From contig CAJTDD010000003.1 of NCBI GenBank assembly GCA_910574885.1, forward strand, positions 248,001 through 312,000: DNA of 64,000 nt, given 5' to 3'. The position numbers were made by a program, and so were the translations under genes. The notes beneath the pieces were generated by a model. That model was not told the DNA's origin. It made no database searches and saw only the letters and a list, made by a program, of their open reading frames with translations. The stretch is from Lachnospiraceae bacterium (GTDB lineage Bacteria; Bacillota; Clostridia; Lachnospirales; Lachnospiraceae). Positions 1-64,000 of this stretch are shown here, in pieces. Within the stretch, counting starts at the first letter, position 1, and each line of letters starts with the position of its first letter.

Positions 1-3000
1 TTTCGGGCAAACGCAGGCACAGAAGTTACGAGTGATATCCTTATTTTACAGAAACGTGATCGTGTAATGGATATCCTGCCGGAATGGGTAAATCTTGATA
101 CCGATGTAAATGGAATCACTATAAACAGCTATTTTGTCCGGCATCCAGAGATGGTGCTTGGCGAGATGAAGATGGAAAGCACAAGGTTTGGCATGGACTC
201 CACCTGCAAAGCAAGGCAGGAAATACCGTTGTCTAAGCTGCTGTCTGAAGCTATGCAGCGGATAAACGGCGAAATCCCAGAATACGATTATGAGATTGAT
301 GAAATCTCCGACGAGCAGGATGCGGAAATCCCCGCCGACCCGAACGTGCGGAACTTCTCATTTACCCTTGTGGACGGAAAGCTCTACTTCCGAGAAAACA
401 ACAAAATGACCCCTGCAAAAGCATCCGTTACCGCAGAGAACCGCATGAAAGGGCTTGTGGAAATTCGTGACTGCGTGAGAAAGCTCATCCAGTACCAGAC
501 CGACGATTACCCAGAGAAAATGATACAGACCGAGCAGAAAAATCTCAACCGTCTTTATGACGGGTTCACAAAAAAATACGGCTTAATCAACAGCAGGGGA
601 AACTACCTTGCTTTTGCGGCAGACGAAAGCTACTTCCTCTTATGCTCTCTGGAAGTGCTTGACGACGAGGGGAAATTCAAGAAAAAGGCGGATATGTTCT
701 CAAAAAGGACGATAAAGCCTCATCGTGAAGTGACCTTTGTAGAAACGGCGAGCGAAGCCCTTGCCCTTTCTATCGGGGAGAAAGCCCTTGTCGATTTGGA
801 ATATATGGAGCGTCTCACAGGCAGGACGCAGGAGGAAATCATAAGGGAATTGCAGGGGGTTATCTATAAAGTGCCGTTATCCGAGCCTGCAAGATATGTG
901 ACCGCAGACGAATATCTGTCGGGAAATGTGCGTGAAAAACTGAAAACCGCAGGGATAGCGGCAAAGGCAGACCCAGAGCTTGGCATAAACGTGGCGGCTC
1001 TGGAAAAGGTCATCCCCAAGGATTTGCCCGCAAGTGAAATATCCGTCCGTTTAGGCACGACATGGATACCGCAGGAGGATATACAGAAATTTGTGGTGGA
1101 GCTTCTGACGCCGTCAAGCTATGCGGCGGGAAAGATCAGGGTACACTACACGCCCTATAACGGCGGCTGGTTCATTGAGAATAAGAATGCCGACGCAGGG
1201 AACGTCAAGGCGGACAGCACCTACGGCACAAAGCGGGCAAGCGCCTATCGTATGATAGAGGACACATTAAATTTAAGGGACACCCGAATCTTTGACTATG
1301 TTTATGACGAGCATAATAATAAAAAACCAGTGCTGAACCATAAGGAAACCACAGCGGCGCAGGCAAAGCAGGAGGTGATAAAACAGGCGTTTCAGGACTG
1401 GATCTGGAAAGACCCAGAGCGGAGGAACCGCCTTGTACGCTACTACAACGACACATTTAACAGCGTAAGACCCCGCGAGTATGACGGAAGCCATATCACA
1501 TTTGGCGGTATTAGCCCAGAGATTCAATTAAGACCGCATCAGGTCAATGCGATTGCCCATATCCTTTACGGCGGCAACACGCTTCTTGCCCACAAAGTGG
1601 GAGCGGGCAAGACCTTTGAGATGGTAGCCGCCGCACAGGAAAGTAAACGGCTGGGGTTATGCCAGAAATCCATGTTTGTCGTGCCGAACCACCTTGTCGG
1701 TCAGTGGGCGTCGGAGTATTTAAGGCTCTATCCGAGTGCAAATATTCTTGTGACCACCAAGCGGGATTTTGAAACGGGAAACCGCAAGAAGTTTTGCGGC
1801 AGGATTGCGACAGGGGATTATGATGCGGTGATTATCGGTCACAGCCAGTTCGAGCGAATCCCTATGAGCCAGGAACACCAGAGGGAACAGCTCATGCGTC
1901 AGCTTGACGATATTGAGCGTGGCATCGACGACGTGCGGGCATCCAAAGGGGAACAGTTTACGGTTAAGCAGCTCATGAAAACAAGGAAAGCAATTAAGGC
2001 GAAGCTCGACAAGCTCAACGATACCAAACGAAAAGACAGCGTGATTACCTTTGAGGAATTGGGCGTAGACAGGCTTTTTATAGATGAGAGTCATTTTTAC
2101 AAAAATCTTTACCTATTTACAAAGATGCGAAACGTCGGCGGCATCGCCCAGACCGAAGCACAGAAAAGCTCTGACCTCTTTATGAAATGCCGCTATTTGG
2201 ACAAAATTACGGGCAACCGCGGCGTGATTTTTGCGACGGGAACACCCATCTCAAACTCGATGGTCGAGATGTATTCTGTACAGAGGTATTTGCAGTACGA
2301 CACCCTTGTGAGGAAAGGACTACAGCATTTTGACAGTTGGGCGTCCACATTTGGCGAAACAGTTACGGCTCTGGAACTCGCCCCAGAGGGTACAAATTAC
2401 CGAGCCAAGACAAGGTTTGCAAAGTTCTATAATCTGCCAGAGTTAATGCAGATGTTCCGAGAGGTGGCGGACATCCAGACCGCCGATATGTTAAAGTTGC
2501 CTGTGCCAAAAGTAAATTACTATAATGTCAAGACGAAGCCGAGCCGGATACAGACGGAAATGGTGGCGGGGCTTGCAAAACGGGCAGAAAAAATTCGTGC
2601 GAAACTGGTAAAGCCAGAGACAGACAATATGCTCAAAGTGACAAACGACGGGCGGCAGCTTGCCCTCGACCAGAGAGTGATTGACCCAATTCTGCCAGAC
2701 GACCCGAACAGCAAAGTCAACGTCTGTGTGGACAATGTGTACCGTATCTGGGAGGGACACGCCGACACAAAAGCAACCCAAATCGTCTTTTGTGATTTAT
2801 CGACACCAACAAAAAGAAAGATAATAGAAACGCAGGAGGTTAGTGAAAATGTCTTTCAGATGATACCCGACCACTTTGAGAATGTTTATGATGATATGAG
2901 GAAGAAGCTCGTCGCCCGCGGTATCCCTGCGGAGCAGGTGCGTTTCATACACGAAGCGACCACAGACGTACAGAAAAAAGAGCTGTTTGCAAAGGTGAGG

Positions 3001-4056
3001 AGCGGTGAAGTTCGTGTGCTGTTCGGCTCTACCCAGAAAATGGGCGCAGGGACGAACGTACAAGACAGGCTCATTGCTATCCATAATCTCGACTGCCCCT
3101 GGAAACCGTCATGTTTGGAACAGCGGCAGGGGAGGATTGAGCGGCAGGGCAATATGTTCCCAGAGGTGGAAGTTTACCGCTATGTGACAGAGCAAACCTT
3201 TGACTCATACCTCTACCAGCTAGTGGAGGGAAAACAGAAATTCATCTCCCAGATCATGACGAGCAAAAGCCCTGTGCGTTCCGCCGAGGACGTGGACGAG
3301 GTTGCCCTTTCTTTCGCTGAGGTGAAAATGCTTGCCACAGGCGACGAACGTTTTAAAGAAAAAATGGATTTGGATATGCAGGTATCGAAGCTGAAAGTAT
3401 TGAAGCAGAGCTACCTTTCCGAGCATTACGACCTTGAGGACAGGATATTGAAGGACTATCCGCAGGCGATTAAAGACTATGAGGAACGTATCACAGCCTA
3501 TGGGAATGATACAGGGATTGCCAGCCGGAATAAGCCCCAGGGAGAAGAAAAGTTCTGCCCGATGACCATAAGGGGCGTAACCTATAAGGAAAAAGCAGAC
3601 GCAGGGGAAATGCTTATTGCTGTCTGCAAGGATAATCCGCTGTCAAAGCCAATGGAAATCGGCAGCTATCGCGGCTTCAAGATGGAGGTTTTTTATGATC
3701 CCATCAATACCCATTACTGCCTAAACCTTTGTGGAATGTGGAAACACATGGTTGATTTAGGATCGGACACTCTCGGCAATCTGACCCGAATTGAGAATGA
3801 GATTGCTAAACTCCCTGCAAAGCTGGAAGCCGCCAAGACCAGAAAGGAAGAAACTGTGGCGCAGCTTGAAACTGCAAAGATTGAGGTGGAAAAGCCCTTT
3901 GCCTTTGAGGACGAGCTGAAAGAAAAGACGGAACGGCTGAACGAACTCAATATAGAACTGAATCTGAATGAGAAAGAAAATGCCGTCATTGACGATGAGC
4001 CAGAGCAGAATAACGATGAACCGACCGAAAGAAAAAATACGGGCAGGGAGCGGTAA
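1..4056 (+). CDS. Giant methylase/SNF2-type helicase, C-terminal part
   Basis: The frame is open from base 1, so the gene begins outside the window; the first ATG at 67 is internal. About 1351 codons are present. The start of the visible part matches residues downstream of the methylase domain of the second copy at 58402 (NAGTEVTSDIL in both), which shows what is missing. A helicase follows: Walker A GAGKT near residue 534, DESH near 695, and motif VI QRQGRIERQG near 1041, the SNF2/DEAD-like order. The C-terminus is a charged coiled coil. Such proteins are hallmark genes of Tn1549-like ICEs and are thought to act on transferred or incoming DNA; the exact reaction is unknown. Confidence 0.9.
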   Translation, partial: FRANAGTEVTSDILILQKRDRVMDILPEWVNLDTDVNGITINSYFVRHPEMVLGEMKMESTRFGMDSTCKARQEIPLSKLLSEAMQRINGEIPEYDYEIDEISDEQDAEIPADPNVRNFSFTLVDGKLYFRENNKMTPAKASVTAENRMKGLVEIRDCVRKLIQYQTDDYPEKMIQTEQKNLNRLYDGFTKKYGLINSRGNYLAFAADESYFLLCSLEVLDDEGKFKKKADMFSKRTIKPHREVTFVETASEALALSIGEKALVDLEYMERLTGRTQEEIIRELQGVIYKVPLSEPARYVTADEYLSGNVREKLKTAGIAAKADPELGINVAALEKVIPKDLPASEISVRLGTTWIPQEDIQKFVVELLTPSSYAAGKIRVHYTPYNGGWFIENKNADAGNVKADSTYGTKRASAYRMIEDTLNLRDTRIFDYVYDEHNNKKPVLNHKETTAAQAKQEVIKQAFQDWIWKDPERRNRLVRYYNDTFNSVRPREYDGSHITFGGISPEIQLRPHQVNAIAHILYGGNTLLAHKVGAGKTFEMVAAAQESKRLGLCQKSMFVVPNHLVGQWASEYLRLYPSANILVTTKRDFETGNRKKFCGRIATGDYDAVIIGHSQFERIPMSQEHQREQLMRQLDDIERGIDDVRASKGEQFTVKQLMKTRKAIKAKLDKLNDTKRKDSVITFEELGVDRLFIDESHFYKNLYLFTKMRNVGGIAQTEAQKSSDLFMKCRYLDKITGNRGVIFATGTPISNSMVEMYSVQRYLQYDTLVRKGLQHFDSWASTFGETVTALELAPEGTNYRAKTRFAKFYNLPELMQMFREVADIQTADMLKLPVPKVNYYNVKTKPSRIQTEMVAGLAKRAEKIRAKLVKPETDNMLKVTNDGRQLALDQRVIDPILPDDPNSKVNVCVDNVYRIWEGHADTKATQIVFCDLSTPTKRKIIETQEVSENVFQMIPDHFENVYDDMRKKLVARGIPAEQVRFIHEATTDVQKKELFAKVRSGEVRVLFGSTQKMGAGTNVQDRLIAIHNLDCPWKPSCLEQRQGRIERQGNMFPEVEVYRYVTEQTFDSYLYQLVEGKQKFISQIMTSKSPVRSAEDVDEVALSFAEVKMLATGDERFKEKMDLDMQVSKLKVLKQSYLSEHYDLEDRILKDYPQAIKDYEERITAYGNDTGIASRNKPQGEEKFCPMTIRGVTYKEKADAGEMLIAVCKDNPLSKPMEIGSYRGFKMEVFYDPINTHYCLNLCGMWKHMVDLGSDTLGNLTRIENEIAKLPAKLEAAKTRKEETVAQLETAKIEVEKPFAFEDELKEKTERLNELNIELNLNEKENAVIDDEPEQNNDEPTERKNTGRER

Positions 4057-4136
4057 AATCCTGTTTGCACATTTGTATTGCGGATTTTGGTGAAGTATAA
4101 TAAAAGGCGGCAAGAAAAAAACGGAGGTGAGGAAGA

Positions 4137-4466
4137 ATGTCTGATACGTTCAAATTTGAAACATTTGTCGATGTCCACAGCAATATTTTTGAGGAATATC
4201 TTGGCTCTGTCATAGCGAAACTTTCCAAAGAAAACGAGGAATACCGTAGCCTTAGAGCCGAGATTGAGAGCTTTTATGAGAAATATCCGAAAGTCTTAGG
4301 CGTGTTTGATACGGAAACAGCGTCAGGGCTGACCGAGGAAGAATGTGCTGCACTCATTAAAGTGATTGAACTTAGGAACAAACTTACGGATATGGAGATG
4401 CAGTCGGTCTATTTTCGCGGCTGTTATGACAGCGTGGGCTATCTGAAAAAGGCAGGAATTTTATAA
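4137..4466 (+). CDS. Conserved ICE protein, unknown function
   Basis: A 109-residue acidic soluble protein with a good SD (ggaggtgagg, 4123-4132) just before the ATG. It has no signal peptide, membrane segment or motif I recognise. It directly follows the methylase/helicase gene with an 80-base gap and has the same base composition, so it belongs to the ICE backbone rather than to the AT-rich insert that follows. A terminator-like hairpin lies after its stop. Function unknown. Confidence 0.75.
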   Translation: MSDTFKFETFVDVHSNIFEEYLGSVIAKLSKENEEYRSLRAEIESFYEKYPKVLGVFDTETASGLTEEECAALIKVIELRNKLTDMEMQSVYFRGCYDSVGYLKKAGIL

Positions 4467-4480
4467 CGGACTAACCAAGA

Positions 4481-4517
4481 AAAAGGCGGTGTCAGCGGGA
4501 AACTGATACCGTCTTTT
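4481..4517 (+). terminator. Terminator-like hairpin
   Basis: AAAGGCGGTGTCAG pairs imperfectly with CTGATACCGTCTTT across a 7-base loop, and the right arm ends in a T run. It closes the backbone operon before the AT-rich cargo gene. Confidence 0.6.
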
Positions 4518-4704
4518 ACATAGCAAGCAGAGATAAAACATCTTTCTTGCAGATGTGAAATAACCTGCTCTGGTGGATTTTTTCATAAATGAATGATATA
4601 ATCAGAGTTGTAAATTGGAATTTGTAATGTTAATATTGGTTAACAAAGCGCAATTATTATTTTACGGTTTAATATATCATTATTTTAGTTAAAGGGGAAT
4701 GTCT

Positions 4705-5514
4705 ATGGAGTTTCCAAAACAGTTGAAAGATCAGGTATATAGATTATTACAAGAACCTACGCTTGATAAATTTAGAGAGTTTTTGCACGCACAAACAGGA
4801 GAGCATAATGCTATTGATTTCAAAAGACAATGGATTGAAAATGCGGCTTTAGCAAAAGAAATATTAGCACTGGCAAATTCACAAGGTGGTTTTATTGTAT
4901 TTGGAGTGGCTGAAAACGAAGATAAAAGTATGTGCGTTGAAGGCTTGTCTGAAATCAAGGACAAGGCTGTTATTTCTAATGGAATAAAGAATTTTATATC
5001 GTCGAATTTAAAATATGAAATCTACGATTTCGTATACAGTACATCTGAATACGAGGCATTAAAGGATAAGAAATTTCAAATGTTGTTTGTAGAAGACACA
5101 CCAGAATGTATCCCTTTTTTACCCAAAAAGGAAAGTGGTTCACTTAAACAAAATATGATTTATGTTCGTCGTGGAACTTCTTGTGAAATTGCAAATGAAG
5201 AAGAATTACAATCAATGCTTAACAGACGGATGAATTATTTACATCCTTTAAGCGGAGAGCCGCTTCAATTAGAAGAACATCTAAAACAATTGAAAATTCT
5301 CTATGAAAAGATTGAAAAAAATCATGTATATTACGAAACTGGTTTTGCGGCTGGAGTAGCTTCTATTTTTGACGCTATTACAAAATCGGCAATGCAGGGA
5401 AAGAGAGTAGTAGAACCTAATCCCCTTTATCCAGACGAAAGTTATGAACAATTCGTTTCAAGAATGATTGTAGAAAAAAAGAAAAAAATTGAACGAGTAC
5501 TTGATTTGTATTAA
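4705..5514 (+). CDS. AlbA_2 / Schlafen-like putative DNA-binding cargo protein
   Basis: A 269-residue protein. Residues about 25-165 fit the Schlafen AlbA_2 (old name AAA_4) domain: an early NAIDFKRQW segment, then LANSQGGFIVFGV with the conserved Ala-Asn and Gly-Gly, and later YVRRGTSCEIA. This family is linked to nucleic-acid binding and often to transcriptional control or defence. ATG 4705 is chosen over 4699 because the AAAGGGG site at 4691-4697 is only one base from the first ATG and seven from the second. The gene is markedly AT-richer than its neighbours and is bracketed by terminator-like hairpins, so it is probably inserted cargo. Its job in the element is unknown. Confidence 0.75.
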   Translation: MEFPKQLKDQVYRLLQEPTLDKFREFLHAQTGEHNAIDFKRQWIENAALAKEILALANSQGGFIVFGVAENEDKSMCVEGLSEIKDKAVISNGIKNFISSNLKYEIYDFVYSTSEYEALKDKKFQMLFVEDTPECIPFLPKKESGSLKQNMIYVRRGTSCEIANEEELQSMLNRRMNYLHPLSGEPLQLEEHLKQLKILYEKIEKNHVYYETGFAAGVASIFDAITKSAMQGKRVVEPNPLYPDESYEQFVSRMIVEKKKKIERVLDLY

Positions 5515-5633
5515 GCACAATAACATCTATGACTTAAATAAGAACTACTAAAATAATTGATACATAAATTTAAGTTTATGTAATCAAACAAATCCCAGTT
5601 TATCGTTCCAAAGAATTGAACAGATTTTTACAT

Positions 5634-5669
5634 AGCCGAGAGGTTTTCATTTACGAAAATCCCTTGGCT
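5634..5669 (+). terminator. Terminator-like hairpin
   Basis: AGCCGAGAGGTTTTC pairs with GAAAATCCCTTGGCT across a 6-base loop and is followed by TATTTTATTTT. It separates the AT-rich cargo gene from the next backbone operon, whose SD lies 13 bases after the hairpin. The 176-base gap holds no other feature I can support. Confidence 0.6.
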
Positions 5670-5699
5670 TATTTTATTTTCGGGAGGTGATTGATTCTA

Positions 5700-6689
5700 T
5701 TGAAAAGCAGCAGACCCTATGTGCAGATTGCTCCAGACGTGCTTGAACGGGCAAGGCAGATAGATTTGTTATCCTATCTTAGAGCCTACGAGCCGAGTAA
5801 TCTGGTAAAAGCCAAAGGCACAACAAACGTGTACTGCACCGCCGAGCATGACAGCCTAAAGATTTCCAACGGCAAATGGTACTGGTGGTCAAGGGGATTC
5901 GGCGGCTATTCTGCCCTTGACTATCTGATGAAAGTTAAGGAATACGGCTTCATAGAAGCTGTGGAAATCCTTACTGGGCAGACGATGGCAGAATGGGAAC
6001 CGCCGCCCCCTGCTATGAAAAAAGACGAGCCGAAAGTACTGCTCCTGCCGCCGAAAAATAAGAACTGCGACAGGGTAACAGAGTATCTTTTCGGGCGTGG
6101 CATTGATTACCAGCTCATCCAAGACTGTATTGCAGACGGTGTGATTTTTGAGAGCGCAGATTACCATAACGCTGTTTTTGTTGGAAAGGATGAGAGTGGA
6201 ACGACTAAGTACGCCGCCTGTCGTGGAACGGTAGGGAGCTTCAAGGGTGACGCAGCGGGGAGCGACAAACGGTATTCGTTCCGGCTTTTAGCGGGAGAGC
6301 CGAAAGATACCCTGCATTTATTTGAAGCCGCCATTGACTTACTCTCTTATGCCACCTATTTAAAATGGGAAGGAAAGGATTATAAGGCGGAGAATCTGCT
6401 CTCTTTGTCGGGCGTGTATCAGCCCAAGAAAGAGATAAAGGACAGCAAAATCCCCGTCGCCCTTACTACTTTTTTGAACGCGAACCCAGAAATAAAGACG
6501 ATTTATCTGCATTTGGATAAGGACAAGGCAGGTCGTCTATGTACCGTCGCCTTGAAAGAATTATTGCAGAAAGACTATCGAATCGTTGACGAACCGCCGC
6601 CAGTCGGCAAGGACTTCAACGATTTTTTAATGTCTTATTTGGGGCTTGAAAGGCAGAAACCAAAGCGTGAAAGAGGTGATGTGCGTTGA
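5700..6689 (+). CDS. DUF3991 and toprim domain protein (primase-like)
   Basis: About 329 residues. The N-terminal part (DVLERARQIDLLSYL, then a Cys/His-containing zinc-finger-like stretch with WYWWSRGFGG) fits DUF3991, related to the CHC2 fold of primases. The C-terminal part (about 200-300) fits a toprim domain: LHLFEAAIDLLSY, then YLHLDKDKAGR with the acidic DxD-like pair. Proteins of this kind occur beside relaxase genes of Tn1549-like ICEs and probably act in DNA processing or replication. The start is uncertain: SD GGAGG at 5683-5687 is followed by TTG at 5691 (too close) and TTG at 5700 (rather far). I chose 5700. Confidence 0.8.
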   Translation: MKSSRPYVQIAPDVLERARQIDLLSYLRAYEPSNLVKAKGTTNVYCTAEHDSLKISNGKWYWWSRGFGGYSALDYLMKVKEYGFIEAVEILTGQTMAEWEPPPPAMKKDEPKVLLLPPKNKNCDRVTEYLFGRGIDYQLIQDCIADGVIFESADYHNAVFVGKDESGTTKYAACRGTVGSFKGDAAGSDKRYSFRLLAGEPKDTLHLFEAAIDLLSYATYLKWEGKDYKAENLLSLSGVYQPKKEIKDSKIPVALTTFLNANPEIKTIYLHLDKDKAGRLCTVALKELLQKDYRIVDEPPPVGKDFNDFLMSYLGLERQKPKRERGDVR

Positions 6690-7066
6690 CTGTTCGAGTT
6701 TTTTTCTGCCAGAAATGACCGCAGCCACAGTAAAAATTAAAGACTGTCCTGTTTGACGCCGACCTTGTGAGGTTTTCCGATAGGGATTTTATATGCGGGG
6801 AAGCCGAGATAAAGGACGGATGTGAAGAAGATGAGGCTAAGAACGAGGATGTGGAGGGCGTATGGTGTTCGGACTGTCCGTATTTCTGCCCTGTATGCGA
6901 AGAATGTATGTATGAGGGCAAAGATGAAAGACACGTCTTACCAAGCACTGAATTTGGTTATCCATCTGCCGATGGAAACAAAATTCGCTTGTTAGGGGTC
7001 ACAGCCCCTAATACCCCTCAGAAAAGACCGCCGCCAGAGCGCGGCAGGAGGAAAGGAGTTTTAAGA
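6690..7066 (+). other. Gap with possible degraded Cys-rich small gene and a hairpin
   Basis: No confident gene. One frame from GTG 6767 runs into the next CDS and has a cysteine cluster (CSDCPYFCPVCEEC) at about 6871-6912, but it lacks an SD or good start. Another frame from ATG 6679 encodes 25 residues beginning MCVDCSSFF and then stops. The two together could be a small zinc-binding protein split by a frameshift. TTAGGGG and CCCCTAA form a perfect 7-bp stem with a 6-base loop at 6992-7011. Confidence 0.3.
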
Positions 7067-7231
7067 ATGAAAGACACAATATTTTTCATGCTCGGCACAA
7101 TGCTCGGAGGGATGTGCGGCGTGGCGTGTATGTGCGTGTTGCAGATTAACAGGCTGTACGAGGGAAAGGAGGAAGACGATGCGGAAAAGGAACGTGCAGA
7201 TACTTTTTCGTCTGACCGAGGAAGAAGCTGA
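7067..7231 (+). CDS. DUF3789 small membrane protein
   Basis: A 54-residue protein with one N-terminal membrane segment rich in Gly, Met and Cys (MKDTIFFMLGTMLGGMCGV) followed by a charged tail. This matches the DUF3789 family common in Tn1549-like ICEs just upstream of mobC. The start at 7067 has an SD (gaaaggag, 7051-7058). It overlaps the mobC start by 53 bases in another frame, suggesting translational coupling. Function unknown; probably membrane-anchored. Confidence 0.75.
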   Translation: MKDTIFFMLGTMLGGMCGVACMCVLQINRLYEGKEEDDAEKERADTFSSDRGRS

Positions 7232-7511
7232 ATACCTCTGCTCCCTTACAAAGAGGGCGGGGCGTTCCAGACAAGCCCTGCTTCAGTCGATGGTCATGGG
7301 CTACCGCCTATGCGAGAAGCCAGACCCAGAGTTTTATAAAATCATGCGGGAGCTGTCGGCTATCGGCAACCGTATCAACCAGCTTGCGGCAAAGGCAAAC
7401 GCCCTCAATTATGTGGACACGCCGCTGCTCAATGACGAAGCTAGGCGGTGGCGGGATTTCCGTCTGGACGTAAGCAGGAGTTTCCTTATTCCAAAGAAGA
7501 TGTCGAATTGA
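7179..7511 (+). CDS. mobC: MobC-like relaxosome accessory protein
   Basis: 110 residues. It opens with a ribbon-helix-helix-like segment (VQILFRLTEEEAEYL) and then the MobC core (MRELSAIGNRINQLAAKAN) with the conserved Gly-Asn-Asn/Gln pattern that helps a relaxase load at oriT. It has an SD (ggaaaggaggaag) upstream. The stop overlaps the relaxase start as TGATG at 7509-7513, typical of a coupled mobC-relaxase pair. An oriT is expected close upstream but cannot be defined by eye. Confidence 0.85.
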   Translation: MRKRNVQILFRLTEEEAEYLCSLTKRAGRSRQALLQSMVMGYRLCEKPDPEFYKIMRELSAIGNRINQLAAKANALNYVDTPLLNDEARRWRDFRLDVSRSFLIPKKMSN

Positions 7512-8643
7512 TGGCGGTTTGCGAAATCTGGGACGTGAAAGGAAGGCTCGACCATCCCATCGACTATGCCGAGAACCCAGGAAAGACCGTCAACCCCAGA
7601 TATACGGATGCGGACCTACAGGCGGTGAGGGATGTAATGGAGTATGCAGCCAACGGCGATAAGACCGAGAAACAGTTTTTTGTTACAGGCGTAAACTGCG
7701 ACCCTGCCACAGCGAGAGAGGAGATGGCGATAGCCAAGCGTCAGTGGAACGACGAAAGCAAGATTGTCTGCTACCATGGATTCCAGAGTTTCAAGGCGGG
7801 CGAAGTCACGCCAGAGCAGGCACATGAGGTCGGCGTGAAGTTAGCCGAGAAGATGTGGGGCGACCGATTCCAAGTGGTTGTGGCTACCCATCTGAATACG
7901 GAGTGCCTGCATAACCATTTTGTCGTCAACTCTGTTTCGTATGTGGACGGAAAGCACTATCATGACAATAAGAAGAACCTGCGGTTGCTGCGCAGGCGTT
8001 CCGATGAATTGTGTCGTGAGTATTCCTTATCCGTCGTCGAACACCCAAGGGGCAGGAAGAAGCCTTACGCTTTATACCAAGCTGAGAAGAACGGTCTGCC
8101 TACGAGGAATACTGTGGCAAGGCAGGCGGTGGACGAAGCAATCTCGAAATCGTTTACGCTGAAAGACTTTGACCGCCAGTTGTCGGAAATGGGATACCGT
8201 ATCAACTTTGATCCCAACCGCAAATACTGGACGATTATCGGCAAAGGCTGGCAAAGACCGAAACGGCTCTATCAGCTCGGAGAAGATTACACGAACGAGA
8301 GGATTACGGAACGCATACGGGAAAATTCCTATGCGGTGAAGTTCAGCCGATTTGCCGCTCCCACAAAGCCCGTTAAGGTCATAAGGGTAAAAGGCACATT
8401 AAAAGATACGAAGAAAATCGGCGGCTTGCGTGGGCTGTATCTGCATTACTGCTATCAGCTCGGCGTCCTGCCAAAGAAGAAACAGCAGAATTACGCAAGG
8501 CTTCATTATCTTCTGAAAGACGATTTGATGAAGATGGACGCTATCACAGACGAAACAAGGCTGCTCTGCCGCTGCCGTATAGAAACGGCAAAGCAGCTTT
8601 TGTTCCTTTATAGGAAATTCCGTCCTTTTGCGGCACAAAGAAA

Positions 8644-8668
8644 AACGTATGTTCATCGAACATACGTT
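8644..8668 (-). other. IS91 oriIS-side hairpin
   Basis: AACGTATGTTC and GAACATACGTT form a perfect 11-bp stem with a 3-base loop, 39 bases inside the IS end that abuts the GAAC target. A hairpin here is expected of the replication-origin end of IS91-family elements; the assignment is by position. Confidence 0.55.
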
Positions 8669-8712
8669 AGATGAATATGTGTTTTGGGTATACAAAACAG
8701 ACGGTAGAGGAT

Positions 8713-8889
8713 TTAGAAGATATAAAAGCCTTCTTCTCCAAAATCGTCACCAAATGGGTCATCTTCATTAAGGAAATAATCCATGTCGAGAAGGTCATCC
8801 TCGCTCATGCGGCGAATGTCCTCGGATGTCATTCCTTCCGGTGGATCATCCATATATTTTTTACGTAGTTTCTCTGCGTTTGGGTTCAT
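8713..8889 (-). CDS. Small acidic protein carried by the IS91 element
   Basis: A 58-residue protein starting MNPNAEKLRKKYMDDPPEG, with a very acidic C-terminal half (DDLLDMDYFLNEDD). Its start is set by an excellent SD (AAAGGAGG, minus strand, 7-8 bases before the ATG), so longer upstream readings are unlikely. It lies downstream of the transposase on the same strand and inside the IS. No domain is recognised. It may be a passenger or a transposition accessory. Confidence 0.6.
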   Translation of the reverse strand: MNPNAEKLRKKYMDDPPEGMTSEDIRRMSEDDLLDMDYFLNEDDPFGDDFGEEGFYIF

Positions 8890-8941
8890 AAGCACAGCCT
8901 CCTTTGAAAGGAGTATACCACAGGAATGGGATTTAAGGAAG

Positions 8942-10090
8942 TCATGCAGACGACCTTCTTTGACGAGAACGGGACATGACTTTCTCGTACATTTCTTCCA
9001 GAGAAACACGTTTGTGGCTGAAGTAAAGTTCTAAAAACAGCATGGTTGTACCACATTCGCACTTTAAGGGGTCATAACCAAAAGAAGAAAGGATGGCGGT
9101 ACGCCACTGGTTAAAGCTTCTGTAAATATGATGTTTTTCACGGGAAATGGCTCTGTGAAGTTTTTTATCAATCTCCCGGTGGCGGGCATAAATGCCGCCG
9201 TAGCGGATCATTTTGAAATGTTTTTCCGGGATATGTCGGATGAGGCGCTCTATGAACTCCATAACAGGAAGAGTTTCTTCGACATAGGCATCATCTTCGT
9301 GGCGGTTGTAGTGGAAGGTGACAAAGTCACCATCATAGCTGTCAATCCGGGACGTGGCGATAACAGGCCGCCCCAGATAGCGCCCAATGTATTTTATGGC
9401 AGTTTTTGGGTCACATTTATTAGGCTTTGCATAGACATAGAAACCGTCCTTGTGTTCCCGGTAACAGCGTGACTTAGCCTTTTTGAAAGAAGGACCGATT
9501 TTGGATGCCATTTCATTCAGCAGGGCAGTACGGAAAGCAGTGCGGAGATAGTTATAGTTGAAGTGGCTGGTATTGCGCCAGAAACCATTATCGCTGTAAC
9601 CACCCTCAGAAATAAGGCAGTGTATATGGGGGTTCCATTTTAAGTCCCTGCCAAAGGTGTGGAGAACCATGATAAAACCGGGAGTAAAGTTCATGGACTT
9701 ATTCTGCTTAAAAAACATGCGTGAAACAACATTGTTAACAGCATGAAAAAGGCAGTCGAGGAGGGAACGGTCATTTAGAAAAAACTCCCGAAGATGCTCA
9801 TCAATGGTAAAAATACAGTGGCGGTGGGAGACATTGATGAGTTTAAAGGACATACTGGTAGTGCGTTCCATGGCATATTTATTGCCGCAGGTGGGGCAGA
9901 AACGGCTTTTACAGCGGAAAGGGACAAACTTAAGCTTTCCGCAGTGGGGACAGCCATACATGGCGCCGCCAAAGGAGGGATCGCCGCAGTTGATCATTTT
10001 TTCAACATTTTCAATGACAGAGTCACGGGGATGTAGGATATAAATCATTTCTTCATAATGGTCCCTAAAAATATCTTGAAGTATGCTCAT
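8942..10090 (-). CDS. IS91-family rolling-circle transposase
   Basis: 382 residues. The N-terminus has a zinc-binding domain (CPHCGK near 45-50, CKSRFCPTCGNKYA near 61-74). The catalytic part has the HUH motif NPHIHCLISEGG near residue 150 and the tyrosine motif KYIGRYLGR, with two Tyr four apart as in Y2-type IS91 transposases. These cut single-stranded DNA and form 5'-phosphotyrosine links in rolling-circle transposition. A second zinc site (KCECGTT) lies near the C-terminus. Length is usual for the family and the protein looks intact, so the IS may still be active. Confidence 0.93.
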   Translation of the reverse strand: MSILQDIFRDHYEEMIYILHPRDSVIENVEKMINCGDPSFGGAMYGCPHCGKLKFVPFRCKSRFCPTCGNKYAMERTTSMSFKLINVSHRHCIFTIDEHLREFFLNDRSLLDCLFHAVNNVVSRMFFKQNKSMNFTPGFIMVLHTFGRDLKWNPHIHCLISEGGYSDNGFWRNTSHFNYNYLRTAFRTALLNEMASKIGPSFKKAKSRCYREHKDGFYVYAKPNKCDPKTAIKYIGRYLGRPVIATSRIDSYDGDFVTFHYNRHEDDAYVEETLPVMEFIERLIRHIPEKHFKMIRYGGIYARHREIDKKLHRAISREKHHIYRSFNQWRTAILSSFGYDPLKCECGTTMLFLELYFSHKRVSLEEMYEKVMSRSRQRRSSA

Positions 10091-10125
10091 AAGACTATTA
10101 TGCAGGAAAACGAAACAAAAAGAAA

Positions 10126-10185
10126 CCCCTAATTCCCCTCATGAGTGAGGGGTTAGGGGAGTTGAGGTGTCGAAGACACTTTTTT
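10126..10185. other. IS91 terIS-side hairpins / terminator
   Basis: Two stem-loops lie at the transposase-5' end of the IS. CCCCTAATTCCCCTCA pairs with TGAGGGG-TTAGGGG with a 2-base bulge (10126-10159). GTGTC pairs with GACAC over a GAA loop (10167-10179) and is followed by six T. The second looks like a plus-strand terminator and would stop relaxase transcription entering from the left. Confidence 0.55.
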
Positions 10186-10451
10186 ATATAAAGGTTCTCT
10201 GGAATCCGAGATGAGCGAGCTGATTCAACAACGCAAAGGGCTTTACTCCCAGAGCCGCAAGTCAGGCGGCAATAAAGAAGAAAAAGAAGCGGTCAAGGCT
10301 CGGCTGTCGGAAATCAAGGAGAGAATGAAAACTATCCGAAAGGAGGTCAGATTGTGCGAGGGCGCCCTTGCCCGAAGCGACGCCTTAAAGGAGAAGTTAC
10401 AGACTATATGGGCGGACGAAAAAGAACAGCAAAGAAAGGAGCTGGTGAAGC

Positions 10452-11309
10452 ATGAACACAGGCGGCGAAGCGGCAGAGCAAATCGTGAGGATGAGCTTGG
10501 AGGGATTTGAGGTCGCAGCCAAAATTACGGGGGCGGGCGCGAAGAACATTGCCATCCTGCTTTACTCAATTTTGAAAGAGGAACGGAAAACAAAGGGAAA
10601 GGCAAGGCTTACAAATATGCTCCGCTCTGGAAAGGAGCTGAAGGTTTTTACCGTCAAGAGCGGCGACTTAAAGAAATTTACGCAGGAAGCAAAGAAATAC
10701 GGCGTACTCTATTGTGTCTTAGCAGACAGGGGGAATAAAGATCCCAATGCGGAGGTAGACGTGATTGCACGTGCAGAGGACGCGTCAAAAATCAGCCGCA
10801 TCGTGGAACGGTTCAGTCTTGCGTCTGTGGATACCGCTTCTATTGTGAACGAAGCGGAGAAATCGAAAGAGGAAAAGGGTAAGCCAGAGCTAGGTATCGG
10901 CGTGCAGGACGAGGCGGAGAAAGACAAGCTGATGGATGCTTTGATGGGCAAGCCAGTCCAGAAAGAGGAACCCTGCGTCGGGGATACCTTTATGCTGTCT
11001 GGCAATAACGAGGGAAACACCCGAAACCCTTCAGTGGCAAAGACGGAAAAATCCCCTCTGTCCGAGCCTACCTCAGAGCAGCAAAAGAAGTCCGCAGAGG
11101 GGGTTATTATGGCTAAGGCGGGGAAGCCGTCGGTCAGAGACGAACTGCGGAAAATCAAGGAGAGCCGTAAGGAGCAGGAATCGGACGTTTCCCCGACTCT
11201 TGAGAAAGAGAAATCTTCCGACAGTGCGAAGAAGCAGACCGAAGGAAAGACGGAGCATAAGCAGCCACAGAAGCGGAAACGGAAACCAAAATCGAAAGGA
11301 GCGAGATAA
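10452..11309 (+). CDS. PcfB family protein (DUF3801)
   Basis: 285 residues. The first 130 fit PcfB/DUF3801: MSLEGFEVAAKITGAGAKNIA, then LKVFTVKSGDLKKFTQEAKKYGVLY. The rest is a charged low-complexity tail ending KPKSKGAR. PcfB-type proteins sit between relaxase and VirD4 genes in Gram-positive systems and are thought to link the relaxosome to the coupling protein. An SD (aaaggagc) lies 9-10 bases upstream. The gene overlaps the 3' end of the relaxase by 59 bases. The shorter homologue in element 2 (39655) lacks most of the tail. Confidence 0.8.
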   Translation: MNTGGEAAEQIVRMSLEGFEVAAKITGAGAKNIAILLYSILKEERKTKGKARLTNMLRSGKELKVFTVKSGDLKKFTQEAKKYGVLYCVLADRGNKDPNAEVDVIARAEDASKISRIVERFSLASVDTASIVNEAEKSKEEKGKPELGIGVQDEAEKDKLMDALMGKPVQKEEPCVGDTFMLSGNNEGNTRNPSVAKTEKSPLSEPTSEQQKKSAEGVIMAKAGKPSVRDELRKIKESRKEQESDVSPTLEKEKSSDSAKKQTEGKTEHKQPQKRKRKPKSKGAR

Positions 11310-11311
11310 GC

Positions 11312-12175
11312 ATGAGCATTTATGATGTATTCAGCGGGGGCGGCAGAGCCTTTAACAAAGAGGAATGGGCTGCCGCCAAACAGGAGCGGCGGAGGGAAGC
11401 CTATGAGCTGATAGACAATACGTGTGCCAGGATTGCGGCGGACGGCGGGGCGTTCCAGAGATACCTTGACGTGCAGGGGCAGTTTGACCGCTATTCTGTC
11501 AACAACGCAATCTTAGTATCGGCACAGATGCCCGAAGCGACGCGGCTTAAAGATTACGCAGGCTGGAAACAGAGCCGCGTCTATGTGGACAAGGATGCAA
11601 AGAAAATCACCATCCTTGAGCCAGGGAAAGAGTACAGGCGGGAGGACGGATCAAAGGCGGTGGGCTACAATGCAAAAGTGGTTTACGACATTTCCCAGAC
11701 CTCGGCAAAGGACAGGCGGCAGCCGCAGGAACAAAAAACCATGCGGGAACTTGTGTCTGCGATGATTGACGCAAGCCCCGTTTCCTTTGTGCCAGTCGAT
11801 GACCTTGAGCTGCCTGCGTTCTATGACAGCTCACAAAAGACAATTTTTATCCGTACGGATTTAAATGAGGAACAGCTTTTTGCCAGTATGGCTAAGGAAG
11901 TGTCGGCGGCGGTCTTTGATTTCAAGCATAAGGAGAGTCGGGATGAATCCGAGTTCAAATCATTCTGCGTCGCCTATATGGTAAGTTCCCGCTATGGAGT
12001 GGACACAAAGGGATTCAATTTTGACAGACTCCCGAAAGAATATAAGGAAATGGATGAGCAGGGATTAAAGGGCGAGCTTGGGGAGATGCGCGACGTCCTT
12101 GGAGAAATCCAGTCGGATATGTATAAAAGCCTTGAGAAGAACAAGCCGCCAAAATCAAAGGAGCAGGAACGCTAA
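11312..12175 (+). CDS. ArdC-like ssDNA-binding protein without metallopeptidase motif
   Basis: 287 residues. The segment FDRYSVNNAILVSAQMPEATRLKDYAGW (about 51-79) matches the N-terminal DNA-binding domain of ArdC-type antirestriction proteins. The C-terminal half has the spacing of the zincin domain, but where HExxH is expected it reads MAKEVSAAVFDF, so it should not bind metal or cut protein. Start ATG 11312 follows PcfB by two bases. It may protect or coat transferred single-stranded DNA; that role is inferred from the family. Confidence 0.65.
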   Translation: MSIYDVFSGGGRAFNKEEWAAAKQERRREAYELIDNTCARIAADGGAFQRYLDVQGQFDRYSVNNAILVSAQMPEATRLKDYAGWKQSRVYVDKDAKKITILEPGKEYRREDGSKAVGYNAKVVYDISQTSAKDRRQPQEQKTMRELVSAMIDASPVSFVPVDDLELPAFYDSSQKTIFIRTDLNEEQLFASMAKEVSAAVFDFKHKESRDESEFKSFCVAYMVSSRYGVDTKGFNFDRLPKEYKEMDEQGLKGELGEMRDVLGEIQSDMYKSLEKNKPPKSKEQER

Positions 12176-12190
12176 TCGGAGGTGCAGCCC

Positions 12191-12388
12191 ATGAAAGAAG
12201 AACGCTACTACTTGGCTATGGACAAATACGATAAGAACATCATACTCAACGCACTCAATATGCTGCGTACCGAGCAGGTCAGGGAGGAACGCCCCACCGA
12301 TCCCGTTGACGAGCTGATTATCCGAGTGTCCAAAGCCCCAATGAAAAAAGTAAAGGCTGCCCTGTGTAGATGTCATGAAGAACGGTGA
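12191..12388 (+). CDS. Small conserved ICE protein, unknown function
   Basis: 65 residues, MKEERYYLAMDKYDKNIILN onward, soluble and charged. ATG 12191 is chosen because GGAGGTGC (12178-12185) lies just upstream. The stop overlaps the VirD4 start by 14 bases, so the two are probably translated together. No motif recognised. Confidence 0.6.
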   Translation: MKEERYYLAMDKYDKNIILNALNMLRTEQVREERPTDPVDELIIRVSKAPMKKVKAALCRCHEER

Positions 12389-14168
12389 CGGCTATAAGGA
12401 GAGCGTAATCCTCTCCCTGCTTGGTATCGTCCCTGTCGTGTGGTTTGCCCTGCTGACTGCCCCTTATGTCGGCGGCGGCATTGTGGAGATCATTGCAAAC
12501 TTATCCGTAGCGGTCGAGACACCATTTTCCATAACGGTATGTGAGGACACGCCCCGAATTGTCCTTATTTTTCTGATTGCCTATGGCATGGGAATCGGCG
12601 TATATTTCTCCACACGCAGGAACTACCGCAAGGGGGAGGAGCATGGCTCTGCTAAATGGGGCGACGCAGGCGCATTGAATAAAAAATACCGAGATAAAGA
12701 TCATTCTGCCAACAAGCTGCTGACCCAGAATGTCCGTATCGGGATTGACGGGAAGAAGCACCGCAGGAACTTAAATATCCTTGTGGTGGGCGGCTCTGGC
12801 GCAGGAAAGACCAGGTTTTTCTGCAAACCCAACGTCATGCAATGTAACACGTCAATGGTGATTTTAGACCCCAAAGGCGAGATTGTTCGTGATACAGGCG
12901 GCTTGCTGGAGAAGAAAGGCTATGAGGTACGTGTCCTTGATTTAATCAATATGCATAAGAGCCATTGTTACAACCCGTTTGTCTATCTTCGGAACGACAA
13001 CGATGTGCAGAGGCTGGTAACGAATTTGTTTAAAGCGACTACGCCGAAAGGCTCACAGTCGCAAGATCCATTCTGGGACACAGCGGCGAGTATGCTGCTC
13101 CTATCCCTTGTGTTCTATCTGAAATACGAAGCCCCGCCAGACGAGCAGAATTTCCCGATGGTGATGGAGCTTTTAAGGGCGGGCGAGGTAAGGGAGGACG
13201 ACGACAGCTATGTAAGCCCCCTTGACGAACTGTTTGACCGCCTTGAGATGTCAGACCCAGAACACATTGCACTCAAGTATTACCGAGATTACCACAGCGG
13301 GAGTGCTAAGACCTTAAAGAGTATCCAGATCACCCTTGCCGCAAGGCTTGAGAAGTTCAATCTGGAAAGCCTTGCATCCCTAACCGCTACGGACGAGCTT
13401 GATTTACCGTCCTTGGGCGAGAAGAAAGTAGCACTGTTCGCACTGATACCAGACAACGACACCAGCTTTAATTTTTTAGTATCTCTGCTATATACGCAGT
13501 TATTCCAACAGCTATTTTATCTTGCCGACCACAAGTACGGTGGAAGCCTGCCCGTCCATTGCCAGTTTATCATGGACGAGTTTGCGAACGTCAGTTTGCC
13601 CGATGACTTTGACAAGATACTGTCCGTTATGAGGTCAAGGGGCGTATCCGTTTCGATTATCCTGCAAAATCTGGCACAGCTAAAGGCGCTCTTTGAGAAA
13701 CAGTGGGAAAGCATTGTCGGCAACGCCGATGAGTTCCTTTATCTGGGCGGCAACGAGCAGAGTACGCACAAGTATGTGAGCGAGCTGCTCGGCAAGTCCA
13801 CGATAGACACGAACACCTACGGGAAAAGCTCTGGGCGGAGCGGCAGCTATTCCACCAACTACCAGATTTCGGGGCGTGAGCTTTTGACCCCAGACGAGGT
13901 GCGTATGCTTGACAACCGCTACGCACTTCTTTTTGTGCGTGGGGAACGCCCTGTAATGGATTTCAAGTACGACATCTTGAAACACCCTAACGTGAAACTG
14001 ACGGCAGACGGAGGGAAGCCGCCCTATATCTACGGCGAGCCGGCACAGGCTGTGGCAACCCTTGTGTTTGACAGTGATATTCCTAAGAACGCTGTTACGC
14101 CGGAAGCTGTCAGCACTTCCTATGAGCTTCTGTCCGATGAGGACTTAGAAGAAATGTTCAATTTATAA
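12375..14168 (+). CDS. VirD4/TraG-type coupling protein
   Basis: 597 residues. Two N-terminal membrane segments (about 10-35 and 55-75) are followed by a cytosolic ATPase domain with Walker A GGSGAGKTRFF near 138 and Walker B FIMDEFANV near 398. This is the type IV coupling protein that hands the relaxase-DNA complex to the transfer channel. Length and motif order are normal for Gram-positive VirD4. It overlaps the small gene upstream and is followed 14 bases later by Maff2. The homologue in element 2 is split by a group II intron; this copy is intact. Confidence 0.95.
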   Translation: MKNGDGYKESVILSLLGIVPVVWFALLTAPYVGGGIVEIIANLSVAVETPFSITVCEDTPRIVLIFLIAYGMGIGVYFSTRRNYRKGEEHGSAKWGDAGALNKKYRDKDHSANKLLTQNVRIGIDGKKHRRNLNILVVGGSGAGKTRFFCKPNVMQCNTSMVILDPKGEIVRDTGGLLEKKGYEVRVLDLINMHKSHCYNPFVYLRNDNDVQRLVTNLFKATTPKGSQSQDPFWDTAASMLLLSLVFYLKYEAPPDEQNFPMVMELLRAGEVREDDDSYVSPLDELFDRLEMSDPEHIALKYYRDYHSGSAKTLKSIQITLAARLEKFNLESLASLTATDELDLPSLGEKKVALFALIPDNDTSFNFLVSLLYTQLFQQLFYLADHKYGGSLPVHCQFIMDEFANVSLPDDFDKILSVMRSRGVSVSIILQNLAQLKALFEKQWESIVGNADEFLYLGGNEQSTHKYVSELLGKSTIDTNTYGKSSGRSGSYSTNYQISGRELLTPDEVRMLDNRYALLFVRGERPVMDFKYDILKHPNVKLTADGGKPPYIYGEPAQAVATLVFDSDIPKNAVTPEAVSTSYELLSDEDLEEMFNL

Positions 14169-14182
14169 GGAGGATTTACCCT

Positions 14183-14575
14183 ATGAAACGATTTAAGAAG
14201 AATGAGAAAAAAGCAGCCATTTACAAGGAAACCTCTATGCTATGGGGCAGAAAAAAGGAAACCCAGAAGCTACCGATGGGCGGAAAGGCAAAAAAGCTCT
14301 TTGCCGTATATGCCGCCCTTGTATGCGGCATGGTTTTCGGCACGACGATTGCCTTTGCCGCCAGCGATCCGATTACAGTGGTTAATAACCTTTCAAACTT
14401 CATCTTCGGACTGATTAAGGCGGTCGGGATGATTATGCTTGGCTTCGGTATTGTGCAGGTGGGTTTGTCGCTGAAATCCCACGACCCGTCCCAGAGGGCG
14501 AACGGTTTCCTGACCCTTGCAGGCGGCGTAGTCATTACCTTTGCAAAAGAAATCCTGACCCTTATTACAGGATAA
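14183..14575 (+). CDS. Maff2 family membrane protein
   Basis: 130 residues. A basic N-terminus of about 33 residues is followed by two membrane segments (LFAVYAALVCGMVFGTTIAF and the FIFGLIKAVGMIMLGFGIVQ region) and a third at the C-terminus. The first ends in AFAAS, resembling a signal peptidase site. Maff2 proteins are small membrane proteins found between VirD4 and VirB6 genes in ICEs, perhaps VirB2/VirB3-like channel parts. SD aaggagg is 8 bases upstream. It is longer at the N-terminus than the 71-residue element 2 copy. Confidence 0.85.
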   Translation: MKRFKKNEKKAAIYKETSMLWGRKKETQKLPMGGKAKKLFAVYAALVCGMVFGTTIAFAASDPITVVNNLSNFIFGLIKAVGMIMLGFGIVQVGLSLKSHDPSQRANGFLTLAGGVVITFAKEILTLITG

Positions 14576-14620
14576 TGTAAGGGGAAGGGCAAAAAGAATG
14601 AAAAAACAGGCTGATATAAG

Positions 14621-14661
14621 ACGGGGCAAGGGGGAAACTCCACCCTGCGGGGCTGCCCCGT
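14621..14661 (+). other. Stem-loop upstream of MT-A70 gene
   Basis: ACGGGGCA and TGCCCCGT form a perfect 8-bp stem around a 25-base G/C-rich loop. It lies in the 114-base gap between the Maff2 stop and the MT-A70 start, 17 bases before the SD. It has no T run, so a structured leader is more likely than a terminator. Confidence 0.4.
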
Positions 14662-14689
14662 TATCCAATTTTAGAACGGAGGTCGCTGA

Positions 14690-15262
14690 ATTATCGAGAA
14701 TGGAAAGAAATATGACATCATTTACGCTGACCCGCCATGGCGGTATGACCAGAAAAATCTTTCTGGAGCTGCGGAACACCATTACAACACAATGAGTGTA
14801 GATGAAATCTGTAAATTAAATATTGCGGAAGTGGCGGCGGATAATTGCGTATTGTTCTTATGGGCAACTTTCCCCCAATTACAGGAAGCATTGAGGGTAA
14901 TCAATGCGTGGGGATTCCAATACAAGACGGTTGCTTTTGTCTGGCTGAAGCAGAATAAAAGCGGAAAAGGATGGTTTTTTGGTCTGGGGTTCTGGACAAG
15001 GGGCAATGCGGAAATCTGCCTGCTTGCTACAAAAGGGAAACCACGCAGGAAAGCTGCCTGTGTGCATCAGTTTATTATCAGCCCTTTGCGTGGACATAGC
15101 CAGAAACCTGAAGAAGCAAGGGAAAAAATCGTTGAGCTTATGGGGGATTTGCCCAGATTAGAGCTGTTTGCCCGTAATGGGGCAGACGGATGGGACGTAT
15201 GGGGCGACGAGGTCGTGCCTGACGTCCAGATAAGCAGCCGCCCAGAAAAGCCAGGGAGGTGA
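14690..15262 (+). CDS. MT-A70 family adenine methyltransferase, probable ATT start
   Basis: 190 residues starting at ATT 14690. The DPPW catalytic motif is at residues 14-17, followed by a conserved VLFLWATFP segment, WGFQYKTVAFVW and the RNAEICLLATKG-type region of DNA N6-adenine methylases. An in-frame TGA at 14687-14689 prevents any earlier start. GGAGGT at 14678-14683 ends six bases before ATT, and the first in-frame ATG (14792) lies beyond DPPW. The element 2 homologue (53750-54322) has exactly the same length, 573 bases, with ATG. AUU initiation is the best reading; start-codon loss is the alternative. The likely role is protection of the ICE from restriction, or epigenetic marking. Confidence 0.75.
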   Translation: MIENGKKYDIIYADPPWRYDQKNLSGAAEHHYNTMSVDEICKLNIAEVAADNCVLFLWATFPQLQEALRVINAWGFQYKTVAFVWLKQNKSGKGWFFGLGFWTRGNAEICLLATKGKPRRKAACVHQFIISPLRGHSQKPEEAREKIVELMGDLPRLELFARNGADGWDVWGDEVVPDVQISSRPEKPGR

Positions 15263-15267
15263 TTTAT

Positions 15268-16104
15268 GTGTCAGATAACTGGGTAGTCCAGAACCTGGAA
15301 AATGCCCTTAACACTTGGAACGAGAAGTTAGCCGAGATATGGCAGCTTATTACCCAGTCGCCAGAAAATTTCAAAGGCGGTGCGATCTGGAAAGTCATCA
15401 TTGACATCCATGATGCGTTGCAGGCAGTCGGGCTTGCCCTGCTTGTGCTGTTCTTTATGGTGGGAGTGATGCGTACCTGCGGCGACTTCGCACAGGTCAA
15501 GAAGCCCGAACACGCACTGAAGTTGTTTATCCGCTTCGCCCTTGCCAAAGGCGCGGTGACTTACGGACTGGAACTTATGATGGCTCTGTTTCAGATTGTG
15601 CAGGGCGTGATTGCGGCGATTATGAAAACCGCAGGCTTCGGGGAGGCGCAAAAAACGGTATTGCCGACGGAGATTGTGACTGCGGTTGAGGACTGCGGTT
15701 TTTTGGAGAGCATCCCTTTGTGGGCGGTGACGCTGATTGGCGGGCTGTTCATTACAGTGCTGTCATTTATTATGATAATGTCGGTGTACGGCAGGTTTTT
15801 CAAGCTGTACCTTTATACCGCCATCGCTCCTGTGCCGCTGTCGTCCTTTGCGGGAGAACCGAGCCAGAGCGTGGGCAGGAGCTTTGTCAAGAGTTATTGT
15901 GCGGTGTGCCTTGAGGGGGCAATCATCGTGCTTGCCTGTATCATCTTTTCAGTGTTTGCGGCATCCCCGCCTGCCGTCAACCCTAATGCGGTTGCGGTCA
16001 CAATGGTATGGGGCTATATTGGGGAATTGGTATTCAATATGCTCGTTCTTGTCGGTGCGGTCAAGATGGCGGATCGTGTTGTGCGTGAGATGATGGGCTT
16101 GTAA
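15268..16104 (+). CDS. VirB6/TrbL-like transfer channel membrane protein
   Basis: 278 residues from GTG 15268, seven bases after GGGAGGT. It has about six hydrophobic segments (for example VGLALLVLFFMVGVM, LWAVTLIGGLFITVLSFIMI, AIIVLACIIFSVFA) and the loop YLYTAIAPVPLSSF, typical of the polytopic channel protein in Gram-positive conjugation machines. It lies between MT-A70 and the PrgI/VirB4 pair. A GTG three codons earlier sits inside the SD and is unlikely to be used. Confidence 0.85.
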   Translation: MSDNWVVQNLENALNTWNEKLAEIWQLITQSPENFKGGAIWKVIIDIHDALQAVGLALLVLFFMVGVMRTCGDFAQVKKPEHALKLFIRFALAKGAVTYGLELMMALFQIVQGVIAAIMKTAGFGEAQKTVLPTEIVTAVEDCGFLESIPLWAVTLIGGLFITVLSFIMIMSVYGRFFKLYLYTAIAPVPLSSFAGEPSQSVGRSFVKSYCAVCLEGAIIVLACIIFSVFAASPPAVNPNAVAVTMVWGYIGELVFNMLVLVGAVKMADRVVREMMGL

Positions 16105-16206
16105 ATGCTTCGGTCGGAGTTCAGCATTATTGTCGGGGAGGAAGAAGTTATCCCCTACCCGTCCAAGAAGAAGCCGCCCAAGAAAAAAGCTGATATGGAA
16201 CGATAG
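16105..16206 (+). CDS. 33-residue basic peptide, coupled to VirB6-like gene
   Basis: ATG follows the VirB6-like stop directly. It encodes 33 residues with a basic Pro/Lys tail (YPSKKKPPKKK). The stop lies at the start of the SD of the next gene, giving a tight three-gene relay. Its position and coupling favour a real gene, but it has no recognised domain. Confidence 0.5.
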   Translation: MLRSEFSIIVGEEEVIPYPSKKKPPKKKADMER

Positions 16207-16217
16207 GAGGTGCAGCT

Positions 16218-16526
16218 TTGTACGATTTTGAAGCGGAATACCGCAGGATATTTGAAACGCCGTTGGAGCTAATCAGAGAGGATATGTTCTTTCGGGCAGA
16301 TAATTTTGAAAATGAAAGATGGTACGGGGATTTGCAGATGTATCTGGCAATCGGTGTCTGTAAGCCAGATAAGGAGTGCGTATCAGACTTACAGAAAGCA
16401 TTAAAGGTATTAGGATATCATACCCGCACCCGTATAAGAGAAAACGACGGGGAGCTATTCTTAGTCCCCCAGAGGGAACGGCAGAAGCAGCCCCCGTCCC
16501 AACATAAAAAGGAAATGGAACGATAG
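16218..16526 (+). CDS. Small soluble ICE protein, unknown function
   Basis: 102 residues from TTG 16218, six bases after AGGAGGTG. It has an acidic N-terminus with aromatic residues and a Gln/Lys-rich C-terminus ending KKEMER. The 18 bases ATGGAACGATAGGAGGTG that end the preceding peptide gene recur exactly at the end of this gene (16515-16532), so the two small genes share the same tail, stop and SD. No function recognised. Confidence 0.6.
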   Translation: MYDFEAEYRRIFETPLELIREDMFFRADNFENERWYGDLQMYLAIGVCKPDKECVSDLQKALKVLGYHTRTRIRENDGELFLVPQRERQKQPPSQHKKEMER

Positions 16527-16539
16527 GAGGTGAAGATGA

Positions 16540-17049
16540 TTGGAAGTAAAGATAAATAAGGAAATCCGTAATTACACAGAGAGTATGTTTTTCGGACTGT
16601 CTATGCGGCAGTTCTTTTTTTCTGTCCTTGCCTGCTTCGTGGCGGCGGGCTTGTTTTTCCTGCTTCGCGGCAGGTTTGGGACGGAAACTGTAAGCTGGAT
16701 GTGTGTTCTTGGTGCTTCGCCCTTTGCGGTCATGGGCTTTGTGCGGTACAACGGCATGAACGCAGAGCAGTTCGTGTGGGCATGGATAAAGTCTGAATTT
16801 CTAATGCCAAAGAGGGTGCTGTTTATGCCAGAGAATCTATATTACGAAGCGATGAAGAACGTCATTGAAGCCCATGAAAAGGGGACGCCCGCCTTGTCTA
16901 AAAAACGTAAGAGAAAAAAATACAGGACAAAAAGGCGTAAGGCGGCAAGAAAGCGGAGGAAACAGGCAGAAAAAGCAAGAAAGCAGAGCGAGAAAATGAG
17001 AAAACAGAATCGAAAAGCAAGAAAACGCAAGGAGGAAGATTATGATTAA
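16540..17049 (+). CDS. PrgI family transfer protein
   Basis: 169 residues from TTG 16540 (an ATG at 16536 is in another frame and stops quickly). SD AGGAGGTG at 16525-16532. The family start is followed by two membrane segments (about 20-65: FFFSVLACFVAAGLFFLL and a second) and then a very Lys/Arg-rich C-terminal tail of about 50 residues. PrgI proteins sit directly before VirB4 and are VirB3-like partners of the ATPase. The end overlaps VirB4 by 8 bases. Confidence 0.88.
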   Translation: MEVKINKEIRNYTESMFFGLSMRQFFFSVLACFVAAGLFFLLRGRFGTETVSWMCVLGASPFAVMGFVRYNGMNAEQFVWAWIKSEFLMPKRVLFMPENLYYEAMKNVIEAHEKGTPALSKKRKRKKYRTKRRKAARKRRKQAEKARKQSEKMRKQNRKARKRKEEDYD

Positions 17050-19375
17050 GACGCTTAGGAACCTGTTCAAGCAGGACAGGGAGAAATTCGCCGTACCGAA
17101 ATCGGTGCAGGCGGTCATCCCGTTAAAGACCATGTGGGAGGACGGCATTTTCCTTGTCGGCAGGAACAAGTATGCAAAAACCTTTCAGTTTGAGGACGTC
17201 AATTATGCTGTGGCGAGTCGTGAGGATAAAGAAGTGATGTTTCTGGAATACTCGGAGCTTCTCAATGCCCTGGACAGCGGGGCGACTACGAAAATCACCA
17301 TCAATAACCGCAGGATCAACAAAGCGGATTTTGAGAAGACCATTCTTATCCCATTGGCGGGGGATAATCTGGACAAGTACCGCAGGGAATATAACAAAAT
17401 GCTGCTGGACAAGGCGACAGGGGTTCATTCCATCGTGCAGGACAAGTATGTAACAATCTCTGTCTGTAAGAAAAACATCGAAGAAGCGAGGAATTATTTT
17501 GCACGTGTGGGAGCTGACCTCATCGGTCATTTCAACAGTTTAGGCTCGAAGTGTACGGAGTTGGATGCCAATGATAAACTGCGAATCCTCCACGACTTTT
17601 ACCGTACGGGCGAGGAAACGGCATTTTCCTTATGTCTGAAACAGGCTATGCGGAAAGGTCACGATTTTAAGGACTATATCTGCCCAGATTCCTTTGAGTT
17701 TGAGAAAGATCATTTCCGCATTGGCAACCGTTACGGGCGTGTGATTTTTTTGAGGGAGTATGCCGCCTATATCAAGGACAGCATGGTTGCAGAGCTTTGC
17801 GAGTTAAACCGTAACATGATGCTCTCCGTCGATGTCGTCCCCGTCCCTACAGATGAAGCTGTGCGGGAGGTGGAGAATCGCCTGCTCGGTGTGGAAACAA
17901 ATATCACGAACTGGCAGAGGAAACAGAACCAGAACAACAACTTTTCCGCCGTCATCCCCTACGACTTGGAACAGCAGCGGAAAGAGAGCAAGGAATTTCT
18001 GGACGACCTTACGACTCGTGACCAGAGGATGATGTTTGCGGTGCTTACGATGGTGCATACGGCGGATACCAAAGAACAGCTTGACAATGATACCGAAGCG
18101 CTTTTGACAACTGCAAGAAAGCATCTCTGCCAGTTTGCCGTATTGAAGTACCAGCAGATGGACGGTCTGAATACTGCCCTGCCGTTTGGCGTGAGGAGGA
18201 TAGACGCCCTGCGTACCCTCACTACGGAGAGCCTTGCGGTGTTCGTCCCGTTTCGTGTGCAGGAAATCTACCACAAGGACGGCGTGTATTATGGTCAGAA
18301 TGTTATTTCTAAGAATATGATTATTGCCAACCGCCGACATCTTCTGAATGGAAATTCCTTTATTCTTGGCGTGTCTGGTGCGGGCAAGTCGTTTACGGCA
18401 AAGGAGGAAATGACGAACATCATCCTGACTGACCCTAATGCAGATGTAATCGTTATAGATCCCGAACATGAGTACGCCCCGCTTGTGAAAGCCATGCAGG
18501 GCGAGGTCGTCCATATCTCAGCAACGAGCGACAACCATATCAACGCTATGGACATGAACTCTGATTACGGCGACGGTGCAAACCCTGTCATCCTCAAATC
18601 AGAGTTTATTTTATCTCTGTGTGAGCAGCTTATCGGAGGTGCAAGCCTTGGGGCAAAGCAGAAGTCTATCATCGACCGCTGTACGGCGAGCGTATACCGC
18701 TTTTATCAGCAGGGGAATTATATGGGGACGCCGCCGACTTTGCAGGACTTTCGTGAGGAACTGCTAAAACAGGACGAGCCAGAAGCACAGGAAATCGCAC
18801 TTGCGATTGAGCTTTTTACCGACGGCTCTCTCAACACCTTTGCCAAGCATACGAATGTGGACACCCACAGCCGCCTTATCTGCTATGATATTCTGGATTT
18901 GGGCAAGCAGTTGCAGCCTATCGGGATGCTTGTTGTCCTCGACAGCATCCTAAACCGCATCACGATGAACAGGGCGAAAGGCAGGAACACTTTTATTTTC
19001 ATTGATGAAATCTATCTGCTGTTCCAGCATGAGTATTCTGCCAACTTCCTCTTTACCCTTTGGAAACGTGTGCGTAAGTACGGGGCGTACTGTACTGGAA
19101 TCACCCAAAACCTTGACGACCTTTTACAGAGCCATACGGCGAGGACGATGCTTGCCAACAGCGAGTTTATCATCATGCTCAACCAAGCGTCCACAGACCG
19201 TATTGAGCTTGCGAAGCTCCTGAATATCTCCGACCTTCAGATGAGCTATATCACGAATGTCGGCGCAGGGCAGGGGCTTTTAAAGGTTGGAAGTTCCCTT
19301 GTGCCGTTCGTGAATAAGTTTCCGCATAATACGGAGCTGTATAAACTGATGACGACAAAATTTGGGGAGGTATAA
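17042..19375 (+). CDS. VirB4/TraE-type transfer ATPase
   Basis: 777 residues. Walker A GVSGAGKSFTAKEE near 443 and Walker B FIFIDEIYLLF near 650, followed by TGITQNLDDLL and LLNISDLQMSYITNVG near the C-terminus, match VirB4. It powers the membrane channel and is the most conserved conjugation gene. It starts inside the PrgI 3' end with SD gcaaggagg. Length is usual for Gram-positive VirB4 and there is no frame damage. Confidence 0.95.
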   Translation: MIKTLRNLFKQDREKFAVPKSVQAVIPLKTMWEDGIFLVGRNKYAKTFQFEDVNYAVASREDKEVMFLEYSELLNALDSGATTKITINNRRINKADFEKTILIPLAGDNLDKYRREYNKMLLDKATGVHSIVQDKYVTISVCKKNIEEARNYFARVGADLIGHFNSLGSKCTELDANDKLRILHDFYRTGEETAFSLCLKQAMRKGHDFKDYICPDSFEFEKDHFRIGNRYGRVIFLREYAAYIKDSMVAELCELNRNMMLSVDVVPVPTDEAVREVENRLLGVETNITNWQRKQNQNNNFSAVIPYDLEQQRKESKEFLDDLTTRDQRMMFAVLTMVHTADTKEQLDNDTEALLTTARKHLCQFAVLKYQQMDGLNTALPFGVRRIDALRTLTTESLAVFVPFRVQEIYHKDGVYYGQNVISKNMIIANRRHLLNGNSFILGVSGAGKSFTAKEEMTNIILTDPNADVIVIDPEHEYAPLVKAMQGEVVHISATSDNHINAMDMNSDYGDGANPVILKSEFILSLCEQLIGGASLGAKQKSIIDRCTASVYRFYQQGNYMGTPPTLQDFREELLKQDEPEAQEIALAIELFTDGSLNTFAKHTNVDTHSRLICYDILDLGKQLQPIGMLVVLDSILNRITMNRAKGRNTFIFIDEIYLLFQHEYSANFLFTLWKRVRKYGAYCTGITQNLDDLLQSHTARTMLANSEFIIMLNQASTDRIELAKLLNISDLQMSYITNVGAGQGLLKVGSSLVPFVNKFPHNTELYKLMTTKFGEV

Positions 19376-19379
19376 ACAG

Positions 19380-19784
19380 ATGTCAGAGATAAGATTCCGC
19401 AACGTAGCCCACCGCGATTTCTTTCTGGAAAATATGATGAAATGCAGAGTCAACGACTGTTGCCACAGGGCATTTTTCTATGTGATGGGAATTGCGGGGG
19501 AAACAAGGAAGAATATTGATTCCATGTTCGATTTCAAGACGGATTGTATTAAACCAGAGGGGATGTACGCAGGATGGCAGACCAGAGGTACGGTCAGGGT
19601 CTGCCACCTTGCCTTTAACCTCTGGAACGGCTATACGGACAGGGAACATCCGCAGGACTTTACGCCAGAGGAATTGTTCTGCTGCGAGTTTGCCCCGTAT
19701 TTCATGGAGGGCATTAAGTCGAGGTATCCCGAATATTGCAGGGATTTATCCACGCCTAAGAAACAGGCGGAGCATACACGTTAA
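19380..19784 (+). CDS. DUF6075 family protein
   Basis: 134 residues. It shares with the element 2 gene at 33850 the pattern GIAGETRKNIDSMFDFKT...GWQTRG, the FNLW/Y aromatic patch, and EELFCCEFAPYF near the C-terminus. Conserved Cys residues suggest metal or structural roles. ATG 19380 follows SD GGGGAGG; the VirB4 stop is four bases upstream. The family is common in Clostridiales mobile elements and has no known activity. Confidence 0.75.
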   Translation: MSEIRFRNVAHRDFFLENMMKCRVNDCCHRAFFYVMGIAGETRKNIDSMFDFKTDCIKPEGMYAGWQTRGTVRVCHLAFNLWNGYTDREHPQDFTPEELFCCEFAPYFMEGIKSRYPEYCRDLSTPKKQAEHTR

Positions 19785-19804
19785 ACAACAAATTTTGAAG
19801 AAAT

Positions 19805-19958
19805 ACCCTGCGGGTATCCCTCTATGCCCAAAAAGCAGGGTGAAAATTAAGGAAACACCCTGCGGGTATCCCTCTATGCCAAAGAGCAGGGCAGAAATAA
19901 GGAAACACCCTGCGGGTATCCCTCTATACCCAAAAAGCAGGGTGAAAATTAAGGAAAG
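19805..19958. repeat. Three tandem 50-52 bp stem-loop repeats
   Basis: Units at 19805-19856, 19857-19906 and 19907-19958. Each starts ACCCTGCGGGTATCCCTCTA, continues through an A-rich stretch, and has a closing GCAGGGT (GCAGGGC in unit 2), so every unit can fold as ACCCTGC...GCAGGGT with an A-rich linker. They fill the 177-base gap between DUF6075 and sortase B and end at the sortase SD. Unit lengths are not constant modulo 3, and no shared frame is kept, so they act as DNA or RNA rather than protein. Confidence 0.85.
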
Positions 19959-19967
19959 GATATGCCT

Positions 19968-20747
19968 ATGGATTTAAAAAGATATAAAACGATTCTCTTT
20001 ATTGCCGCCGCTGTCATCTTTTTGGGAGCGGCGATTTTTTGCGGCTTTAAGATTTACAGCCATTACCAGCAGATAGACGAGCAGACCGAAGCCTTTGCGG
20101 AGATTGCCCAGGTGGTGGAGAACGCCGAGCAAAAGGAAGAACCGCCTAAAGATGAACCTGTCAGCGAGGGCGAAGATATTCTGGCAAAGTACAAGGAGTT
20201 ATATTTGCAGAATGAGGATATGGCGGGCTGGATTGCCATTGACGGCACAACAATCAATTACCCTGTTATGCAGAGCAGGAACAAACCGAATTTCTATTTA
20301 AAGCATAATTTTGAAAAACAGTACAGCGATTTGGGAGTGCCTTATATCCAAGAGGACTGCGATCTTGCCGCAAGCGATAATCTGGTTATTTACGGACACC
20401 ACATCAAGGGCGGCAGGATGTTCGGGGCATTGGAAGAATACAAATCCAAGAGTTTTTATGAGAAGCACAAGACCATCCAGTTTGATACTCTTACGGAGCA
20501 GGCAGAGTATGAAATCATCGCTGTGTTTAAGACTGTGGCGTACAGCTCGGCAGGCTACCGTTATTATGATTTTGTCAATGCGGAAAATGAAAAAGAGTTT
20601 GACGATTATATCGGAAAGTGTAAGGAGATTGCCCTGTATGATACAGGCGTGACTGCTAAATATGGGGACAGGCTCATTACCCTCTCTACCTGCGAATACT
20701 CCGCACAGAACGGCAGACTTGTTGTGGTGGCGAAAAAGGCAGATTAG
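19968..20747 (+). CDS. Class B sortase
   Basis: 259 residues. An N-terminal basic stretch and one membrane anchor (TILFIAAAVIFLGAAIFCGF) are followed by an extracellular domain. The catalytic His is in IYGHH near residue 144-145, the Cys in TLSTCEY near 242, and the Arg in NGRLVVV near 250. Such sortases attach transfer or adhesion proteins to the wall. Two ATGs compete; 19968 is eight bases from GGAAAGG and preferred over 19962. No sortase-signal substrate is obvious in this element. Confidence 0.92.
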   Translation: MDLKRYKTILFIAAAVIFLGAAIFCGFKIYSHYQQIDEQTEAFAEIAQVVENAEQKEEPPKDEPVSEGEDILAKYKELYLQNEDMAGWIAIDGTTINYPVMQSRNKPNFYLKHNFEKQYSDLGVPYIQEDCDLAASDNLVIYGHHIKGGRMFGALEEYKSKSFYEKHKTIQFDTLTEQAEYEIIAVFKTVAYSSAGYRYYDFVNAENEKEFDDYIGKCKEIALYDTGVTAKYGDRLITLSTCEYSAQNGRLVVVAKKAD

Positions 20748-20782
20748 CGTGACCGCAAATCTTTTGGGAAAGGAGGCTGCGC

Positions 20783-22552
20783 ATGGCTGACATTAAGACC
20801 AGAGATGTGGTCAAAGGAACGATAAAGACCCTTGATAAAGCCGCCGCCGCAGGGAAACGCATGAAATCTGCCTATGCCAAGACAAAGGATAAGGCGGAGC
20901 AGGGATATTGCACAGAAGAAAAATCCCCTACGGAATATGCCGCCGATAAGTTTTCTCATGTTTCGGGGCGTGTTAAGGATGAGGGCATACGCCAGTTCAA
21001 CAGACAGGGGCAGAAAAACATCCAGACCACAAGGGAGAATATTGGCAGGGCAAAGGATAAAATTGCTGATTTTAAGGTGAAGCGGGCAAAGAAAGCCGCA
21101 GAGCAGAAAAAAGCAGAGGAATATGCAGAACAGGCAGGATTTCAGATTCATCACGAAACTGCGAGTCGTGTTTCCGCACCTGATGTTCCTGTTAAAAGCG
21201 AAGTCCCGCAGACAAGGGCGAGTCAGTTGATAAAGACCAGACAGCAGGGAAAAAGGACGATAAAGACTACAGCCAGAAATACGGAGAGAACTGTCAAGAC
21301 CACAGCGAAAGGAATGGTCAGGACAACGGAAAAAAGCGTGAAAACCGCAAAGGCGACCTCTAAGACAGCGATTAAGACTACCGCGCAGACGGCAAGAGAG
21401 ACACATAAAATGACGAAAGCATCTGCCAAAGCTATCCCCAAAACAGCACAGACGGCAAAAGCCGCCGCAAAGGCGACTGCCCAAGCAACGAAAGCGGCGG
21501 TCAAGGCAATTATAGAAGGGACAAAGGCTATGATTTCAGCCATTATTGCAGGCGGGTGGGCTGCCGTTGTGATAATCCTAATCGTTGTTCTGCTAGGGTG
21601 TGCCGTTTCCCTGTTGGGCGGCAGCGGCAGCACATCCTATATCCCAGTCAGTGTGGAGGTGGAAGCCTATACGCCTCTGATACAGAAATATGCGAAGCAA
21701 TACGGTATCCCCGAATATGTGGAACTGATAAAAGCGGTGATGATGCAGGAATCTGGAGGAAAGGGCAGCGATCCAATGCAGGCGGCGGAGGGGAGTTTCA
21801 ACAGGAAATATCCCCATGAACCGAACGGCATCAAAGACCCAGAGTATTCTATCGAGTGCGGCGTACAGGAATTGAAAGCCGCACTCACAGCCGCCGAGGT
21901 GGAAAGTCCGATTGACATGGAGCGTATCAAACTCGCTTTGCAGGGCTATAATTTTGGTAACGGCTATATCTCATGGGCAAAGAACAACTACGGTGGTTAT
22001 TCCTATGCAAATGCGGTTGAATTTTCCGCAATGCAGGCACAGCGGCTAGGTTGGGAGAAATACGGCGACACACAGTACCCCGCCCATGTGCTTCGGTATT
22101 ATCCATACGGTCGGGCGTTCACCAGCGGCGGCAATGAAGCCATTGTGGAGGTTGCCCTGACACAGATTGGCAACGAGGGCGGAGAACCTTATTGGAGCTG
22201 GTACGGTTTTAACGGACGTGTGGAATGGTGTGCCTGCTTCGTTTCCTGGTGTGCCGATCAGTGCGGTTATCTGGAAAGCGGCAGCATCCCGAAATTCTCT
22301 CTCTGTTCGGACGGAGTAAACTGGTTTAAAAGCAAGGAACAATGGAGGGGCGGGAACTATGAGCCGCAGGCGGGCGACCTTATTTTCTTTGATTGGGGAA
22401 ATGACGGTTCTATCGACCATGTGGGCATTGTAGAGAAATGCGAGAATGGAATGGTTTACACTGTGGAGGGAAATTCTGGGGATATCTGTAAACAGCGGAG
22501 CTATCCAGTTGGGAGCGGTTCAATTTACGGTTATGGCACGCCTGTATATTAA
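20783..22552 (+). CDS. CD1108-type wall hydrolase: lysozyme-like plus CHAP
   Basis: 589 residues. Residues 1-245 are cytosolic and very Lys/Ala/Thr-rich, with repeats such as KTTA/KTAK that resemble histone H1 tails. A membrane segment at about 250-280 follows. Outside are a lysozyme-like transglycosylase domain with the catalytic Glu in MMQESGGKG (near 319) and a CHAP amidase/peptidase domain with Cys in EWCACFVSW (near 482) and His in DHVGIV. This is the VirB1/VirB8-like position of Gram-positive transfer systems, opening peptidoglycan for the channel. SD aaaggagg. The long basic tail is discussed as a finding. Confidence 0.9.
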   Translation: MADIKTRDVVKGTIKTLDKAAAAGKRMKSAYAKTKDKAEQGYCTEEKSPTEYAADKFSHVSGRVKDEGIRQFNRQGQKNIQTTRENIGRAKDKIADFKVKRAKKAAEQKKAEEYAEQAGFQIHHETASRVSAPDVPVKSEVPQTRASQLIKTRQQGKRTIKTTARNTERTVKTTAKGMVRTTEKSVKTAKATSKTAIKTTAQTARETHKMTKASAKAIPKTAQTAKAAAKATAQATKAAVKAIIEGTKAMISAIIAGGWAAVVIILIVVLLGCAVSLLGGSGSTSYIPVSVEVEAYTPLIQKYAKQYGIPEYVELIKAVMMQESGGKGSDPMQAAEGSFNRKYPHEPNGIKDPEYSIECGVQELKAALTAAEVESPIDMERIKLALQGYNFGNGYISWAKNNYGGYSYANAVEFSAMQAQRLGWEKYGDTQYPAHVLRYYPYGRAFTSGGNEAIVEVALTQIGNEGGEPYWSWYGFNGRVEWCACFVSWCADQCGYLESGSIPKFSLCSDGVNWFKSKEQWRGGNYEPQAGDLIFFDWGNDGSIDHVGIVEKCENGMVYTVEGNSGDICKQRSYPVGSGSIYGYGTPVY

Positions 22553-22559
22553 GTCTAAA

Positions 22560-22599
22560 GCAAAAGAATACCAGAGGGTAATTCCTCTGGAACTTTTGC
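22560..22599 (+). terminator. Strong hairpin ending the transfer operon
   Basis: GCAAAAG/CTTTTGC and, inside it, CCAGAGG/CCTCTGG form a stem interrupted by a small internal loop with a 6-base loop, seven bases after the hydrolase stop. It marks the border between GC-rich transfer genes and the AT-rich control zone. Confidence 0.7.
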
Positions 22600-22677
22600 A
22601 CTACATAACTCATTTGATGTTGTTTTAATGATGAGCAGAGCTTTATTATCAATCGGTCGAGCATGGCAGCCAATTGC

Positions 22678-22797
22678 TTAGGGAATCAAGTACAGCACTT
22701 CTCCATTAATAGGACGCCCACCAAATTCGGCAAGGCTTTTAAGTTTCTTGTGTGTTTCAGAATCAAGACGCAATCCTAAATGTTTATCCTTTTCCAT
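22678..22797 (-). CDS. 39-residue ribbon-helix-helix-like protein
   Basis: It reads MEKDKHLGLRLDSETHKKLK followed by SLAEFGGRPINGEVLYLIP. The pattern (short beta strand LGLRLD, helix, turn with Gly, helix) is that of Arc/MetJ-type DNA-binding domains, often antitoxins or relaxosome proteins. The upstream SD (taggaa) is weak. It may be a shortened Arc-like gene, because it ends soon after the second helix. It lies downstream of an HTH gene on the same strand. Confidence 0.5.
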   Translation of the reverse strand: MEKDKHLGLRLDSETHKKLKSLAEFGGRPINGEVLYLIP

Positions 22798-22829
22798 AAA
22801 TATTCCTAAATCCAGTGTTTTCAAAATAT

Positions 22830-23063
22830 TTATTTTAGCAATTCATCATAAGTAGTATCCAGACAATCGCGGATGCCGCGAAGCTGAGAGCCGGTAATGT
22901 GCTGGATTCCTCTCTCTATTTTTACTAATGTTTCTCTTGTTATATTTATATCTATAAGTTGTAACATACGGACAAGTTCCGTCTGTCCATACCCTTTTTC
23001 TAATCGGATTCTGCGGATATTTCCGCCGATATCTATCCCAGATTGTTTAATTTTCTGTTCCAT
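22830..23063 (-). CDS. XRE-family HTH repressor, copy A
   Basis: 77 residues, almost entirely one helix-turn-helix domain (IRRIRLEKGYGQTELVRMLQ, then RETLVKIERGIQHITGSQLR). It is a close duplicate of the gene at 23202-23456; the promoter segment is duplicated too, with degraded versions of the same palindrome. SD on the minus strand is AAGAGGATATTT. Probably a small autoregulated repressor; targets unknown. Confidence 0.8.
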   Translation of the reverse strand: MEQKIKQSGIDIGGNIRRIRLEKGYGQTELVRMLQLIDINITRETLVKIERGIQHITGSQLRGIRDCLDTTYDELLK

Positions 23064-23201
23064 AAATATCCTCTTAACATCAATACAGGCTGAAAATAGT
23101 CTAAATTTTCTTTATCATAATGGTTTGCTATCATAAGAAGGGACTGAAATGAGTCCAGAATAAAAGCAATCGGCACATCAAACCGATTGCTTTGAATGGT
23201 T

Positions 23202-23456
23202 TTAATTTGTAGTTGTTGGATTACCTTCCAGCAATTCATCATAAGTGGTATCCAGGCAGTCGCGGATACCACGAAGCTGTAAAGCAGTAATATGTTGAAT
23301 ACCCCTTTCGATTTTTACTAATGCCTCTCTGGTCATATCTATGTTTTTGAGGTGTAACATACGAACCAGTTCAGTCTGTTTATATCCTTTTTTTAACCGA
23401 ACTCTACGAATATTTTCACCGATATTTATCTCATATTGTTTGATTTTCTGTTCCAT
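23202..23456 (-). CDS. XRE-family HTH repressor, copy B
   Basis: 84 residues, paralogue of the gene at 22830 (shared RDCLDTTYDELL end, plus a 7-residue extension). The HTH spans about 12-70. Its upstream region has two clean TGGACT-N6-AGTCCA-type palindromes, so this copy appears to keep the working operators, while the sites ahead of copy A have decayed. It likely regulates itself and perhaps the divergent membrane-protein gene at 23609. Confidence 0.8.
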   Translation of the reverse strand: MEQKIKQYEINIGENIRRVRLKKGYKQTELVRMLHLKNIDMTREALVKIERGIQHITALQLRGIRDCLDTTYDELLEGNPTTTN

Positions 23457-23477
23457 ATTATCCTCTTAATACAAATA

Positions 23478-23549
23478 TGGACTAAAAATAGTCCAATTTT
23501 TCTTTATCATAATGGTTCTTTCTGGTATAATGGGACTAGAATGAGTCCA
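23478..23549. promoter_or_regulatory. Two palindromic operators between HTH copy B and 23609
   Basis: TGGACTAAAAATAGTCCA at 23478-23495 and GGGACTAGAATGAGTCCA at 23532-23549 share arms TGGACT/AGTCCA with a 6-base centre. Between them on the minus strand is TATGAT, a plausible -10. Degraded relatives lie upstream of copy A at about 23085-23150. Spacing and position fit an autoregulated divergent promoter. Confidence 0.6.
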
Positions 23550-23608
23550 CTTTAAGGATTAATGATGGATTTCTTTCAAATATAATATGTTTTGAAATAG
23601 GAGGAAAA

Positions 23609-24334
23609 ATGAGGTACAAGAAGAAAGAACCTAAATATTACCTAGTCAGAGCCACAGTTGTCTGGGGAGCCGCCATATCTTTTTTGGTATTGCTAATTGT
23701 AATATTTGTTGGAAACAAGTGGATTCTTAACAGAGAGGATAAGGAGATAGGGCAAGAGGATAGACCGAAAACGATAGAAGTGACGTTTGACGGAATGGAA
23801 TCAGAATTACAGGATGTAGGGCAATGTTATTTATGCGGCAATAGTAATAAAAGCCTAATGGGATATTACCGAAAGTTTGATACAATAGGCTTGATATCCT
23901 TAAACGACTGGTATGTTCTGGATTTTCCGTTAAAAAATTATGATGGGGAAGGAAATGAAGTTATTGGAAAGAATACAAATTATATGACGTCTGGTAATAC
24001 TGGGGAAATTATGTATACGTGCGATGGCACAGTATCAAGGGGAATGGCAGAAATAGAGGTGACATTAACAGAAGATTATAAGTTGAATAGGGATATGTTG
24101 ACACAGAATCTTTGCCAGGGGTGTCTGGACAAGGTAACAGCGTCGCTAAAGTATTGGAAAAAGGAGAATGAAAAGAAGGAAGCGATACCGCTTTGCCTGG
24201 TGGATTTTGACACATTGGAGATTTACCCAATGCAGGGGACATATCCGGCGTATTTTATCAGAGATTATTGGATAAAAATAGGATTTGATGAAAATGAAGT
24301 TGAAGTGGAGGCGTTTTATCTGCCAGAAAGATGA
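23609..24334 (+). CDS. Membrane-anchored Cys-motif protein, unknown function
   Basis: 241 residues. A basic N-terminus, one membrane segment (about 16-37, VWGAAISFLVLLIVIFV), then a probably extracellular domain with CYLCGNS and CQGCLDK, a possible zinc ribbon or disulfide pair. SD ataggagg is six bases before the ATG. It is transcribed divergently from the HTH pair and probably shares their operators. No family recognised; AT-rich like the surrounding cargo. Confidence 0.65.
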   Translation: MRYKKKEPKYYLVRATVVWGAAISFLVLLIVIFVGNKWILNREDKEIGQEDRPKTIEVTFDGMESELQDVGQCYLCGNSNKSLMGYYRKFDTIGLISLNDWYVLDFPLKNYDGEGNEVIGKNTNYMTSGNTGEIMYTCDGTVSRGMAEIEVTLTEDYKLNRDMLTQNLCQGCLDKVTASLKYWKKENEKKEAIPLCLVDFDTLEIYPMQGTYPAYFIRDYWIKIGFDENEVEVEAFYLPER

Positions 24335-24817
24335 AACCTGGCAGTTAGCAGGGGAAGAAGAATCTAATGAAAAAATTAAGCGGATTTATGATGATGATTA
24401 TTAGTAGGAAGGTTCGGCTGGCGTTAGATAGAATAAAAATAATGGTCGGAATGTCTGCTGTCGCGTATGGTTGTAAGTATCCGTACAATTCTTACCAGAG
24501 ATGAAAAGTAATAGAGCGTGAGTATCCAGAATAGGTGAGGAACTTGTAGTTTGTGTAATTTGGAGGGATTTTATTTATTAAAAGAATACGTGCAGTTTTC
24601 ATGACGTAGGAGAGAAGTCTATGGATTTGAAGTATCCTTTCAATTTACGTTGTTGGTCTCAATTTTTGCAGATTTGTAAACAAAAAGATAGTACAAACTG
24701 GTAGTTCCTCTGTTAGTGGCATAACTGATAATATTACTTTATTTGGTGTTGTTACTGGCAAATGATTATTTTGTATTTCTTTTAATATTACTACATGAGA
24801 ACTGGTATATAATGAAG
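24335..24817. other. 483-base intergenic stretch, no supported gene
   Basis: AT-rich. The only ORF worth noting is 24367-24504 (45 residues, Met-rich, MKKLSGFMMMIISRKVRLAL onward), with a poor SD. A TATAAT-like box at about 24811 points right, into the end of the convergent HTH gene. It could be decayed gene material. Confidence 0.4.
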
Positions 24818-25147
24818 TTACATAAGTTCAATCATTTTAAGTATGCGTTCTTTTTTTTCGTTATCAAACTTTTCTAACGATTTTAATATCGCACTGTCTA
24901 AGGCAGTTTTAGATTTCTTGTACTGGTTTGCTAATAAATAGTCGATGGTGGTATCAAGGGCATTGGCAATAGAAAGAAGGACAATCAATGATACTTTCGT
25001 GTGGGCATTTTCTACATTTGAGATATGAGAAGGATTACAATTCACCATCTGAGCAAGATTCTCTTGTGTAAGATTCCTATTGATACGGATTTCCTTTATC
25101 CTCATTCCAAGCTTTTTATAATCTATTGTTGGTTGCAGAGAGAACAC
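24818..25147 (-). CDS. XRE-family HTH regulator, copy C
   Basis: 109 residues. The HTH at about 12-68 contains LTQENLAQMVNCNPSHISNV, close to the SinR/ClR-type consensus, followed by a C-terminal helix ending KERILKMIELM. It is about 80 percent identical by eye to the next gene at 25260, and the intergenic operator is repeated as well, so the pair is a recent tandem duplication. The start is set by a minus-strand SD near 25150. Targets unknown. Confidence 0.8.
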   Translation of the reverse strand: MFSLQPTIDYKKLGMRIKEIRINRNLTQENLAQMVNCNPSHISNVENAHTKVSLIVLLSIANALDTTIDYLLANQYKKSKTALDSAILKSLEKFDNEKKERILKMIELM

Positions 25148-25211
25148 CTCACTTTGTCTGTGTATATATTTATATGTCTATTGTAAAATATGTGCAATCG
25201 TGAAAGAATGA

Positions 25212-25240
25212 TTTGTATAAGCTAAAACTATTTATACAGA
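25212..25240. promoter_or_regulatory. Inverted repeat upstream of HTH copy C
   Basis: TTTGTATAA and TTATACAGA, 11 bases apart, form a near-perfect inverted repeat 65 bases upstream of the copy C start. The same motif occurs upstream of copy D. Candidate operator. Confidence 0.5.
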
Positions 25241-25259
25241 CAAATTTGTCGGAATTTCC

Positions 25260-25589
25260 TTACATAAGTTCAATAATTTTGAGTATGCGTTCTTTCTTTT
25301 CGTCATCAAATTTTTGTAATGCCTTTAATATTGCGCTATCTAAAGTATTTTTAGATAATGCATACTGACCTGCTAATAAATAGTCGATGGTGGTATTAAG
25401 GGCATTAGCAATGGACAGAAGAGCGACGAGCGATACTTTTGTATGAGCATTTTCTACATTTGAGATGTGAGAAGGGTTACATCCGACCATTTGCGCAAGG
25501 TTCTCTTGTGTGAGATTTCTGTTGGTACGAACTTCATTTATCCTTAGACCCAGTTTTTTATAATCTATTGTTGATTGCAGAAAAATCAC
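25260..25589 (-). CDS. XRE-family HTH regulator, copy D
   Basis: 109 residues, paralogue of copy C with the same length and layout (LTQENLAQMVGCNPSHISNV). Changes cluster in the C-terminal dimerisation helix, as expected if the two have begun to separate functionally. The lipoprotein gene at 25762 is divergent and shares the upstream region with the inverted repeat at 25655. Confidence 0.8.
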   Translation of the reverse strand: MIFLQSTIDYKKLGLRINEVRTNRNLTQENLAQMVGCNPSHISNVENAHTKVSLVALLSIANALNTTIDYLLAGQYALSKNTLDSAILKALQKFDDEKKERILKIIELM

Positions 25590-25654
25590 CTCGTCTTGTC
25601 TGTGTAAATATATATATGACCTATTGTAAAATATATTTTGCTATGATAAAATAT

Positions 25655-25683
25655 TCTGTATAAGTTAAAACTATTTATACAGA
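25655..25683. promoter_or_regulatory. Inverted repeat between HTH copy D and lipoprotein gene
   Basis: TCTGTATAA and TTATACAGA form a perfect 9-bp inverted repeat with an 11-base centre. It sits in the divergent promoter region and matches the site ahead of copy C. Likely binding site for the duplicated HTH regulators. Confidence 0.55.
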
Positions 25684-25761
25684 CATATTTGTATATAGAG
25701 ATATTTACATAGGTAGAAAGATAAAGTTGTAGTGCATGGAAATGGCGAAAGGAAGAAAGAA

Positions 25762-26199
25762 ATGAAAAAATTTACTAATTATTTGAAATGTTATAAATTT
25801 ATGAAAAAGAGAGTTATTTTGCTATTAGCAGCAACATTATTAATAATGCCGATGGGATGTGCCAAGACAGAGGAACCAGAAAAGGGAGATTCATCTACGG
25901 TAATCACAGCGGGTGGGGAGGTCATTTCAGCATATCGCAATGGAAAAGATGTGACAGATGAGAGAAATGCATTGGAAGAACAGACGAAAGAGGCAGTTAG
26001 CAGATTTATAAATCGTGATAAAGAGGAGTTGGAATTTAGTATGTTTTGTATGCTTGAAATGGATGGGATGTCGATAGAGGTTATAGTGGATAGGGTGTCA
26101 TATACATTTTTTTGCAGTATGCAGGGGGATATTATTAGCGCGGGTAGAACAGATGGGGAGACTTTTGATTTGAGAGGCGGGGATGATAGCAAAGAATAA
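25762..26199 (+). CDS. Putative lipoprotein, unknown function
   Basis: 145 residues from ATG 25762 (an ATG at 25801 begins the signal peptide proper, and one at 25732 lacks an SD). MKKRVILLLAATLLIMPMGC is a signal peptide ending in a lipobox-like Cys. The mature part is acidic, with no known domain. Export and lipid attachment are likely. Cargo gene divergent from the duplicated HTH regulators. Confidence 0.6.
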   Translation: MKKFTNYLKCYKFMKKRVILLLAATLLIMPMGCAKTEEPEKGDSSTVITAGGEVISAYRNGKDVTDERNALEEQTKEAVSRFINRDKEELEFSMFCMLEMDGMSIEVIVDRVSYTFFCSMQGDIISAGRTDGETFDLRGGDDSKE

Positions 26200-26550
26200 C
26201 GGATAGGACTGCCGACTTGAACTTGCAGTATCCCCATAAAGAAGTCGAAATTATCAACGAGGATATTTTAGGTTGATAGTTTCGGCTCTTTCTGTCGATA
26301 ATTGAACTCTGGTAACAAACATTTCTAATTATAGTTATATTAAATCAGCTTTGCCAATTCTCCGTTAATACGAGGAATGTAACGACAGTATGGATGAAGA
26401 ACAGAAAATCGGAATAACAGAGTGTTTTTTGTATGAGTTAGAGTGATTGGTAAAAAATCCATATCTTACTTGAAAATCGGGATCGCAATGTGTAAAATCA
26501 ATTCAAAGGTTAAGGTCGAATTGACATTGTTTCCCGAAAGGACGAGGAAT
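26200..26550. other. 351-base gap: gene remnant and operator-like repeat
   Basis: One frame near 26211-26276 reads DLNLQYPHKEVEIINEDILG and stops; it looks like the C-terminal remnant of a lost gene. TCAATTC (26498-26504) and GAATTGA (26518-26524) form a perfect inverted repeat 27 bases before the WYL gene and could be its operator. No other feature seen. Confidence 0.35.
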
Positions 26551-27528
26551 ATGGAGTCAAAACCAAGAATACTATATTTGCTGCGGATATTAGAACAGTC
26601 TACCGACGAGGAACATCCGTTGACAACGAAACAGCTCATAGAAATGCTGGATGAGCAATATGGAATCTCAACCTACCGAACAACAATAGCAAAAGACATT
26701 GCGGCGTTGCAGGAGTTTGGCATAGATATTGTTACTATCCATTCTACACAATGTAAGTACTTCATAGGAAGCCGGCAGTTTGAACTGCCCGAATTAAAAC
26801 TGCTTATTGATGCGGTAGAATCGTCAAAGTTTATCACAAATAAGAAAAGCGAAGCCCTTATAAAGAAAATACATATGCTGACAAGCAGCGGGCAGATAAA
26901 GAAATTAAAGCGGAATAACTACGTCTCAGATCGGATAAAGCCTAACAATGAACGAATCTATTATATTGTTGATACAATCAATGACGCAATTAATGAGAAA
27001 AAGCAGATTTCTTATCAGTATTATGAATACACAGGCTTAAAAGAGAAAGTACTGAAAAATCAAGGGGAAGTCTATACGATTAGTCCTTATCATTTGGTTT
27101 GGAATGATGATTACTATTATGTTGTCGGATATTCTGAAAAGCGGCAGAAAATAGTTACATTCAGAGTTGACCGTATAGCGTCACAGCCGAAAATATTGAC
27201 AGCAGATGCGCTTCCTGTTCCAGAAGGTTTTGATATAGCAGAATTTACAAAGCAAGTATTCTATATGTATGACGGAGAAGATGTGACAACGGTTAATTTG
27301 CAATGTGATAATAGCTTGATGAAGACAATGATTGACCGATTTGGGGAAGATATATCTACGGTTTTCCACGATACAAGTACTTTTCAAGTGAATGTTGAGG
27401 TTTCTGTGAGTCCTACTTTTTTCGGGTGGATATTTGGGTTTGACGGCAAAGTTCAGATACTTGCGCCAGAGGACGTAAAGGAACAGTATAGACAAATGAT
27501 TTTACAAGCAAGTGAAAGTATAAAGTAA
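26551..27528 (+). CDS. WYL-domain transcriptional regulator
   Basis: 325 residues from ATG 26551, chosen because it has a nearby purine-rich SD (gacgagga) and starts the conserved domain; a longer frame upstream has no support. The N-terminal winged helix (about 1-70) is followed by a WYL domain (about 140-210, ISYQYYEYTG and ISPYHLVWNDDYYYVVGYSE) and a WCX-like C-terminal part. WYL proteins sense nucleic acids or small ligands and often control defence or mobile-element genes. It may control its own promoter through the inverted repeat just upstream. Confidence 0.85.
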   Translation: MESKPRILYLLRILEQSTDEEHPLTTKQLIEMLDEQYGISTYRTTIAKDIAALQEFGIDIVTIHSTQCKYFIGSRQFELPELKLLIDAVESSKFITNKKSEALIKKIHMLTSSGQIKKLKRNNYVSDRIKPNNERIYYIVDTINDAINEKKQISYQYYEYTGLKEKVLKNQGEVYTISPYHLVWNDDYYYVVGYSEKRQKIVTFRVDRIASQPKILTADALPVPEGFDIAEFTKQVFYMYDGEDVTTVNLQCDNSLMKTMIDRFGEDISTVFHDTSTFQVNVEVSVSPTFFGWIFGFDGKVQILAPEDVKEQYRQMILQASESIK

Positions 27529-27539
27529 AAGTTGTGGTG

Positions 27540-27567
27540 AGGTGTTGCGAATATGCAACACCTTTTT
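27540..27567 (+). terminator. Intrinsic terminator after WYL gene
   Basis: AGGTGTTGC and GCAACACCT form a perfect 9-bp stem with a 6-base loop, followed by TTTTT, 12 bases after the stop. Confidence 0.85.
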
Positions 27568-27586
27568 GGGTTGTAGATATAATCTG

Positions 27587-27645
27587 TTGCAAAAACTGGA
27601 AAAAAATGTATAATAAAACTATCAAAAGCAAACTGCTTCTGATAG
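27587..27645 (+). promoter_or_regulatory. Promoter and palindromic operator of LexA-like gene
   Basis: TTGCAA (27587-27592), 16 bases, TATAAT (27609-27614). Overlapping the start point is CTATCAAAAGCA-AAC-TGCTTCTGATAG (27619-27645), a 12-bp inverted repeat with one mismatch. This is the expected place for autorepression by the downstream LexA-like protein. Confidence 0.75.
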
Positions 27646-27662
27646 AAAAGTGAGGTGCTAAG

Positions 27663-28262
27663 ATGAGAAGTAAAAGTTTTGAGCTAATGAAAGCCATATA
27701 CCAATATGCAGAACAATATTATTTCCAGAAAGGTACTTCACCCTCTACAACTAAGATAGCAGAGGCAGTAGGAGTATCAAGGGGAACAGCATATAAATAT
27801 CTGATTGCCATGAATGACAATGGAATGATTGAATATGACGGTAAGAATATCCAGACAGACATGACGAGGAAATTAAATACAGAAACTTCCCAGACGGCGA
27901 TTGTTGGTTCTGTCCCTTGCGGTTCGCTTCAATATGAAGAAGAAAATATTGAAGAATATATTTCACTCCCGACAGCCATCTTTGGTAAGGGAGATTTCTA
28001 CATACTTCATGCAAGCGGTAATTCAATGATAGACGCAGGGATAGACGACGGCGACCTTGTAGTAATCAGGAAACAAAATTATGCAAACGACGGAGATATT
28101 GTAGTCGCACTTGTAGAGAACCAGAATACACTGAAAACATTCTATCGTGATGAACAAAATCGAAAGATTATACTCCATCCCGAAAATGAGAGCATGGCTG
28201 ATATTGTCGTTGATGATTGTTATATACAGGGAATCGCCTGTCATGTCATAAAAGCGTTATGA
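27663..28262 (+). CDS. LexA-like self-cleaving repressor (S24 peptidase)
   Basis: 199 residues. N-terminal winged HTH (about 1-65, TKIAEAVGVSRGTAYKYL), then the cleavage-site region VGSVPCGSL (Cys-Gly in place of Ala-Gly, about 82-90), catalytic Ser in GNSMIDAG near 121 and Lys in NTLKTFY near 157. DNA damage through RecA probably triggers self-cleavage and derepression. The partner ImmA/IrrE protease lies immediately downstream, which suggests an ICE induction switch. SD gtgaggtg. Confidence 0.88.
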   Translation: MRSKSFELMKAIYQYAEQYYFQKGTSPSTTKIAEAVGVSRGTAYKYLIAMNDNGMIEYDGKNIQTDMTRKLNTETSQTAIVGSVPCGSLQYEEENIEEYISLPTAIFGKGDFYILHASGNSMIDAGIDDGDLVVIRKQNYANDGDIVVALVENQNTLKTFYRDEQNRKIILHPENESMADIVVDDCYIQGIACHVIKAL

Positions 28263-28387
28263 ATCAGAACCAGAAAGAAAATATATAGAAGGAATTCGCT
28301 ATCCAATTTCAGATAGTGCGGAAATAAAAAGATTGCCAAATCGGTTCTAAGTTCTTCCGAGACGGCTATGTTGGAGGTGAAAACGTC

Positions 28388-29107
28388 TTGAGTAACTATT
28401 TATCAAGGGCGGAGCTTGAAGAAATCAGCCATGGACTAATAGAAGTATACGCAAAGCAGAACCCGAAAAAAACAGTTCAATCTATAGACATTGAACATTT
28501 TATAACAGGTTTTCTAATGTTGAAGATTGAGTATGCGTCCTTTGCAGAAGATGACGACAGCAAAGCAGGGTTCATGGCAGACGGGGAAACGCCGATTCTG
28601 CTTCATTCTAACGGAGAAATGATTCCCTTTGTTTTCCCGAAGAATACCATCGTACTCGACAAATATCTTCTTGCAGAAAAAGAGTATGGCAGAAGGAGGT
28701 TCACAATGGCGCACGAAGCGTCGCACCATATCTTAGGAAAAGTACAGACAACGCAGGAAAATAACCGTATCCATTCAGAATACGAAAATGACAGGGCATA
28801 TAGCAAGGAGGAAATTCTGCAAATGCTCCAGTCAGCCGAATGGCAGGCGGATACAATGGCAGCCTCGTTGCTTATGCCAAGATTTCTTGTGGAAAATGCC
28901 TTGCGCAAGTTTGCTGATTCCAAACTTATCAAGCTATATGGCGATTCGACATTTACCGCAGACGGTAAAGCCATCATGCGGAATATGGCAACTTATCTCG
29001 GAGTGTCTTACAAAGCATTAATCATCAGACTGACACACCTTAATATGTTGGAAAGACATGATATATGTGAATATATATCGCAGGAGCTAAAGTTAGGAGG
29101 CGCGTAA
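28388..29107 (+). CDS. ImmA/IrrE family metallopeptidase
   Basis: 239 residues from TTG 28388, eight bases after GGAGGTG. Zinc site HEASH (about 109-113, in FTMAHEASHHILG) and a third acidic ligand in the EWQADTMAASLLMP region near 155. ImmA-type proteases cut ICE repressors (as in ICEBs1) on DNA damage or quorum signals. Here the target may be the LexA-like protein upstream, or one of the HTH repressors. The next gene starts three bases after the stop. Confidence 0.88.
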   Translation: MSNYLSRAELEEISHGLIEVYAKQNPKKTVQSIDIEHFITGFLMLKIEYASFAEDDDSKAGFMADGETPILLHSNGEMIPFVFPKNTIVLDKYLLAEKEYGRRRFTMAHEASHHILGKVQTTQENNRIHSEYENDRAYSKEEILQMLQSAEWQADTMAASLLMPRFLVENALRKFADSKLIKLYGDSTFTADGKAIMRNMATYLGVSYKALIIRLTHLNMLERHDICEYISQELKLGGA

Positions 29108-29109
29108 CC

Positions 29110-29355
29110 ATGCAGGCAAAGGCAAGCCCCGCCAGCAACAGAAAATTGTTATTATCTCGGATAGAAGCAGAAACATTACAGGAAAGAGATTTACTCTGTC
29201 CAGTATGCGGATTCAGAATACAGACCTTATATTCTGATATTTCAGGTCATTTACGTGTCAAATGTCCGAAATGCAAAGGAATACATATACTAAACCTTGC
29301 ATACTTCCGCAAGATAAAACGTATTGAGAGAAATGTAGGCTCTCAATCACGATAA
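29110..29355 (+). CDS. Small zinc-ribbon protein (Com-like)
   Basis: 81 residues. CPVCG (about 30-34) and CPKCKG (about 57-62) form a four-Cys zinc ribbon with the spacing of Mu Com-like translational regulators. Coupled to the IrrE gene. It may bind RNA or DNA; its target is unknown. Confidence 0.6.
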   Translation: MQAKASPASNRKLLLSRIEAETLQERDLLCPVCGFRIQTLYSDISGHLRVKCPKCKGIHILNLAYFRKIKRIERNVGSQSR

Positions 29356-29424
29356 TTAAAAAGTAAATAGTAAATATGATTTCTAATCGAGCAAGCGGAG
29401 ACAATATTTAATTGAACTACCATG

Positions 29425-29491
29425 CGCCGTATGAAGCCAGATATAAAGAAGGAAAGTTCCCTTAATTATCTGATTTCTACGGCGTTTTTTT
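29425..29491 (+). terminator. Large hairpin with T run
   Basis: CGCCGTATGAAGCCAGATA pairs imperfectly with TATCTGATTTCTACGGCG around a 23-base centre and is followed by seven T. It lies in the 293-base gap between the zinc-ribbon gene and the sigma-like gene. The rest of the gap holds no gene I can support. Confidence 0.65.
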
Positions 29492-29654
29492 GTTGCTTCG
29501 ATTTGCTTCATACTGCATAGAGTCCATCCCTTTGCATTGCTTGGGAAAGGGTTCTATGTATTACAATGCTTGGCAATGCCAGACGGCGAAATATCCATAA
29601 TCTCCGAATTTTGACTTTCTAACCAGATTTCAAAATTCAAAGGAGATTATGACA

Positions 29655-30236
29655 ATGAGAAAAATACATGAAGAAAGACAAGAACAATTTAAGGAAGAGT
29701 GCAGGATAATCAATCTTAGATATGAATACTACGGATATATAGGAAATGAGAAGTGGGCGATAGTGTCCGAACTGACTGAACAGGAAATTATGAAAAAGTA
29801 TCCCGAAGAAATCAAAGGCTACACGCCATTTATACTCTTATCTGTCGCACAAGGCAAAGCGATAGGCGATTATAACCGCAACGAGGATAAATTTCGTAAA
29901 CGTTCTGTAAATAATGATGATGTCTACGGTTATGAAGAAGGATTAACAGAATGTTTCCATAAGGAACTTATTGACGGGGACTATTGGGAGAAACTGGAAC
30001 GTATGGAAACCCAGAGAATAGAAGTTGAGTGTCTGCATAAGGCAATGTTGGAACTTACCCCAAAACAGAAAAAGCGTGTCACGCAGCATTATATAGAAGG
30101 AAAAAGCTCAAGGAAAATAGGTATGGAAGAAAATGTAAGTTATCAGGTAATAGACAGGTCAATATATGCGGCAGTAAAGAAAATGAAAAAATATTTTTGG
30201 CGAGAGGTGGCATTTGCCGGTTTCTATTCCAAATAA
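29655..30236 (+). CDS. Sigma-70-like regulator
   Basis: 193 residues from ATG 29655, nine bases after GGAG (ATG 29649 is too close). The C-terminal part (about 130-185, LELTPKQKKRVTQHYIEGKSSRKIG) resembles sigma region 4 with an HTH. The N-terminal part is not a clear sigma-2 domain. Tn916-like elements carry such a protein in the control region near xis and int. It may direct transcription of excision or transfer genes. Confidence 0.7.
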   Translation: MRKIHEERQEQFKEECRIINLRYEYYGYIGNEKWAIVSELTEQEIMKKYPEEIKGYTPFILLSVAQGKAIGDYNRNEDKFRKRSVNNDDVYGYEEGLTECFHKELIDGDYWEKLERMETQRIEVECLHKAMLELTPKQKKRVTQHYIEGKSSRKIGMEENVSYQVIDRSIYAAVKKMKKYFWREVAFAGFYSK

Positions 30237-30281
30237 GTGAAAGGATTTTTTTATTAATTTGGAGAAAGTGAGGTACAGATA

Positions 30282-30848
30282 ATGAAGGAGCAGGAAAAAC
30301 AGACAATTAAACGCGGCGAAATATACTATTATAATTTTGGAAATACGGAAGGCTCGATCCAGAGTGGGCGCAGACCTGTATTAGTCCTACAGGCTGACAA
30401 TTTTAATGCGAAAGCCCCCACAATTATTGTCGCCGCAATTACAACAGTAATCAAAAAACGGTATCTTCCGTCCCATGTAATCTTAGGAGAAAATTATGGT
30501 CTGCAAAAGCCGTCTATGGTGCTGCTGGAACAGATAAGTACGGTAAATAAGTACGATCTGGAGGATTATATAGGCTATATTGATGACGAAAAAAGTTGGG
30601 TGAGTATCAACATAGCCCTCAAGAAAACATTTGGGTTATGGATGGTTAAGAAAGACCGAAAAGGCGATATACGCTGCTTGTGTCCGAAATGCCTGAAAGA
30701 TTATATGTCTAACCGTAATTATATTGTGCATAGGCTAGACCCGTTATCATCAACGAAAGACAGATGCGATAAGTGCCAGAATATGGGATATGATTACGTG
30801 GTTTATGATAAGAGGATAGTGCTTGGAAAGAGGTGTAAAAATGCGTGA
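30282..30848 (+). CDS. MazF/PemK-like protein with C-terminal zinc-binding extension
   Basis: 188 residues. The first 115 fit MazF/PemK RNases: KRGEIYYYNFGN, GRRPVLVLQ, the IIVAAITTVI strand and PSMVLLEQISTV. The last 65 contain CLCPKC and CDKCQNMGYDY, two Cys pairs likely to bind zinc, not seen in ordinary MazF. There is no antitoxin ORF upstream. The stop overlaps the first excisionase-like gene by 8 bases. It may be a toxin without partner or a repurposed RNA-binding regulator. Confidence 0.75.
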   Translation: MKEQEKQTIKRGEIYYYNFGNTEGSIQSGRRPVLVLQADNFNAKAPTIIVAAITTVIKKRYLPSHVILGENYGLQKPSMVLLEQISTVNKYDLEDYIGYIDDEKSWVSINIALKKTFGLWMVKKDRKGDIRCLCPKCLKDYMSNRNYIVHRLDPLSSTKDRCDKCQNMGYDYVVYDKRIVLGKRCKNA

Positions 30849-31062
30849 TAGTACTGAAAGACAGGATAAGTATTATGTTCCATTGTGGCATAAATCAAAT
30901 CTTACTGTTGAAGAAGCGGAAGCATACTCAGGTGTAGGAAGGACAAAGCTGCGTCAATTATCAAATTCTGAGAATTGCCCATTCGTCCTCTGGAATGGCA
31001 CAAAAAGGCTGCTAAAAAGAAAACAGCTAGATGAATATCTTGAAAATATGTATTCCATTTAA
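30841..31062 (+). CDS. Excisionase-like protein 1
   Basis: 73 residues. VPLWHKSNLTVEEAEAYSGV begins a winged HTH as in Tn916 Xis, and the end NCPFVLWNGTKRLLKRKQL is characteristic. Xis proteins bend DNA at the ends and steer Int toward excision. Its start lies inside the MazF-like gene with SD gaggtg. First of three tandem paralogues. Confidence 0.8.
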   Translation: MRDSTERQDKYYVPLWHKSNLTVEEAEAYSGVGRTKLRQLSNSENCPFVLWNGTKRLLKRKQLDEYLENMYSI

Positions 31063-31072
31063 AATATATGTC

Positions 31073-31134
31073 AAATTTGCGATAGGCTTACGATGCAGTT
31101 ATTTGTATATTTGTCGTATCGCAAATTTTTTTTT
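31073..31134 (+). terminator. Terminator between excisionase-like genes 1 and 2
   Basis: AAATTTGCGATA and TATCGCAAATTT form a perfect 12-bp stem around a 32-base loop, followed by T6. It would stop transcription after gene 1 and may decouple it from genes 2, 3 and int. Confidence 0.75.
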
Positions 31135-31170
31135 ATGATGTGGATACCAAAATAAAAGGAGGTTATGCAG

Positions 31171-31398
31171 ATGGAGGCAATGAAAAAGGAAAGTAAAAAA
31201 AGGGGACATGAAGTACCATTATGGCACAAATCGAATCTATCTATTGAAGAAGCGGCGGCATATACAGGGATTAGAGAATATAAGCTGCGACAAATGACTA
31301 GTAGAGATGATTGCCCGTTTGTCCTTTGGGTCGGAAACCGTCGATTGATTAAGAGACGGGTTTTTGATGATTATATTGAAAAAATGGATTCGATTTGA
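31171..31398 (+). CDS. Excisionase-like protein 2
   Basis: 75 residues from ATG 31171 (an ATG at 31165 is too near AAAAGGAGG). VPLWHKSNLSIEEAAAYTGI and DDCPFVLWVGNRRLIKRRVF show close relation to protein 1. Very basic. Downstream it runs into gene 3 after 13 bases. Confidence 0.78.
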   Translation: MEAMKKESKKRGHEVPLWHKSNLSIEEAAAYTGIREYKLRQMTSRDDCPFVLWVGNRRLIKRRVFDDYIEKMDSI

Positions 31399-31411
31399 TG
31401 GAGGTGTGGTA

Positions 31412-31651
31412 ATGGACACAGAGATTTTCGCTTATAAAGAAATGATAATGAAAAGGAAAGAAGAAGTTCCGATATGGGAGAGAAAATGGCTGACGATTGA
31501 CGAAGCAACAGCATATTCGGGAATAGGTGGGACGAAGCTTAGGGAGTTGGCAAATAAAAATGGATGCCCGTTTGCAATATGGATGGGCAATAAAATCCAT
31601 ATCATTAAAGATAATCTCGATAAGTTTACAGAAATGCAATCAAGAATATAG
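31412..31651 (+). CDS. Excisionase-like protein 3
   Basis: 79 residues from ATG 31412 with SD GGAGGTG. VPIWERKWLTIDEATAYSGI and NGCPFAIWMGNKIHIIK are the same fold but the most diverged of the three, with an extra N-terminal 17 residues. It precedes int by 11 bases and is in the usual Xis position. Confidence 0.82.
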   Translation: MDTEIFAYKEMIMKRKEEVPIWERKWLTIDEATAYSGIGGTKLRELANKNGCPFAIWMGNKIHIIKDNLDKFTEMQSRI

Positions 31652-31662
31652 GAGGGGAGGAT

Positions 31663-32916
31663 ATGGCAAAAGCAAAAAGAAAGGATAAATCAAGGGTAGT
31701 TCTCCGTAAAGGTGAGAGTCAAAGGAGCAATGGAACATATCATTATAGTTGGACGGATAGTAATATGAAAAGGCGGTTTGTCTATGCAAAAACATTGGAA
31801 GAATTGCGCGAAAAGGAAGCCAAAATTGAGAGAGATAAGCAAGACGGCATTAAAGCAGAAGCGCGGTATACAACAGTTAATGATTTGTTCGAGTTGTGGA
31901 TAGTATTGAAAAGAGGGCTGAAAAATACTACTTTTGAGAACTATAAATATATGTATAATATGTTTGTTCGTAATAATTTAGGGACTAAGAGAATTTCTTC
32001 ACTGAAAAAATCAGATATAAAAAGATTTTTTAATTACCTTCTTGATGAAAGAGGGCTGAAGGTGACGACGATTGACAATATTCATACTGTGCTTTACCAA
32101 GTTTTAAATATGGCAGTAGATGATGATTATATTAGGAGAAACCCTGCTGATAATGTATTGAAAGAGCTGAAACAAGCACATTGCTACAAGACCGAAAAGC
32201 GCAGGGCATTAACCCGACCAGAGCAGGATTTATTTCTTGACTATCTGTATAACCATCCAATATATAAACACTGGTATCCAATATTTGCAGTTATGGTAGG
32301 AACGGGGCTTAGGGTTGGTGAAGTCACAGGGCTTAGGTGGTGCGATATAGATTTGAAGGAAGGGATTATTGACGTAAACCACACGTTAGTTTACTACGAC
32401 CACAGGACAGAAGGGAGTAAGCGAGGTTGCTATTTCAATATTAACAGTACAAAAACACCAGCAAGTGTGCGGCAGGTTCCTATGCTTGGGTTTGTGAAAG
32501 AAGCATTTTTAATGGAAAAAGAGAAGCAAGAGCTGTTAGGTATCCAGTGCGAAGTTACGATTGACGGTTACAGTGATTTTATTTTCATTAATCGTTTTGG
32601 GAAAACGCAGCAGCAGTCTACACTTAATAAAGCCATTCGCAGAATCATTCGTGACTGTAATGACGAGCAGTTATTAAAAAATGAAAATGCGACGTTGCTT
32701 CTTCCACATTTTAGCTGTCATTCGCTTCGGCATACATTTACAACGAGAATGTGTGAAGCAGGTGTAAATGTAAAGGTTATGCAGGATGCGCTTGGTCATA
32801 CGGATATTGCTACCACATTGAATATATATACGGATGTGACGAAAGAATTGAGGAAGGAAGAATTTAAAGGTCTTGACGATTTTTTTATGAAAAGTAATAA
32901 TGAAAGCAAAATTTGA
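31663..32916 (+). CDS. int: Tn916-type tyrosine integrase
   Basis: 417 residues. The N-terminal arm-binding domain (YHYSWTDSNMKRRFVYAKTL) is followed by a SAM-like core-binding domain (about 65-165) and the catalytic domain with Arg in GTGLRVGEV near 217, HSLRHTF near 352-358, His in LGHTDIATT and Tyr in NIYTDV near 389. It integrates and excises element 1 and is complete. SD ggagggga. Insertion site not identified; the ends probably lie within a few hundred bases downstream. Confidence 0.95.
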   Translation: MAKAKRKDKSRVVLRKGESQRSNGTYHYSWTDSNMKRRFVYAKTLEELREKEAKIERDKQDGIKAEARYTTVNDLFELWIVLKRGLKNTTFENYKYMYNMFVRNNLGTKRISSLKKSDIKRFFNYLLDERGLKVTTIDNIHTVLYQVLNMAVDDDYIRRNPADNVLKELKQAHCYKTEKRRALTRPEQDLFLDYLYNHPIYKHWYPIFAVMVGTGLRVGEVTGLRWCDIDLKEGIIDVNHTLVYYDHRTEGSKRGCYFNINSTKTPASVRQVPMLGFVKEAFLMEKEKQELLGIQCEVTIDGYSDFIFINRFGKTQQQSTLNKAIRRIIRDCNDEQLLKNENATLLLPHFSCHSLRHTFTTRMCEAGVNVKVMQDALGHTDIATTLNIYTDVTKELRKEEFKGLDDFFMKSNNESKI

Positions 32917-32935
32917 ATCATGTACTTACAAACTT

Positions 32936-32967
32936 TTATAGCATTTTTCTACCTAACATGCTATAAT
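32936..32967 (+). promoter_or_regulatory. Toxin promoter with inverted repeat
   Basis: TTATAGCAT (32936-32944) and ATGCTATAA (32958-32966) are a perfect 9-bp inverted repeat with a 13-base centre. The right arm contains TG-C-TATAAT, an extended -10 box at 32959-32967. It drives the small toxin gene; the repeat may be an operator or the int terminator. Confidence 0.6.
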
Positions 32968-33038
32968 TCATTTAGTCAGATTAGAGCAGGTAGGGATAGT
33001 CGGCGGTTGTCCTTTCTGGAAACGGAAAGGAGGTCGGT

Positions 33039-33122
33039 ATGAATACGTTAGAAATACTTACGTTGGTGCTGGTAATTTTTACAGCCTTAACATACATAGA
33101 CAATAGACACAACCACAAGTAA
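33039..33122 (+). CDS. Type I toxin: small hydrophobic holin-like peptide
   Basis: 27 residues, MNTLEILTLVLVIFTALTYI followed by a basic tail. Short N-terminus, one membrane helix and charged end fit the holin-like toxin family (Fst/TxpA/BsrG style) of Firmicutes. SD AAAGGAGG at 33025-33032, but CCTTTC upstream pairs with GAAAGG and would hide it, as is usual in type I toxin mRNAs. An antisense RNA is predicted opposite its 3' region. Such loci stabilise mobile elements. Confidence 0.75.
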   Translation: MNTLEILTLVLVIFTALTYIDNRHNHK

Positions 33123-33127
33123 CGGAA

Positions 33128-33237
33128 AAGGCTATCTTCTACTGGCAATAGAGGATAGCCTATAATCCGTTTGATTTTAAAACTGATTATTGTTTCCGAT
33201 TGAACACCCGTCGGACGAGCAATATCCTTCGGCGTCT
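33128..33237 (-). ncRNA. Predicted antisense antitoxin RNA
   Basis: On the minus strand TTGCAA (33272-33267), 17 bases, TATAAT (33249-33244) is a near-consensus promoter; transcription would start near 33237. The transcript would end at the 13-bp hairpin 33129-33161, whose minus-strand side is followed by TTTT. About 110 bases, antisense to the toxin mRNA downstream region. Convergent toxin and antisense genes sharing a terminator are the classic type I layout. Confidence 0.6.
33129..33161. terminator. Terminator of the toxin-antitoxin locus
   Basis: AGGCTATCTTCTA and TAGAGGATAGCCT pair over 13 bp (one G-U) with a 7-base loop. T4 follows on the minus strand, serving the antisense RNA. Confidence 0.7.
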
Positions 33238-33261
33238 AAGATGATTATAAACCAACACTGT

Positions 33262-33834
33262 AAATTTTGCAAGAGGGTTTAGGAAAATGGGGGTGCTTCG
33301 GCGCTCCTATTTTTTGCGGATTTGTAGATCATATTACATAAAATTGCTTTATTCTGTAAAATATTTTTTCTAAGTTTATTGAAGGATATATTTTTAAGAG
33401 CAAAGATAACTTGATTTTTTTTTATTATAAGTTTAACCTATTGTTTAGGAATTTACATCACTTACATCAAATTTTACATCAAATAGGACATACATCTGTT
33501 TTAAGAAGTATCAGGATATAAAAGTATAGATGAAGATTTAGGCTCGTTTATCAAGATATTAGAAATTATTGAATATTGTTGAAGGAGTATAGATGAACTC
33601 CCCACAATGAAAACGCTTGGCGGAAAAGACCAGTAAAATCAAGGGTTTGCGGACTTAAAGACAGTATGGTACGACAAGAGTACGACAAAATAAACTCTCT
33701 TAACGGGTTAAAATAAATGATTTTAAATTAAACTCGTGTCAGTTCAAGTTAATATTTTGTACGATAAGGACATTTTTCTAAAAGAAAATTTTAGGGAAGT
33801 GTCCTTTTGTTATGGTCAAAAAACAAAATAAGAA
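33262..33834. other. Junction between elements 1 and 2
   Basis: About 570 AT-rich bases. Seen: the terminator at 33284-33316; TTACATCA three times at 33453, 33462 and 33474; GTACGAC twice near 33668-33686; and a hairpin AAGGACA...TGTCCTT (33766-33806) followed by TTTT. No gene with an SD. Element 1 right end, any chromosomal remnant and element 2 left end must lie here, but the borders cannot be set without an empty-site comparison. Confidence 0.5.
33284..33316 (+). terminator. Strong intrinsic terminator
   Basis: AAAATGGGGGTGC pairs with GCGCTCCTATTTT around a TTCG tetraloop (13 bp with G-U pairs), followed by TTT. Confidence 0.8.
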
Positions 33835-33849
33835 ATGGAGGAAATGAAC

Positions 33850-34311
33850 ATGAGTAGTACAGCGTTAGGAGCAGAGAAAGCGATTATTTTTATCAGTGAT
33901 GCACATGAAAAATTCTACTATGAAAAATTGAAAGAGGTCAGGTATCAGGACGTGTACCACAAAGCGCTTGTATATTGTCTTGGTATCAGCGATGACACAA
34001 GAAGAAATATCAACAGCATTTATAACTTTAAGACAGGCTGTGTAAAAACGGAGTGCCTGCACGAAGGCTGGCAGACCAGCGGGAGCTTAAAAGTAGTCAG
34101 GATGGCGTTTAACCTTTACTGCAATGGTACGCCGAGTGTCCTTGACTATGATGATGCGGAGGAACAGGTGGACGAGTGCAGACGGTACACAGTGGAAGAA
34201 CTGTTCTGCTGTGCCTATGCGCCTTATTTTTGGCAGGCGGTACAGATTCGTTATCCGGAATATGTAACATATAACCACAACTTGTACGCCATGCTTGGAG
34301 GACGGGATTGA
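33850..34311 (+). CDS. DUF6075 family protein
   Basis: 153 residues from ATG 33850, eight bases after GGAGG (two earlier in-frame ATGs are too close). It shares GISDDTRRNINSIYNFKT, GWQTSG and EELFCCAYAPYF with the element 1 gene at 19380. In element 1 it follows VirB4; here it opens the replication/partition module. Function unknown. Confidence 0.75.
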   Translation: MSSTALGAEKAIIFISDAHEKFYYEKLKEVRYQDVYHKALVYCLGISDDTRRNINSIYNFKTGCVKTECLHEGWQTSGSLKVVRMAFNLYCNGTPSVLDYDDAEEQVDECRRYTVEELFCCAYAPYFWQAVQIRYPEYVTYNHNLYAMLGGRD

Positions 34312-34487
34312 TGTTAAAAGTCAGGCTTATGGGAACGAAGAACGATATTAAGTGGTTCGGGAAGATTTTACAGCGTAACCCGAAAATCGAAGTGACGGAG
34401 TTTTCCGATATGTTCCCAAACAAAGGGACAAAGAAATATTACAGGACTTATGTGGAAGTCAGGAAAAGCAACGTAAAAGAAAATTAG
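34311..34487 (+). CDS. DUF3970-like small protein
   Basis: 58 residues, MLKVRLMGTKNDIKWFGKIL onward. The pattern MxKVRxxGT..D with a later KYYRTYVEV matches the small DUF3970 family. ATG overlaps the previous stop (TGATG), so it is coupled to the DUF6075 gene. Function unknown. Confidence 0.6.
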   Translation: MLKVRLMGTKNDIKWFGKILQRNPKIEVTEFSDMFPNKGTKKYYRTYVEVRKSNVKEN

Positions 34488-34508
34488 TAGAAGCAAAGGA
34501 GAATCATC

Positions 34509-35294
34509 ATGTGTAAAATAATCGCAATCGCAAACCAGAAAGGCGGTGTGGGCAAGACCACCACCACAAGCAATTTAGGAATCGGGCTGGCAAAACAGGG
34601 AAAGAAAGTGCTTCTGATTGATGCGGACGCACAGGGCAGTCTGACCGCAAGTTTAGGCTTTACAGAGCCGGACAGTCTGGAAATCACGCTTGCAACCATT
34701 ATGGGGAACTTAATCAATGACGGGGAAGTAGAGCCGGGGGAAGGTATCCTCCACCATGAGGAAGGGATAGACTTAATGCCGGGGAACATTGAGCTTTCCG
34801 GTCTGGAGGTTTCCCTTGTGAATGTGATGAGCCGGGAAACGGTACTCCGGTCATACATAGAGATTGTCCGGGAGAGTTACGATTATATTTTAATTGATTG
34901 TATGCCTTCTCTCGGCATGATTACCATAAACGCCTTTGCCTGCGCCGACAGTATCCTGATACCTGTACAGGCGGCATACCTGCCCGTCAAAGGCTTGCAG
35001 CAGCTTATTAAGACGGTGGGAAAGGTAAAGCGGCAGATTAACCCGAAGCTGGAGATTGAAGGGATCCTGCTTACAATGGTAGACAGCCGAACGAACTACG
35101 CAAAGGACATCAGCGCCATGCTGAAGGAAGCCTATGGAAGCCGGGTGAGGATATTTGCCAATGTCATTCCCATTTCCGTCCGGGCGGCGGAGATTTCAGC
35201 GGAGGGCGTCAGCATCTACAAGCATGATCCAAAGGGGAAAGTGGCGTCAGCTTACGATTCTCTGACAAAGGAGGTGCTTGCAGATGGGCAGTAA
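34509..35294 (+). CDS. parA: ParA-type partition ATPase
   Basis: 261 residues. Deviant Walker A KGGVGKTTT at about 11-19, DADAQGS at about 41-47 and IDCMPSLGM near 126, the standard Soj/ParA motifs. With ParB it segregates a circular or plasmid-like form of the ICE. SD aaaggaga. The end overlaps the ParB start. Confidence 0.93.
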   Translation: MCKIIAIANQKGGVGKTTTTSNLGIGLAKQGKKVLLIDADAQGSLTASLGFTEPDSLEITLATIMGNLINDGEVEPGEGILHHEEGIDLMPGNIELSGLEVSLVNVMSRETVLRSYIEIVRESYDYILIDCMPSLGMITINAFACADSILIPVQAAYLPVKGLQQLIKTVGKVKRQINPKLEIEGILLTMVDSRTNYAKDISAMLKEAYGSRVRIFANVIPISVRAAEISAEGVSIYKHDPKGKVASAYDSLTKEVLADGQ

Positions 35295-36174
35295 CGCAAA
35301 ACCAAGAAGCGCATCAAAGGTTGCTCTGGAAAGTTTTGATGATTTGTTCGGTGGAAATACCGCACAGGAAAATGGGATAGAGCAGATTATCAATGCGCCA
35401 CTGGCAGAGCTTTACACGTTCAAAGACCACCCGTTCCGGGTGGAGGACGATGAGAAGATGGAGGAAACAACCGAGAGTATCCGCCAGTATGGGGTGCTTG
35501 TGCCGGGGATTGCAAGACCGAGGGCGGGTGGAGGCTATGAAATCATAGCCGGACACCGCCGCAAACGTGGCTCGGAGCTTGCCGGAAAGACGGAGATGCC
35601 TGTGGTTGTCCGCAACTACACCGATGATGAAGCTACGATAATCATGGTGGATTCCAATATCCAGCGGGAAGATATTTTACCGAGCGAAAAGGCGAGAGCC
35701 TACAAGATGAAATACGAAGCCATGAAGCATCAGGGGAAAAAGTCAGGCAGAAACACACTGGATGAGGTCGGGGAAGCTGCCGGGGAGAACGCTAAAAAGG
35801 TTCAGCGGTATATCTGGCTTTCCCGCCTGTCTGATGAACTCCTTGCTATGGTGGACGGTAAGAAGCTCGGCTTCTCACAGGGCGTTGATATTTCCTTTCT
35901 TGCGGAAGAAGCGCAAGGGTGGGTACAGGCAGTCATAGAGGAAAAAGGCTGTAACGTCAGCATGGTGCAGTCGGCAAAAATTAAGGAATATGGCAAGACC
36001 GGGGAGCTTACCCTTGCAATGGTGCGCCTGATACTGACGGAGGAAAAGCAGAAGGAAAGGAAAGTGACACTCAAAGCGGATAAAATCAGCGAATATTTTG
36101 CGGAGGATTGCAGCAGTGAGGAAATAGAGGGCATCATCATTCAGCTATTGGATGAATGGAAGAAAAGACAATAG
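35284..36174 (+). CDS. parB: ParB/Spo0J-like partition protein
   Basis: 296 residues from ATG 35284 (TTG 35278 is also possible). The ParB nuclease-like N-terminal domain shows GVLVPGIARPRAGGGYEIIAGHRRKRG and the HTH region ILPSEKARAYKMKYEAMK. These proteins bind parS, spread, and bind CTP. Overlaps ParA and precedes RepA with close spacing. Its DNA site is not known; the dispersed hairpin sequence in element 2 is one candidate. Confidence 0.9.
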   Translation: MGSNAKPRSASKVALESFDDLFGGNTAQENGIEQIINAPLAELYTFKDHPFRVEDDEKMEETTESIRQYGVLVPGIARPRAGGGYEIIAGHRRKRGSELAGKTEMPVVVRNYTDDEATIIMVDSNIQREDILPSEKARAYKMKYEAMKHQGKKSGRNTLDEVGEAAGENAKKVQRYIWLSRLSDELLAMVDGKKLGFSQGVDISFLAEEAQGWVQAVIEEKGCNVSMVQSAKIKEYGKTGELTLAMVRLILTEEKQKERKVTLKADKISEYFAEDCSSEEIEGIIIQLLDEWKKRQ

Positions 36175-36191
36175 AGGGGAGGTGCATCAGC

Positions 36192-37307
36192 GTGGATGGC
36201 ACAATAAAATTTGACTATTATTATGGCATCGAAGCGGAACAGTTTTCTTTTTACCGGGTTCCGAGGCTGCTGATAAAAGACGCAAGGTTTAAAGAGTTGT
36301 CCAGCGATGCAAAGCTCCTTTATGGTCTGATGCTTGACAGGCTGGCATTGTCAATCAAGAATGGCTGGCTTGACGAGGAAAACAGGGTGTATATCCATTA
36401 CACCCTGGATAACATAATGGAGGATTTGGGATGCGCAAGGGAGAAATGCGCCAAAGTGATTGCGGAGCTTGACAGCAAAAAGGGAATCGGTCTGATTGAG
36501 AAGAAAAGACGGGGACTGGGCAAGCCGGACATCATCTATGTGAAGAATTTTGCGACACTGGATACCGGGAAAGAACCGGGAGGAGAGCCGGAAAAAGCTG
36601 ATAATGCTGACAATTCCGCAGAAGTTCGGAAACCGAACTTCAAGAGGTTCGATAATCAAACTTCAAGAAGTTCGGAAATCGAACTTCAAGAGATTCGGAA
36701 ACCGAACTTGCAGGAGTTCGGAAACCGAACTTCAAGAAATTCGGAAACCGAACTTGCGGAAGTTCGGGAATCGAACCCTAATTATAACAATACTAATTAT
36801 ACTGATCTGAGTTATACCAATCCTATCAATCAATCAGACAGTGAAGCAGAAAAACAGGAACCGGGCAAGCTGGATAATGGTATGATTGATGTGATGGATG
36901 AAGCTAGCGCCTACATGGAAATCATTAAGAAAAATATTGAGTATGAGCATCACATGAAATATGGCGATTGGAGTGAAAAAGGTCTGTATGAGGAACTGTA
37001 TGAGGTGATATGCGAGATTGTGTGTGTAAAGCGCAGGACGGTAAAGGTGAATGGGGAGGATTACCCTTATGAGCTTGTAAAGTCTAAGTTTTTAAAGCTG
37101 GACAGTTCCCATTTGGAGTATGTCATTGGGTGTATGAAGGAAACCACAACAAAAATAGCCAACATCAGGGCATACATGGTGACTGCCCTCTATAATGCCC
37201 CCAATACCATGAACCATTATTACCAGCAGTTAGTTCAGCATGATATGTATGGCGGCGGTTGGGAAGAAAAAGGACTGTTCCAGTCCAAAGCGGAAGGAGA
37301 TGGATAA
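36192..37307 (+). CDS. repA: RepA-type replication initiator with iterons in its gene
   Basis: 371 residues from GTG 36192, after GGGGAGGTG; ATG 36156 lies inside parB without SD. The N-terminal RepA_N domain (FYRVPRLLIKDARFKELSSDAKLLYGLMLDR) is a winged-helix DNA-binding domain. The middle (about residues 145-196) is encoded by seven 23-bp repeats, and a helical C-terminal domain follows. RepA_N plasmids keep their origin inside rep, so this element probably replicates after excision. Confidence 0.9.
   Translation: MDGTIKFDYYYGIEAEQFSFYRVPRLLIKDARFKELSSDAKLLYGLMLDRLALSIKNGWLDEENRVYIHYTLDNIMEDLGCAREKCAKVIAELDSKKGIGLIEKKRRGLGKPDIIYVKNFATLDTGKEPGGEPEKADNADNSAEVRKPNFKRFDNQTSRSSEIELQEIRKPNLQEFGNRTSRNSETELAEVRESNPNYNNTNYTDLSYTNPINQSDSEAEKQEPGKLDNGMIDVMDEASAYMEIIKKNIEYEHHMKYGDWSEKGLYEELYEVICEIVCVKRRTVKVNGEDYPYELVKSKFLKLDSSHLEYVIGCMKETTTKIANIRAYMVTALYNAPNTMNHYYQQLVQHDMYGGGWEEKGLFQSKAEGDG
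36624..36778. repeat. Seven 23-bp iteron-like repeats inside repA (putative oriV)
   Basis: Units start at 36624, 36647, 36670, 36693, 36716, 36739 and 36762 (last one partial). The core is the near palindrome GTTCGGAAACCGAAC followed by TTCAAGAG-like bases. The period, 23, is not a multiple of three, so successive units are read in rotating frames (RKPNFKR, DNQTSRS, EIELQEI, then again), yet no stop arises. An AT-rich segment follows at 36779-36840. This is what is expected of an initiator-binding origin. Confidence 0.8.
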
Positions 37308-37961
37308 ATGGAATCCATGCGGGATATTGACCGGGCAATGGAACGGGAGATCGCAAAGGGGAGCTGCCCGTTAAAGTTTGTGGGGATAGAGTTTGGCGAT
37401 TCCCCCTATCAGGAGATTGCGTCAAAAGAAAAGCTGCTGGAGGTATTGTCCTATCTGCTGCGGACAGGCGATTATGGGAAATTTGCCGTAAATGGGACGG
37501 GGAGCAATGTTTATATGAACATCAGGGGCAGGAAGCCGGATTTTCAGCGAACTTATTCCATATTTGACCGGAACTGCATTTTTTCCGCAATCAGTCATTA
37601 CGGAAAGAAAATAAAGCCGGATTTTGACGGGCATACTTATCTGGAAACAGTGCAGTGTTTCTTTAAGCTGCCGGACGGGGAACAGGAGAAATACAGGGTG
37701 ACATATTACGGGCAGGAAACCTTTGTTTTCCCCATGTCGGATAAATATATCCTCGGACTTTATACGCACTGTATCTCGGCAAGGCGGGCGGCATCGGCGG
37801 ATATGGATATTCCCGGCACAGGCTTTTCAGAAAAAGAACAGGGCATTGTCAGCCTTGCGGGTGTGCGTGACGTGCTGTTCCAGTGCCTTTTGTTTGACAC
37901 TGTAAAATATGGGGAAGGCGTGTTATGCGCTGACCTTTGCACAATCTACTGTTTAAAATAG
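37308..37961 (+). CDS. Hypothetical ICE protein after repA
   Basis: 217 residues; ATG follows the repA stop directly, with SD ggaaggag. No signal or membrane segment. Aromatic, Gly and Tyr-rich middle (GKFAVNGTGSNVYMNIRG, then YYGQETFVFPMSDKYILGLY). It belongs to the partition/replication operon by position. No family recognised. Confidence 0.65.
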   Translation: MESMRDIDRAMEREIAKGSCPLKFVGIEFGDSPYQEIASKEKLLEVLSYLLRTGDYGKFAVNGTGSNVYMNIRGRKPDFQRTYSIFDRNCIFSAISHYGKKIKPDFDGHTYLETVQCFFKLPDGEQEKYRVTYYGQETFVFPMSDKYILGLYTHCISARRAASADMDIPGTGFSEKEQGIVSLAGVRDVLFQCLLFDTVKYGEGVLCADLCTIYCLK

Positions 37962-37970
37962 AATCAATAG

Positions 37971-37993
37971 CTTTTGGACTTTTTGTCCAGAAG
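37971..37993 (+). repeat. Dispersed 23-bp hairpin, copy 1
   Basis: CTTTTGGAC, TTTTT, GTCCAGAAG. It folds as a 9-bp stem with one G-U pair. It sits 18 bases before the ATG of the next gene, just upstream of its SD. Five other copies follow in element 2. Confidence 0.85.
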
Positions 37994-38011
37994 TGAGTTA
38001 GGAGGTGCGCT

Positions 38012-38380
38012 ATGGCGGAAAAATATATTACGGAAGAACAGCGGGCAAAATGCCGGAAAGTGGCGGATGCGTTTGCGGAACTGTATGAGCTGGCAGATGT
38101 AATGGTGGCGGATGCCGGGAGGTTCGGCTTTGTCCGTCTGCAATGGTTCAGTGAGGGAGAAGGCTTTGATTCGGCAATGGCATTTTCGGACAGCATGGAA
38201 CTGTTTGAGGAACTCTGGCGGATATGGTATGAACATGAGGTCTTAACGCCTGTTTTGGGTACGCCGCTTGCGGAGCTTGACTATGACGAGATATTCAGGT
38301 CGCTTTCCAAAGACAGGCAGGAGGAAATCTTGGAAAAGAAGAAATATTTTATTTCCCGGTGTGAAGATGCTTTCGCTTAG
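38012..38380 (+). CDS. Hypothetical acidic protein
   Basis: 122 residues, MAEKYITEEQRAKCRKVADA onward, soluble, acidic, with aromatic pairs (WRIWYEHE). SD taggaggtg. Copy 1 of the hairpin lies directly upstream. Unknown function; part of the small-gene block between repA and PcfB. Confidence 0.6.
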   Translation: MAEKYITEEQRAKCRKVADAFAELYELADVMVADAGRFGFVRLQWFSEGEGFDSAMAFSDSMELFEELWRIWYEHEVLTPVLGTPLAELDYDEIFRSLSKDRQEEILEKKKYFISRCEDAFA

Positions 38381-38454
38381 GTGGCAGATATTTTTTACAA
38401 TTTCGGGGCGTTTTCTGCTAAAATAGACCGTATCAGGGTAAAGGAGTGGTGTGT

Positions 38455-38985
38455 TTGGGAAACAGGAAGCGCCTGAAAAGGGCAGACAGGACATATAAAG
38501 ACTTAAAGCAGAAGCAGAAAGCAGGAATAGCAGACAGTATGTTCCAAAAGACCTGTGATTATTACAGGGAGCATGGCAGGATGCCGGAAGGAGAGGACTG
38601 TGAAAAAATTGTGGGGCAGATTTACCAGAGGGTAAAGGGGATAGCGGAAAAGGCTTCTTTTGATGAAGTATACAGCCTGTACCTTTACCGTCTGCCACGT
38701 TATGAAACGAGGATTGCAGAGAACGGGCTTCCGGAAAAGAAAGAGAAAAAGAAAGAAGATGCCGACAAGCCGAAAGTAAAGCAGATAGGCAGGAGCAAAA
38801 AAGTATGCCCGAACTGCGGAAGGAAGATGAAACAGCAGTTTATCGGGTTACAGCACTGCAAATGCGGCATAAGTTGGAAAAAAGACATCGGATATTTTGA
38901 GCGTACCGGGGATATGGTTTTCGCTCTGGAACGGAGGAAAGTAGGGAAAAAGACAAAGCAGTGTCCGGTAATCCGATACAGATAA
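38455..38985 (+). CDS. Zinc-ribbon protein, unknown function
   Basis: 176 residues from TTG 38455, eight bases after AAGGAG. The basic helical N-terminal part is followed by a Lys/Glu linker and a C-terminal zinc ribbon with CPNCGRKM and HCKCGISW. Probably binds nucleic acid. The stop is followed by a 117-base gap containing copy 2 of the dispersed hairpin. No family name recognised. Confidence 0.6.
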   Translation: MGNRKRLKRADRTYKDLKQKQKAGIADSMFQKTCDYYREHGRMPEGEDCEKIVGQIYQRVKGIAEKASFDEVYSLYLYRLPRYETRIAENGLPEKKEKKKEDADKPKVKQIGRSKKVCPNCGRKMKQQFIGLQHCKCGISWKKDIGYFERTGDMVFALERRKVGKKTKQCPVIRYR

Positions 38986-39063
38986 TTAAATACCAGAAAC
39001 AGCGTGAGGGCAGTTATAGACCGTAAACAGCGGTTTGTAGCTGCCCTTTTTGCGTTTCAATAA

Positions 39064-39086
39064 CTTTTGGACTTTTTGTCCAGAAG
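39064..39086 (+). repeat. Dispersed 23-bp hairpin, copy 2
   Basis: Identical to copy 1. It lies 16 bases before the ATG at 39103, immediately upstream of the SD. Confidence 0.85.
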
Positions 39087-39102
39087 CAGAATGGAGGATG
39101 TA

Positions 39103-39528
39103 ATGAAAAAAAGAGAGTTCCAGAAAAAAGCAACAGCGGAGCTATTGAAAAGGCTGGCGGCGGTCTGTGCGGAGTTGGGGGAGAATCCCAACATTACAGT
39201 ATCGTCAAAGTTCCACAGTTCCTATTTTAAGCTGCGGAATGACTATAACCTGATGCAGATTTCCGTCAAGCAGACAGGGGAGCTTAGTTACCAGCTTACG
39301 GATATGCTTGGCAGCACTGGCGGGAAGCGGATTTACTATGAATATCGTGAGAATGATGATTTTACACGCATCATAGAAAAGTTTTGCGGCGATTTTGCAA
39401 GGTTTTATAAGGATTTCCTGTTATCCGGCACACTGCATGACTTCTGTGACATAAAGCTGTCATACGGGGAGGACGCAGGCGCAGGACTGGAAGAATACGA
39501 ATCCTGTATCCGTTCCGGGTGCTTATAG
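39103..39528 (+). CDS. Hypothetical ICE protein
   Basis: 141 residues from ATG 39103 with SD tggagg; an upstream in-frame ATG at 39067 falls inside the hairpin repeat and is unlikely. Soluble; repeated aromatic residues, a late Cys. Unknown function. Confidence 0.6.
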   Translation: MKKREFQKKATAELLKRLAAVCAELGENPNITVSSKFHSSYFKLRNDYNLMQISVKQTGELSYQLTDMLGSTGGKRIYYEYRENDDFTRIIEKFCGDFARFYKDFLLSGTLHDFCDIKLSYGEDAGAGLEEYESCIRSGCL

Positions 39529-39540
39529 GATAAAAAACAG

Positions 39541-39563
39541 CTTTTGGACTTTTTGTCCAGAAG
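39541..39563 (+). repeat. Dispersed 23-bp hairpin, copy 3
   Basis: Identical to copies 1 and 2. It lies 15 bases before the ATG of a 12-residue leader ORF at 39579. Confidence 0.85.
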
Positions 39564-39578
39564 TGGGAAGGAGAGCTT

Positions 39579-39617
39579 ATGAAATATTTAATTCGCAGGC
39601 TGTACGTCCCACCCTGA
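39579..39617 (+). CDS. Possible 12-residue leader peptide before the PcfB/VirD4 operon
   Basis: MKYLIRRLYVPP with a good SD (ggaaggag) six bases upstream. GCTGTACG (39599-39606) and CGTACAGC (39622-39629) form a stem that contains the ORF's end and stop codon. The PcfB gene follows at 39655. A short ORF overlapping a hairpin suggests attenuation or translation-coupled control, but no T run is present. Confidence 0.4.
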   Translation: MKYLIRRLYVPP

Positions 39618-39654
39618 CGGGCGTACAGCAATAAAAAAAGAAGGAGGAAAAACC

Positions 39655-40131
39655 ATGCAGGAGGAAGTGACACAGAAAACCATTGCCCTTGTGTTTAAAT
39701 CTTCCCGGCTGACTGCCGACGTGCTGAAAAAGGCTATGAAGATGTATCTGGAACACCGGAAACAGGGAAAGCAGATGCCGCATGGGAAAATATCAGTGAA
39801 AGAGCTGGTCGGTCAGGGTATGGGCGCTTCGAGCATTGAGGTGACGGATAACAACATCAAGTCCTTTGAGAGAGTGGCAAAGAAGTATAACGTGCAGTTC
39901 GCTGTGAAGAAGGATAAGACGGAAAAGCCGCCGAAGCACATCGTATTATTCAAGGGCAAAGATGCCGACGTAATAACGCAGGCATTTAAGGAGTTTGTAA
40001 AAGTTAATGAGAAAAAGCATAACCGCATCTCCGTAAAGGAGAAGCTGGCGCAGTTCCGGGAGCAGTTAGGAAAAGACAAAAACCGGGAGAGGGCAAGGGA
40101 ACACCAGAAGGACAGGGGGCAGTCATTATGA
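39655..40131 (+). CDS. PcfB family protein (DUF3801)
   Basis: 158 residues. Core KISVKELVGQGMGASSIEVTDNNIKSFERVAKKYNVQFAV matches the element 1 PcfB and DUF3801. Thought to bridge relaxase and VirD4. SD aaggagg. The stop overlaps the VirD4 start by 4 bases (ATGA). Confidence 0.82.
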   Translation: MQEEVTQKTIALVFKSSRLTADVLKKAMKMYLEHRKQGKQMPHGKISVKELVGQGMGASSIEVTDNNIKSFERVAKKYNVQFAVKKDKTEKPPKHIVLFKGKDADVITQAFKEFVKVNEKKHNRISVKEKLAQFREQLGKDKNRERAREHQKDRGQSL

Positions 40132-41205
40132 GTAAAATCGTAGAGGGCATTGCCAAAGACCTAAAGTCAATCCCTGAAAAGCTCAAGGCAAAGACGGGGA
40201 ATGTTGACAAAAAGAAACTTTTCCTTATGAACCTCCCCTATGCGCTTGCCGGGTATTTCTGCGACAAAATTGCGTGGCTGTGGCGGGTATCGCCGGGGCA
40301 GGATGCTTCCGCAAAGGCGATGGCGGTCATGGCGGGGATGGAGGACTTATTTTCCAACCCGTTACCAAGTTTCCACCCAAAAGATTTGCTGATAGGGATA
40401 GGGTGTGGCATTGCGCTCCGCCTTATAGTGTATTTCAAAGCCAAGAACGCCAAGAAGTTCCGGCATGGCATGGAGTACGGTTCTGCAAGGTGGGGGACAG
40501 CGAAAGACATTGAGCCTTATGTCGATCCGGTATTTGAGAACAACGTGTTACTCACAGAAACGGAAAGGCTGATGATGTCCGGCAGACCAAAACAGCCGAA
40601 GTATGCGAGGAATAAAAATATCCTTGTTATCGGCGGTTCTGGTTCGGGCAAGACGAGGTTTTTCGTAAAACCGAACCTGATGCAGATGCACTCATCGTAT
40701 GTTGTCACTGATCCGAAGGGGACAGTGTTAGTGGAGTGCGGAAAAATGCTCTTAAAGAACAATTACCGGGTGAAAGTGCTGAATACCATTAACTTTAAAA
40801 AGTCCATGAACTATAACCCTCTCGTTTATATCCGGAGCGAGAAGGACATTTTGAAACTCGTAAACACAATCATTTTAAACACCAAAGGGGAGGGGCAGCA
40901 ATCCGGCGAAGATTTTTGGGTGAAAGCCGAAAAGCTCTATTACACCGCACTGATCGGGTACATCTGGTATGAGTGCGTGGAGGAAGAACAGAATTTCACT
41001 ACTCTGCTTGACATGATAAATGCCAGCGAAGCAAGGGAGGATGACGAGGAATTTAAAAATCCCGTTGATTTGATGTTCGATGAGCTGGAGGAAAGAGAGC
41101 CGGAGCATTTTGCAGTAAAGCAGTATAAAAAATACAAACTGGCGGCGGGCAAGACAGCGAAAAGCATCTTAATTAGCTGCGGCGCACGTTTAGCCCCCTT
41201 TGACA
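40128..41205 (+). CDS. VirD4 coupling protein, exon 1
   Basis: First 359 codons of VirD4. Two membrane segments (about 24-45, 81-100) and Walker A GGSGSGKTRFF near 167 are in this part. The exon ends GAC A at 41205, where a group II intron begins with GTGCAG. Unspliced, the frame stops at 41231, giving a protein without Walker B. Joined with 43995-44758 it encodes 613 residues with GAC ATC AAG GAG at the joint. Confidence 0.9.
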
Positions 41206-43994
41206 GTGCAGCGACACGTTGTCGCATATAAACTTTGCGTAGGATTTTCCTGCAAAGAGGTAAAAGTGACGGAAAGGCAACAGCCTTTCTAACTGATATT
41301 CCGAGAAGTGGAATGACGGGGTAACGCCCTGAAACGCTTCCCTTGATACTGCGTTGGAAGAAACGGGACGTATTTCCCACAACTGACACAGCACGCTGAA
41401 GTCGGCTGTCTGCACCTGCGACTGTCCCTTTTGGGGATAAAGCAAAACCGAGCCAGAGGTGGCCGGGGGTGTTAGGCCGGAGGTCTATAAAGTACCTATG
41501 TCCAGAATGCGGCTGACTACCGCTGACAAAAGCCCGAATGTACAGGTCTATAACGGGATATGGTAGAAATGCCATAGCCGTGAAAACGGCGTATGTGGGG
41601 GAAAGTAAGATTTGTCGATATGAAATTCCCTATGGTGTTACAGGCATCATCAAGCATACAGGCCTAAAGGGCAGGGTTAAGGGTATTATGCACAGATAGG
41701 AATATCGGAACGTGGAAAGCCCCGGATGTGGAGTGGATACGCACGATGAAGCACTGAACGGGAAAATCGTGTCGCCCTTATGGGAGGTGCGGTATAACCG
41801 TTCTTAATCCGGGAGGAAAGAGCAGCCATGCTACCTGTGAAGCCGTGAACAAAGTAAGCGGTGGAGGGACGGGCTGTAGTCAGGAACAGAAATAAAATCA
41901 TAATCAATAAACACGCATAGGTTCGAGTAGGACTAAGAAAGGCGAAAATCCAAACGAAAGTGAGGACAAGTAACCGACTATGGCAACAGGAAAGGCACAA
42001 AAGAAAGATAAGTTAAGGCACGCCGAGTATTATGACTTTCAGGAAATTCAAGATAAGCTGTACGCCGACAGCAGTAAGGGTAAAGTTTTCAAACATCTGG
42101 TTGAAATCATTGCATTGCCCGAAAATATACGGCTGGCATACCGCAACATCAAGAAAAACCATGGGAGCATGACACCCGGCACAGATGGAAAAACAATTAC
42201 AGAATTAGCAACACTCTCTGATGAACAGCTAATTTCTTCCGTACAGCACAAGTTAGACTGGTACGTTCCGCAAAGTGTCCGGCGGGTAGAGATTCCGAAA
42301 GGAAATGACCCAACAAAGAAACGCCCGCTTGGAATACCGACAATTATGGACAGGCTGATACAACAGTGCGTATTGCAGGTCATGGAGCCGATATGTGAGG
42401 CTAAATTCCACGACCATAGCTATGGATTCCGCCCTAACAGGAACCAACAGCACGCAATCGCTCAGGTTCATAAGGATATGCAGAGAAGCAATCTCCACTA
42501 TGTCGTAGATATAGACATCAAGGGGTTCTTCGACAACGTGAACCACGGAAAACTGCTGAAACAGCTCTGGACAATGGGAATCCATGACAAAAAGCTGCTC
42601 TGTATCCTATCCGCTATGTTAAAAGCGGAGGTGGCCGGGATTGGATTCCCGGAAGTCGGGACGCCGCAGGGCGGTATTATCTCGCCCCTGCTCTCCAATG
42701 TAGTTCTGAATGAATTAGATTGGTGGCTTGCGAGTCAATGGGAAGAAATACCGACAGAGTTCCCGTATAAGGAAACAGTCAATCCGAATGGAAGCGTGAG
42801 TAAAAGCCATAAGTTTTCCGCACTGCGGAGGACAAAACTGAAAGAAGTTACCTGCGTCCGATATGCTGATGATTTTAAGATATTTACAAACAGCTATCAA
42901 AATGCAGTGAAGCTATTCCACGCAACCAAAAGCTGGCTCCATAAAAGGCTCGCTCTTGAAATCAGCCCTGAAAAATCGAAGGTGATTAACCTGAAAGAGC
43001 AGTATTCAGAGTTTCTCGGTTTCAAGCTAAAGGTTATCCCCCGTGGGAAACGGAGCGACGGACGCACCAAATATGTAGTGGAGAGCCATATCAGAGAGAA
43101 ATCTATCGCGAAAATAAAACCAAACTTAAAACGGCTGATTTACGACATTGAGTTCCCGTCACAAGGCAAGCGTACTGAATATCAGGCGATTTGCCGCTAC
43201 AACGTTTATGTAATGGGAATCCATGACTACTATCAATTAGCCACAAAGGTCTGCGACGACCTTACGCCATTCGCCTTATCTGTCCACAAGAGCCTGCGGG
43301 CAAGACTGAAAGAACGGGTTAAAACTGCAAAACAGGTCAGGAAAAGGAAACTTCCGTGTGAAGTCCCAAAAGTTATCAGGGAACGGTATGGGAAGAGCAA
43401 ACAGCTCCGATATGTAGCCGGACACGCAGTTGTCCCGGTAGGTTACATACGGCACAAGCCCCCAAAGTCCATGAACCGCAAAATCAATTCTTATACGCCC
43501 GAGGGCAGAGCCGAAATCCATAAGAATCTGGACAGAATCGATATGACGGTTCTTCATTACCTGATGAGGAACCCGGTTCTATACCGTACTATCGAATACA
43601 ACGATAACAGGCTTTCACTATATTCGGCCCAAATGGGAAAATGTGCCGTATCTGGCAAAGTGCTTTCTATTGGCGATATTCATTGCCATCACAAAGTGCC
43701 ACGGTATTTAGGCGGCAAGGACAACTATCAAAATCTGGTGTTGGTATGTGAAGATGTACATCATCTGATTCATGCCACAAACCCTGATATTATCAGAAAG
43801 TATATGGAAATCCTAGGCCTTGACCAAAAGCAGAAAGAAAAACTCAATAAGTTAAGAAGCCTTGTCCACGTTGAGAGTTATTGAGATGAAATAAAATCTG
43901 TTCCTGATGGCAAGCCGGGTGAGCTGAAAGGTTCACGCCCGGTTTAGGGCGGGGGAAAATCCGGAGATAACATCAAAGGATTACCTATCGCTAT
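41206..43994 (+). mobile_element. Group II intron with HNH maturase, inserted in VirD4
   Basis: 2789 bases. It starts GTGCAG (consensus GTGYG, fifth base differs) and ends in AT (consensus AY). Domain V is recognisable at 43913-43945: AGC, a G-C stem and GAAA tetraloop (GAGCTGAAAGGTTCACGC). The 5' 770 bases (domains I-III, 41206-41979) are noncoding ribozyme and contain no gene; domain IV holds the maturase. Splicing restores the VirD4 frame exactly. The sense orientation in the host gene fits a self-splicing retroelement. Confidence 0.93.
41980..43884 (+). CDS. ltrA: Group II intron maturase/reverse transcriptase with HNH domain
   Basis: 634 residues. Reverse transcriptase with RT-0/1 (PKGNDPTKKRPLGIPT), the DIKGFFDNVNH block, PQGGIISPLLSN and YADD near 294. 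Maturase (X) domain at about 370-480. C-terminal HNH endonuclease with CAVSG, CHHKVPRYLGG near 568 and LVLVCEDVHHLIH. Complete by length and motifs, so both splicing and retrohoming look possible. It lies in the intron's domain IV. Confidence 0.95.
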   Translation: MATGKAQKKDKLRHAEYYDFQEIQDKLYADSSKGKVFKHLVEIIALPENIRLAYRNIKKNHGSMTPGTDGKTITELATLSDEQLISSVQHKLDWYVPQSVRRVEIPKGNDPTKKRPLGIPTIMDRLIQQCVLQVMEPICEAKFHDHSYGFRPNRNQQHAIAQVHKDMQRSNLHYVVDIDIKGFFDNVNHGKLLKQLWTMGIHDKKLLCILSAMLKAEVAGIGFPEVGTPQGGIISPLLSNVVLNELDWWLASQWEEIPTEFPYKETVNPNGSVSKSHKFSALRRTKLKEVTCVRYADDFKIFTNSYQNAVKLFHATKSWLHKRLALEISPEKSKVINLKEQYSEFLGFKLKVIPRGKRSDGRTKYVVESHIREKSIAKIKPNLKRLIYDIEFPSQGKRTEYQAICRYNVYVMGIHDYYQLATKVCDDLTPFALSVHKSLRARLKERVKTAKQVRKRKLPCEVPKVIRERYGKSKQLRYVAGHAVVPVGYIRHKPPKSMNRKINSYTPEGRAEIHKNLDRIDMTVLHYLMRNPVLYRTIEYNDNRLSLYSAQMGKCAVSGKVLSIGDIHCHHKVPRYLGGKDNYQNLVLVCEDVHHLIHATNPDIIRKYMEILGLDQKQKEKLNKLRSLVHVESY

Positions 43995-44758
43995 TCAAGG
44001 AGCTGCGTGACCTGACAAGCTATGACGAGTTGGGACTGGATATGATTGGGGATGAAAAGACAGCGCTGTTTGTCATTATCTCCGATACCGATGACACGTT
44101 CAATTTTATTGTGTCTATCATGTATACGCAGCTTTTCAACCTGCTCTGTGACAGGGCGGACGATGTGTATCATGGCAGGCTGCCCGTCCATGTGCGCTGC
44201 TTGCTCGATGAGTTTGCCAATATCGGGCAAATACCAAAATTTGAGAAGCTGATTGCCACAATCCGAAGCCGGGAAATATCAGCTTCCATTATCTTGCAGT
44301 CAAAGTCGCAGCTTAAAGCGATTTATAAGGACAATGCCGACACCATTGAAGGGAATTGTGATACCACCTTATTCCTCGGAGGGAAGGAAAAGACCACCTT
44401 AAAAGAGATGGCGGAAATTTTGGGTAAGGAAACGATAGACCTTTACAATACCTCTGACACAAGGGGTACGTCGCAGTCCTACGGTTTAAATTATCAAAAG
44501 ACCGGAAAAGAATTGATGTCGATGGATGAGATTTCGGTTATGGATGGTGGAAAATGTATCATGCAGCTTAGAGGGGTTAGACCATTCTTCTCCAATAAGT
44601 TTGACATCACAAAGCACAAGCAGTACCGGCTTCTGTCCGATTTTGATGACAAGAACGCCTTAGACATCGAAAAATATGTGAAAAACCTGTGTAAAGCAAG
44701 AGTCAGGGACAATGACACCATTGATGAGGTGGAGGATGCGGGCGTGATTGAAGCATGA
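43995..44758 (+). CDS. VirD4 coupling protein, exon 2
   Basis: Last 254 codons of VirD4, from TC AAG GAG CTG. It contains Walker B RCLLDEFANIGQ near protein residue 420 and SASIILQSKSQLKAIY. It has no start or SD of its own, so expression depends on splicing of the intron. The end is the normal acidic C-terminus (DEVEDAGVIEA). Confidence 0.9.
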
Positions 44759-44809
44759 CAACTGAATATGGAAAAAACTGAATAGGGAACTTGTAAACCA
44801 GCAACAGGA

Positions 44810-44832
44810 CTTCTGGACAAAAAGTCCAAAAG
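44810..44832 (-). repeat. Dispersed 23-bp hairpin, copy 4 (inverted)
   Basis: CTTCTGGAC, AAAAA, GTCCAAAAG, the exact reverse complement of copies 1-3. It lies in the 284-base gap between VirD4 and Maff2. Confidence 0.85.
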
Positions 44833-44945
44833 TTACGGAAACGGAGTTTTGAATGTACTTGGGAAAGGACAAAACAAAGCGTCCGGCATAGCCAATCGCC
44901 AAACTGAATATGCCGGATGCCCGCAGGGTTCTTCCTAAAGGATTG

Positions 44946-44980
44946 CCCTGTCTTTATCTTACCATAAGGCAGGGAATTTT
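44946..44980 (+). terminator. Hairpin with AATTTT tail between VirD4 and Maff2
   Basis: CCCTGTCTTTAT pairs with ATAAGGCAGGG (one bulge, one G-U) followed by AATTTT. It may terminate or attenuate transcription entering the Maff2-VirB6 operon. Confidence 0.5.
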
Positions 44981-45042
44981 ACACGAAAAAACTCTTTCAG
45001 AAACCAGACAAAATTATTTTTGAGAAAGAAAGAGGTAGAAAC

Positions 45043-45258
45043 ATGGCATTTTTTACAACAGCGGTAACAGGATTAAAGACAGTCGTAACAGCAATCGGAG
45101 CAGGCGTGGGCGTATGGGGCGTCATCAATCTTCTTGAAGGATATGGAAATGATAATCCGGGTGCAAAATCGCAGGGCATCAAGCAGCTTATGAGTGGAGG
45201 GGGCATTATTATTGTGGCGCAGACGGTGATTCCACAGCTCTCCAGCTTGTTTTCATAA
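45043..45258 (+). CDS. Maff2 family membrane protein
   Basis: 71 residues, two membrane segments with a conserved NPGAKSQGIKQLMSGGGI loop between them. Usual Maff2 length. SD aaagaggt. Starts a tight gene chain into VirB6-like, PrgI and VirB4. Probable channel subunit. Confidence 0.88.
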   Translation: MAFFTTAVTGLKTVVTAIGAGVGVWGVINLLEGYGNDNPGAKSQGIKQLMSGGGIIIVAQTVIPQLSSLFS

Positions 45259-45263
45259 GATAA

Positions 45264-46136
45264 ATGGGCGGCATCATAGACAAAATCACTGATTTCATAA
45301 AGGAGATGCTGCAGGGGTGGGTACTTAATAACCTTGATACCATGTTTTCCGACGTCAATGATAAGGTCGGCACGATTGCGGGGGAAGTCAGCAAGACGCC
45401 AAGCACTTGGAACTCCGGCATATTCAGCATGATACGGACATTATCGGAAAACGTGGTAGTCCCCATAGCAGGCATGATAATCAGTTTTGTGCTGATCTAT
45501 GAGCTGATAACAATGGTAATCGACAAAAACAATATGCATGACTTTGATACAAGCCTGTTCTTCCGTTTTTTATTTAAGGCTTGTATCGCTGTCATGCTGC
45601 TTTCCAAGACCTTTGATATAGTCATGGCGGTGTTTGATGTGGGAAGCCATGTGGTGACACAGGCGGCATCTTCCATATCCGGCTCCACAAGCCTTGACGT
45701 ACAGGCTACCCTTACCACCATGTTCAACAACCAGATTGACACAATGGGGATAGGGGAGCTTATCGGTCTTGGCATGGAAACTATGGTCATCAGCTTATGT
45801 ATGAAAATCATGTCCGTCCTCATCACCGTCATTCTATACGGGCGCATGATTGAAATATACCTTTATGTGTCAGTAGCGCCAATCCCGGCAGCGACAGTTA
45901 CCAACCGGGAATGGGGCACAATCGGGACAAATTATTTAAAAGGGCTTGTGGCTCTTGCATTTCAGGGGTTCTTTATCATGGTGTGCGTGGCGATCTATGC
46001 TGTGCTTGTGGCGAGTGTCGCAGTGGCGGGCAATCTGCACAGTGCATTGTGGTCGGTTGCGGCATATACCGTAATCCTCTGTTTCAGCTTATTTAAGACA
46101 GGCTCATTATCAAAATCAATTTTCAATGCCCATTGA
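45264..46136 (+). CDS. VirB6/TrbL-like transfer channel membrane protein
   Basis: 290 residues, starting five bases after the Maff2 stop with a weak SD. About six hydrophobic segments (VVVPIAGMIISFVLIYELI, ACIAVMLLSKTFDIVMAVF, ISLCMKIMSVLITVILYG, LVALAFQGFFIMVCVAIYAVL and others) and a YLYVSVAPIPAATV loop shared with element 1. Serves as the conjugation channel membrane core. Confidence 0.88.
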   Translation: MGGIIDKITDFIKEMLQGWVLNNLDTMFSDVNDKVGTIAGEVSKTPSTWNSGIFSMIRTLSENVVVPIAGMIISFVLIYELITMVIDKNNMHDFDTSLFFRFLFKACIAVMLLSKTFDIVMAVFDVGSHVVTQAASSISGSTSLDVQATLTTMFNNQIDTMGIGELIGLGMETMVISLCMKIMSVLITVILYGRMIEIYLYVSVAPIPAATVTNREWGTIGTNYLKGLVALAFQGFFIMVCVAIYAVLVASVAVAGNLHSALWSVAAYTVILCFSLFKTGSLSKSIFNAH

Positions 46137-46185
46137 GTACGAAAATACTGTACTTATTGGGCATTTCCCACGAAAGGAGCAGACT

Positions 46186-46593
46186 ATGGCAATATCCGTA
46201 CCAGTGCCGAAAGACCTGAGTGGAATCAAGACAAAAGTGGCGTTGAACCTTACCAGAAGGCAGATTATCTGCTTTTCGGGAGCCGCCCTTGTGGGAGTGC
46301 CATTATATTTCCTTACAAAAGGAGTATTAGGCACACAGGGGGCGGCGCTTATCATGGTGGGCGCAATGCTGCCATTCTTCTTTTTGGCAATGTATGAAAA
46401 AGACGGTTTCCCGGCAGAGAAGATTTTATACTTCATGCTCCGGCAGAAGGTACTTACGCCGGGAATCAGACCGTATAAATCGGAAAACCTTTACAAGCAG
46501 TTGGAGGAACGGGAAAAAATCAGGAAGGAGGTATGTTTCCTTGAACAAAAAGCAAAAGGCGGGGGCGGCAAAGCCAAAACCGCAGGAAAATAA
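46186..46593 (+). CDS. PrgI family transfer protein
   Basis: 135 residues from ATG 46186 with SD aaaggagc seven bases upstream; an in-frame ATG at 46126 overlaps the VirB6-like end and lacks an SD. Family start VPVPKDLSGIKTKVALNLT, two membrane segments, and a basic Gly/Lys tail. Overlaps VirB4 by 53 bases. Confidence 0.88.
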   Translation: MAISVPVPKDLSGIKTKVALNLTRRQIICFSGAALVGVPLYFLTKGVLGTQGAALIMVGAMLPFFFLAMYEKDGFPAEKILYFMLRQKVLTPGIRPYKSENLYKQLEEREKIRKEVCFLEQKAKGGGGKAKTAGK

Positions 46594-49039
46594 GCGGACA
46601 CCGGAAAAAGCGGGACTGACTTTATCGGAAAAGAAACGCCTTGCGGAACTTCGGCGTGTGCTTGCCGGGAACAGTAAAGAGCAGGCGAAGCCGGACACCG
46701 CACAGAAAACCATTACATTCAAAAAAATGTACCGGGACGGCATCTGTCAGGTGGCGGACAGTTATTACACGAAAATGGTGGAGTTTTTTGACATCAACTA
46801 TGACTTGCTGGAGGTGGAGGATCAGGCGGATATTCTGGAAGAATACAGCAAGCTGATTAACTACTTCGATCCGTCCATAAAGTTCCAGCTGTTCTTATTC
46901 AACAGGCAGGTCAGCGAACAGGCTCTTGCGGAGCAGTTTGACATTCCTCTGCAGGAGGATGATTTTGACGATATTCGTGACGAGTACACGCATATGCTAA
47001 AGCACCAGTCGGCAAAAGGCAACAACGGAATCATCAAGTCCAAGTATCTGATTTTCGGCGTGGAAAGCGCCGGGTACAGGGAAGCAAAGAGCAAGTTAAG
47101 CAATATTGAAAAAGACGTGGTACGCAATTTAAACAGTATCGGCACAAACGCCAGAGGTCTTGACGGGAAGGAAAGGCTGCGTATCCTGCATGAGTATTTC
47201 AATCAGGGTACAATGGAGCCTTTCCGTTTTTCATTTAAGGAGCTGTCAGAATCCGGGAAGTCGGTCAAGGACTATATCGCCCCGCCGGGGTTTGACTTCC
47301 GCTATCCGAGCCGCTTTAAGTCCGGCAGCATCTATGGGAGCGTGTCTTACCTTGATATGATTGCGCCGAAGTTTACGGACGAGATGGTTAAGAAGCTGCT
47401 GGATATTGACGATAACCTCACACTTACCATGCATATGCAGACCATTGATCCGGTGGAAGCAATCAAGATGATAAAACGTGCGCTCACTGACATTCAGAAA
47501 ATGAAAATAGAGGAACAGAAGAAGGCAGTCAGAAGCGGTTACGATATGGATATTCTGCCTACGGACATCGTGACTTATGAGAAGGACACGTTAGAGCTTC
47601 TGGACGATTTGAACACAAGCAACCAGAAACTTATCAAGATGACCTTCCTCATTGCCTGTTACGGGAGGACGAAGCGGGAACTGGAGAACCTGACGCAGAG
47701 GGTGTCCGGCATTATCCAGCAGGCAAACTGCAACCTCAGATGCTTGCAGTATTTACAGGAACAGGGGTTAATGGCGAGTGCGCCGATTGGCTGTAATGAG
47801 GTGGGGATTGAAAGAAACCTCACCACTAAAAGCGCCGCTGTCCTTGTGCCTTTCTGCACACAGGAGCTTTTTATGCCTGCGCCCGCCATTTATTACGGTT
47901 TGAACGCACTCAGCAATAACATGATTATGGCAGACCGAAAAAGGCTGCGTACACCGAATGGGGTGATTTTGGGAACGCCGGGAAGTGGCAAGTCTTTCTC
48001 CGCAAAGCGGGAGATTCTCTCCTGTTTCCTTATCACAAAGGACGATATTATTGTCTGCGATCCAGAGGGCGAGTATTTTCCGTTAGTGCAGGCACTTCAT
48101 GGGCAGGTGGTAAGGCTTGCCACCAATTCAAAAGACTTCTTAAATCCGATGGACATACAGCTTTCACATAAGGGGGACAAGGAAGCGTTGAAGTTAAAGA
48201 GCGATTTCCTGATTACCCTGTGCGACTTGATTGCCGGGGGGAAGGACGGTCTGGAGAATGACGAGAAGGGCATCATTGACACCTGCATCAAGCATATTTA
48301 TGACGGGTATTTCAAGCACCCGAAGCCGGAGAATATGCCCATACTGGAAGATTTGTATAATGCGCTGTTAAAGTATGAGCCGAGGGACGTTGCGCCGGAG
48401 ATGCAGAGGGAAGCGAAGCAGAAGGCGGTACGGATTGCCAATTCCTTAGTGCTGTATGTGCATGGCTCGCAGAATTATTTTAACCACCGTACCAACGTGG
48501 ACGCACACAACCGGATCATGTGCTTTGACATTCGGGATTTGGGAAACCAGTTAAAAGAGATAGGGATGCTGATTGTGCAGGATGCGGTCTGGAACAGGGT
48601 GTCACAGAACCGGGAACGGAAAGTTGCCACAAGATACTACTGTGATGAGTTCCATTTGCTCCTGAAGGAAAAGCAGACAGCAGTTTACTCGGTCGAGATA
48701 TGGAAAAGGTTTCGGAAGTGGGGCGGAATCCCGACAGGCTTGACGCAGAACGTGGGCGATTTTCTGAAATCGGAGGAAATCGAGGGCATCTTGGGGAACA
48801 GCGATTTTGTGTACCTGTTAAACCAGAACGCCAAAGACCAGCATATTCTGGCGGATAAGTTGGGATTGTCGGAGAAACAGCTCATGCACGTCACCAATTC
48901 CGAGCCGGGAAGCGGTCTGATATTGTTTGACAACGTGGTTATCCCCTTCGTGGATAAGTACCCGGCAGATACAAAGACCTTTGCGATTATGAATACGAAG
49001 CCGGAAGAATCCGTAACAAAGGGGGATGAGGACAGTTAA
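46541..49039 (+). CDS. VirB4/TraE-type transfer ATPase
   Basis: 832 residues from TTG 46541, nine bases after AAGGAGG at 46525-46531; earlier in-frame ATGs lie deep in PrgI and would add unconserved sequence. Walker A GTPGSGKSFSAKRE near 478 and Walker B YYCDEFHLLL near 700, plus TGLTQNVGDFL. Intact, about 55 residues longer than the element 1 VirB4. Powers the transfer channel. Confidence 0.95.
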   Translation: MNKKQKAGAAKPKPQENKRTPEKAGLTLSEKKRLAELRRVLAGNSKEQAKPDTAQKTITFKKMYRDGICQVADSYYTKMVEFFDINYDLLEVEDQADILEEYSKLINYFDPSIKFQLFLFNRQVSEQALAEQFDIPLQEDDFDDIRDEYTHMLKHQSAKGNNGIIKSKYLIFGVESAGYREAKSKLSNIEKDVVRNLNSIGTNARGLDGKERLRILHEYFNQGTMEPFRFSFKELSESGKSVKDYIAPPGFDFRYPSRFKSGSIYGSVSYLDMIAPKFTDEMVKKLLDIDDNLTLTMHMQTIDPVEAIKMIKRALTDIQKMKIEEQKKAVRSGYDMDILPTDIVTYEKDTLELLDDLNTSNQKLIKMTFLIACYGRTKRELENLTQRVSGIIQQANCNLRCLQYLQEQGLMASAPIGCNEVGIERNLTTKSAAVLVPFCTQELFMPAPAIYYGLNALSNNMIMADRKRLRTPNGVILGTPGSGKSFSAKREILSCFLITKDDIIVCDPEGEYFPLVQALHGQVVRLATNSKDFLNPMDIQLSHKGDKEALKLKSDFLITLCDLIAGGKDGLENDEKGIIDTCIKHIYDGYFKHPKPENMPILEDLYNALLKYEPRDVAPEMQREAKQKAVRIANSLVLYVHGSQNYFNHRTNVDAHNRIMCFDIRDLGNQLKEIGMLIVQDAVWNRVSQNRERKVATRYYCDEFHLLLKEKQTAVYSVEIWKRFRKWGGIPTGLTQNVGDFLKSEEIEGILGNSDFVYLLNQNAKDQHILADKLGLSEKQLMHVTNSEPGSGLILFDNVVIPFVDKYPADTKTFAIMNTKPEESVTKGDEDS

Positions 49040-51810
49040 TGGCAGAAAAGAAAGGGAAGAAAAAACAGGATACCGTCTACCGTAAAGAAGCAAATGCGGA
49101 GTTTCATAAGGGAGCTGACAATGCTTTTACGGGCGGCGGCAATGCTGCCTATCAGCCGAGGGATTCCGGCACAGGGAAGCCGGGGCGTGGTTCGGGCGGC
49201 AAAAGGCAGACGGAAAAGAGTATGCAGGCACAGCAGGAAACTTTTGGACAAAAAGTCCAGAAGTCCAAAGAGAGCCAGACGGGAAAAAACAGCACGTTTA
49301 CAGAGAATAAAAGCGTGGATTCCCTAAACAGCGATGCCGGACAGCGTAAACCGAACCATGCTTCAAAGGTTCAGGCAAAAAAGCAGATGTACCGGAACAC
49401 TTCTGGACAAAAAGTCCAAAAGTCCGAAGCGAAGCCGGGGCAGGAAGAAAAACCGGATTTTGTAAAGGAAAGCAGTGGATTTACCGGGCAGGAGAATTTT
49501 AACCAGACGGAGGACAGAGAGAAGCAACAGCCAGATGCGGAAGATTACCACCGGAGGGACACTTACAGGCAGTCGCAGAAAAAGGGGAAATACCATAAAA
49601 AGCGGGTGCAGAGGGAACACCGGAATAAAGGAAGTACGAAGGAAAAAGCGGAAAATAAAACCTTTACGGAAGAATCTTTTACGGAGAATACCGGGAATCT
49701 GTTTCAGGGGGAAGGGGATTCTGAATTTACCGGAAGTAAAAAGCTGCAAAAGAAACAGCGGCAGGCAGAAAAAGCCGCAAAAAAAGTACAGAAGGCAAGG
49801 GCGAAGCTGCCAAAGACAAGGGAATACACCTTGCAGAGAGTGTTTGACGAGAAAACCGGGAAGGGAAAATATGTGGTTGTCCCTCTGGATAAAGAGAAGC
49901 CATTCAAGCAGGAGGGCATACCCAAAACCACCATGCGCCGGATGCAGAATGAGAGCCGGAATTTCGTGCATGGGAAAATCGCTGAAACGGAGAAAGAAAA
50001 TTCAGCGGTGGAGGGCGCACATAAATCGGAGCAGAAAGTGGAAGCGGTTTATTCTTTCGTCAAAAGGCAGGTAAAAGGGAAAGAGCAGAAACAGCGGGCG
50101 AAAGTGGCAAAGCTGGAAAAGAAGCAGTTTAAAAAGGAAGTCAGTTTCCAGTACCAGAAATTCTTGGAAGAAAACCCGCAGATGCAGAAAAAAGCCTTGC
50201 AGAAGCGGTTACAGAAACAGCGCATCAAACGGGAGTACATCAAGGCGAGGAAGAAAGCAGCGGCAGGAAAAACAGCGGAGCAGGCGTTTGAAAAGACGAA
50301 AAACGGTGCGGTCACTGTGGCGAGGAAGTTACAGGAGTTCGCAAGGAGAAATGCGGGCTTGCTTGTGACGGTGGGCATCATGGCTCTGCTCCTTATGATG
50401 ATTATGGTTTCCGTATCGTCCTGTGGGGCGATGTTTGCGGATACGCAGTCCACGATTTTAGCAGCGAGTTATTTAAGCAAGCCGAAAGAGATTGACACCG
50501 CTGATTTACAGCTTACCCGTCTGGAGCTTGACTTGCAGAATGAGATTGACCGGGTGGAAACGGATTATCCGGGGTATGATGAATATTCTTATAATCTTGG
50601 GGCAATCGGGCATAACCCGTTTACCCTTATCGGCTATTTATCGGCAGTCCATACGGAATTTACCGCAAGTGAGGTGGAAAGCGAAATACAGGCTCTTTTT
50701 GATGAGATGTATACGCTCACACTTACGCCGGATACGGAAACGAGGACAAGGACAGTCACAAAGACAGGAACGAGGACGGTCACTGATCCGGTCACAGGGG
50801 AGGAAACAGAGGAAGAATATGAGTATGAGGAGGAAGAAGAATATGAGGTCAGTATCCTCCGGGTGACACTGACGGTCATACCGCTTGAAAGCCTTGTTTC
50901 CGGGAAAATGGATACGGAGCAGGCGGAGATTTTCGCCATGTACCGGGAAACAAACGGTCTGCTTCAGGAGTTCGCATCGCCGCTTAACCTTTACTGGTAT
51001 TATTATGTGTCAAGTTATTACGGATACCGGAAAAATCCAGCCACAGGGAACGAGGAATTTCACCGGGGCGTGGATATAGCTGTACCGACAGGCACAACCG
51101 TTTATGCCGCCCATGACGGTACGGTGACAGCGGCGGCGTATGACAGCCACTACGGGAATTATGTAGCGATTGAGATAGACGGTTACACAACCAAGTATGC
51201 CCACATGGACAGCATCAGCGTGGGTGCGGGGCAGGAAGTGGAAAAAGGGGCGGTCATCGGCACAACGGGGAATACGGGGAGCAGCATAGGAAGCCATTTG
51301 CATATCGAATGTTTATATGACGGGGAGTATTATAACCCGTTATTTTATTTTGGCGTGGGGGAAGGCACACTGTACGGGGAAACACCGGGCGGTCTGCCGG
51401 GGAACGCCATACCGCCGGATGCCTATGATGACGCATCAGTGCAGGCTCTTATGGAGGAAGCCGCAAAATACCTCGGCTACCCTTATGTGTGGGGCGGCTC
51501 AAACCCTTCCACAAGTTTTGACTGTTCCGGCTTTGTCTGTTGGGTATTTACTAACAGCGGGGTGCATAACCTTCCACGAACAACCGCACAGGGGATTTAT
51601 GACCAGTGTACTCCGGTTTCCGCATCAGACGCAAAGGCGGGGGACATCATATTTTTTACCGGGACTTACAATTCTGCCGGGGCGGTGAGCCATGTGGGGA
51701 TTTACTGCGGCAACGGAACAATGATTCACTGCGGAGATCCAATCAGCTACGCAAGCATCAACTCGTCTTACTGGCAGAGTCATTTTTACAGTTTCGGAAG
51801 ATTAAATTAA
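49039..51810 (+). CDS. Wall hydrolase: M23 metallopeptidase plus NlpC/P60
   Basis: 923 residues. A 430-residue Lys/Gln/Arg-rich cytosolic region with coiled coil is followed by one membrane helix (about 440-465). Outside are a Thr/Glu-rich linker, an M23 (LytM-like) domain with HRGVDIAVP and SHLHIE zinc ligands (about 670-775), and NlpC/P60 with Cys in FDCSGFV near 831 and His in SHVGIYCG. Start overlaps the VirB4 stop (TAATG). Two copies of the dispersed hairpin fall in its coding sequence, read as FGQKVQKS and SGQKVQKS. It replaces the lysozyme/CHAP enzyme used by element 1. Confidence 0.9.
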   Translation: MAEKKGKKKQDTVYRKEANAEFHKGADNAFTGGGNAAYQPRDSGTGKPGRGSGGKRQTEKSMQAQQETFGQKVQKSKESQTGKNSTFTENKSVDSLNSDAGQRKPNHASKVQAKKQMYRNTSGQKVQKSEAKPGQEEKPDFVKESSGFTGQENFNQTEDREKQQPDAEDYHRRDTYRQSQKKGKYHKKRVQREHRNKGSTKEKAENKTFTEESFTENTGNLFQGEGDSEFTGSKKLQKKQRQAEKAAKKVQKARAKLPKTREYTLQRVFDEKTGKGKYVVVPLDKEKPFKQEGIPKTTMRRMQNESRNFVHGKIAETEKENSAVEGAHKSEQKVEAVYSFVKRQVKGKEQKQRAKVAKLEKKQFKKEVSFQYQKFLEENPQMQKKALQKRLQKQRIKREYIKARKKAAAGKTAEQAFEKTKNGAVTVARKLQEFARRNAGLLVTVGIMALLLMMIMVSVSSCGAMFADTQSTILAASYLSKPKEIDTADLQLTRLELDLQNEIDRVETDYPGYDEYSYNLGAIGHNPFTLIGYLSAVHTEFTASEVESEIQALFDEMYTLTLTPDTETRTRTVTKTGTRTVTDPVTGEETEEEYEYEEEEEYEVSILRVTLTVIPLESLVSGKMDTEQAEIFAMYRETNGLLQEFASPLNLYWYYYVSSYYGYRKNPATGNEEFHRGVDIAVPTGTTVYAAHDGTVTAAAYDSHYGNYVAIEIDGYTTKYAHMDSISVGAGQEVEKGAVIGTTGNTGSSIGSHLHIECLYDGEYYNPLFYFGVGEGTLYGETPGGLPGNAIPPDAYDDASVQALMEEAAKYLGYPYVWGGSNPSTSFDCSGFVCWVFTNSGVHNLPRTTAQGIYDQCTPVSASDAKAGDIIFFTGTYNSAGAVSHVGIYCGNGTMIHCGDPISYASINSSYWQSHFYSFGRLN
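49241..49263 (+). repeat. Dispersed 23-bp hairpin, copy 5, inside hydrolase gene
   Basis: CTTTTGGAC, AAAAA, GTCCAGAAG. Arms as in copies 1-3 but with the centre as A5 instead of T5. It encodes FGQKVQKS in the disordered N-terminal region. Confidence 0.85.
49400..49422 (-). repeat. Dispersed 23-bp hairpin, copy 6, inside hydrolase gene
   Basis: CTTCTGGAC, AAAAA, GTCCAAAAG, the same as copy 4. It encodes SGQKVQKS, 53 codons after copy 5 in the same reading phase. Confidence 0.85.
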
Positions 51811-51820
51811 GGAGGCATTT

Positions 51821-52081
51821 ATGACAAAGGAACGCATTGAAAAGGAGCTTTCCAAAGTGGATGCGCAGCTTGAATCCTTGCAGGCGAAAAAGAAGGATTT
51901 GGAAGAACAGAAGCGCATGGCGGAAAGAACAGAAAAAATGGATATTATCGAAAAGCATAAAATCTCGTCCGAGAAGCTGCAATTACTCATTAAATTCAGC
52001 GAGGACGAGATTTTGAAGTTATTGGAAGAAAAAGAAAATGCAAAGGAGATGGCAGGAAATGAAGAAAAAGTTATCAGCTAG
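51821..52081 (+). CDS. DUF4315 family protein
   Basis: 86 residues, an almost continuous coiled coil (KELSKVDAQLESLQAKKKDL onward) matching DUF4315, found after the hydrolase gene in Tn1549-like ICEs. SD aaggagg. Overlaps the DUF4366 start. Role unknown. Confidence 0.8.
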   Translation: MTKERIEKELSKVDAQLESLQAKKKDLEEQKRMAERTEKMDIIEKHKISSEKLQLLIKFSEDEILKLLEEKENAKEMAGNEEKVIS

Positions 52082-53741
52082 GGCGGCGGTGTCGCTGCTC
52101 TTGTCGGCATTATTGTTCTGTATGCCCGTAGGGGCGTTTATGGCGAACAGCGGGAATACGGTAGATGTCTATGCGGAGGGTGCGCTTACAGAGGAAAGCG
52201 GCGAAACGTCAGAGAAAGGCAGTACCGAAGCGGAAACAGAGGAAAGCACTGAGACAGAGGAAAATACGGAAACCGGAGAAAGTGAAACTGGGGAAACAGA
52301 ATCCGAATCCGGCGAGAATGAAGGCGAAGCAGAATCCGGTGGCAGTGGGGAAGGTACGGAAGGCGGAACAGTATCCGGGAATGAAGTTCCGGAGCCGGAA
52401 TGTACCTGCAAAGAAAAATGCACACAGTATTCCGCTGATAAAGATTGTGAGGTCTGCAAGGGGGATTTCAGCTTATGCGAATATGTGAACCCGAATGTAA
52501 AAATCACAATCTCCACTCCCTCCGGCTGGCACAATGACACCACAAAGGTACATATCTCCGTTGAAGATGTGGCACATTCCGGCAACTTCTCCATAAAGAC
52601 GGTGCAGGCGAAAGTGGCGCAGAATGGGAGCTGGACGGACATCACAGAGGATATGTATGTGGAGATTTCAGAAAATGCCACCGTCTATGTGCTTGTGACA
52701 GACCAGAGGGGCAAGACCTATGAGAAAAACCGCTATATCAGGTGCTTTGACTTCACGAAGCCTACCTTAAACGCTGCGGTCAGTGACGGATTGTTAAGCG
52801 TACAGGCGCACGATATGGATTCCGGCATCAAGGCGGTGTATGTGAACGGGTATGAATTTACGGAGCTTACCAATGGCGTGTTGAATATCCGCCTGCAGCA
52901 GTTTGACGCAGGCTACCAGTATTTCACCATTTCCGCAATGGACAATGCCGGGAATATGTCAGAAGTCTATAAGACAGCGAACCCGTATTATACCGATCCG
53001 GAAAAGGCGGACGGGAATGAGAAGAACCCGGCAGAGCAGCTCCCGGTGAACGCACAGGCAACCAAGCCTTCCTCCGCTACCGCACAGGTAACGGAACATA
53101 CCAAAACGGACAGTGACGGGAACACCGTTTCCGAAAACAGCCTTGCAGAGCAGAAAAAGCAGGCAATGGCGGAAGCGGCGGCATCGGAGAAGAAAGAGGA
53201 AGCCGGGGAGAAGGAGAAAAGCGAAACGGGGAAGGAATTTTATACAATCCAGACCGCATCGGAAAAAGTATTTTACCTTATCATTGACCGGGACGGGGAG
53301 GAAGAAGTGGTTTATTTCCTGACGGAAGTTACGGAAAATGACCTGTTGAACGTGACAGCGGACAACAGCGACACCTTACCGCAAAATTCCGCCGCACTGG
53401 AATCCGCAATCCCTGTGACGGAGGGCGCACTTCCCAATAATAACGGGGAACAGGAAACGGAAGAAGAAGCTGCGGAAGAAGCGGCAGAGGACGGGGAGGA
53501 AAATACCGAAGAACCCGAACCGGAGTCGGAGAAAACAGGGGAAAACCCGGCGGCAACCTATATCATTCTTGGGCTTGTGGCGGTTGTAGCCATTGGCGGC
53601 GGCTATTATTTCAAGGTAGCAAAGAAAAAGAAAGAGGAATTTCTTGACGAGGACGATGATGAGGAGGAAGAAGAATACGAAGATGATGAGGAGAATGAGG
53701 AAAAAGAGGATGATTTCTTTGAGGATGACGGGGAGGAGTAG
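52059..53741 (+). CDS. DUF4366 / CD1107-type surface protein
   Basis: 560 residues from ATG 52059 with SD gcagga. Signal peptide (SARAAVSLLLSALLFCMPVG), an acidic Glu/Thr/Gly region, a Cys-rich segment (CTCKEKCTQ...CEVCKGDFSLC), an Ig-like region, a second acidic region, a C-terminal membrane helix (about 515-535) and a basic-to-acidic tail. A surface-anchored protein of Tn1549-type ICEs, possibly for mating-pair contact. Confidence 0.85.
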   Translation: MKKKLSARAAVSLLLSALLFCMPVGAFMANSGNTVDVYAEGALTEESGETSEKGSTEAETEESTETEENTETGESETGETESESGENEGEAESGGSGEGTEGGTVSGNEVPEPECTCKEKCTQYSADKDCEVCKGDFSLCEYVNPNVKITISTPSGWHNDTTKVHISVEDVAHSGNFSIKTVQAKVAQNGSWTDITEDMYVEISENATVYVLVTDQRGKTYEKNRYIRCFDFTKPTLNAAVSDGLLSVQAHDMDSGIKAVYVNGYEFTELTNGVLNIRLQQFDAGYQYFTISAMDNAGNMSEVYKTANPYYTDPEKADGNEKNPAEQLPVNAQATKPSSATAQVTEHTKTDSDGNTVSENSLAEQKKQAMAEAAASEKKEEAGEKEKSETGKEFYTIQTASEKVFYLIIDRDGEEEVVYFLTEVTENDLLNVTADNSDTLPQNSAALESAIPVTEGALPNNNGEQETEEEAAEEAAEDGEENTEEPEPESEKTGENPAATYIILGLVAVVAIGGGYYFKVAKKKKEEFLDEDDDEEEEEYEDDEENEEKEDDFFEDDGEE

Positions 53742-53749
53742 ACGGCGAT

Positions 53750-54322
53750 ATGGCAGAAAAGAAATATTCAGTTATTCTGGCTGATCCCCCTTGGCATTAC
53801 TATGTACATTCTAAAAAAGATGCGGGAAGAACCGCAGAAAGCCACTATTCCACCATGAACATTGAAGATATAAAGGCACTTCCGGTAGCTGGCATTGCGG
53901 ACAAGGACTGCGCCTTATTTCTTTGGGTGACATTCCCATGCCTTTTGGAAGGTTTGGAAGTGATAAAAGCATGGGGGTTTGCTTATAAGACGGTAGCGTT
54001 TGTATGGGTAAAACAGAATAAAAAGAGTGAGTCGCTTTTTTGGGGTATGGGGTATTGGACACGCAGTAATGTAGAAATCTGCATACTGGCAACAAAGGGC
54101 AGACCAAAGCGTGTCCATGCAGGGGTACATCAGGTAGTAGTATCCCATATCGAAGAACACAGCAGGAAGCCGGAAGAAGTACATCACCGGATTAATCAGC
54201 TAATGGGTAGTGTGCCCAAAATAGAACTTTTTGCCCGGAGAAAGGCAGAGGGGTTTGATGTGTGGGGAAATGAAGTGGAATGTGATATTGAGTTGATAGG
54301 AGGAAAAGAAAAATGCAGTTAG
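53750..54322 (+). CDS. MT-A70 family adenine methyltransferase
   Basis: 190 residues. DPPW at 12-15, then LFLWVTFPCLLEGLEVI, WGFAYKTVAFVWVKQN and RSNVEICILATKG. N6-adenine methylase, likely to protect the ICE from restriction or mark it. Same 573-base length as the element 1 gene but with ATG. The stop overlaps topB by 10 bases. Confidence 0.92.
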   Translation: MAEKKYSVILADPPWHYYVHSKKDAGRTAESHYSTMNIEDIKALPVAGIADKDCALFLWVTFPCLLEGLEVIKAWGFAYKTVAFVWVKQNKKSESLFWGMGYWTRSNVEICILATKGRPKRVHAGVHQVVVSHIEEHSRKPEEVHHRINQLMGSVPKIELFARRKAEGFDVWGNEVECDIELIGGKEKCS

Positions 54323-56433
54323 TGATAGCGGAAAAACCGAGTGTAGCAAGGAGCATTGCGGAGGTAATCGGCGCAGCAGAGAACCATGACGGATATATGG
54401 AAGGGAATGGTTATGTTGTGAGCTGGTGCGTAGGGCATCTGGTGGAGCTGGCACAGCCGGAAAGCTACGGGGAGCAGTGGAAAAAATGGACGTATGAGAG
54501 CCTGCCCGTCAAGCCGGAAACATGGCGGTATGAGGTGAAGCCGGACACGAAAGCGCAGTATGACGTGCTTTTCCAGTTGATGCACAGGGAGGACGTTTCG
54601 GCTACGATCTGCGCCACTGACGCCGGACGGGAGGGAGAGCTTATCTTCCGCCTTGTGTATGAAATGGCAGGCTGTGACAAGCCGATCAAACGCCTGTGGA
54701 TTTCCTCAATGGAGGAAAGCGCCATTCGTGAAGGGCTTGAAAATTTACAGCCGGGGAGCGATTATGACAACCTGTACCATTCCGCACTGTGCAGGCAGGA
54801 AGCGGACTGGCTTGTGGGCATCAACGGTACAAGGCTGTTTACGGTTTTATATGGCGGAAAGGTTTTAAAGGTGGGGCGGGTGCAGACACCCACCCTTGCG
54901 ATGTTAGTAGACCGGGAAGCAAAGATTATGAATTTCCAGAAGGAAAAATATTACATGGCACATATTCTGATGGACGGGATGGATGCCGCCACCGGGCGTA
55001 TTGATGATAAAAATGAAGCGGATGAGATTGCGGGGGGTTGCCAAAACGGGCAGGCTCTTACCACGTCCGTTGTGAAAGAGGAAAAAACGGTTATGCCGCC
55101 GAAGCTCTATGACCTTACCACGCTCCAGAGGGATGCGAACCGCTTGTTTGGATTTACCGCCAAGCAGACCTTAGAGTACACACAGAGCCTTTATGAGAAA
55201 AAGTTAGCCACATATCCGAGGACGGACAGCCAGTTCTTATCCGATGACATGGGGCAGACCGCAGAGGGCGTGATTGAAGCAGTGTTCAGTTCCCTGATGT
55301 TTGAGGAAAACAAGGTTTCCAGACCAGACATAAAGCGGATTCTGAACAGTAAAAAGGTGACAGACCACCACGCCATTATCCCCACAATGGAGATAGCGAA
55401 AGCTGACCTTGCGGCACTGCCGGAAACGGAGCGTAAAATCCTGTCTTTGGTTGCGAACCGCCTGTTATGCGCCACCGGGGAGAAACATCTGTATGAAACG
55501 GTAAAGGCGGAGTTTTCCTGCAATGGACATACTTTTGCGGTTTCCGGGAAGTCCGTCACGCATAACGGGTGGAAGTCCTTTGAGGATGCCTTTAAGCGTT
55601 CCTTTAAAATCTCCGGGAATCAGGAGGAAGAAAAAGAGGAAAAGAAGCTGCCGGAACTGTCGGAGGGACAGGCATTTGACGGTGTGCAGACGAAAGTCAG
55701 CGAGCATTTCACTTCGTCGCCGAAGCACTTTACGGAAGATTTATTATTATCGGCAATGGAACGTGCCGGGGCGGAAGATATGGGCGATGACGTGGAACGA
55801 AAAGGCTTGGGTACGCCTGCGACAAGGGCGGACATCATTGAGAAGTTAGTCAGGGACGGGTTTGTGAAGCGTGAGAAGAAGCAGATCATACCAACAGAGG
55901 ACGGAATGAAGCTGATTACGGTGCTGCCGGATGTGGTGAAGTCCCCGAAACTTACCGCCGATTGGGAAAATGCCCTGACACTGGTAGCGAAAGGGGAGCT
56001 TCCTATGGAGGACTTCATGGCGGACATTGAAAACATGGTGTCGGAACTGATACATACCTACCATGAGGTCAGTGACGAACAGAAAAAGATGTTCGCACAG
56101 GAGCAGGCGGCTCTTGGGGTATGCCCGAACTGCGGCGGTCAGGTGGTAAAAGGAAAATTCGGCGCTTACTGCGTGAAAAAATGCGGTATGAACGTGAGCC
56201 GGGTAATGGGTGCTGCCCTTACCGATGCACAGGTGAAGGATATGCTTGCCGGAAAGAAAATCCTGTTAAAAGGGTTAAAGAGCAAGGCGGGCAAGCCCTA
56301 TGATGCTTATATCATTCCGAGTGGGATGGAAGAATACCATTACACCAAAGACGGGGCAGAAAAAAGCGGGGTACAGTTTAAGTTTGTCATGGAGTTTCCG
56401 AAAAAGAAAACTTCTGGCGGGAAGAAGAAATAA
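54313..56433 (+). CDS. topB: DNA topoisomerase III (type IA)
   Basis: 706 residues. Toprim-type acidic cluster with DAGREGELIFR near 105, active-site Tyr in ATYPRTDSQFL near 301, then DHHAIIPT and the zinc-like C-terminus CPNCGGQVVKGKFGAYCVKKC near 604. It relieves negative supercoils or decatenates ICE DNA during replication and transfer. SD aggagg. Full length, typical of TopB in Tn1549-type ICEs. Confidence 0.95.
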   Translation: MQLVIAEKPSVARSIAEVIGAAENHDGYMEGNGYVVSWCVGHLVELAQPESYGEQWKKWTYESLPVKPETWRYEVKPDTKAQYDVLFQLMHREDVSATICATDAGREGELIFRLVYEMAGCDKPIKRLWISSMEESAIREGLENLQPGSDYDNLYHSALCRQEADWLVGINGTRLFTVLYGGKVLKVGRVQTPTLAMLVDREAKIMNFQKEKYYMAHILMDGMDAATGRIDDKNEADEIAGGCQNGQALTTSVVKEEKTVMPPKLYDLTTLQRDANRLFGFTAKQTLEYTQSLYEKKLATYPRTDSQFLSDDMGQTAEGVIEAVFSSLMFEENKVSRPDIKRILNSKKVTDHHAIIPTMEIAKADLAALPETERKILSLVANRLLCATGEKHLYETVKAEFSCNGHTFAVSGKSVTHNGWKSFEDAFKRSFKISGNQEEEKEEKKLPELSEGQAFDGVQTKVSEHFTSSPKHFTEDLLLSAMERAGAEDMGDDVERKGLGTPATRADIIEKLVRDGFVKREKKQIIPTEDGMKLITVLPDVVKSPKLTADWENALTLVAKGELPMEDFMADIENMVSELIHTYHEVSDEQKKMFAQEQAALGVCPNCGGQVVKGKFGAYCVKKCGMNVSRVMGAALTDAQVKDMLAGKKILLKGLKSKAGKPYDAYIIPSGMEEYHYTKDGAEKSGVQFKFVMEFPKKKTSGGKKK

Positions 56434-56446
56434 GGGAGGAAGAAAG

Positions 56447-56782
56447 ATGTTTACAACCGGGGATAAGTTATTAAACGTGATGAAAGAGGAAGAAATCAGC
56501 ATTATCGAGCTTTCCAGAATGTCGGGAGTGCCGGAGAGGATAATCATGGATATTCTGGCGGGCATCAGGGAGCCGGAGCTTGGCGTGGTATGCAGGATTG
56601 CGGACGGACTTGGCATCTGCGTCCATGAACTTCGTGCCGATGAGGAACAGTATGCCATATCCGTACAGAAAGATACCCTTGCAAAGCTGATCGTGGTCAG
56701 CGAGATAAACGGTGTGGAGCTGGAGGAACTGATACATACCATTCTGGAAAAAGGCATTGAGGAACATGGCTTTTATGAATAA
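56447..56782 (+). CDS. Small HTH regulator
   Basis: 111 residues from ATG 56447 with SD GGGAGGAAG; longer upstream reading overlaps topB without support. One HTH of the Cro/XRE kind at about 10-60 (EEISIIELSRMSGVPERII), followed by a Leu-rich C-terminal helix. Same strand as topB, ended by a terminator. It could regulate the following methylase/helicase region or the whole ICE. Confidence 0.7.
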   Translation: MFTTGDKLLNVMKEEEISIIELSRMSGVPERIIMDILAGIREPELGVVCRIADGLGICVHELRADEEQYAISVQKDTLAKLIVVSEINGVELEELIHTILEKGIEEHGFYE

Positions 56783-56805
56783 TGAAAATTTAATATAGTT
56801 GATAA

Positions 56806-56847
56806 AAATAGACTGTAAAGCATTTAAAAGTGTTTTGCAGTCTATTT
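56806..56847 (+). terminator. Intrinsic terminator after HTH gene
   Basis: AAATAGACTGTAAAGCA and TGTTTTGCAGTCTATTT pair over 17 bp (some G-U) with an 8-base loop; the right arm is T-rich. It closes the operon before the AT-rich cargo gene. Confidence 0.75.
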
Positions 56848-56927
56848 AGAAGTAGTTGAGATTTATGTGGTTAAAGGATATAATTAGAGAAAGGTTGTGC
56901 TATTATGAAGTAGGGAGATTATGAAAG

Positions 56928-58199
56928 ATGAACTTATTTGAAAAAGGGGAAACAACATCATGGTTTAGGGCTATATCTGATAATATTAGAAATGAAATAA
57001 ATAATTTGGCAAATACAGAAATATGTAACACCGATTTGGGGGATTTGACAGAGTATTATTTCGCAAAGTATCAAATTGAAGAAATTCAGATATTTACGGA
57101 AAACATAACGAAAGAGCTTACCGAAACAAAATTACAAAGATATAATCAGTTCTATCGCCCCGGATATAGTGAATTTGGTTCTCAGTATCATATGTTAGAT
57201 GGCTATAAAATTACTTTTACAATTCCTTTTGATGGCGATAAAGATTTATTGGATTTAAGACCGTCAACTTTTTATAGGCAAAGTTTTCCAGTTGACAGAG
57301 TAATAGCACCAACTGACGATGATTATGGGAAAATTATATTTTCTCTGGAGTACGCAAAGAGTGAATTGCAAAGAAGTGAGAATAGTAATGAGATTGTTCA
57401 AAAGGGGTTTCAGCGTGAAATAGATACATATTTTAAGACAATAGAAACGATAAATCAGGAAGTGAGAAGCTATAATAACGGTTTGTCAAATATTGTAAAC
57501 AAATATTTGGAAACAAGGTTACAAAAAGCAAATGATTATTTACAAATGAGAGAAAGATTGGAATTGCCATTAAAGCTGAATGCTAATGCACCCAACACAA
57601 AGCCTGTTATTTTAAAAAAAGCAAAGAAGAAAAAAGAAATATCTTTTCCAAATAAGAAAGAGCCTGAGAAAAATTATGAGATTTCCGATGCGCATTACGA
57701 AAATATAAAGAGTATTATTTCATTAGCGTGTGTATCTATGGAAAAAACTGCTCGTACTTTTAGTAAGTTGTTGGAAGAAGAATTGAGAGATATTATTTTA
57801 TCAAACTTGAACACACATTATCAGGGTACAGCTTCAGGGGAAACTTTTAACAAAATTGGAAAAACTGACATCTATATTCCATTTGATAATAAGGCAGCAT
57901 ATGTAGCTGAATGTAAAATTTGGCATGGCAGTAAAAAATTTGTTGAAGCAATAGACCAGCTATGCAGTTATACAACTTGGAGAGAAACAAAAACATCACT
58001 TATAATTTTTAATAAGGAAAATAAAGATTTTGAATCGCTGCTTGATAGCATAGATCAGGCTTTGAACGCATCAGATAGGTGTAAAAATATCATTCGACTT
58101 GAACATAACCAGTGGCAAGGTATTTTTTCTAAGGAGTCTGATTCAAAAGATACATTGACGATTAATGTAATGGTATATGATTTATACATTAAGCAATAA
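56928..58199 (+). CDS. Putative PD-(D/E)xK nuclease-like cargo protein
   Basis: 423 residues, markedly AT-richer than its neighbours. The N-terminal 200 residues are helical and unlike any family I know; then a Lys-rich linker. The C-terminal domain (about 290-400) has GKTDIYIPF, VAECKIWHG (E-x-K), and a later DQLCSYTTW, the order expected of restriction-endonuclease-fold nucleases: D, E-x-K, then a Gln helix. It may be a defence or antirestriction-related cargo gene of unknown target. It is bracketed by a terminator and a leader hairpin. Function inferred only. Confidence 0.6.
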   Translation: MNLFEKGETTSWFRAISDNIRNEINNLANTEICNTDLGDLTEYYFAKYQIEEIQIFTENITKELTETKLQRYNQFYRPGYSEFGSQYHMLDGYKITFTIPFDGDKDLLDLRPSTFYRQSFPVDRVIAPTDDDYGKIIFSLEYAKSELQRSENSNEIVQKGFQREIDTYFKTIETINQEVRSYNNGLSNIVNKYLETRLQKANDYLQMRERLELPLKLNANAPNTKPVILKKAKKKKEISFPNKKEPEKNYEISDAHYENIKSIISLACVSMEKTARTFSKLLEEELRDIILSNLNTHYQGTASGETFNKIGKTDIYIPFDNKAAYVAECKIWHGSKKFVEAIDQLCSYTTWRETKTSLIIFNKENKDFESLLDSIDQALNASDRCKNIIRLEHNQWQGIFSKESDSKDTLTINVMVYDLYIKQ

Positions 58200-58301
58200 A
58201 GATGTTTGTTTTATATTGAATATTATATTTGGAGTAGCACTTAGGAGAAATCTTAGGTGCTTTTCTTATATTAAAAATCCGAGGAAAGGAGCATACAAAA
58301 A

Positions 58302-58362
58302 TTGAATAAAGTTTACCGTCACTGGTGGCAATGGCTTATGAACGAACCATAGCCACCTTTTA
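58302..58362 (+). promoter_or_regulatory. Leader ORF plus terminator hairpin before methylase/helicase gene
   Basis: TTG 58302 with SD AAAGGAG starts a 16-residue peptide, MNKVYRHWWQWLMNEP, with three Trp. GGTGGCAATGG (58324-58334) pairs with CCATAGCCACC (58347-58357), one mismatch, followed by TTTTA. The hairpin overlaps the ORF's 3' half and its stop codon. This resembles a transcription attenuator. Confidence 0.55.
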
Positions 58363-58401
58363 TATTGCCCAAAAACAATAAACAGGAAATGGAGGATTGC
58401 C

Positions 58402-61400
58402 ATGAGAAAATATGACTTAATTTCCATACTCTCCGAAGAAACTTCAAGGAGGGTGACGAGAAATGAAGAAAGCTGGAAGAAATATTTGAACACAGCATCA
58501 AGGCTCTACAAATACCCGTTCAAAGACCAGCTCCTTATCTATGCCCAAAGACCGGACGCCACAGCCTGCGCTTCCATAGAGATATGGAATGAAAAAATGC
58601 ACTGTTGGGTAAACAAGGGCGCAAAGGGGATTGCACTTCTTGACGAAGAAGGGAGTCCCTACACCGGACTGAGGTACGTTTTTGACATATCGGACGTGCA
58701 TAAGGCAAGGCGCATCGGGCGTTTCCCTCAGCTTTGGGAGATGCGGGAGGAACATCAGGAAGCGGTTCTGAACCGTCTGGAAGGGATTTACGGGGATACT
58801 GACAAAGAAGCCGGGTTTACGGACAGGATCAGGGAGATTGCTTCCCGGATTGCACAGGACTGTTATGGGGAGCTTGCTTCGGATATGGAATATCTGAAAG
58901 AGGGAAGTTTTCTGGAGGAACTGGACGAACTGAATATTGCTGTTCGTGTCCGGGAAACACTGGCGGACAGCATCGCCTACACCGTCTTAAAGCGGTGCGG
59001 CATGGAAGATGCGGAGCTGGCAGAGGAAATCCAGTTCCCCTATATCCATGAGTTTAATACAATAGAAACCCTGTCACATATCGGTGACAGCATATCCGAT
59101 TTATCCAAGCCTGTGCTTATGGAGATTGGCAAAGCAATCGGGGTGTATGACAGGGAAATCGCCGGAAAGGAAGCAGCGAGAAATTTTGCCCAAAAAGGAC
59201 TTGCAAATACCTCTGACACACGCTATAATGCTTTAAAGCGTGAAAGCGAAATGGAGGACGTACAACCTACCACACAGACCGGAAATGCCGGGGAAAGGGG
59301 AAATAATGATGAATCTGACCTACGAGAAGAACGGGGATTACATGATACCGATGTTACAGGTGGACGAGCAGCCGGAGGGGACGCTCACGAAATACGGGCT
59401 GATGAGGAAGAATTACTTACAGGAACACAAGAAGGGGATTTACACCGGGCTTCTGCTGAAAGGAAAGCTGAAAGAGCATCTTCTGACCATTCAGGAGCAG
59501 GCGGAGCAGAGGATGGAACTGCTGACCGGGCAGATGATGAAGCAGGAGGGAGTGACGGAAAAACTCAAAGCAGAGAACCAGATGCTCTGGGTTCAGAAGA
59601 TGAACAACATCAGGCACTCGGCGGAGGAAATCGTGCTGAGGGAACTGGTATACAGCCTGTAAATGAGGAAGAAATAACTGAAAATAAGGAATTGACAGAG
59701 CCGGGTAATGGAGAAAGCGCATTATCCGGTTTTTCTTTGTCTGGCGAGGAAATCATTAACAGGCATTGGGCAGAGATTGAAAAGGGGATTTTGCAGTTTG
59801 ATGAATTTATGATGCATAAATGCCCGGATATTGCCGGGGTAATGCTTTTTGAGCCGGATAAGGATAAACAGACGGAATACATCAAAAACAGTTACCGGCA
59901 TGGGGAAAACACAGAGTTTTATGTGGGGAAAGAAAGAGCCGGATACAGGGCGGACGAAAGCGGTATGACGCTTTGGAACGGAACATATGCACATCGGAAA
60001 GCAGAAGCAGTTATTACATGGGAAGCTGTGAGGGACAGTATCGCCTTTTACATGGAAAAGGGCGAATATCTGAAAGAAGGGCAGATTCCGCAGTGGGAAG
60101 AACCGAAGGAAACGGAAGTTTACCAGCAGCTTAGTTTATTCCCCACCATAGAGGAACAGATCGGCACGATAGAAGCGGCGCAGGCAGGAGAGAAATATAT
60201 CATGCCCGCCGCTTTTTCTCTGCCAAAGGAGCAGCTTGAAGCCATTTTACGCACAGGGGGCGGACGGGATAACAGCAGGAGCCGCATTTATGCCAAGTAC
60301 CAGCAGGGCAAAACGCCGGAGGAAATGGCGGAGTTTCTGAAAAATGAGTACCGAACTACGGGGAAAGGCTTTGATTTTGGCAGCAATCCCATTTCCGTCT
60401 GGTTCAATGAATCCGGCATGAGCGTCGGCTACGGGATGTCCGCAAAGGAAAACCCGGTTGCGGTGATGGGATGGCAGGAAATAGAGGGCGTTGTCCGTTC
60501 TATGGTGGAGAATGGCTCTTACATGGGCGCAAATGAAGTGTTCCTTGTGGATGCGGTGGAACGTCAGAGGGTGTCAAATGACCTGTTCAATTTCTTTTGG
60601 GACGGTATCGGGGAAGCGCCGGAGAGCATACCGATTAAAAGCCACAACCACCCGGAGAGCATGACAATCCTGTGCGAGCTTTTATCCACACAGGAGGGGC
60701 GCGATGTCATCGCCGGGGAGCTTTCCCACGCAAAAGAGCAGATTGAAGCCGGGGAAAAGCAGATCAGGTGGCGGTATGTGAAAAAGCCGGAGCATCTGCT
60801 TTCAGAGATTGCGGATTTAAGTACAGAGAAAACGGAATACCCGGTACAGGACAGCATGGAGGTGCTGCATGAGGATTTTATTACACAGGATGAGATAGAT
60901 GAGCGTCTGACAGGCGGCAGCAACTATCATCATGGGCAGTTCCGTATCTATGAGTATTTTATGGAAGGGCATGATAAGAAAGAAAATATTGCTTTCCTTA
61001 AAAATGAATACGGGACGGGCGGCGGCGCTCCCGCCTTAATCGGTTCAGACCGGAGCGATGAATGGCACGATTCCAAAGGAATCAAACTGGGGAAAGGCAG
61101 GATAGGCGATCCATACGCAAAAGTGCTTTTAAAATGGAACGTGGTGGAGAAGCGCATCAGGGAGCTTGTCAATGCGGATAAATACCTTACGCCGAAGGGC
61201 AAGGAAGCCTTTGCACAGTACAAAAAAGAGCAGGCGGAGGAAGCCATGCGCCGGGAGCAGGAAAAGCTGGAGCATGGTGTCCGGGTAGAATGTAAAGATG
61301 CCATAGAAAAAGCGATTGCGGAGAAATTTGACGGTTACACCCTTCCGGGGGATGCCGCAGAGGGCGTTATCCGGCAGTATGGGAAGGAACGTGTGGAAAT

Positions 61401-64000
61401 CGTCCTTGCAAACACAATCATGCACTTATCCCATGACGGGCGGTTTTCCCCCGACAATAAGGAGTGGGCAAAAAGCCTTGTCCCTTCCGCTGACTGGCAG
61501 ACCAGGGATTACCTCGTCACGTCCCACCCGGCTGTGCTGGACGGTTTTACAAACCAGACAAGGCGGTACATAGAGCGTGACAGGGAGCCGGAAAAAATTG
61601 CTGTACCGGAACAGGAAGCGGAAATTTCCGGGGAAAAATCCCAAAGTCCCGAACCGGAAAATAAAGCCAGCGACAATGAAAAAGCGCTGATGGAAAGGCT
61701 TGCGGAGATGTCCGCTGTGGTAAAAATCTGCGGTGCGCTTTCTATGAAAGATGTGGTCGGCTGGAACGAGGATACCGGGGCGGTTGCCATTGAGGATGAC
61801 AGCAGGAGGTTAGAGGGCAAGGCGGTCTATGATGCTCTGTTTTTAGAAGCCACTGATTATGTCCTGATGCAGTCATTAAGCGGCAATACGGAAAAAGCGG
61901 TGGAAATGGATGCTCTGCTGAAGGAGGCTCAGAAGTATGCGGCACGTTATGAGAGCGAGCAGGAACAGCAGAGGGAAAGACACGCTGCGGAAGTTTCTGA
62001 AGCAGAGCTGTCAGAAGAAAAGAAGGAAGAACCTCTCCCGGATGCCGAGCCGGAAAACCTTACAGAAGAACCAGAACAGGAAGAAACAACACGTTTTACG
62101 GTTACGGAAACTTCGGATGCCTTTACAGAGCCTTATGCGGTATGGGACAGCGAAGCACAGGATTATTATATAACTGGCGATGGCACAGTGCCGACGTTTG
62201 GCACAGCGGAGGAAGCGGATGTTTTCTGCCAAAATCTCAACGGAGATTTACAGGGGAAAGAAGCAGAAAATATGGTTACAGAGCCGGGAACTGTTTCAGA
62301 ATCAAAAGATACTGCTGAAAAAGATGATTTCCCCGACATTGACACACAGGCTATCCGGGAAGGTCTGGAAAAAGCGGGCATTGTGGACGGGCAGGTTGTA
62401 GACGAAAATGCTTTGGAAAACAGCCCGTTTATCCAGCAGGTCATGGGGGATGTGGAAACTCTGACCGGGGGCAATCCGCCAGAACCGGGGAAGGCATCAG
62501 GAAAACAGTCGGAGATTGATAAATCAAATGCAGTGAATTACCATATCTCTTTCAACGAAGCAGAGAATACCGGGAAAGGATTTGCGCCGAAAGAGAAGTT
62601 CCGGCAGAACGTGGAAGCCATACGAACCCTTGAAAAGATTGAAAGTGAACGCCGCACTGCCACACCGGAAGAACAGGAAGTTTTAGCAAAATATGTGGGT
62701 TGGGGCGGTCTTGCAGATGCCTTTGATTCTTCCAAAGCGAACTGGGCGAATGAGTATCAGGAGTTAAAGAGCCTGTTATCCCCGGAGGAATACGCTTCTG
62801 CAAGGGAAAGCACCTTAAATGCCCATTATACAAGCCCGGTCATCATTCAGGCAATCTATGACGCAGTGGGGAAAATGGGGTTTGCCAGAGGGAATGTGTT
62901 AGATCCCGCCGCAGGCATCGGGAATTTCTATGGCTGTCTGCCGGAGGAAATGAAGGGAAGCAGGCTCTACGGGGCGGAGCTTGACGGGATTACCGGGCGC
63001 ATCGCAAAACAGCTCTACCCTCATGCGGACATTCAAATCACTGGCTTTGAAAACACCACCTATCCCAATGACTTTTTTGACGTGGCGGTAGGAAATGTGC
63101 CTTTCGGACAATATAAAGTGTCTGACAGGCAGTATGACAAGCACAATTTTTTGATACACGATTATTTTTTCGCAAAGACTTTGGATAAAGTGCGTCCGGG
63201 CGGCATTGTTGCCTTTGTCACTTCAAAGGGAACGATGGATAAGAAAAACCCGGAGGTGCGGAAATACCTTGCACAGCGGGCGGAGCTTTTAGGGGCAGTC
63301 CGGCTCCCGAACACAGCCTTTAAGGAAAATGCGGGTACGGAGGTCACTTCGGACATTCTGTTCTTAAAGAAGCGTGACCGGGTGTTAGACATTGAGCCTG
63401 ACTGGGTGCATCTGACGGAAAAAGACGGTATCGTGATGAACCAGTATTTCGCAGACCACCCGGAAATGGTGCTTGGAAAAATGGAGATGGTTACAGGGGC
63501 GCATGGCATGGAGAGCGCCTGTCTGCCGGATGATTCCCTTCCCCTGTCGGCACAGCTTAACCATGCGCTTTCCCATGTGGAGGGCAGCATCGAGCAGGCG
63601 GATTTTAACGAGATTGAAGATGAACTGGCAAGGGAGAACATACCCGCCGATCCGGACGTGAAGAATTACAGCTATACCGTAGTGGACGATAAAGTGTATT
63701 ACCGGGAAAATTCCATTATGAAGCCTGTGGACGTGTCGGAGAAAGCGGAGCAGCGCATGAAGGGCATGGTGGCAATCCGGGACTGTACGCAGGAACTGAT
63801 AAACTTCCAGTTGGAAGAATACCCGGATGAAATGATTAAAAATAAACAGACGGAGTTGAATCAATTATACGATGATTTCTCCAAAAAATTCGGTCTTATC
63901 AGTTCACAGACCAATAAAAGGGCGTTCAATCAGGATTCCAGCTACTGCCTGTTATGTTCCCTTGAAAATCTGGACGATGAGGGGAAGTTTATTGGCAAGG
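58402..64000 (+). CDS. Giant methylase/helicase, 5' part
   Basis: The frame is open from ATG 58402 (SD ggagg, 58391-58395) to the window end: 1866 codons visible. The N-terminus resembles ArdC/LPD domains (YAQRPDATACASIEIWNE). A low-complexity acidic linker at about 303-420 overlaps tnpV in another frame. Later comes an N6-adenine methylase domain with DPAAGIGNF near 1501 and NVPFG near 1565. The helicase part, as in the gene at 1-4056, must follow outside the window. ICE backbone; probably processes or protects DNA. Note also DUF-like repeats near 620-860. Confidence 0.9.
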   Translation, partial: MRKYDLISILSEETSRRVTRNEESWKKYLNTASRLYKYPFKDQLLIYAQRPDATACASIEIWNEKMHCWVNKGAKGIALLDEEGSPYTGLRYVFDISDVHKARRIGRFPQLWEMREEHQEAVLNRLEGIYGDTDKEAGFTDRIREIASRIAQDCYGELASDMEYLKEGSFLEELDELNIAVRVRETLADSIAYTVLKRCGMEDAELAEEIQFPYIHEFNTIETLSHIGDSISDLSKPVLMEIGKAIGVYDREIAGKEAARNFAQKGLANTSDTRYNALKRESEMEDVQPTTQTGNAGERGNNDESDLREERGLHDTDVTGGRAAGGDAHEIRADEEELLTGTQEGDLHRASAERKAERASSDHSGAGGAEDGTADRADDEAGGSDGKTQSREPDALGSEDEQHQALGGGNRAEGTGIQPVNEEEITENKELTEPGNGESALSGFSLSGEEIINRHWAEIEKGILQFDEFMMHKCPDIAGVMLFEPDKDKQTEYIKNSYRHGENTEFYVGKERAGYRADESGMTLWNGTYAHRKAEAVITWEAVRDSIAFYMEKGEYLKEGQIPQWEEPKETEVYQQLSLFPTIEEQIGTIEAAQAGEKYIMPAAFSLPKEQLEAILRTGGGRDNSRSRIYAKYQQGKTPEEMAEFLKNEYRTTGKGFDFGSNPISVWFNESGMSVGYGMSAKENPVAVMGWQEIEGVVRSMVENGSYMGANEVFLVDAVERQRVSNDLFNFFWDGIGEAPESIPIKSHNHPESMTILCELLSTQEGRDVIAGELSHAKEQIEAGEKQIRWRYVKKPEHLLSEIADLSTEKTEYPVQDSMEVLHEDFITQDEIDERLTGGSNYHHGQFRIYEYFMEGHDKKENIAFLKNEYGTGGGAPALIGSDRSDEWHDSKGIKLGKGRIGDPYAKVLLKWNVVEKRIRELVNADKYLTPKGKEAFAQYKKEQAEEAMRREQEKLEHGVRVECKDAIEKAIAEKFDGYTLPGDAAEGVIRQYGKERVEIVLANTIMHLSHDGRFSPDNKEWAKSLVPSADWQTRDYLVTSHPAVLDGFTNQTRRYIERDREPEKIAVPEQEAEISGEKSQSPEPENKASDNEKALMERLAEMSAVVKICGALSMKDVVGWNEDTGAVAIEDDSRRLEGKAVYDALFLEATDYVLMQSLSGNTEKAVEMDALLKEAQKYAARYESEQEQQRERHAAEVSEAELSEEKKEEPLPDAEPENLTEEPEQEETTRFTVTETSDAFTEPYAVWDSEAQDYYITGDGTVPTFGTAEEADVFCQNLNGDLQGKEAENMVTEPGTVSESKDTAEKDDFPDIDTQAIREGLEKAGIVDGQVVDENALENSPFIQQVMGDVETLTGGNPPEPGKASGKQSEIDKSNAVNYHISFNEAENTGKGFAPKEKFRQNVEAIRTLEKIESERRTATPEEQEVLAKYVGWGGLADAFDSSKANWANEYQELKSLLSPEEYASARESTLNAHYTSPVIIQAIYDAVGKMGFARGNVLDPAAGIGNFYGCLPEEMKGSRLYGAELDGITGRIAKQLYPHADIQITGFENTTYPNDFFDVAVGNVPFGQYKVSDRQYDKHNFLIHDYFFAKTLDKVRPGGIVAFVTSKGTMDKKNPEVRKYLAQRAELLGAVRLPNTAFKENAGTEVTSDILFLKKRDRVLDIEPDWVHLTEKDGIVMNQYFADHPEMVLGKMEMVTGAHGMESACLPDDSLPLSAQLNHALSHVEGSIEQADFNEIEDELARENIPADPDVKNYSYTVVDDKVYYRENSIMKPVDVSEKAEQRMKGMVAIRDCTQELINFQLEEYPDEMIKNKQTELNQLYDDFSKKFGLISSQTNKRAFNQDSSYCLLCSLENLDDEGKFIGK
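59309..59662 (+). CDS. tnpV: TnpV-like protein, overlapping the giant gene in another frame
   Basis: 117 residues from ATG 59309 (ATG 59306 also possible), with SD GAAAGGGG eight bases upstream. LTYEKNGDYMIPMLQVDEQ, KYGLMRKNYLQEHK and MNNIRHSAEEIVLRELVYSL are the recognisable blocks of the TnpV family. It is read +1 relative to the giant gene, whose translation here is low-complexity and acidic (SDLREERGLHDTD and later). TnpV occurs in Clostridiales transposons; its role is unknown. Confidence 0.8.
   Translation: MNLTYEKNGDYMIPMLQVDEQPEGTLTKYGLMRKNYLQEHKKGIYTGLLLKGKLKEHLLTIQEQAEQRMELLTGQMMKQEGVTEKLKAENQMLWVQKMNNIRHSAEEIVLRELVYSL

Follow-up and report, generated by a model that had tools for sequence, protein, structure and literature searches.

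A complete tnpV gene lies in the +1 frame of a giant DNA-handling gene of a Lachnospiraceae bacterium, and the same overlap recurs in relatives of that gene. We hold it about 85% probable that the two form an ancient conserved overlapping pair, in which the +1 TnpV frame is under purifying selection and the host frame is kept open and is otherwise nearly unconstrained; translation in both frames is predicted. The initial annotation of the window (the whole stretch of DNA analysed, 64,000 nucleotides) had called two functional readings of one stretch unusual. Its surprise was justified and understated: the overlap is far more general than was seen there.

The nested gene and its host in the window

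The tnpV ORF was found at 59306..59662 of the forward strand (118 codons and a stop). It matches the Pfam family PF14198 (TnpV) along the entire profile (1-111 of 111) with 145.8 bits and E = 5.8e-43, the cut-off being 27. Its start is one base past a host codon start, which places it in frame +1 of the ORF begun at 58402; positions 1, 2 and 3 of the TnpV codons are positions 2, 3 and 1 of the host codons. The gene lies wholly within 58402-64000, on the same strand and in another frame. A Shine-Dalgarno site, AAAGGGGA, at 59294..59301 (+) precedes a pair of adjacent ATG codons at 59306 and, as an alternative, 59309, with an anti-SD duplex energy of -8.1 for either. The profile score and this energy confirm the complete TnpV-like ORF with its own Shine-Dalgarno site that had been annotated at +1 inside the giant gene. 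Its length is unremarkable, because 22 of the 64 giant genes of which 1,500 or more codons were available contain a longer alternative-frame open stretch elsewhere, and ORF length was dropped as evidence. What goes beyond chance is the TnpV family similarity, the constancy of place and frame, and the way substitutions are distributed.

The host gene (58402..64000, +) has an open frame of 1866 codons that runs off the window edge. It is predicted to code for an ArdC-like N-terminal domain, a disordered linker, DUF3849 (107.9 bits) and an Eco57I-like methylase (20.9 bits, short of the 25.3 cut-off); the helicase part of the gene is past the window edge. In a fold search with the host N-terminus, ArdC of R388 took ranks 1 and 2 (E = 0.028 and 0.034; probability 0.97 and 0.96), and the next row had an E of 0.71. 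The Pfam model ArdcN gave no match in the window copy, matched one of seven relatives at E = 0.098 only, and was over its cut-off in the L160 host. The C-terminal part of the giant gene of element 1 is located at 1..4056 (+) and contains SNF2-rel_dom (32.2 bits) and Helicase_C (30.2 bits), both over cut-off. The tnpV of that copy, expected in the initial annotation to be cut off by the window edge, was located upstream of the window (G000:C3:244981-245313) and is nested in the same way. Genes for RepA_N, a coupling protein, TrbL/VirB6-like, TraG-like and M23/NlpC proteins, and an MT-A70 methylase lie upstream of the host gene; by this predicted gene content, the setting of the host gene and tnpV is a conjugative element. 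The coupling-protein gene at 40128-43884 matches part of its profile only and is followed by a reverse-transcriptase/HNH gene, so that it looks as if interrupted by a group II intron.

The two products are predicted to differ in structure. Host residues 302-420, which cover tnpV, are acidic, Gly-rich and of low complexity, as the description of an acidic low-complexity linker had it. In the host model (60 aligned sequences), residues 1-268 are folded, as is the chain again from about 475, and residues 269-447 are without secondary structure. The linker with tnpV inside (59254..59748, +; residues 285-449) has a pLDDT below 50 throughout and is predicted to be disordered. The TnpV model (77 aligned sequences) showed a beta hairpin and five helices with a mean pLDDT of 90.9, and the TnpV fold search returned no confident relative.

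Recurrence of the overlap and selection on its two frames

The source genome contains 25 PF14198 matches. Seven of them, including that of the window, are inside host ORFs in the same relative frame, of which the fetched stretches contain 868 to 936 codons; the remaining matches are without a long overlapping frame. A very divergent giant gene of this genome (L022, G000:C8:27940-28278) carries a nested TnpV of 64.7 bits. The nested TnpV proteins of L022 and L112 are just 25-26% identical to that of the window, and yet the arrangement is shared.

A blind scan of other genomes used a profile built from the host N-terminus only (A1), with no input from tnpV, and the best 80 of at least 535 relatives were considered. 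One match, encoded in the genome of Sporofaciens musculi, was 100% identical to the host N-terminus. At 68 of these 80 loci, TnpV was matched over its full length, at the same position, in the same frame and with an open host frame, and a few of the 68 hosts were broken elsewhere (e.g., L059, L061 and L067). Six of the 80, without TnpV in an open host, are at a contig edge (L055, L056, L060, L065, L080 and L085), and six are broken genes (L031, by an insertion, L039, L052, L058, L079 and L081); in L039 and L052, the host frame is broken and TnpV is intact. Homologues without the tnpV segment, whose existence had been raised in the initial annotation, were sought, and no intact giant gene without TnpV was found among the 12 exceptions in the best 80 of at least 535 loci. 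Breakage of TnpV in relatives at a chance level, named there as the outcome at odds with a functional frame, was not seen either. All 160 nested matches, collected from 275 partly overlapping loci, are at +1.

In a phylum-wide draw, the host N-terminus was found in 30 of 398 genomes. Among the loci fetched from this draw, strong host matches came with TnpV at +1, and weak matches to short ArdC-like ORFs were mostly without TnpV. A +1 ORF is at the same place in plasmid relatives from Cohnella, Virgibacillus, Listeria, Anaerococcus, Ruminococcus and others, and the overlap recurs in plasmids of Bacilli and Clostridia. When eight distant +1 ORFs were compared with Pfam, six were over the cut-off of 27, and those of Anaerococcus and S. 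agalactiae scored 24.8 and 16.2 bits, respectively; TnpV was not recognised in two long distant host relatives, L134 and L140. From a viral collection, 26 of 70 loci were examined. Thirteen of them had a TnpV match, all at +1 and one behind a broken host frame, and the other 13 had short or cut-off host ORFs without TnpV.

The comparison of codon positions in both frames, proposed in the initial annotation as a check, was run across relatives. In 23 close relatives, the ArdC-like region had diversities of.062/.040/.175 at host codon positions 1, 2 and 3, and the overlap had.172/.056/.043. The ratio of position 3 to position 1 was 0.25 in the overlap and at least 1.25 in each 110-codon window clear of it (~3,000 codons); the flip is confined to the overlap and occurs nowhere else in the giant gene. 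For dN/dS, we used 40 independent pairs, in which the two sequences have the same length and diverge by 2-20% and no sequence occurs twice, with differences sorted by their two-frame effect. The value for TnpV was 0.251 (bootstrap 0.202-0.298). The host value in the overlap was 1.19 (1.03-1.44) for TnpV-changing differences and 0.89 (0.62-1.39) for TnpV-silent ones, which indicates that the linker sequence is little or not constrained beyond openness. In the control, the ArdC-like region, the +1 frame gave 0.92 (0.81-1.05) and the host frame 0.185 (0.165-0.203), based on 34 pairs since 6 of the 40 dropped out. The TnpV frame is under purifying selection. Codon-position rates of TnpV were alike in nested (.084/.057/.174; 47 pairs) and free genes (.102/.069/.248; 14 pairs).

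The host frame was followed through the same bases. Among 133 distinct full-length copies of tnpV that follow a match to the host N-terminus, regardless of its state, 130 are free of stops in the host frame, as is 1 of 75 copies elsewhere (L271). The three exceptions are L052, L251 and L031, the L031 copy belonging to an inserted element. With TnpV codons redrawn from nested usage, about 6% of draws kept the host frame open, and the mean number of stops was 2.6. An earlier count had given T at 0 of 826 stop-making positions versus 791 of 2,026 other positions in copies classed as nested, and at 432 of 860 versus 1,331 of 2,242 in free-standing genes. The zero is circular because an open host frame was what qualified a copy as nested, and the count was replaced by the 130/133 versus 1/75 comparison. 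The acidic fraction of the host residues in the overlap was.201 versus.183 expected from the TnpV codons, and the disorder-promoting fraction.855 versus.821. Both frames are maintained by selection, and the host residues themselves are nearly neutral; this part of the initial annotation is supported. With a composition near that dictated by TnpV and nearly neutral residues, the overlap looks like an open disordered spacer and not a domain.

Rival readings and the history of tnpV

The idea that the TnpV frame is open by chance or that its family model yields an artefact, with the giant gene alone real, has next to no credibility: long alternative-frame openings are indeed common in giant genes, but the TnpV dN/dS stands beside a host value near 1 in the same bases, and free-standing tnpV genes show the same codon-position pattern. 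The substitution pattern refutes this reading. Scarcely better placed is a recent capture, in which the window copy took its tnpV from a mobilizable element. Elements with free-standing tnpV do insert into the giant gene (L031, L019, L028 and L046); nested copies, however, keep one frame and place across divergent hosts, and their TnpV distances track the host distances (Mantel 0.646, 0 of 500 permutations, n = 81). Refuted by the conserved place and frame, the cassette captured by the window gene, one of two origins offered in the initial annotation, found no support, as divergent hosts share the arrangement and free tnpV is likely derived. We also think it improbable, if less so, that +1 frameshifting joins TnpV to the ArdC-like domain. 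As such a fusion would have it, tens of open codons precede the ATG in the TnpV frame of some relatives. Against it, 80 of 81 relatives have an ATG near the start of the TnpV domain, and 69 of 80 have a strong Shine-Dalgarno site, versus 16% of 4,179 other +1 ATGs (scoring the best of the candidate ATGs per copy gives this test a small bias). Because of these two regularities, internal initiation of tnpV is favoured.

An old origin by capture deserves far more weight, although we would put it at somewhat under even odds. Before the ancestor of all sampled giant genes, an ArdC-like gene and a methylase/helicase gene on either side of a free tnpV would have fused with each other by second-frame read-through of tnpV, the linker being the younger frame. 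A folded TnpV and a disordered linker, both predicted, are what a newcomer linker would give; the linker composition is close to what TnpV codons dictate, and the seven short ArdC-like outgroup relatives are without a recognised tnpV. On the other side, a split ArdC / tnpV / methylase arrangement was not recognised in the fetched loci, and the sampled free-standing tnpV genes look derived. The opposite order of events, which we hold just as tentatively, has the entire TnpV family arise by overprinting of the host linker, live there phylum-wide and be freed repeatedly into mobilizable transposons. If true, the linker would be a gene nursery inside another gene.

The history of nested and free genes was followed in TnpV trees, from which ambiguous copies and rows more than 93% identical (91-row tree) or more than 86% identical (143-row tree; 143 of 234 kept) were dropped. 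The trees required 2 changes between nested and free states with 91 rows, 6 with 143 rows (versus about 46 in shuffles) and 5 with 96 rows. Of the 62 free genes in the 143-row tree, 53 fall together in a single clade (SH-aLRT 84) that is embedded in the diversity of nested genes and has no nested member. Nine free genes lie outside it: L263, L170 and the L244/L249/L259 trio are placed with different nested genes, and the placement of L018, L219, L236 and L264 is uncertain; L236 and L264 are near the base, which leaves room for an early free form of tnpV. A single clade of free genes was rejected in the 96-row tree by an AU p of 4.4e-6, which is optimistic because 13 rows were added after the larger tree had been seen and 8 long-branch rows were left out. 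Single placements are unsure, since the TnpV trees have 112-118 columns and long branches. The host tree was rooted on the seven short ArdC-like proteins, and its root falls among nested copies. L022 is the first branch among nested hosts, and L160 and the clade of L111-L113, L125-L127, L150 and L151 are also near the base; in the 143-row TnpV tree, those of the basal hosts that are represented make up the seven rows on one side of the midpoint root. As most free genes lie within nested diversity and the host root is among nested copies, the free-standing tnpV of mobilizable elements is likely a derived state, released from the overlap more than once.

For the conserved overlapping pair, we propose that ribosomes started at 58402 would read the overlap as a disordered tether from the ArdC-like domain to the next domain. 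Other ribosomes would start internally on the same mRNA, at the Shine-Dalgarno site and ATG 59306/59309, and yield a separate folded TnpV. Production and inheritance of TnpV would thereby be coupled to those of the giant DNA-handling protein of the conjugative element. Our guess is that TnpV may aid DNA transfer or establishment with its host protein. TnpV moves from a transposase-like label to a candidate partner of a giant conjugation protein.

Insertions were observed at two sites of the giant gene. In L031 (at 1196) and L019, it is interrupted at the same point, 12 codons into the nested tnpV (equivalent to window position 59341), and the nearest gene to the junction in both inserts is a free-standing tnpV. 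In L028 (at 14218) and L046 (at 15364), insertions are at one site late in the gene (equivalent to L026:15967); here too a free-standing tnpV adjoins the junction, and the inserted end contains TTTTGCGGACA. PMC9815147 reports this 11-base repeat, TTTTGCGGACA, for elements inside snf2 of S. suis. We also scanned 20 neighbour ORFs of free tnpV, hand-chosen from those listed for 62 loci. Five were Mob_Pre relaxases (L018, L244, L190, L176 and L225), 51-128 bases upstream of the TnpV match, with the free tnpV directly downstream on the same strand, and the other 15 were mixed or without a match. As a clue to tnpV function, this adjacency is suggestive only.

Comparison with known systems and annotation

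Few well-supported nested same-strand genes are known in bacteria. Annotation conceals those described here. In 13 stretches from annotated records, TnpV is listed in three (L106, L107 and L346), the giant or ArdC gene in five (L110-L113 and L160), neither in five and both in none, the plasmid gene table describing itself as incomplete. The labels on near-identical Listeria DNA vary among ArdC-like, SNF2-related, methyltransferase and TnpV. In the open-licence PMC papers searched, no report of a tnpV nested in an snf2/methylase gene was found, and many of the papers that contain the word TnpV apply it to something else. The recurrence across Bacillota supplies many natural copies for measuring how two frames share one stretch.

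In a paper on polyvalent proteins (PMC5512222), DarB-like methylase-helicase dyads are described as giant proteins of conjugative elements and phages with methylase and SWI2/SNF2 domains. Our host protein is a candidate member of this kind, and the words TnpV and overlap are absent from the main text of that paper. The snf2 of Tn5252-superfamily elements is a large SNF2 gene and a known landing site for other elements (PMC5357655 and PMC12942858); it belongs to the same kind of element as our host and is reported there as one gene. The S. agalactiae copy (L158) has the +1 ORF with weak TnpV likeness at the same place. The overlap accounts for the predicted disordered linker in this landing-site gene.

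The tnpV of Tn4451-type elements (Tn6104 and others) is described in PMC3158075 as standing on its own next to genes for recombinase and mobilization, and an excision role of Tn4451 TnpV was postulated from its likeness to lambda Xis. It belongs to the same Pfam family by name and model, whereas the tnpV studied here overlaps its host. The overlap suggests that free genes can originate from an overlapping pair.

Among nested genes, comS within srfAB of Bacillus subtilis is similar in layout; stops can be inserted in one without losing the other, according to PMC12915044. As presented there, comS concerns competence and the operon of one species, whereas tnpV has been conserved in the mobile elements of an entire phylum, has free-standing relatives and overlaps a linker predicted to be disordered. 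For antisense or overprinted genes of E. coli O157:H7, two proteins have been claimed from one locus (PMC7103648, PMC5960689 and PMC4683798). The antisense cases, as described there, have RNA and ribosome data from one species, whereas tnpV is a same-strand gene with selection seen across many species. Nested genes are thus known as a kind; what is new here, as far as our searches show, is how widely the overlap occurs, its position on a linker predicted to be disordered, and the apparent escape of TnpV from it.
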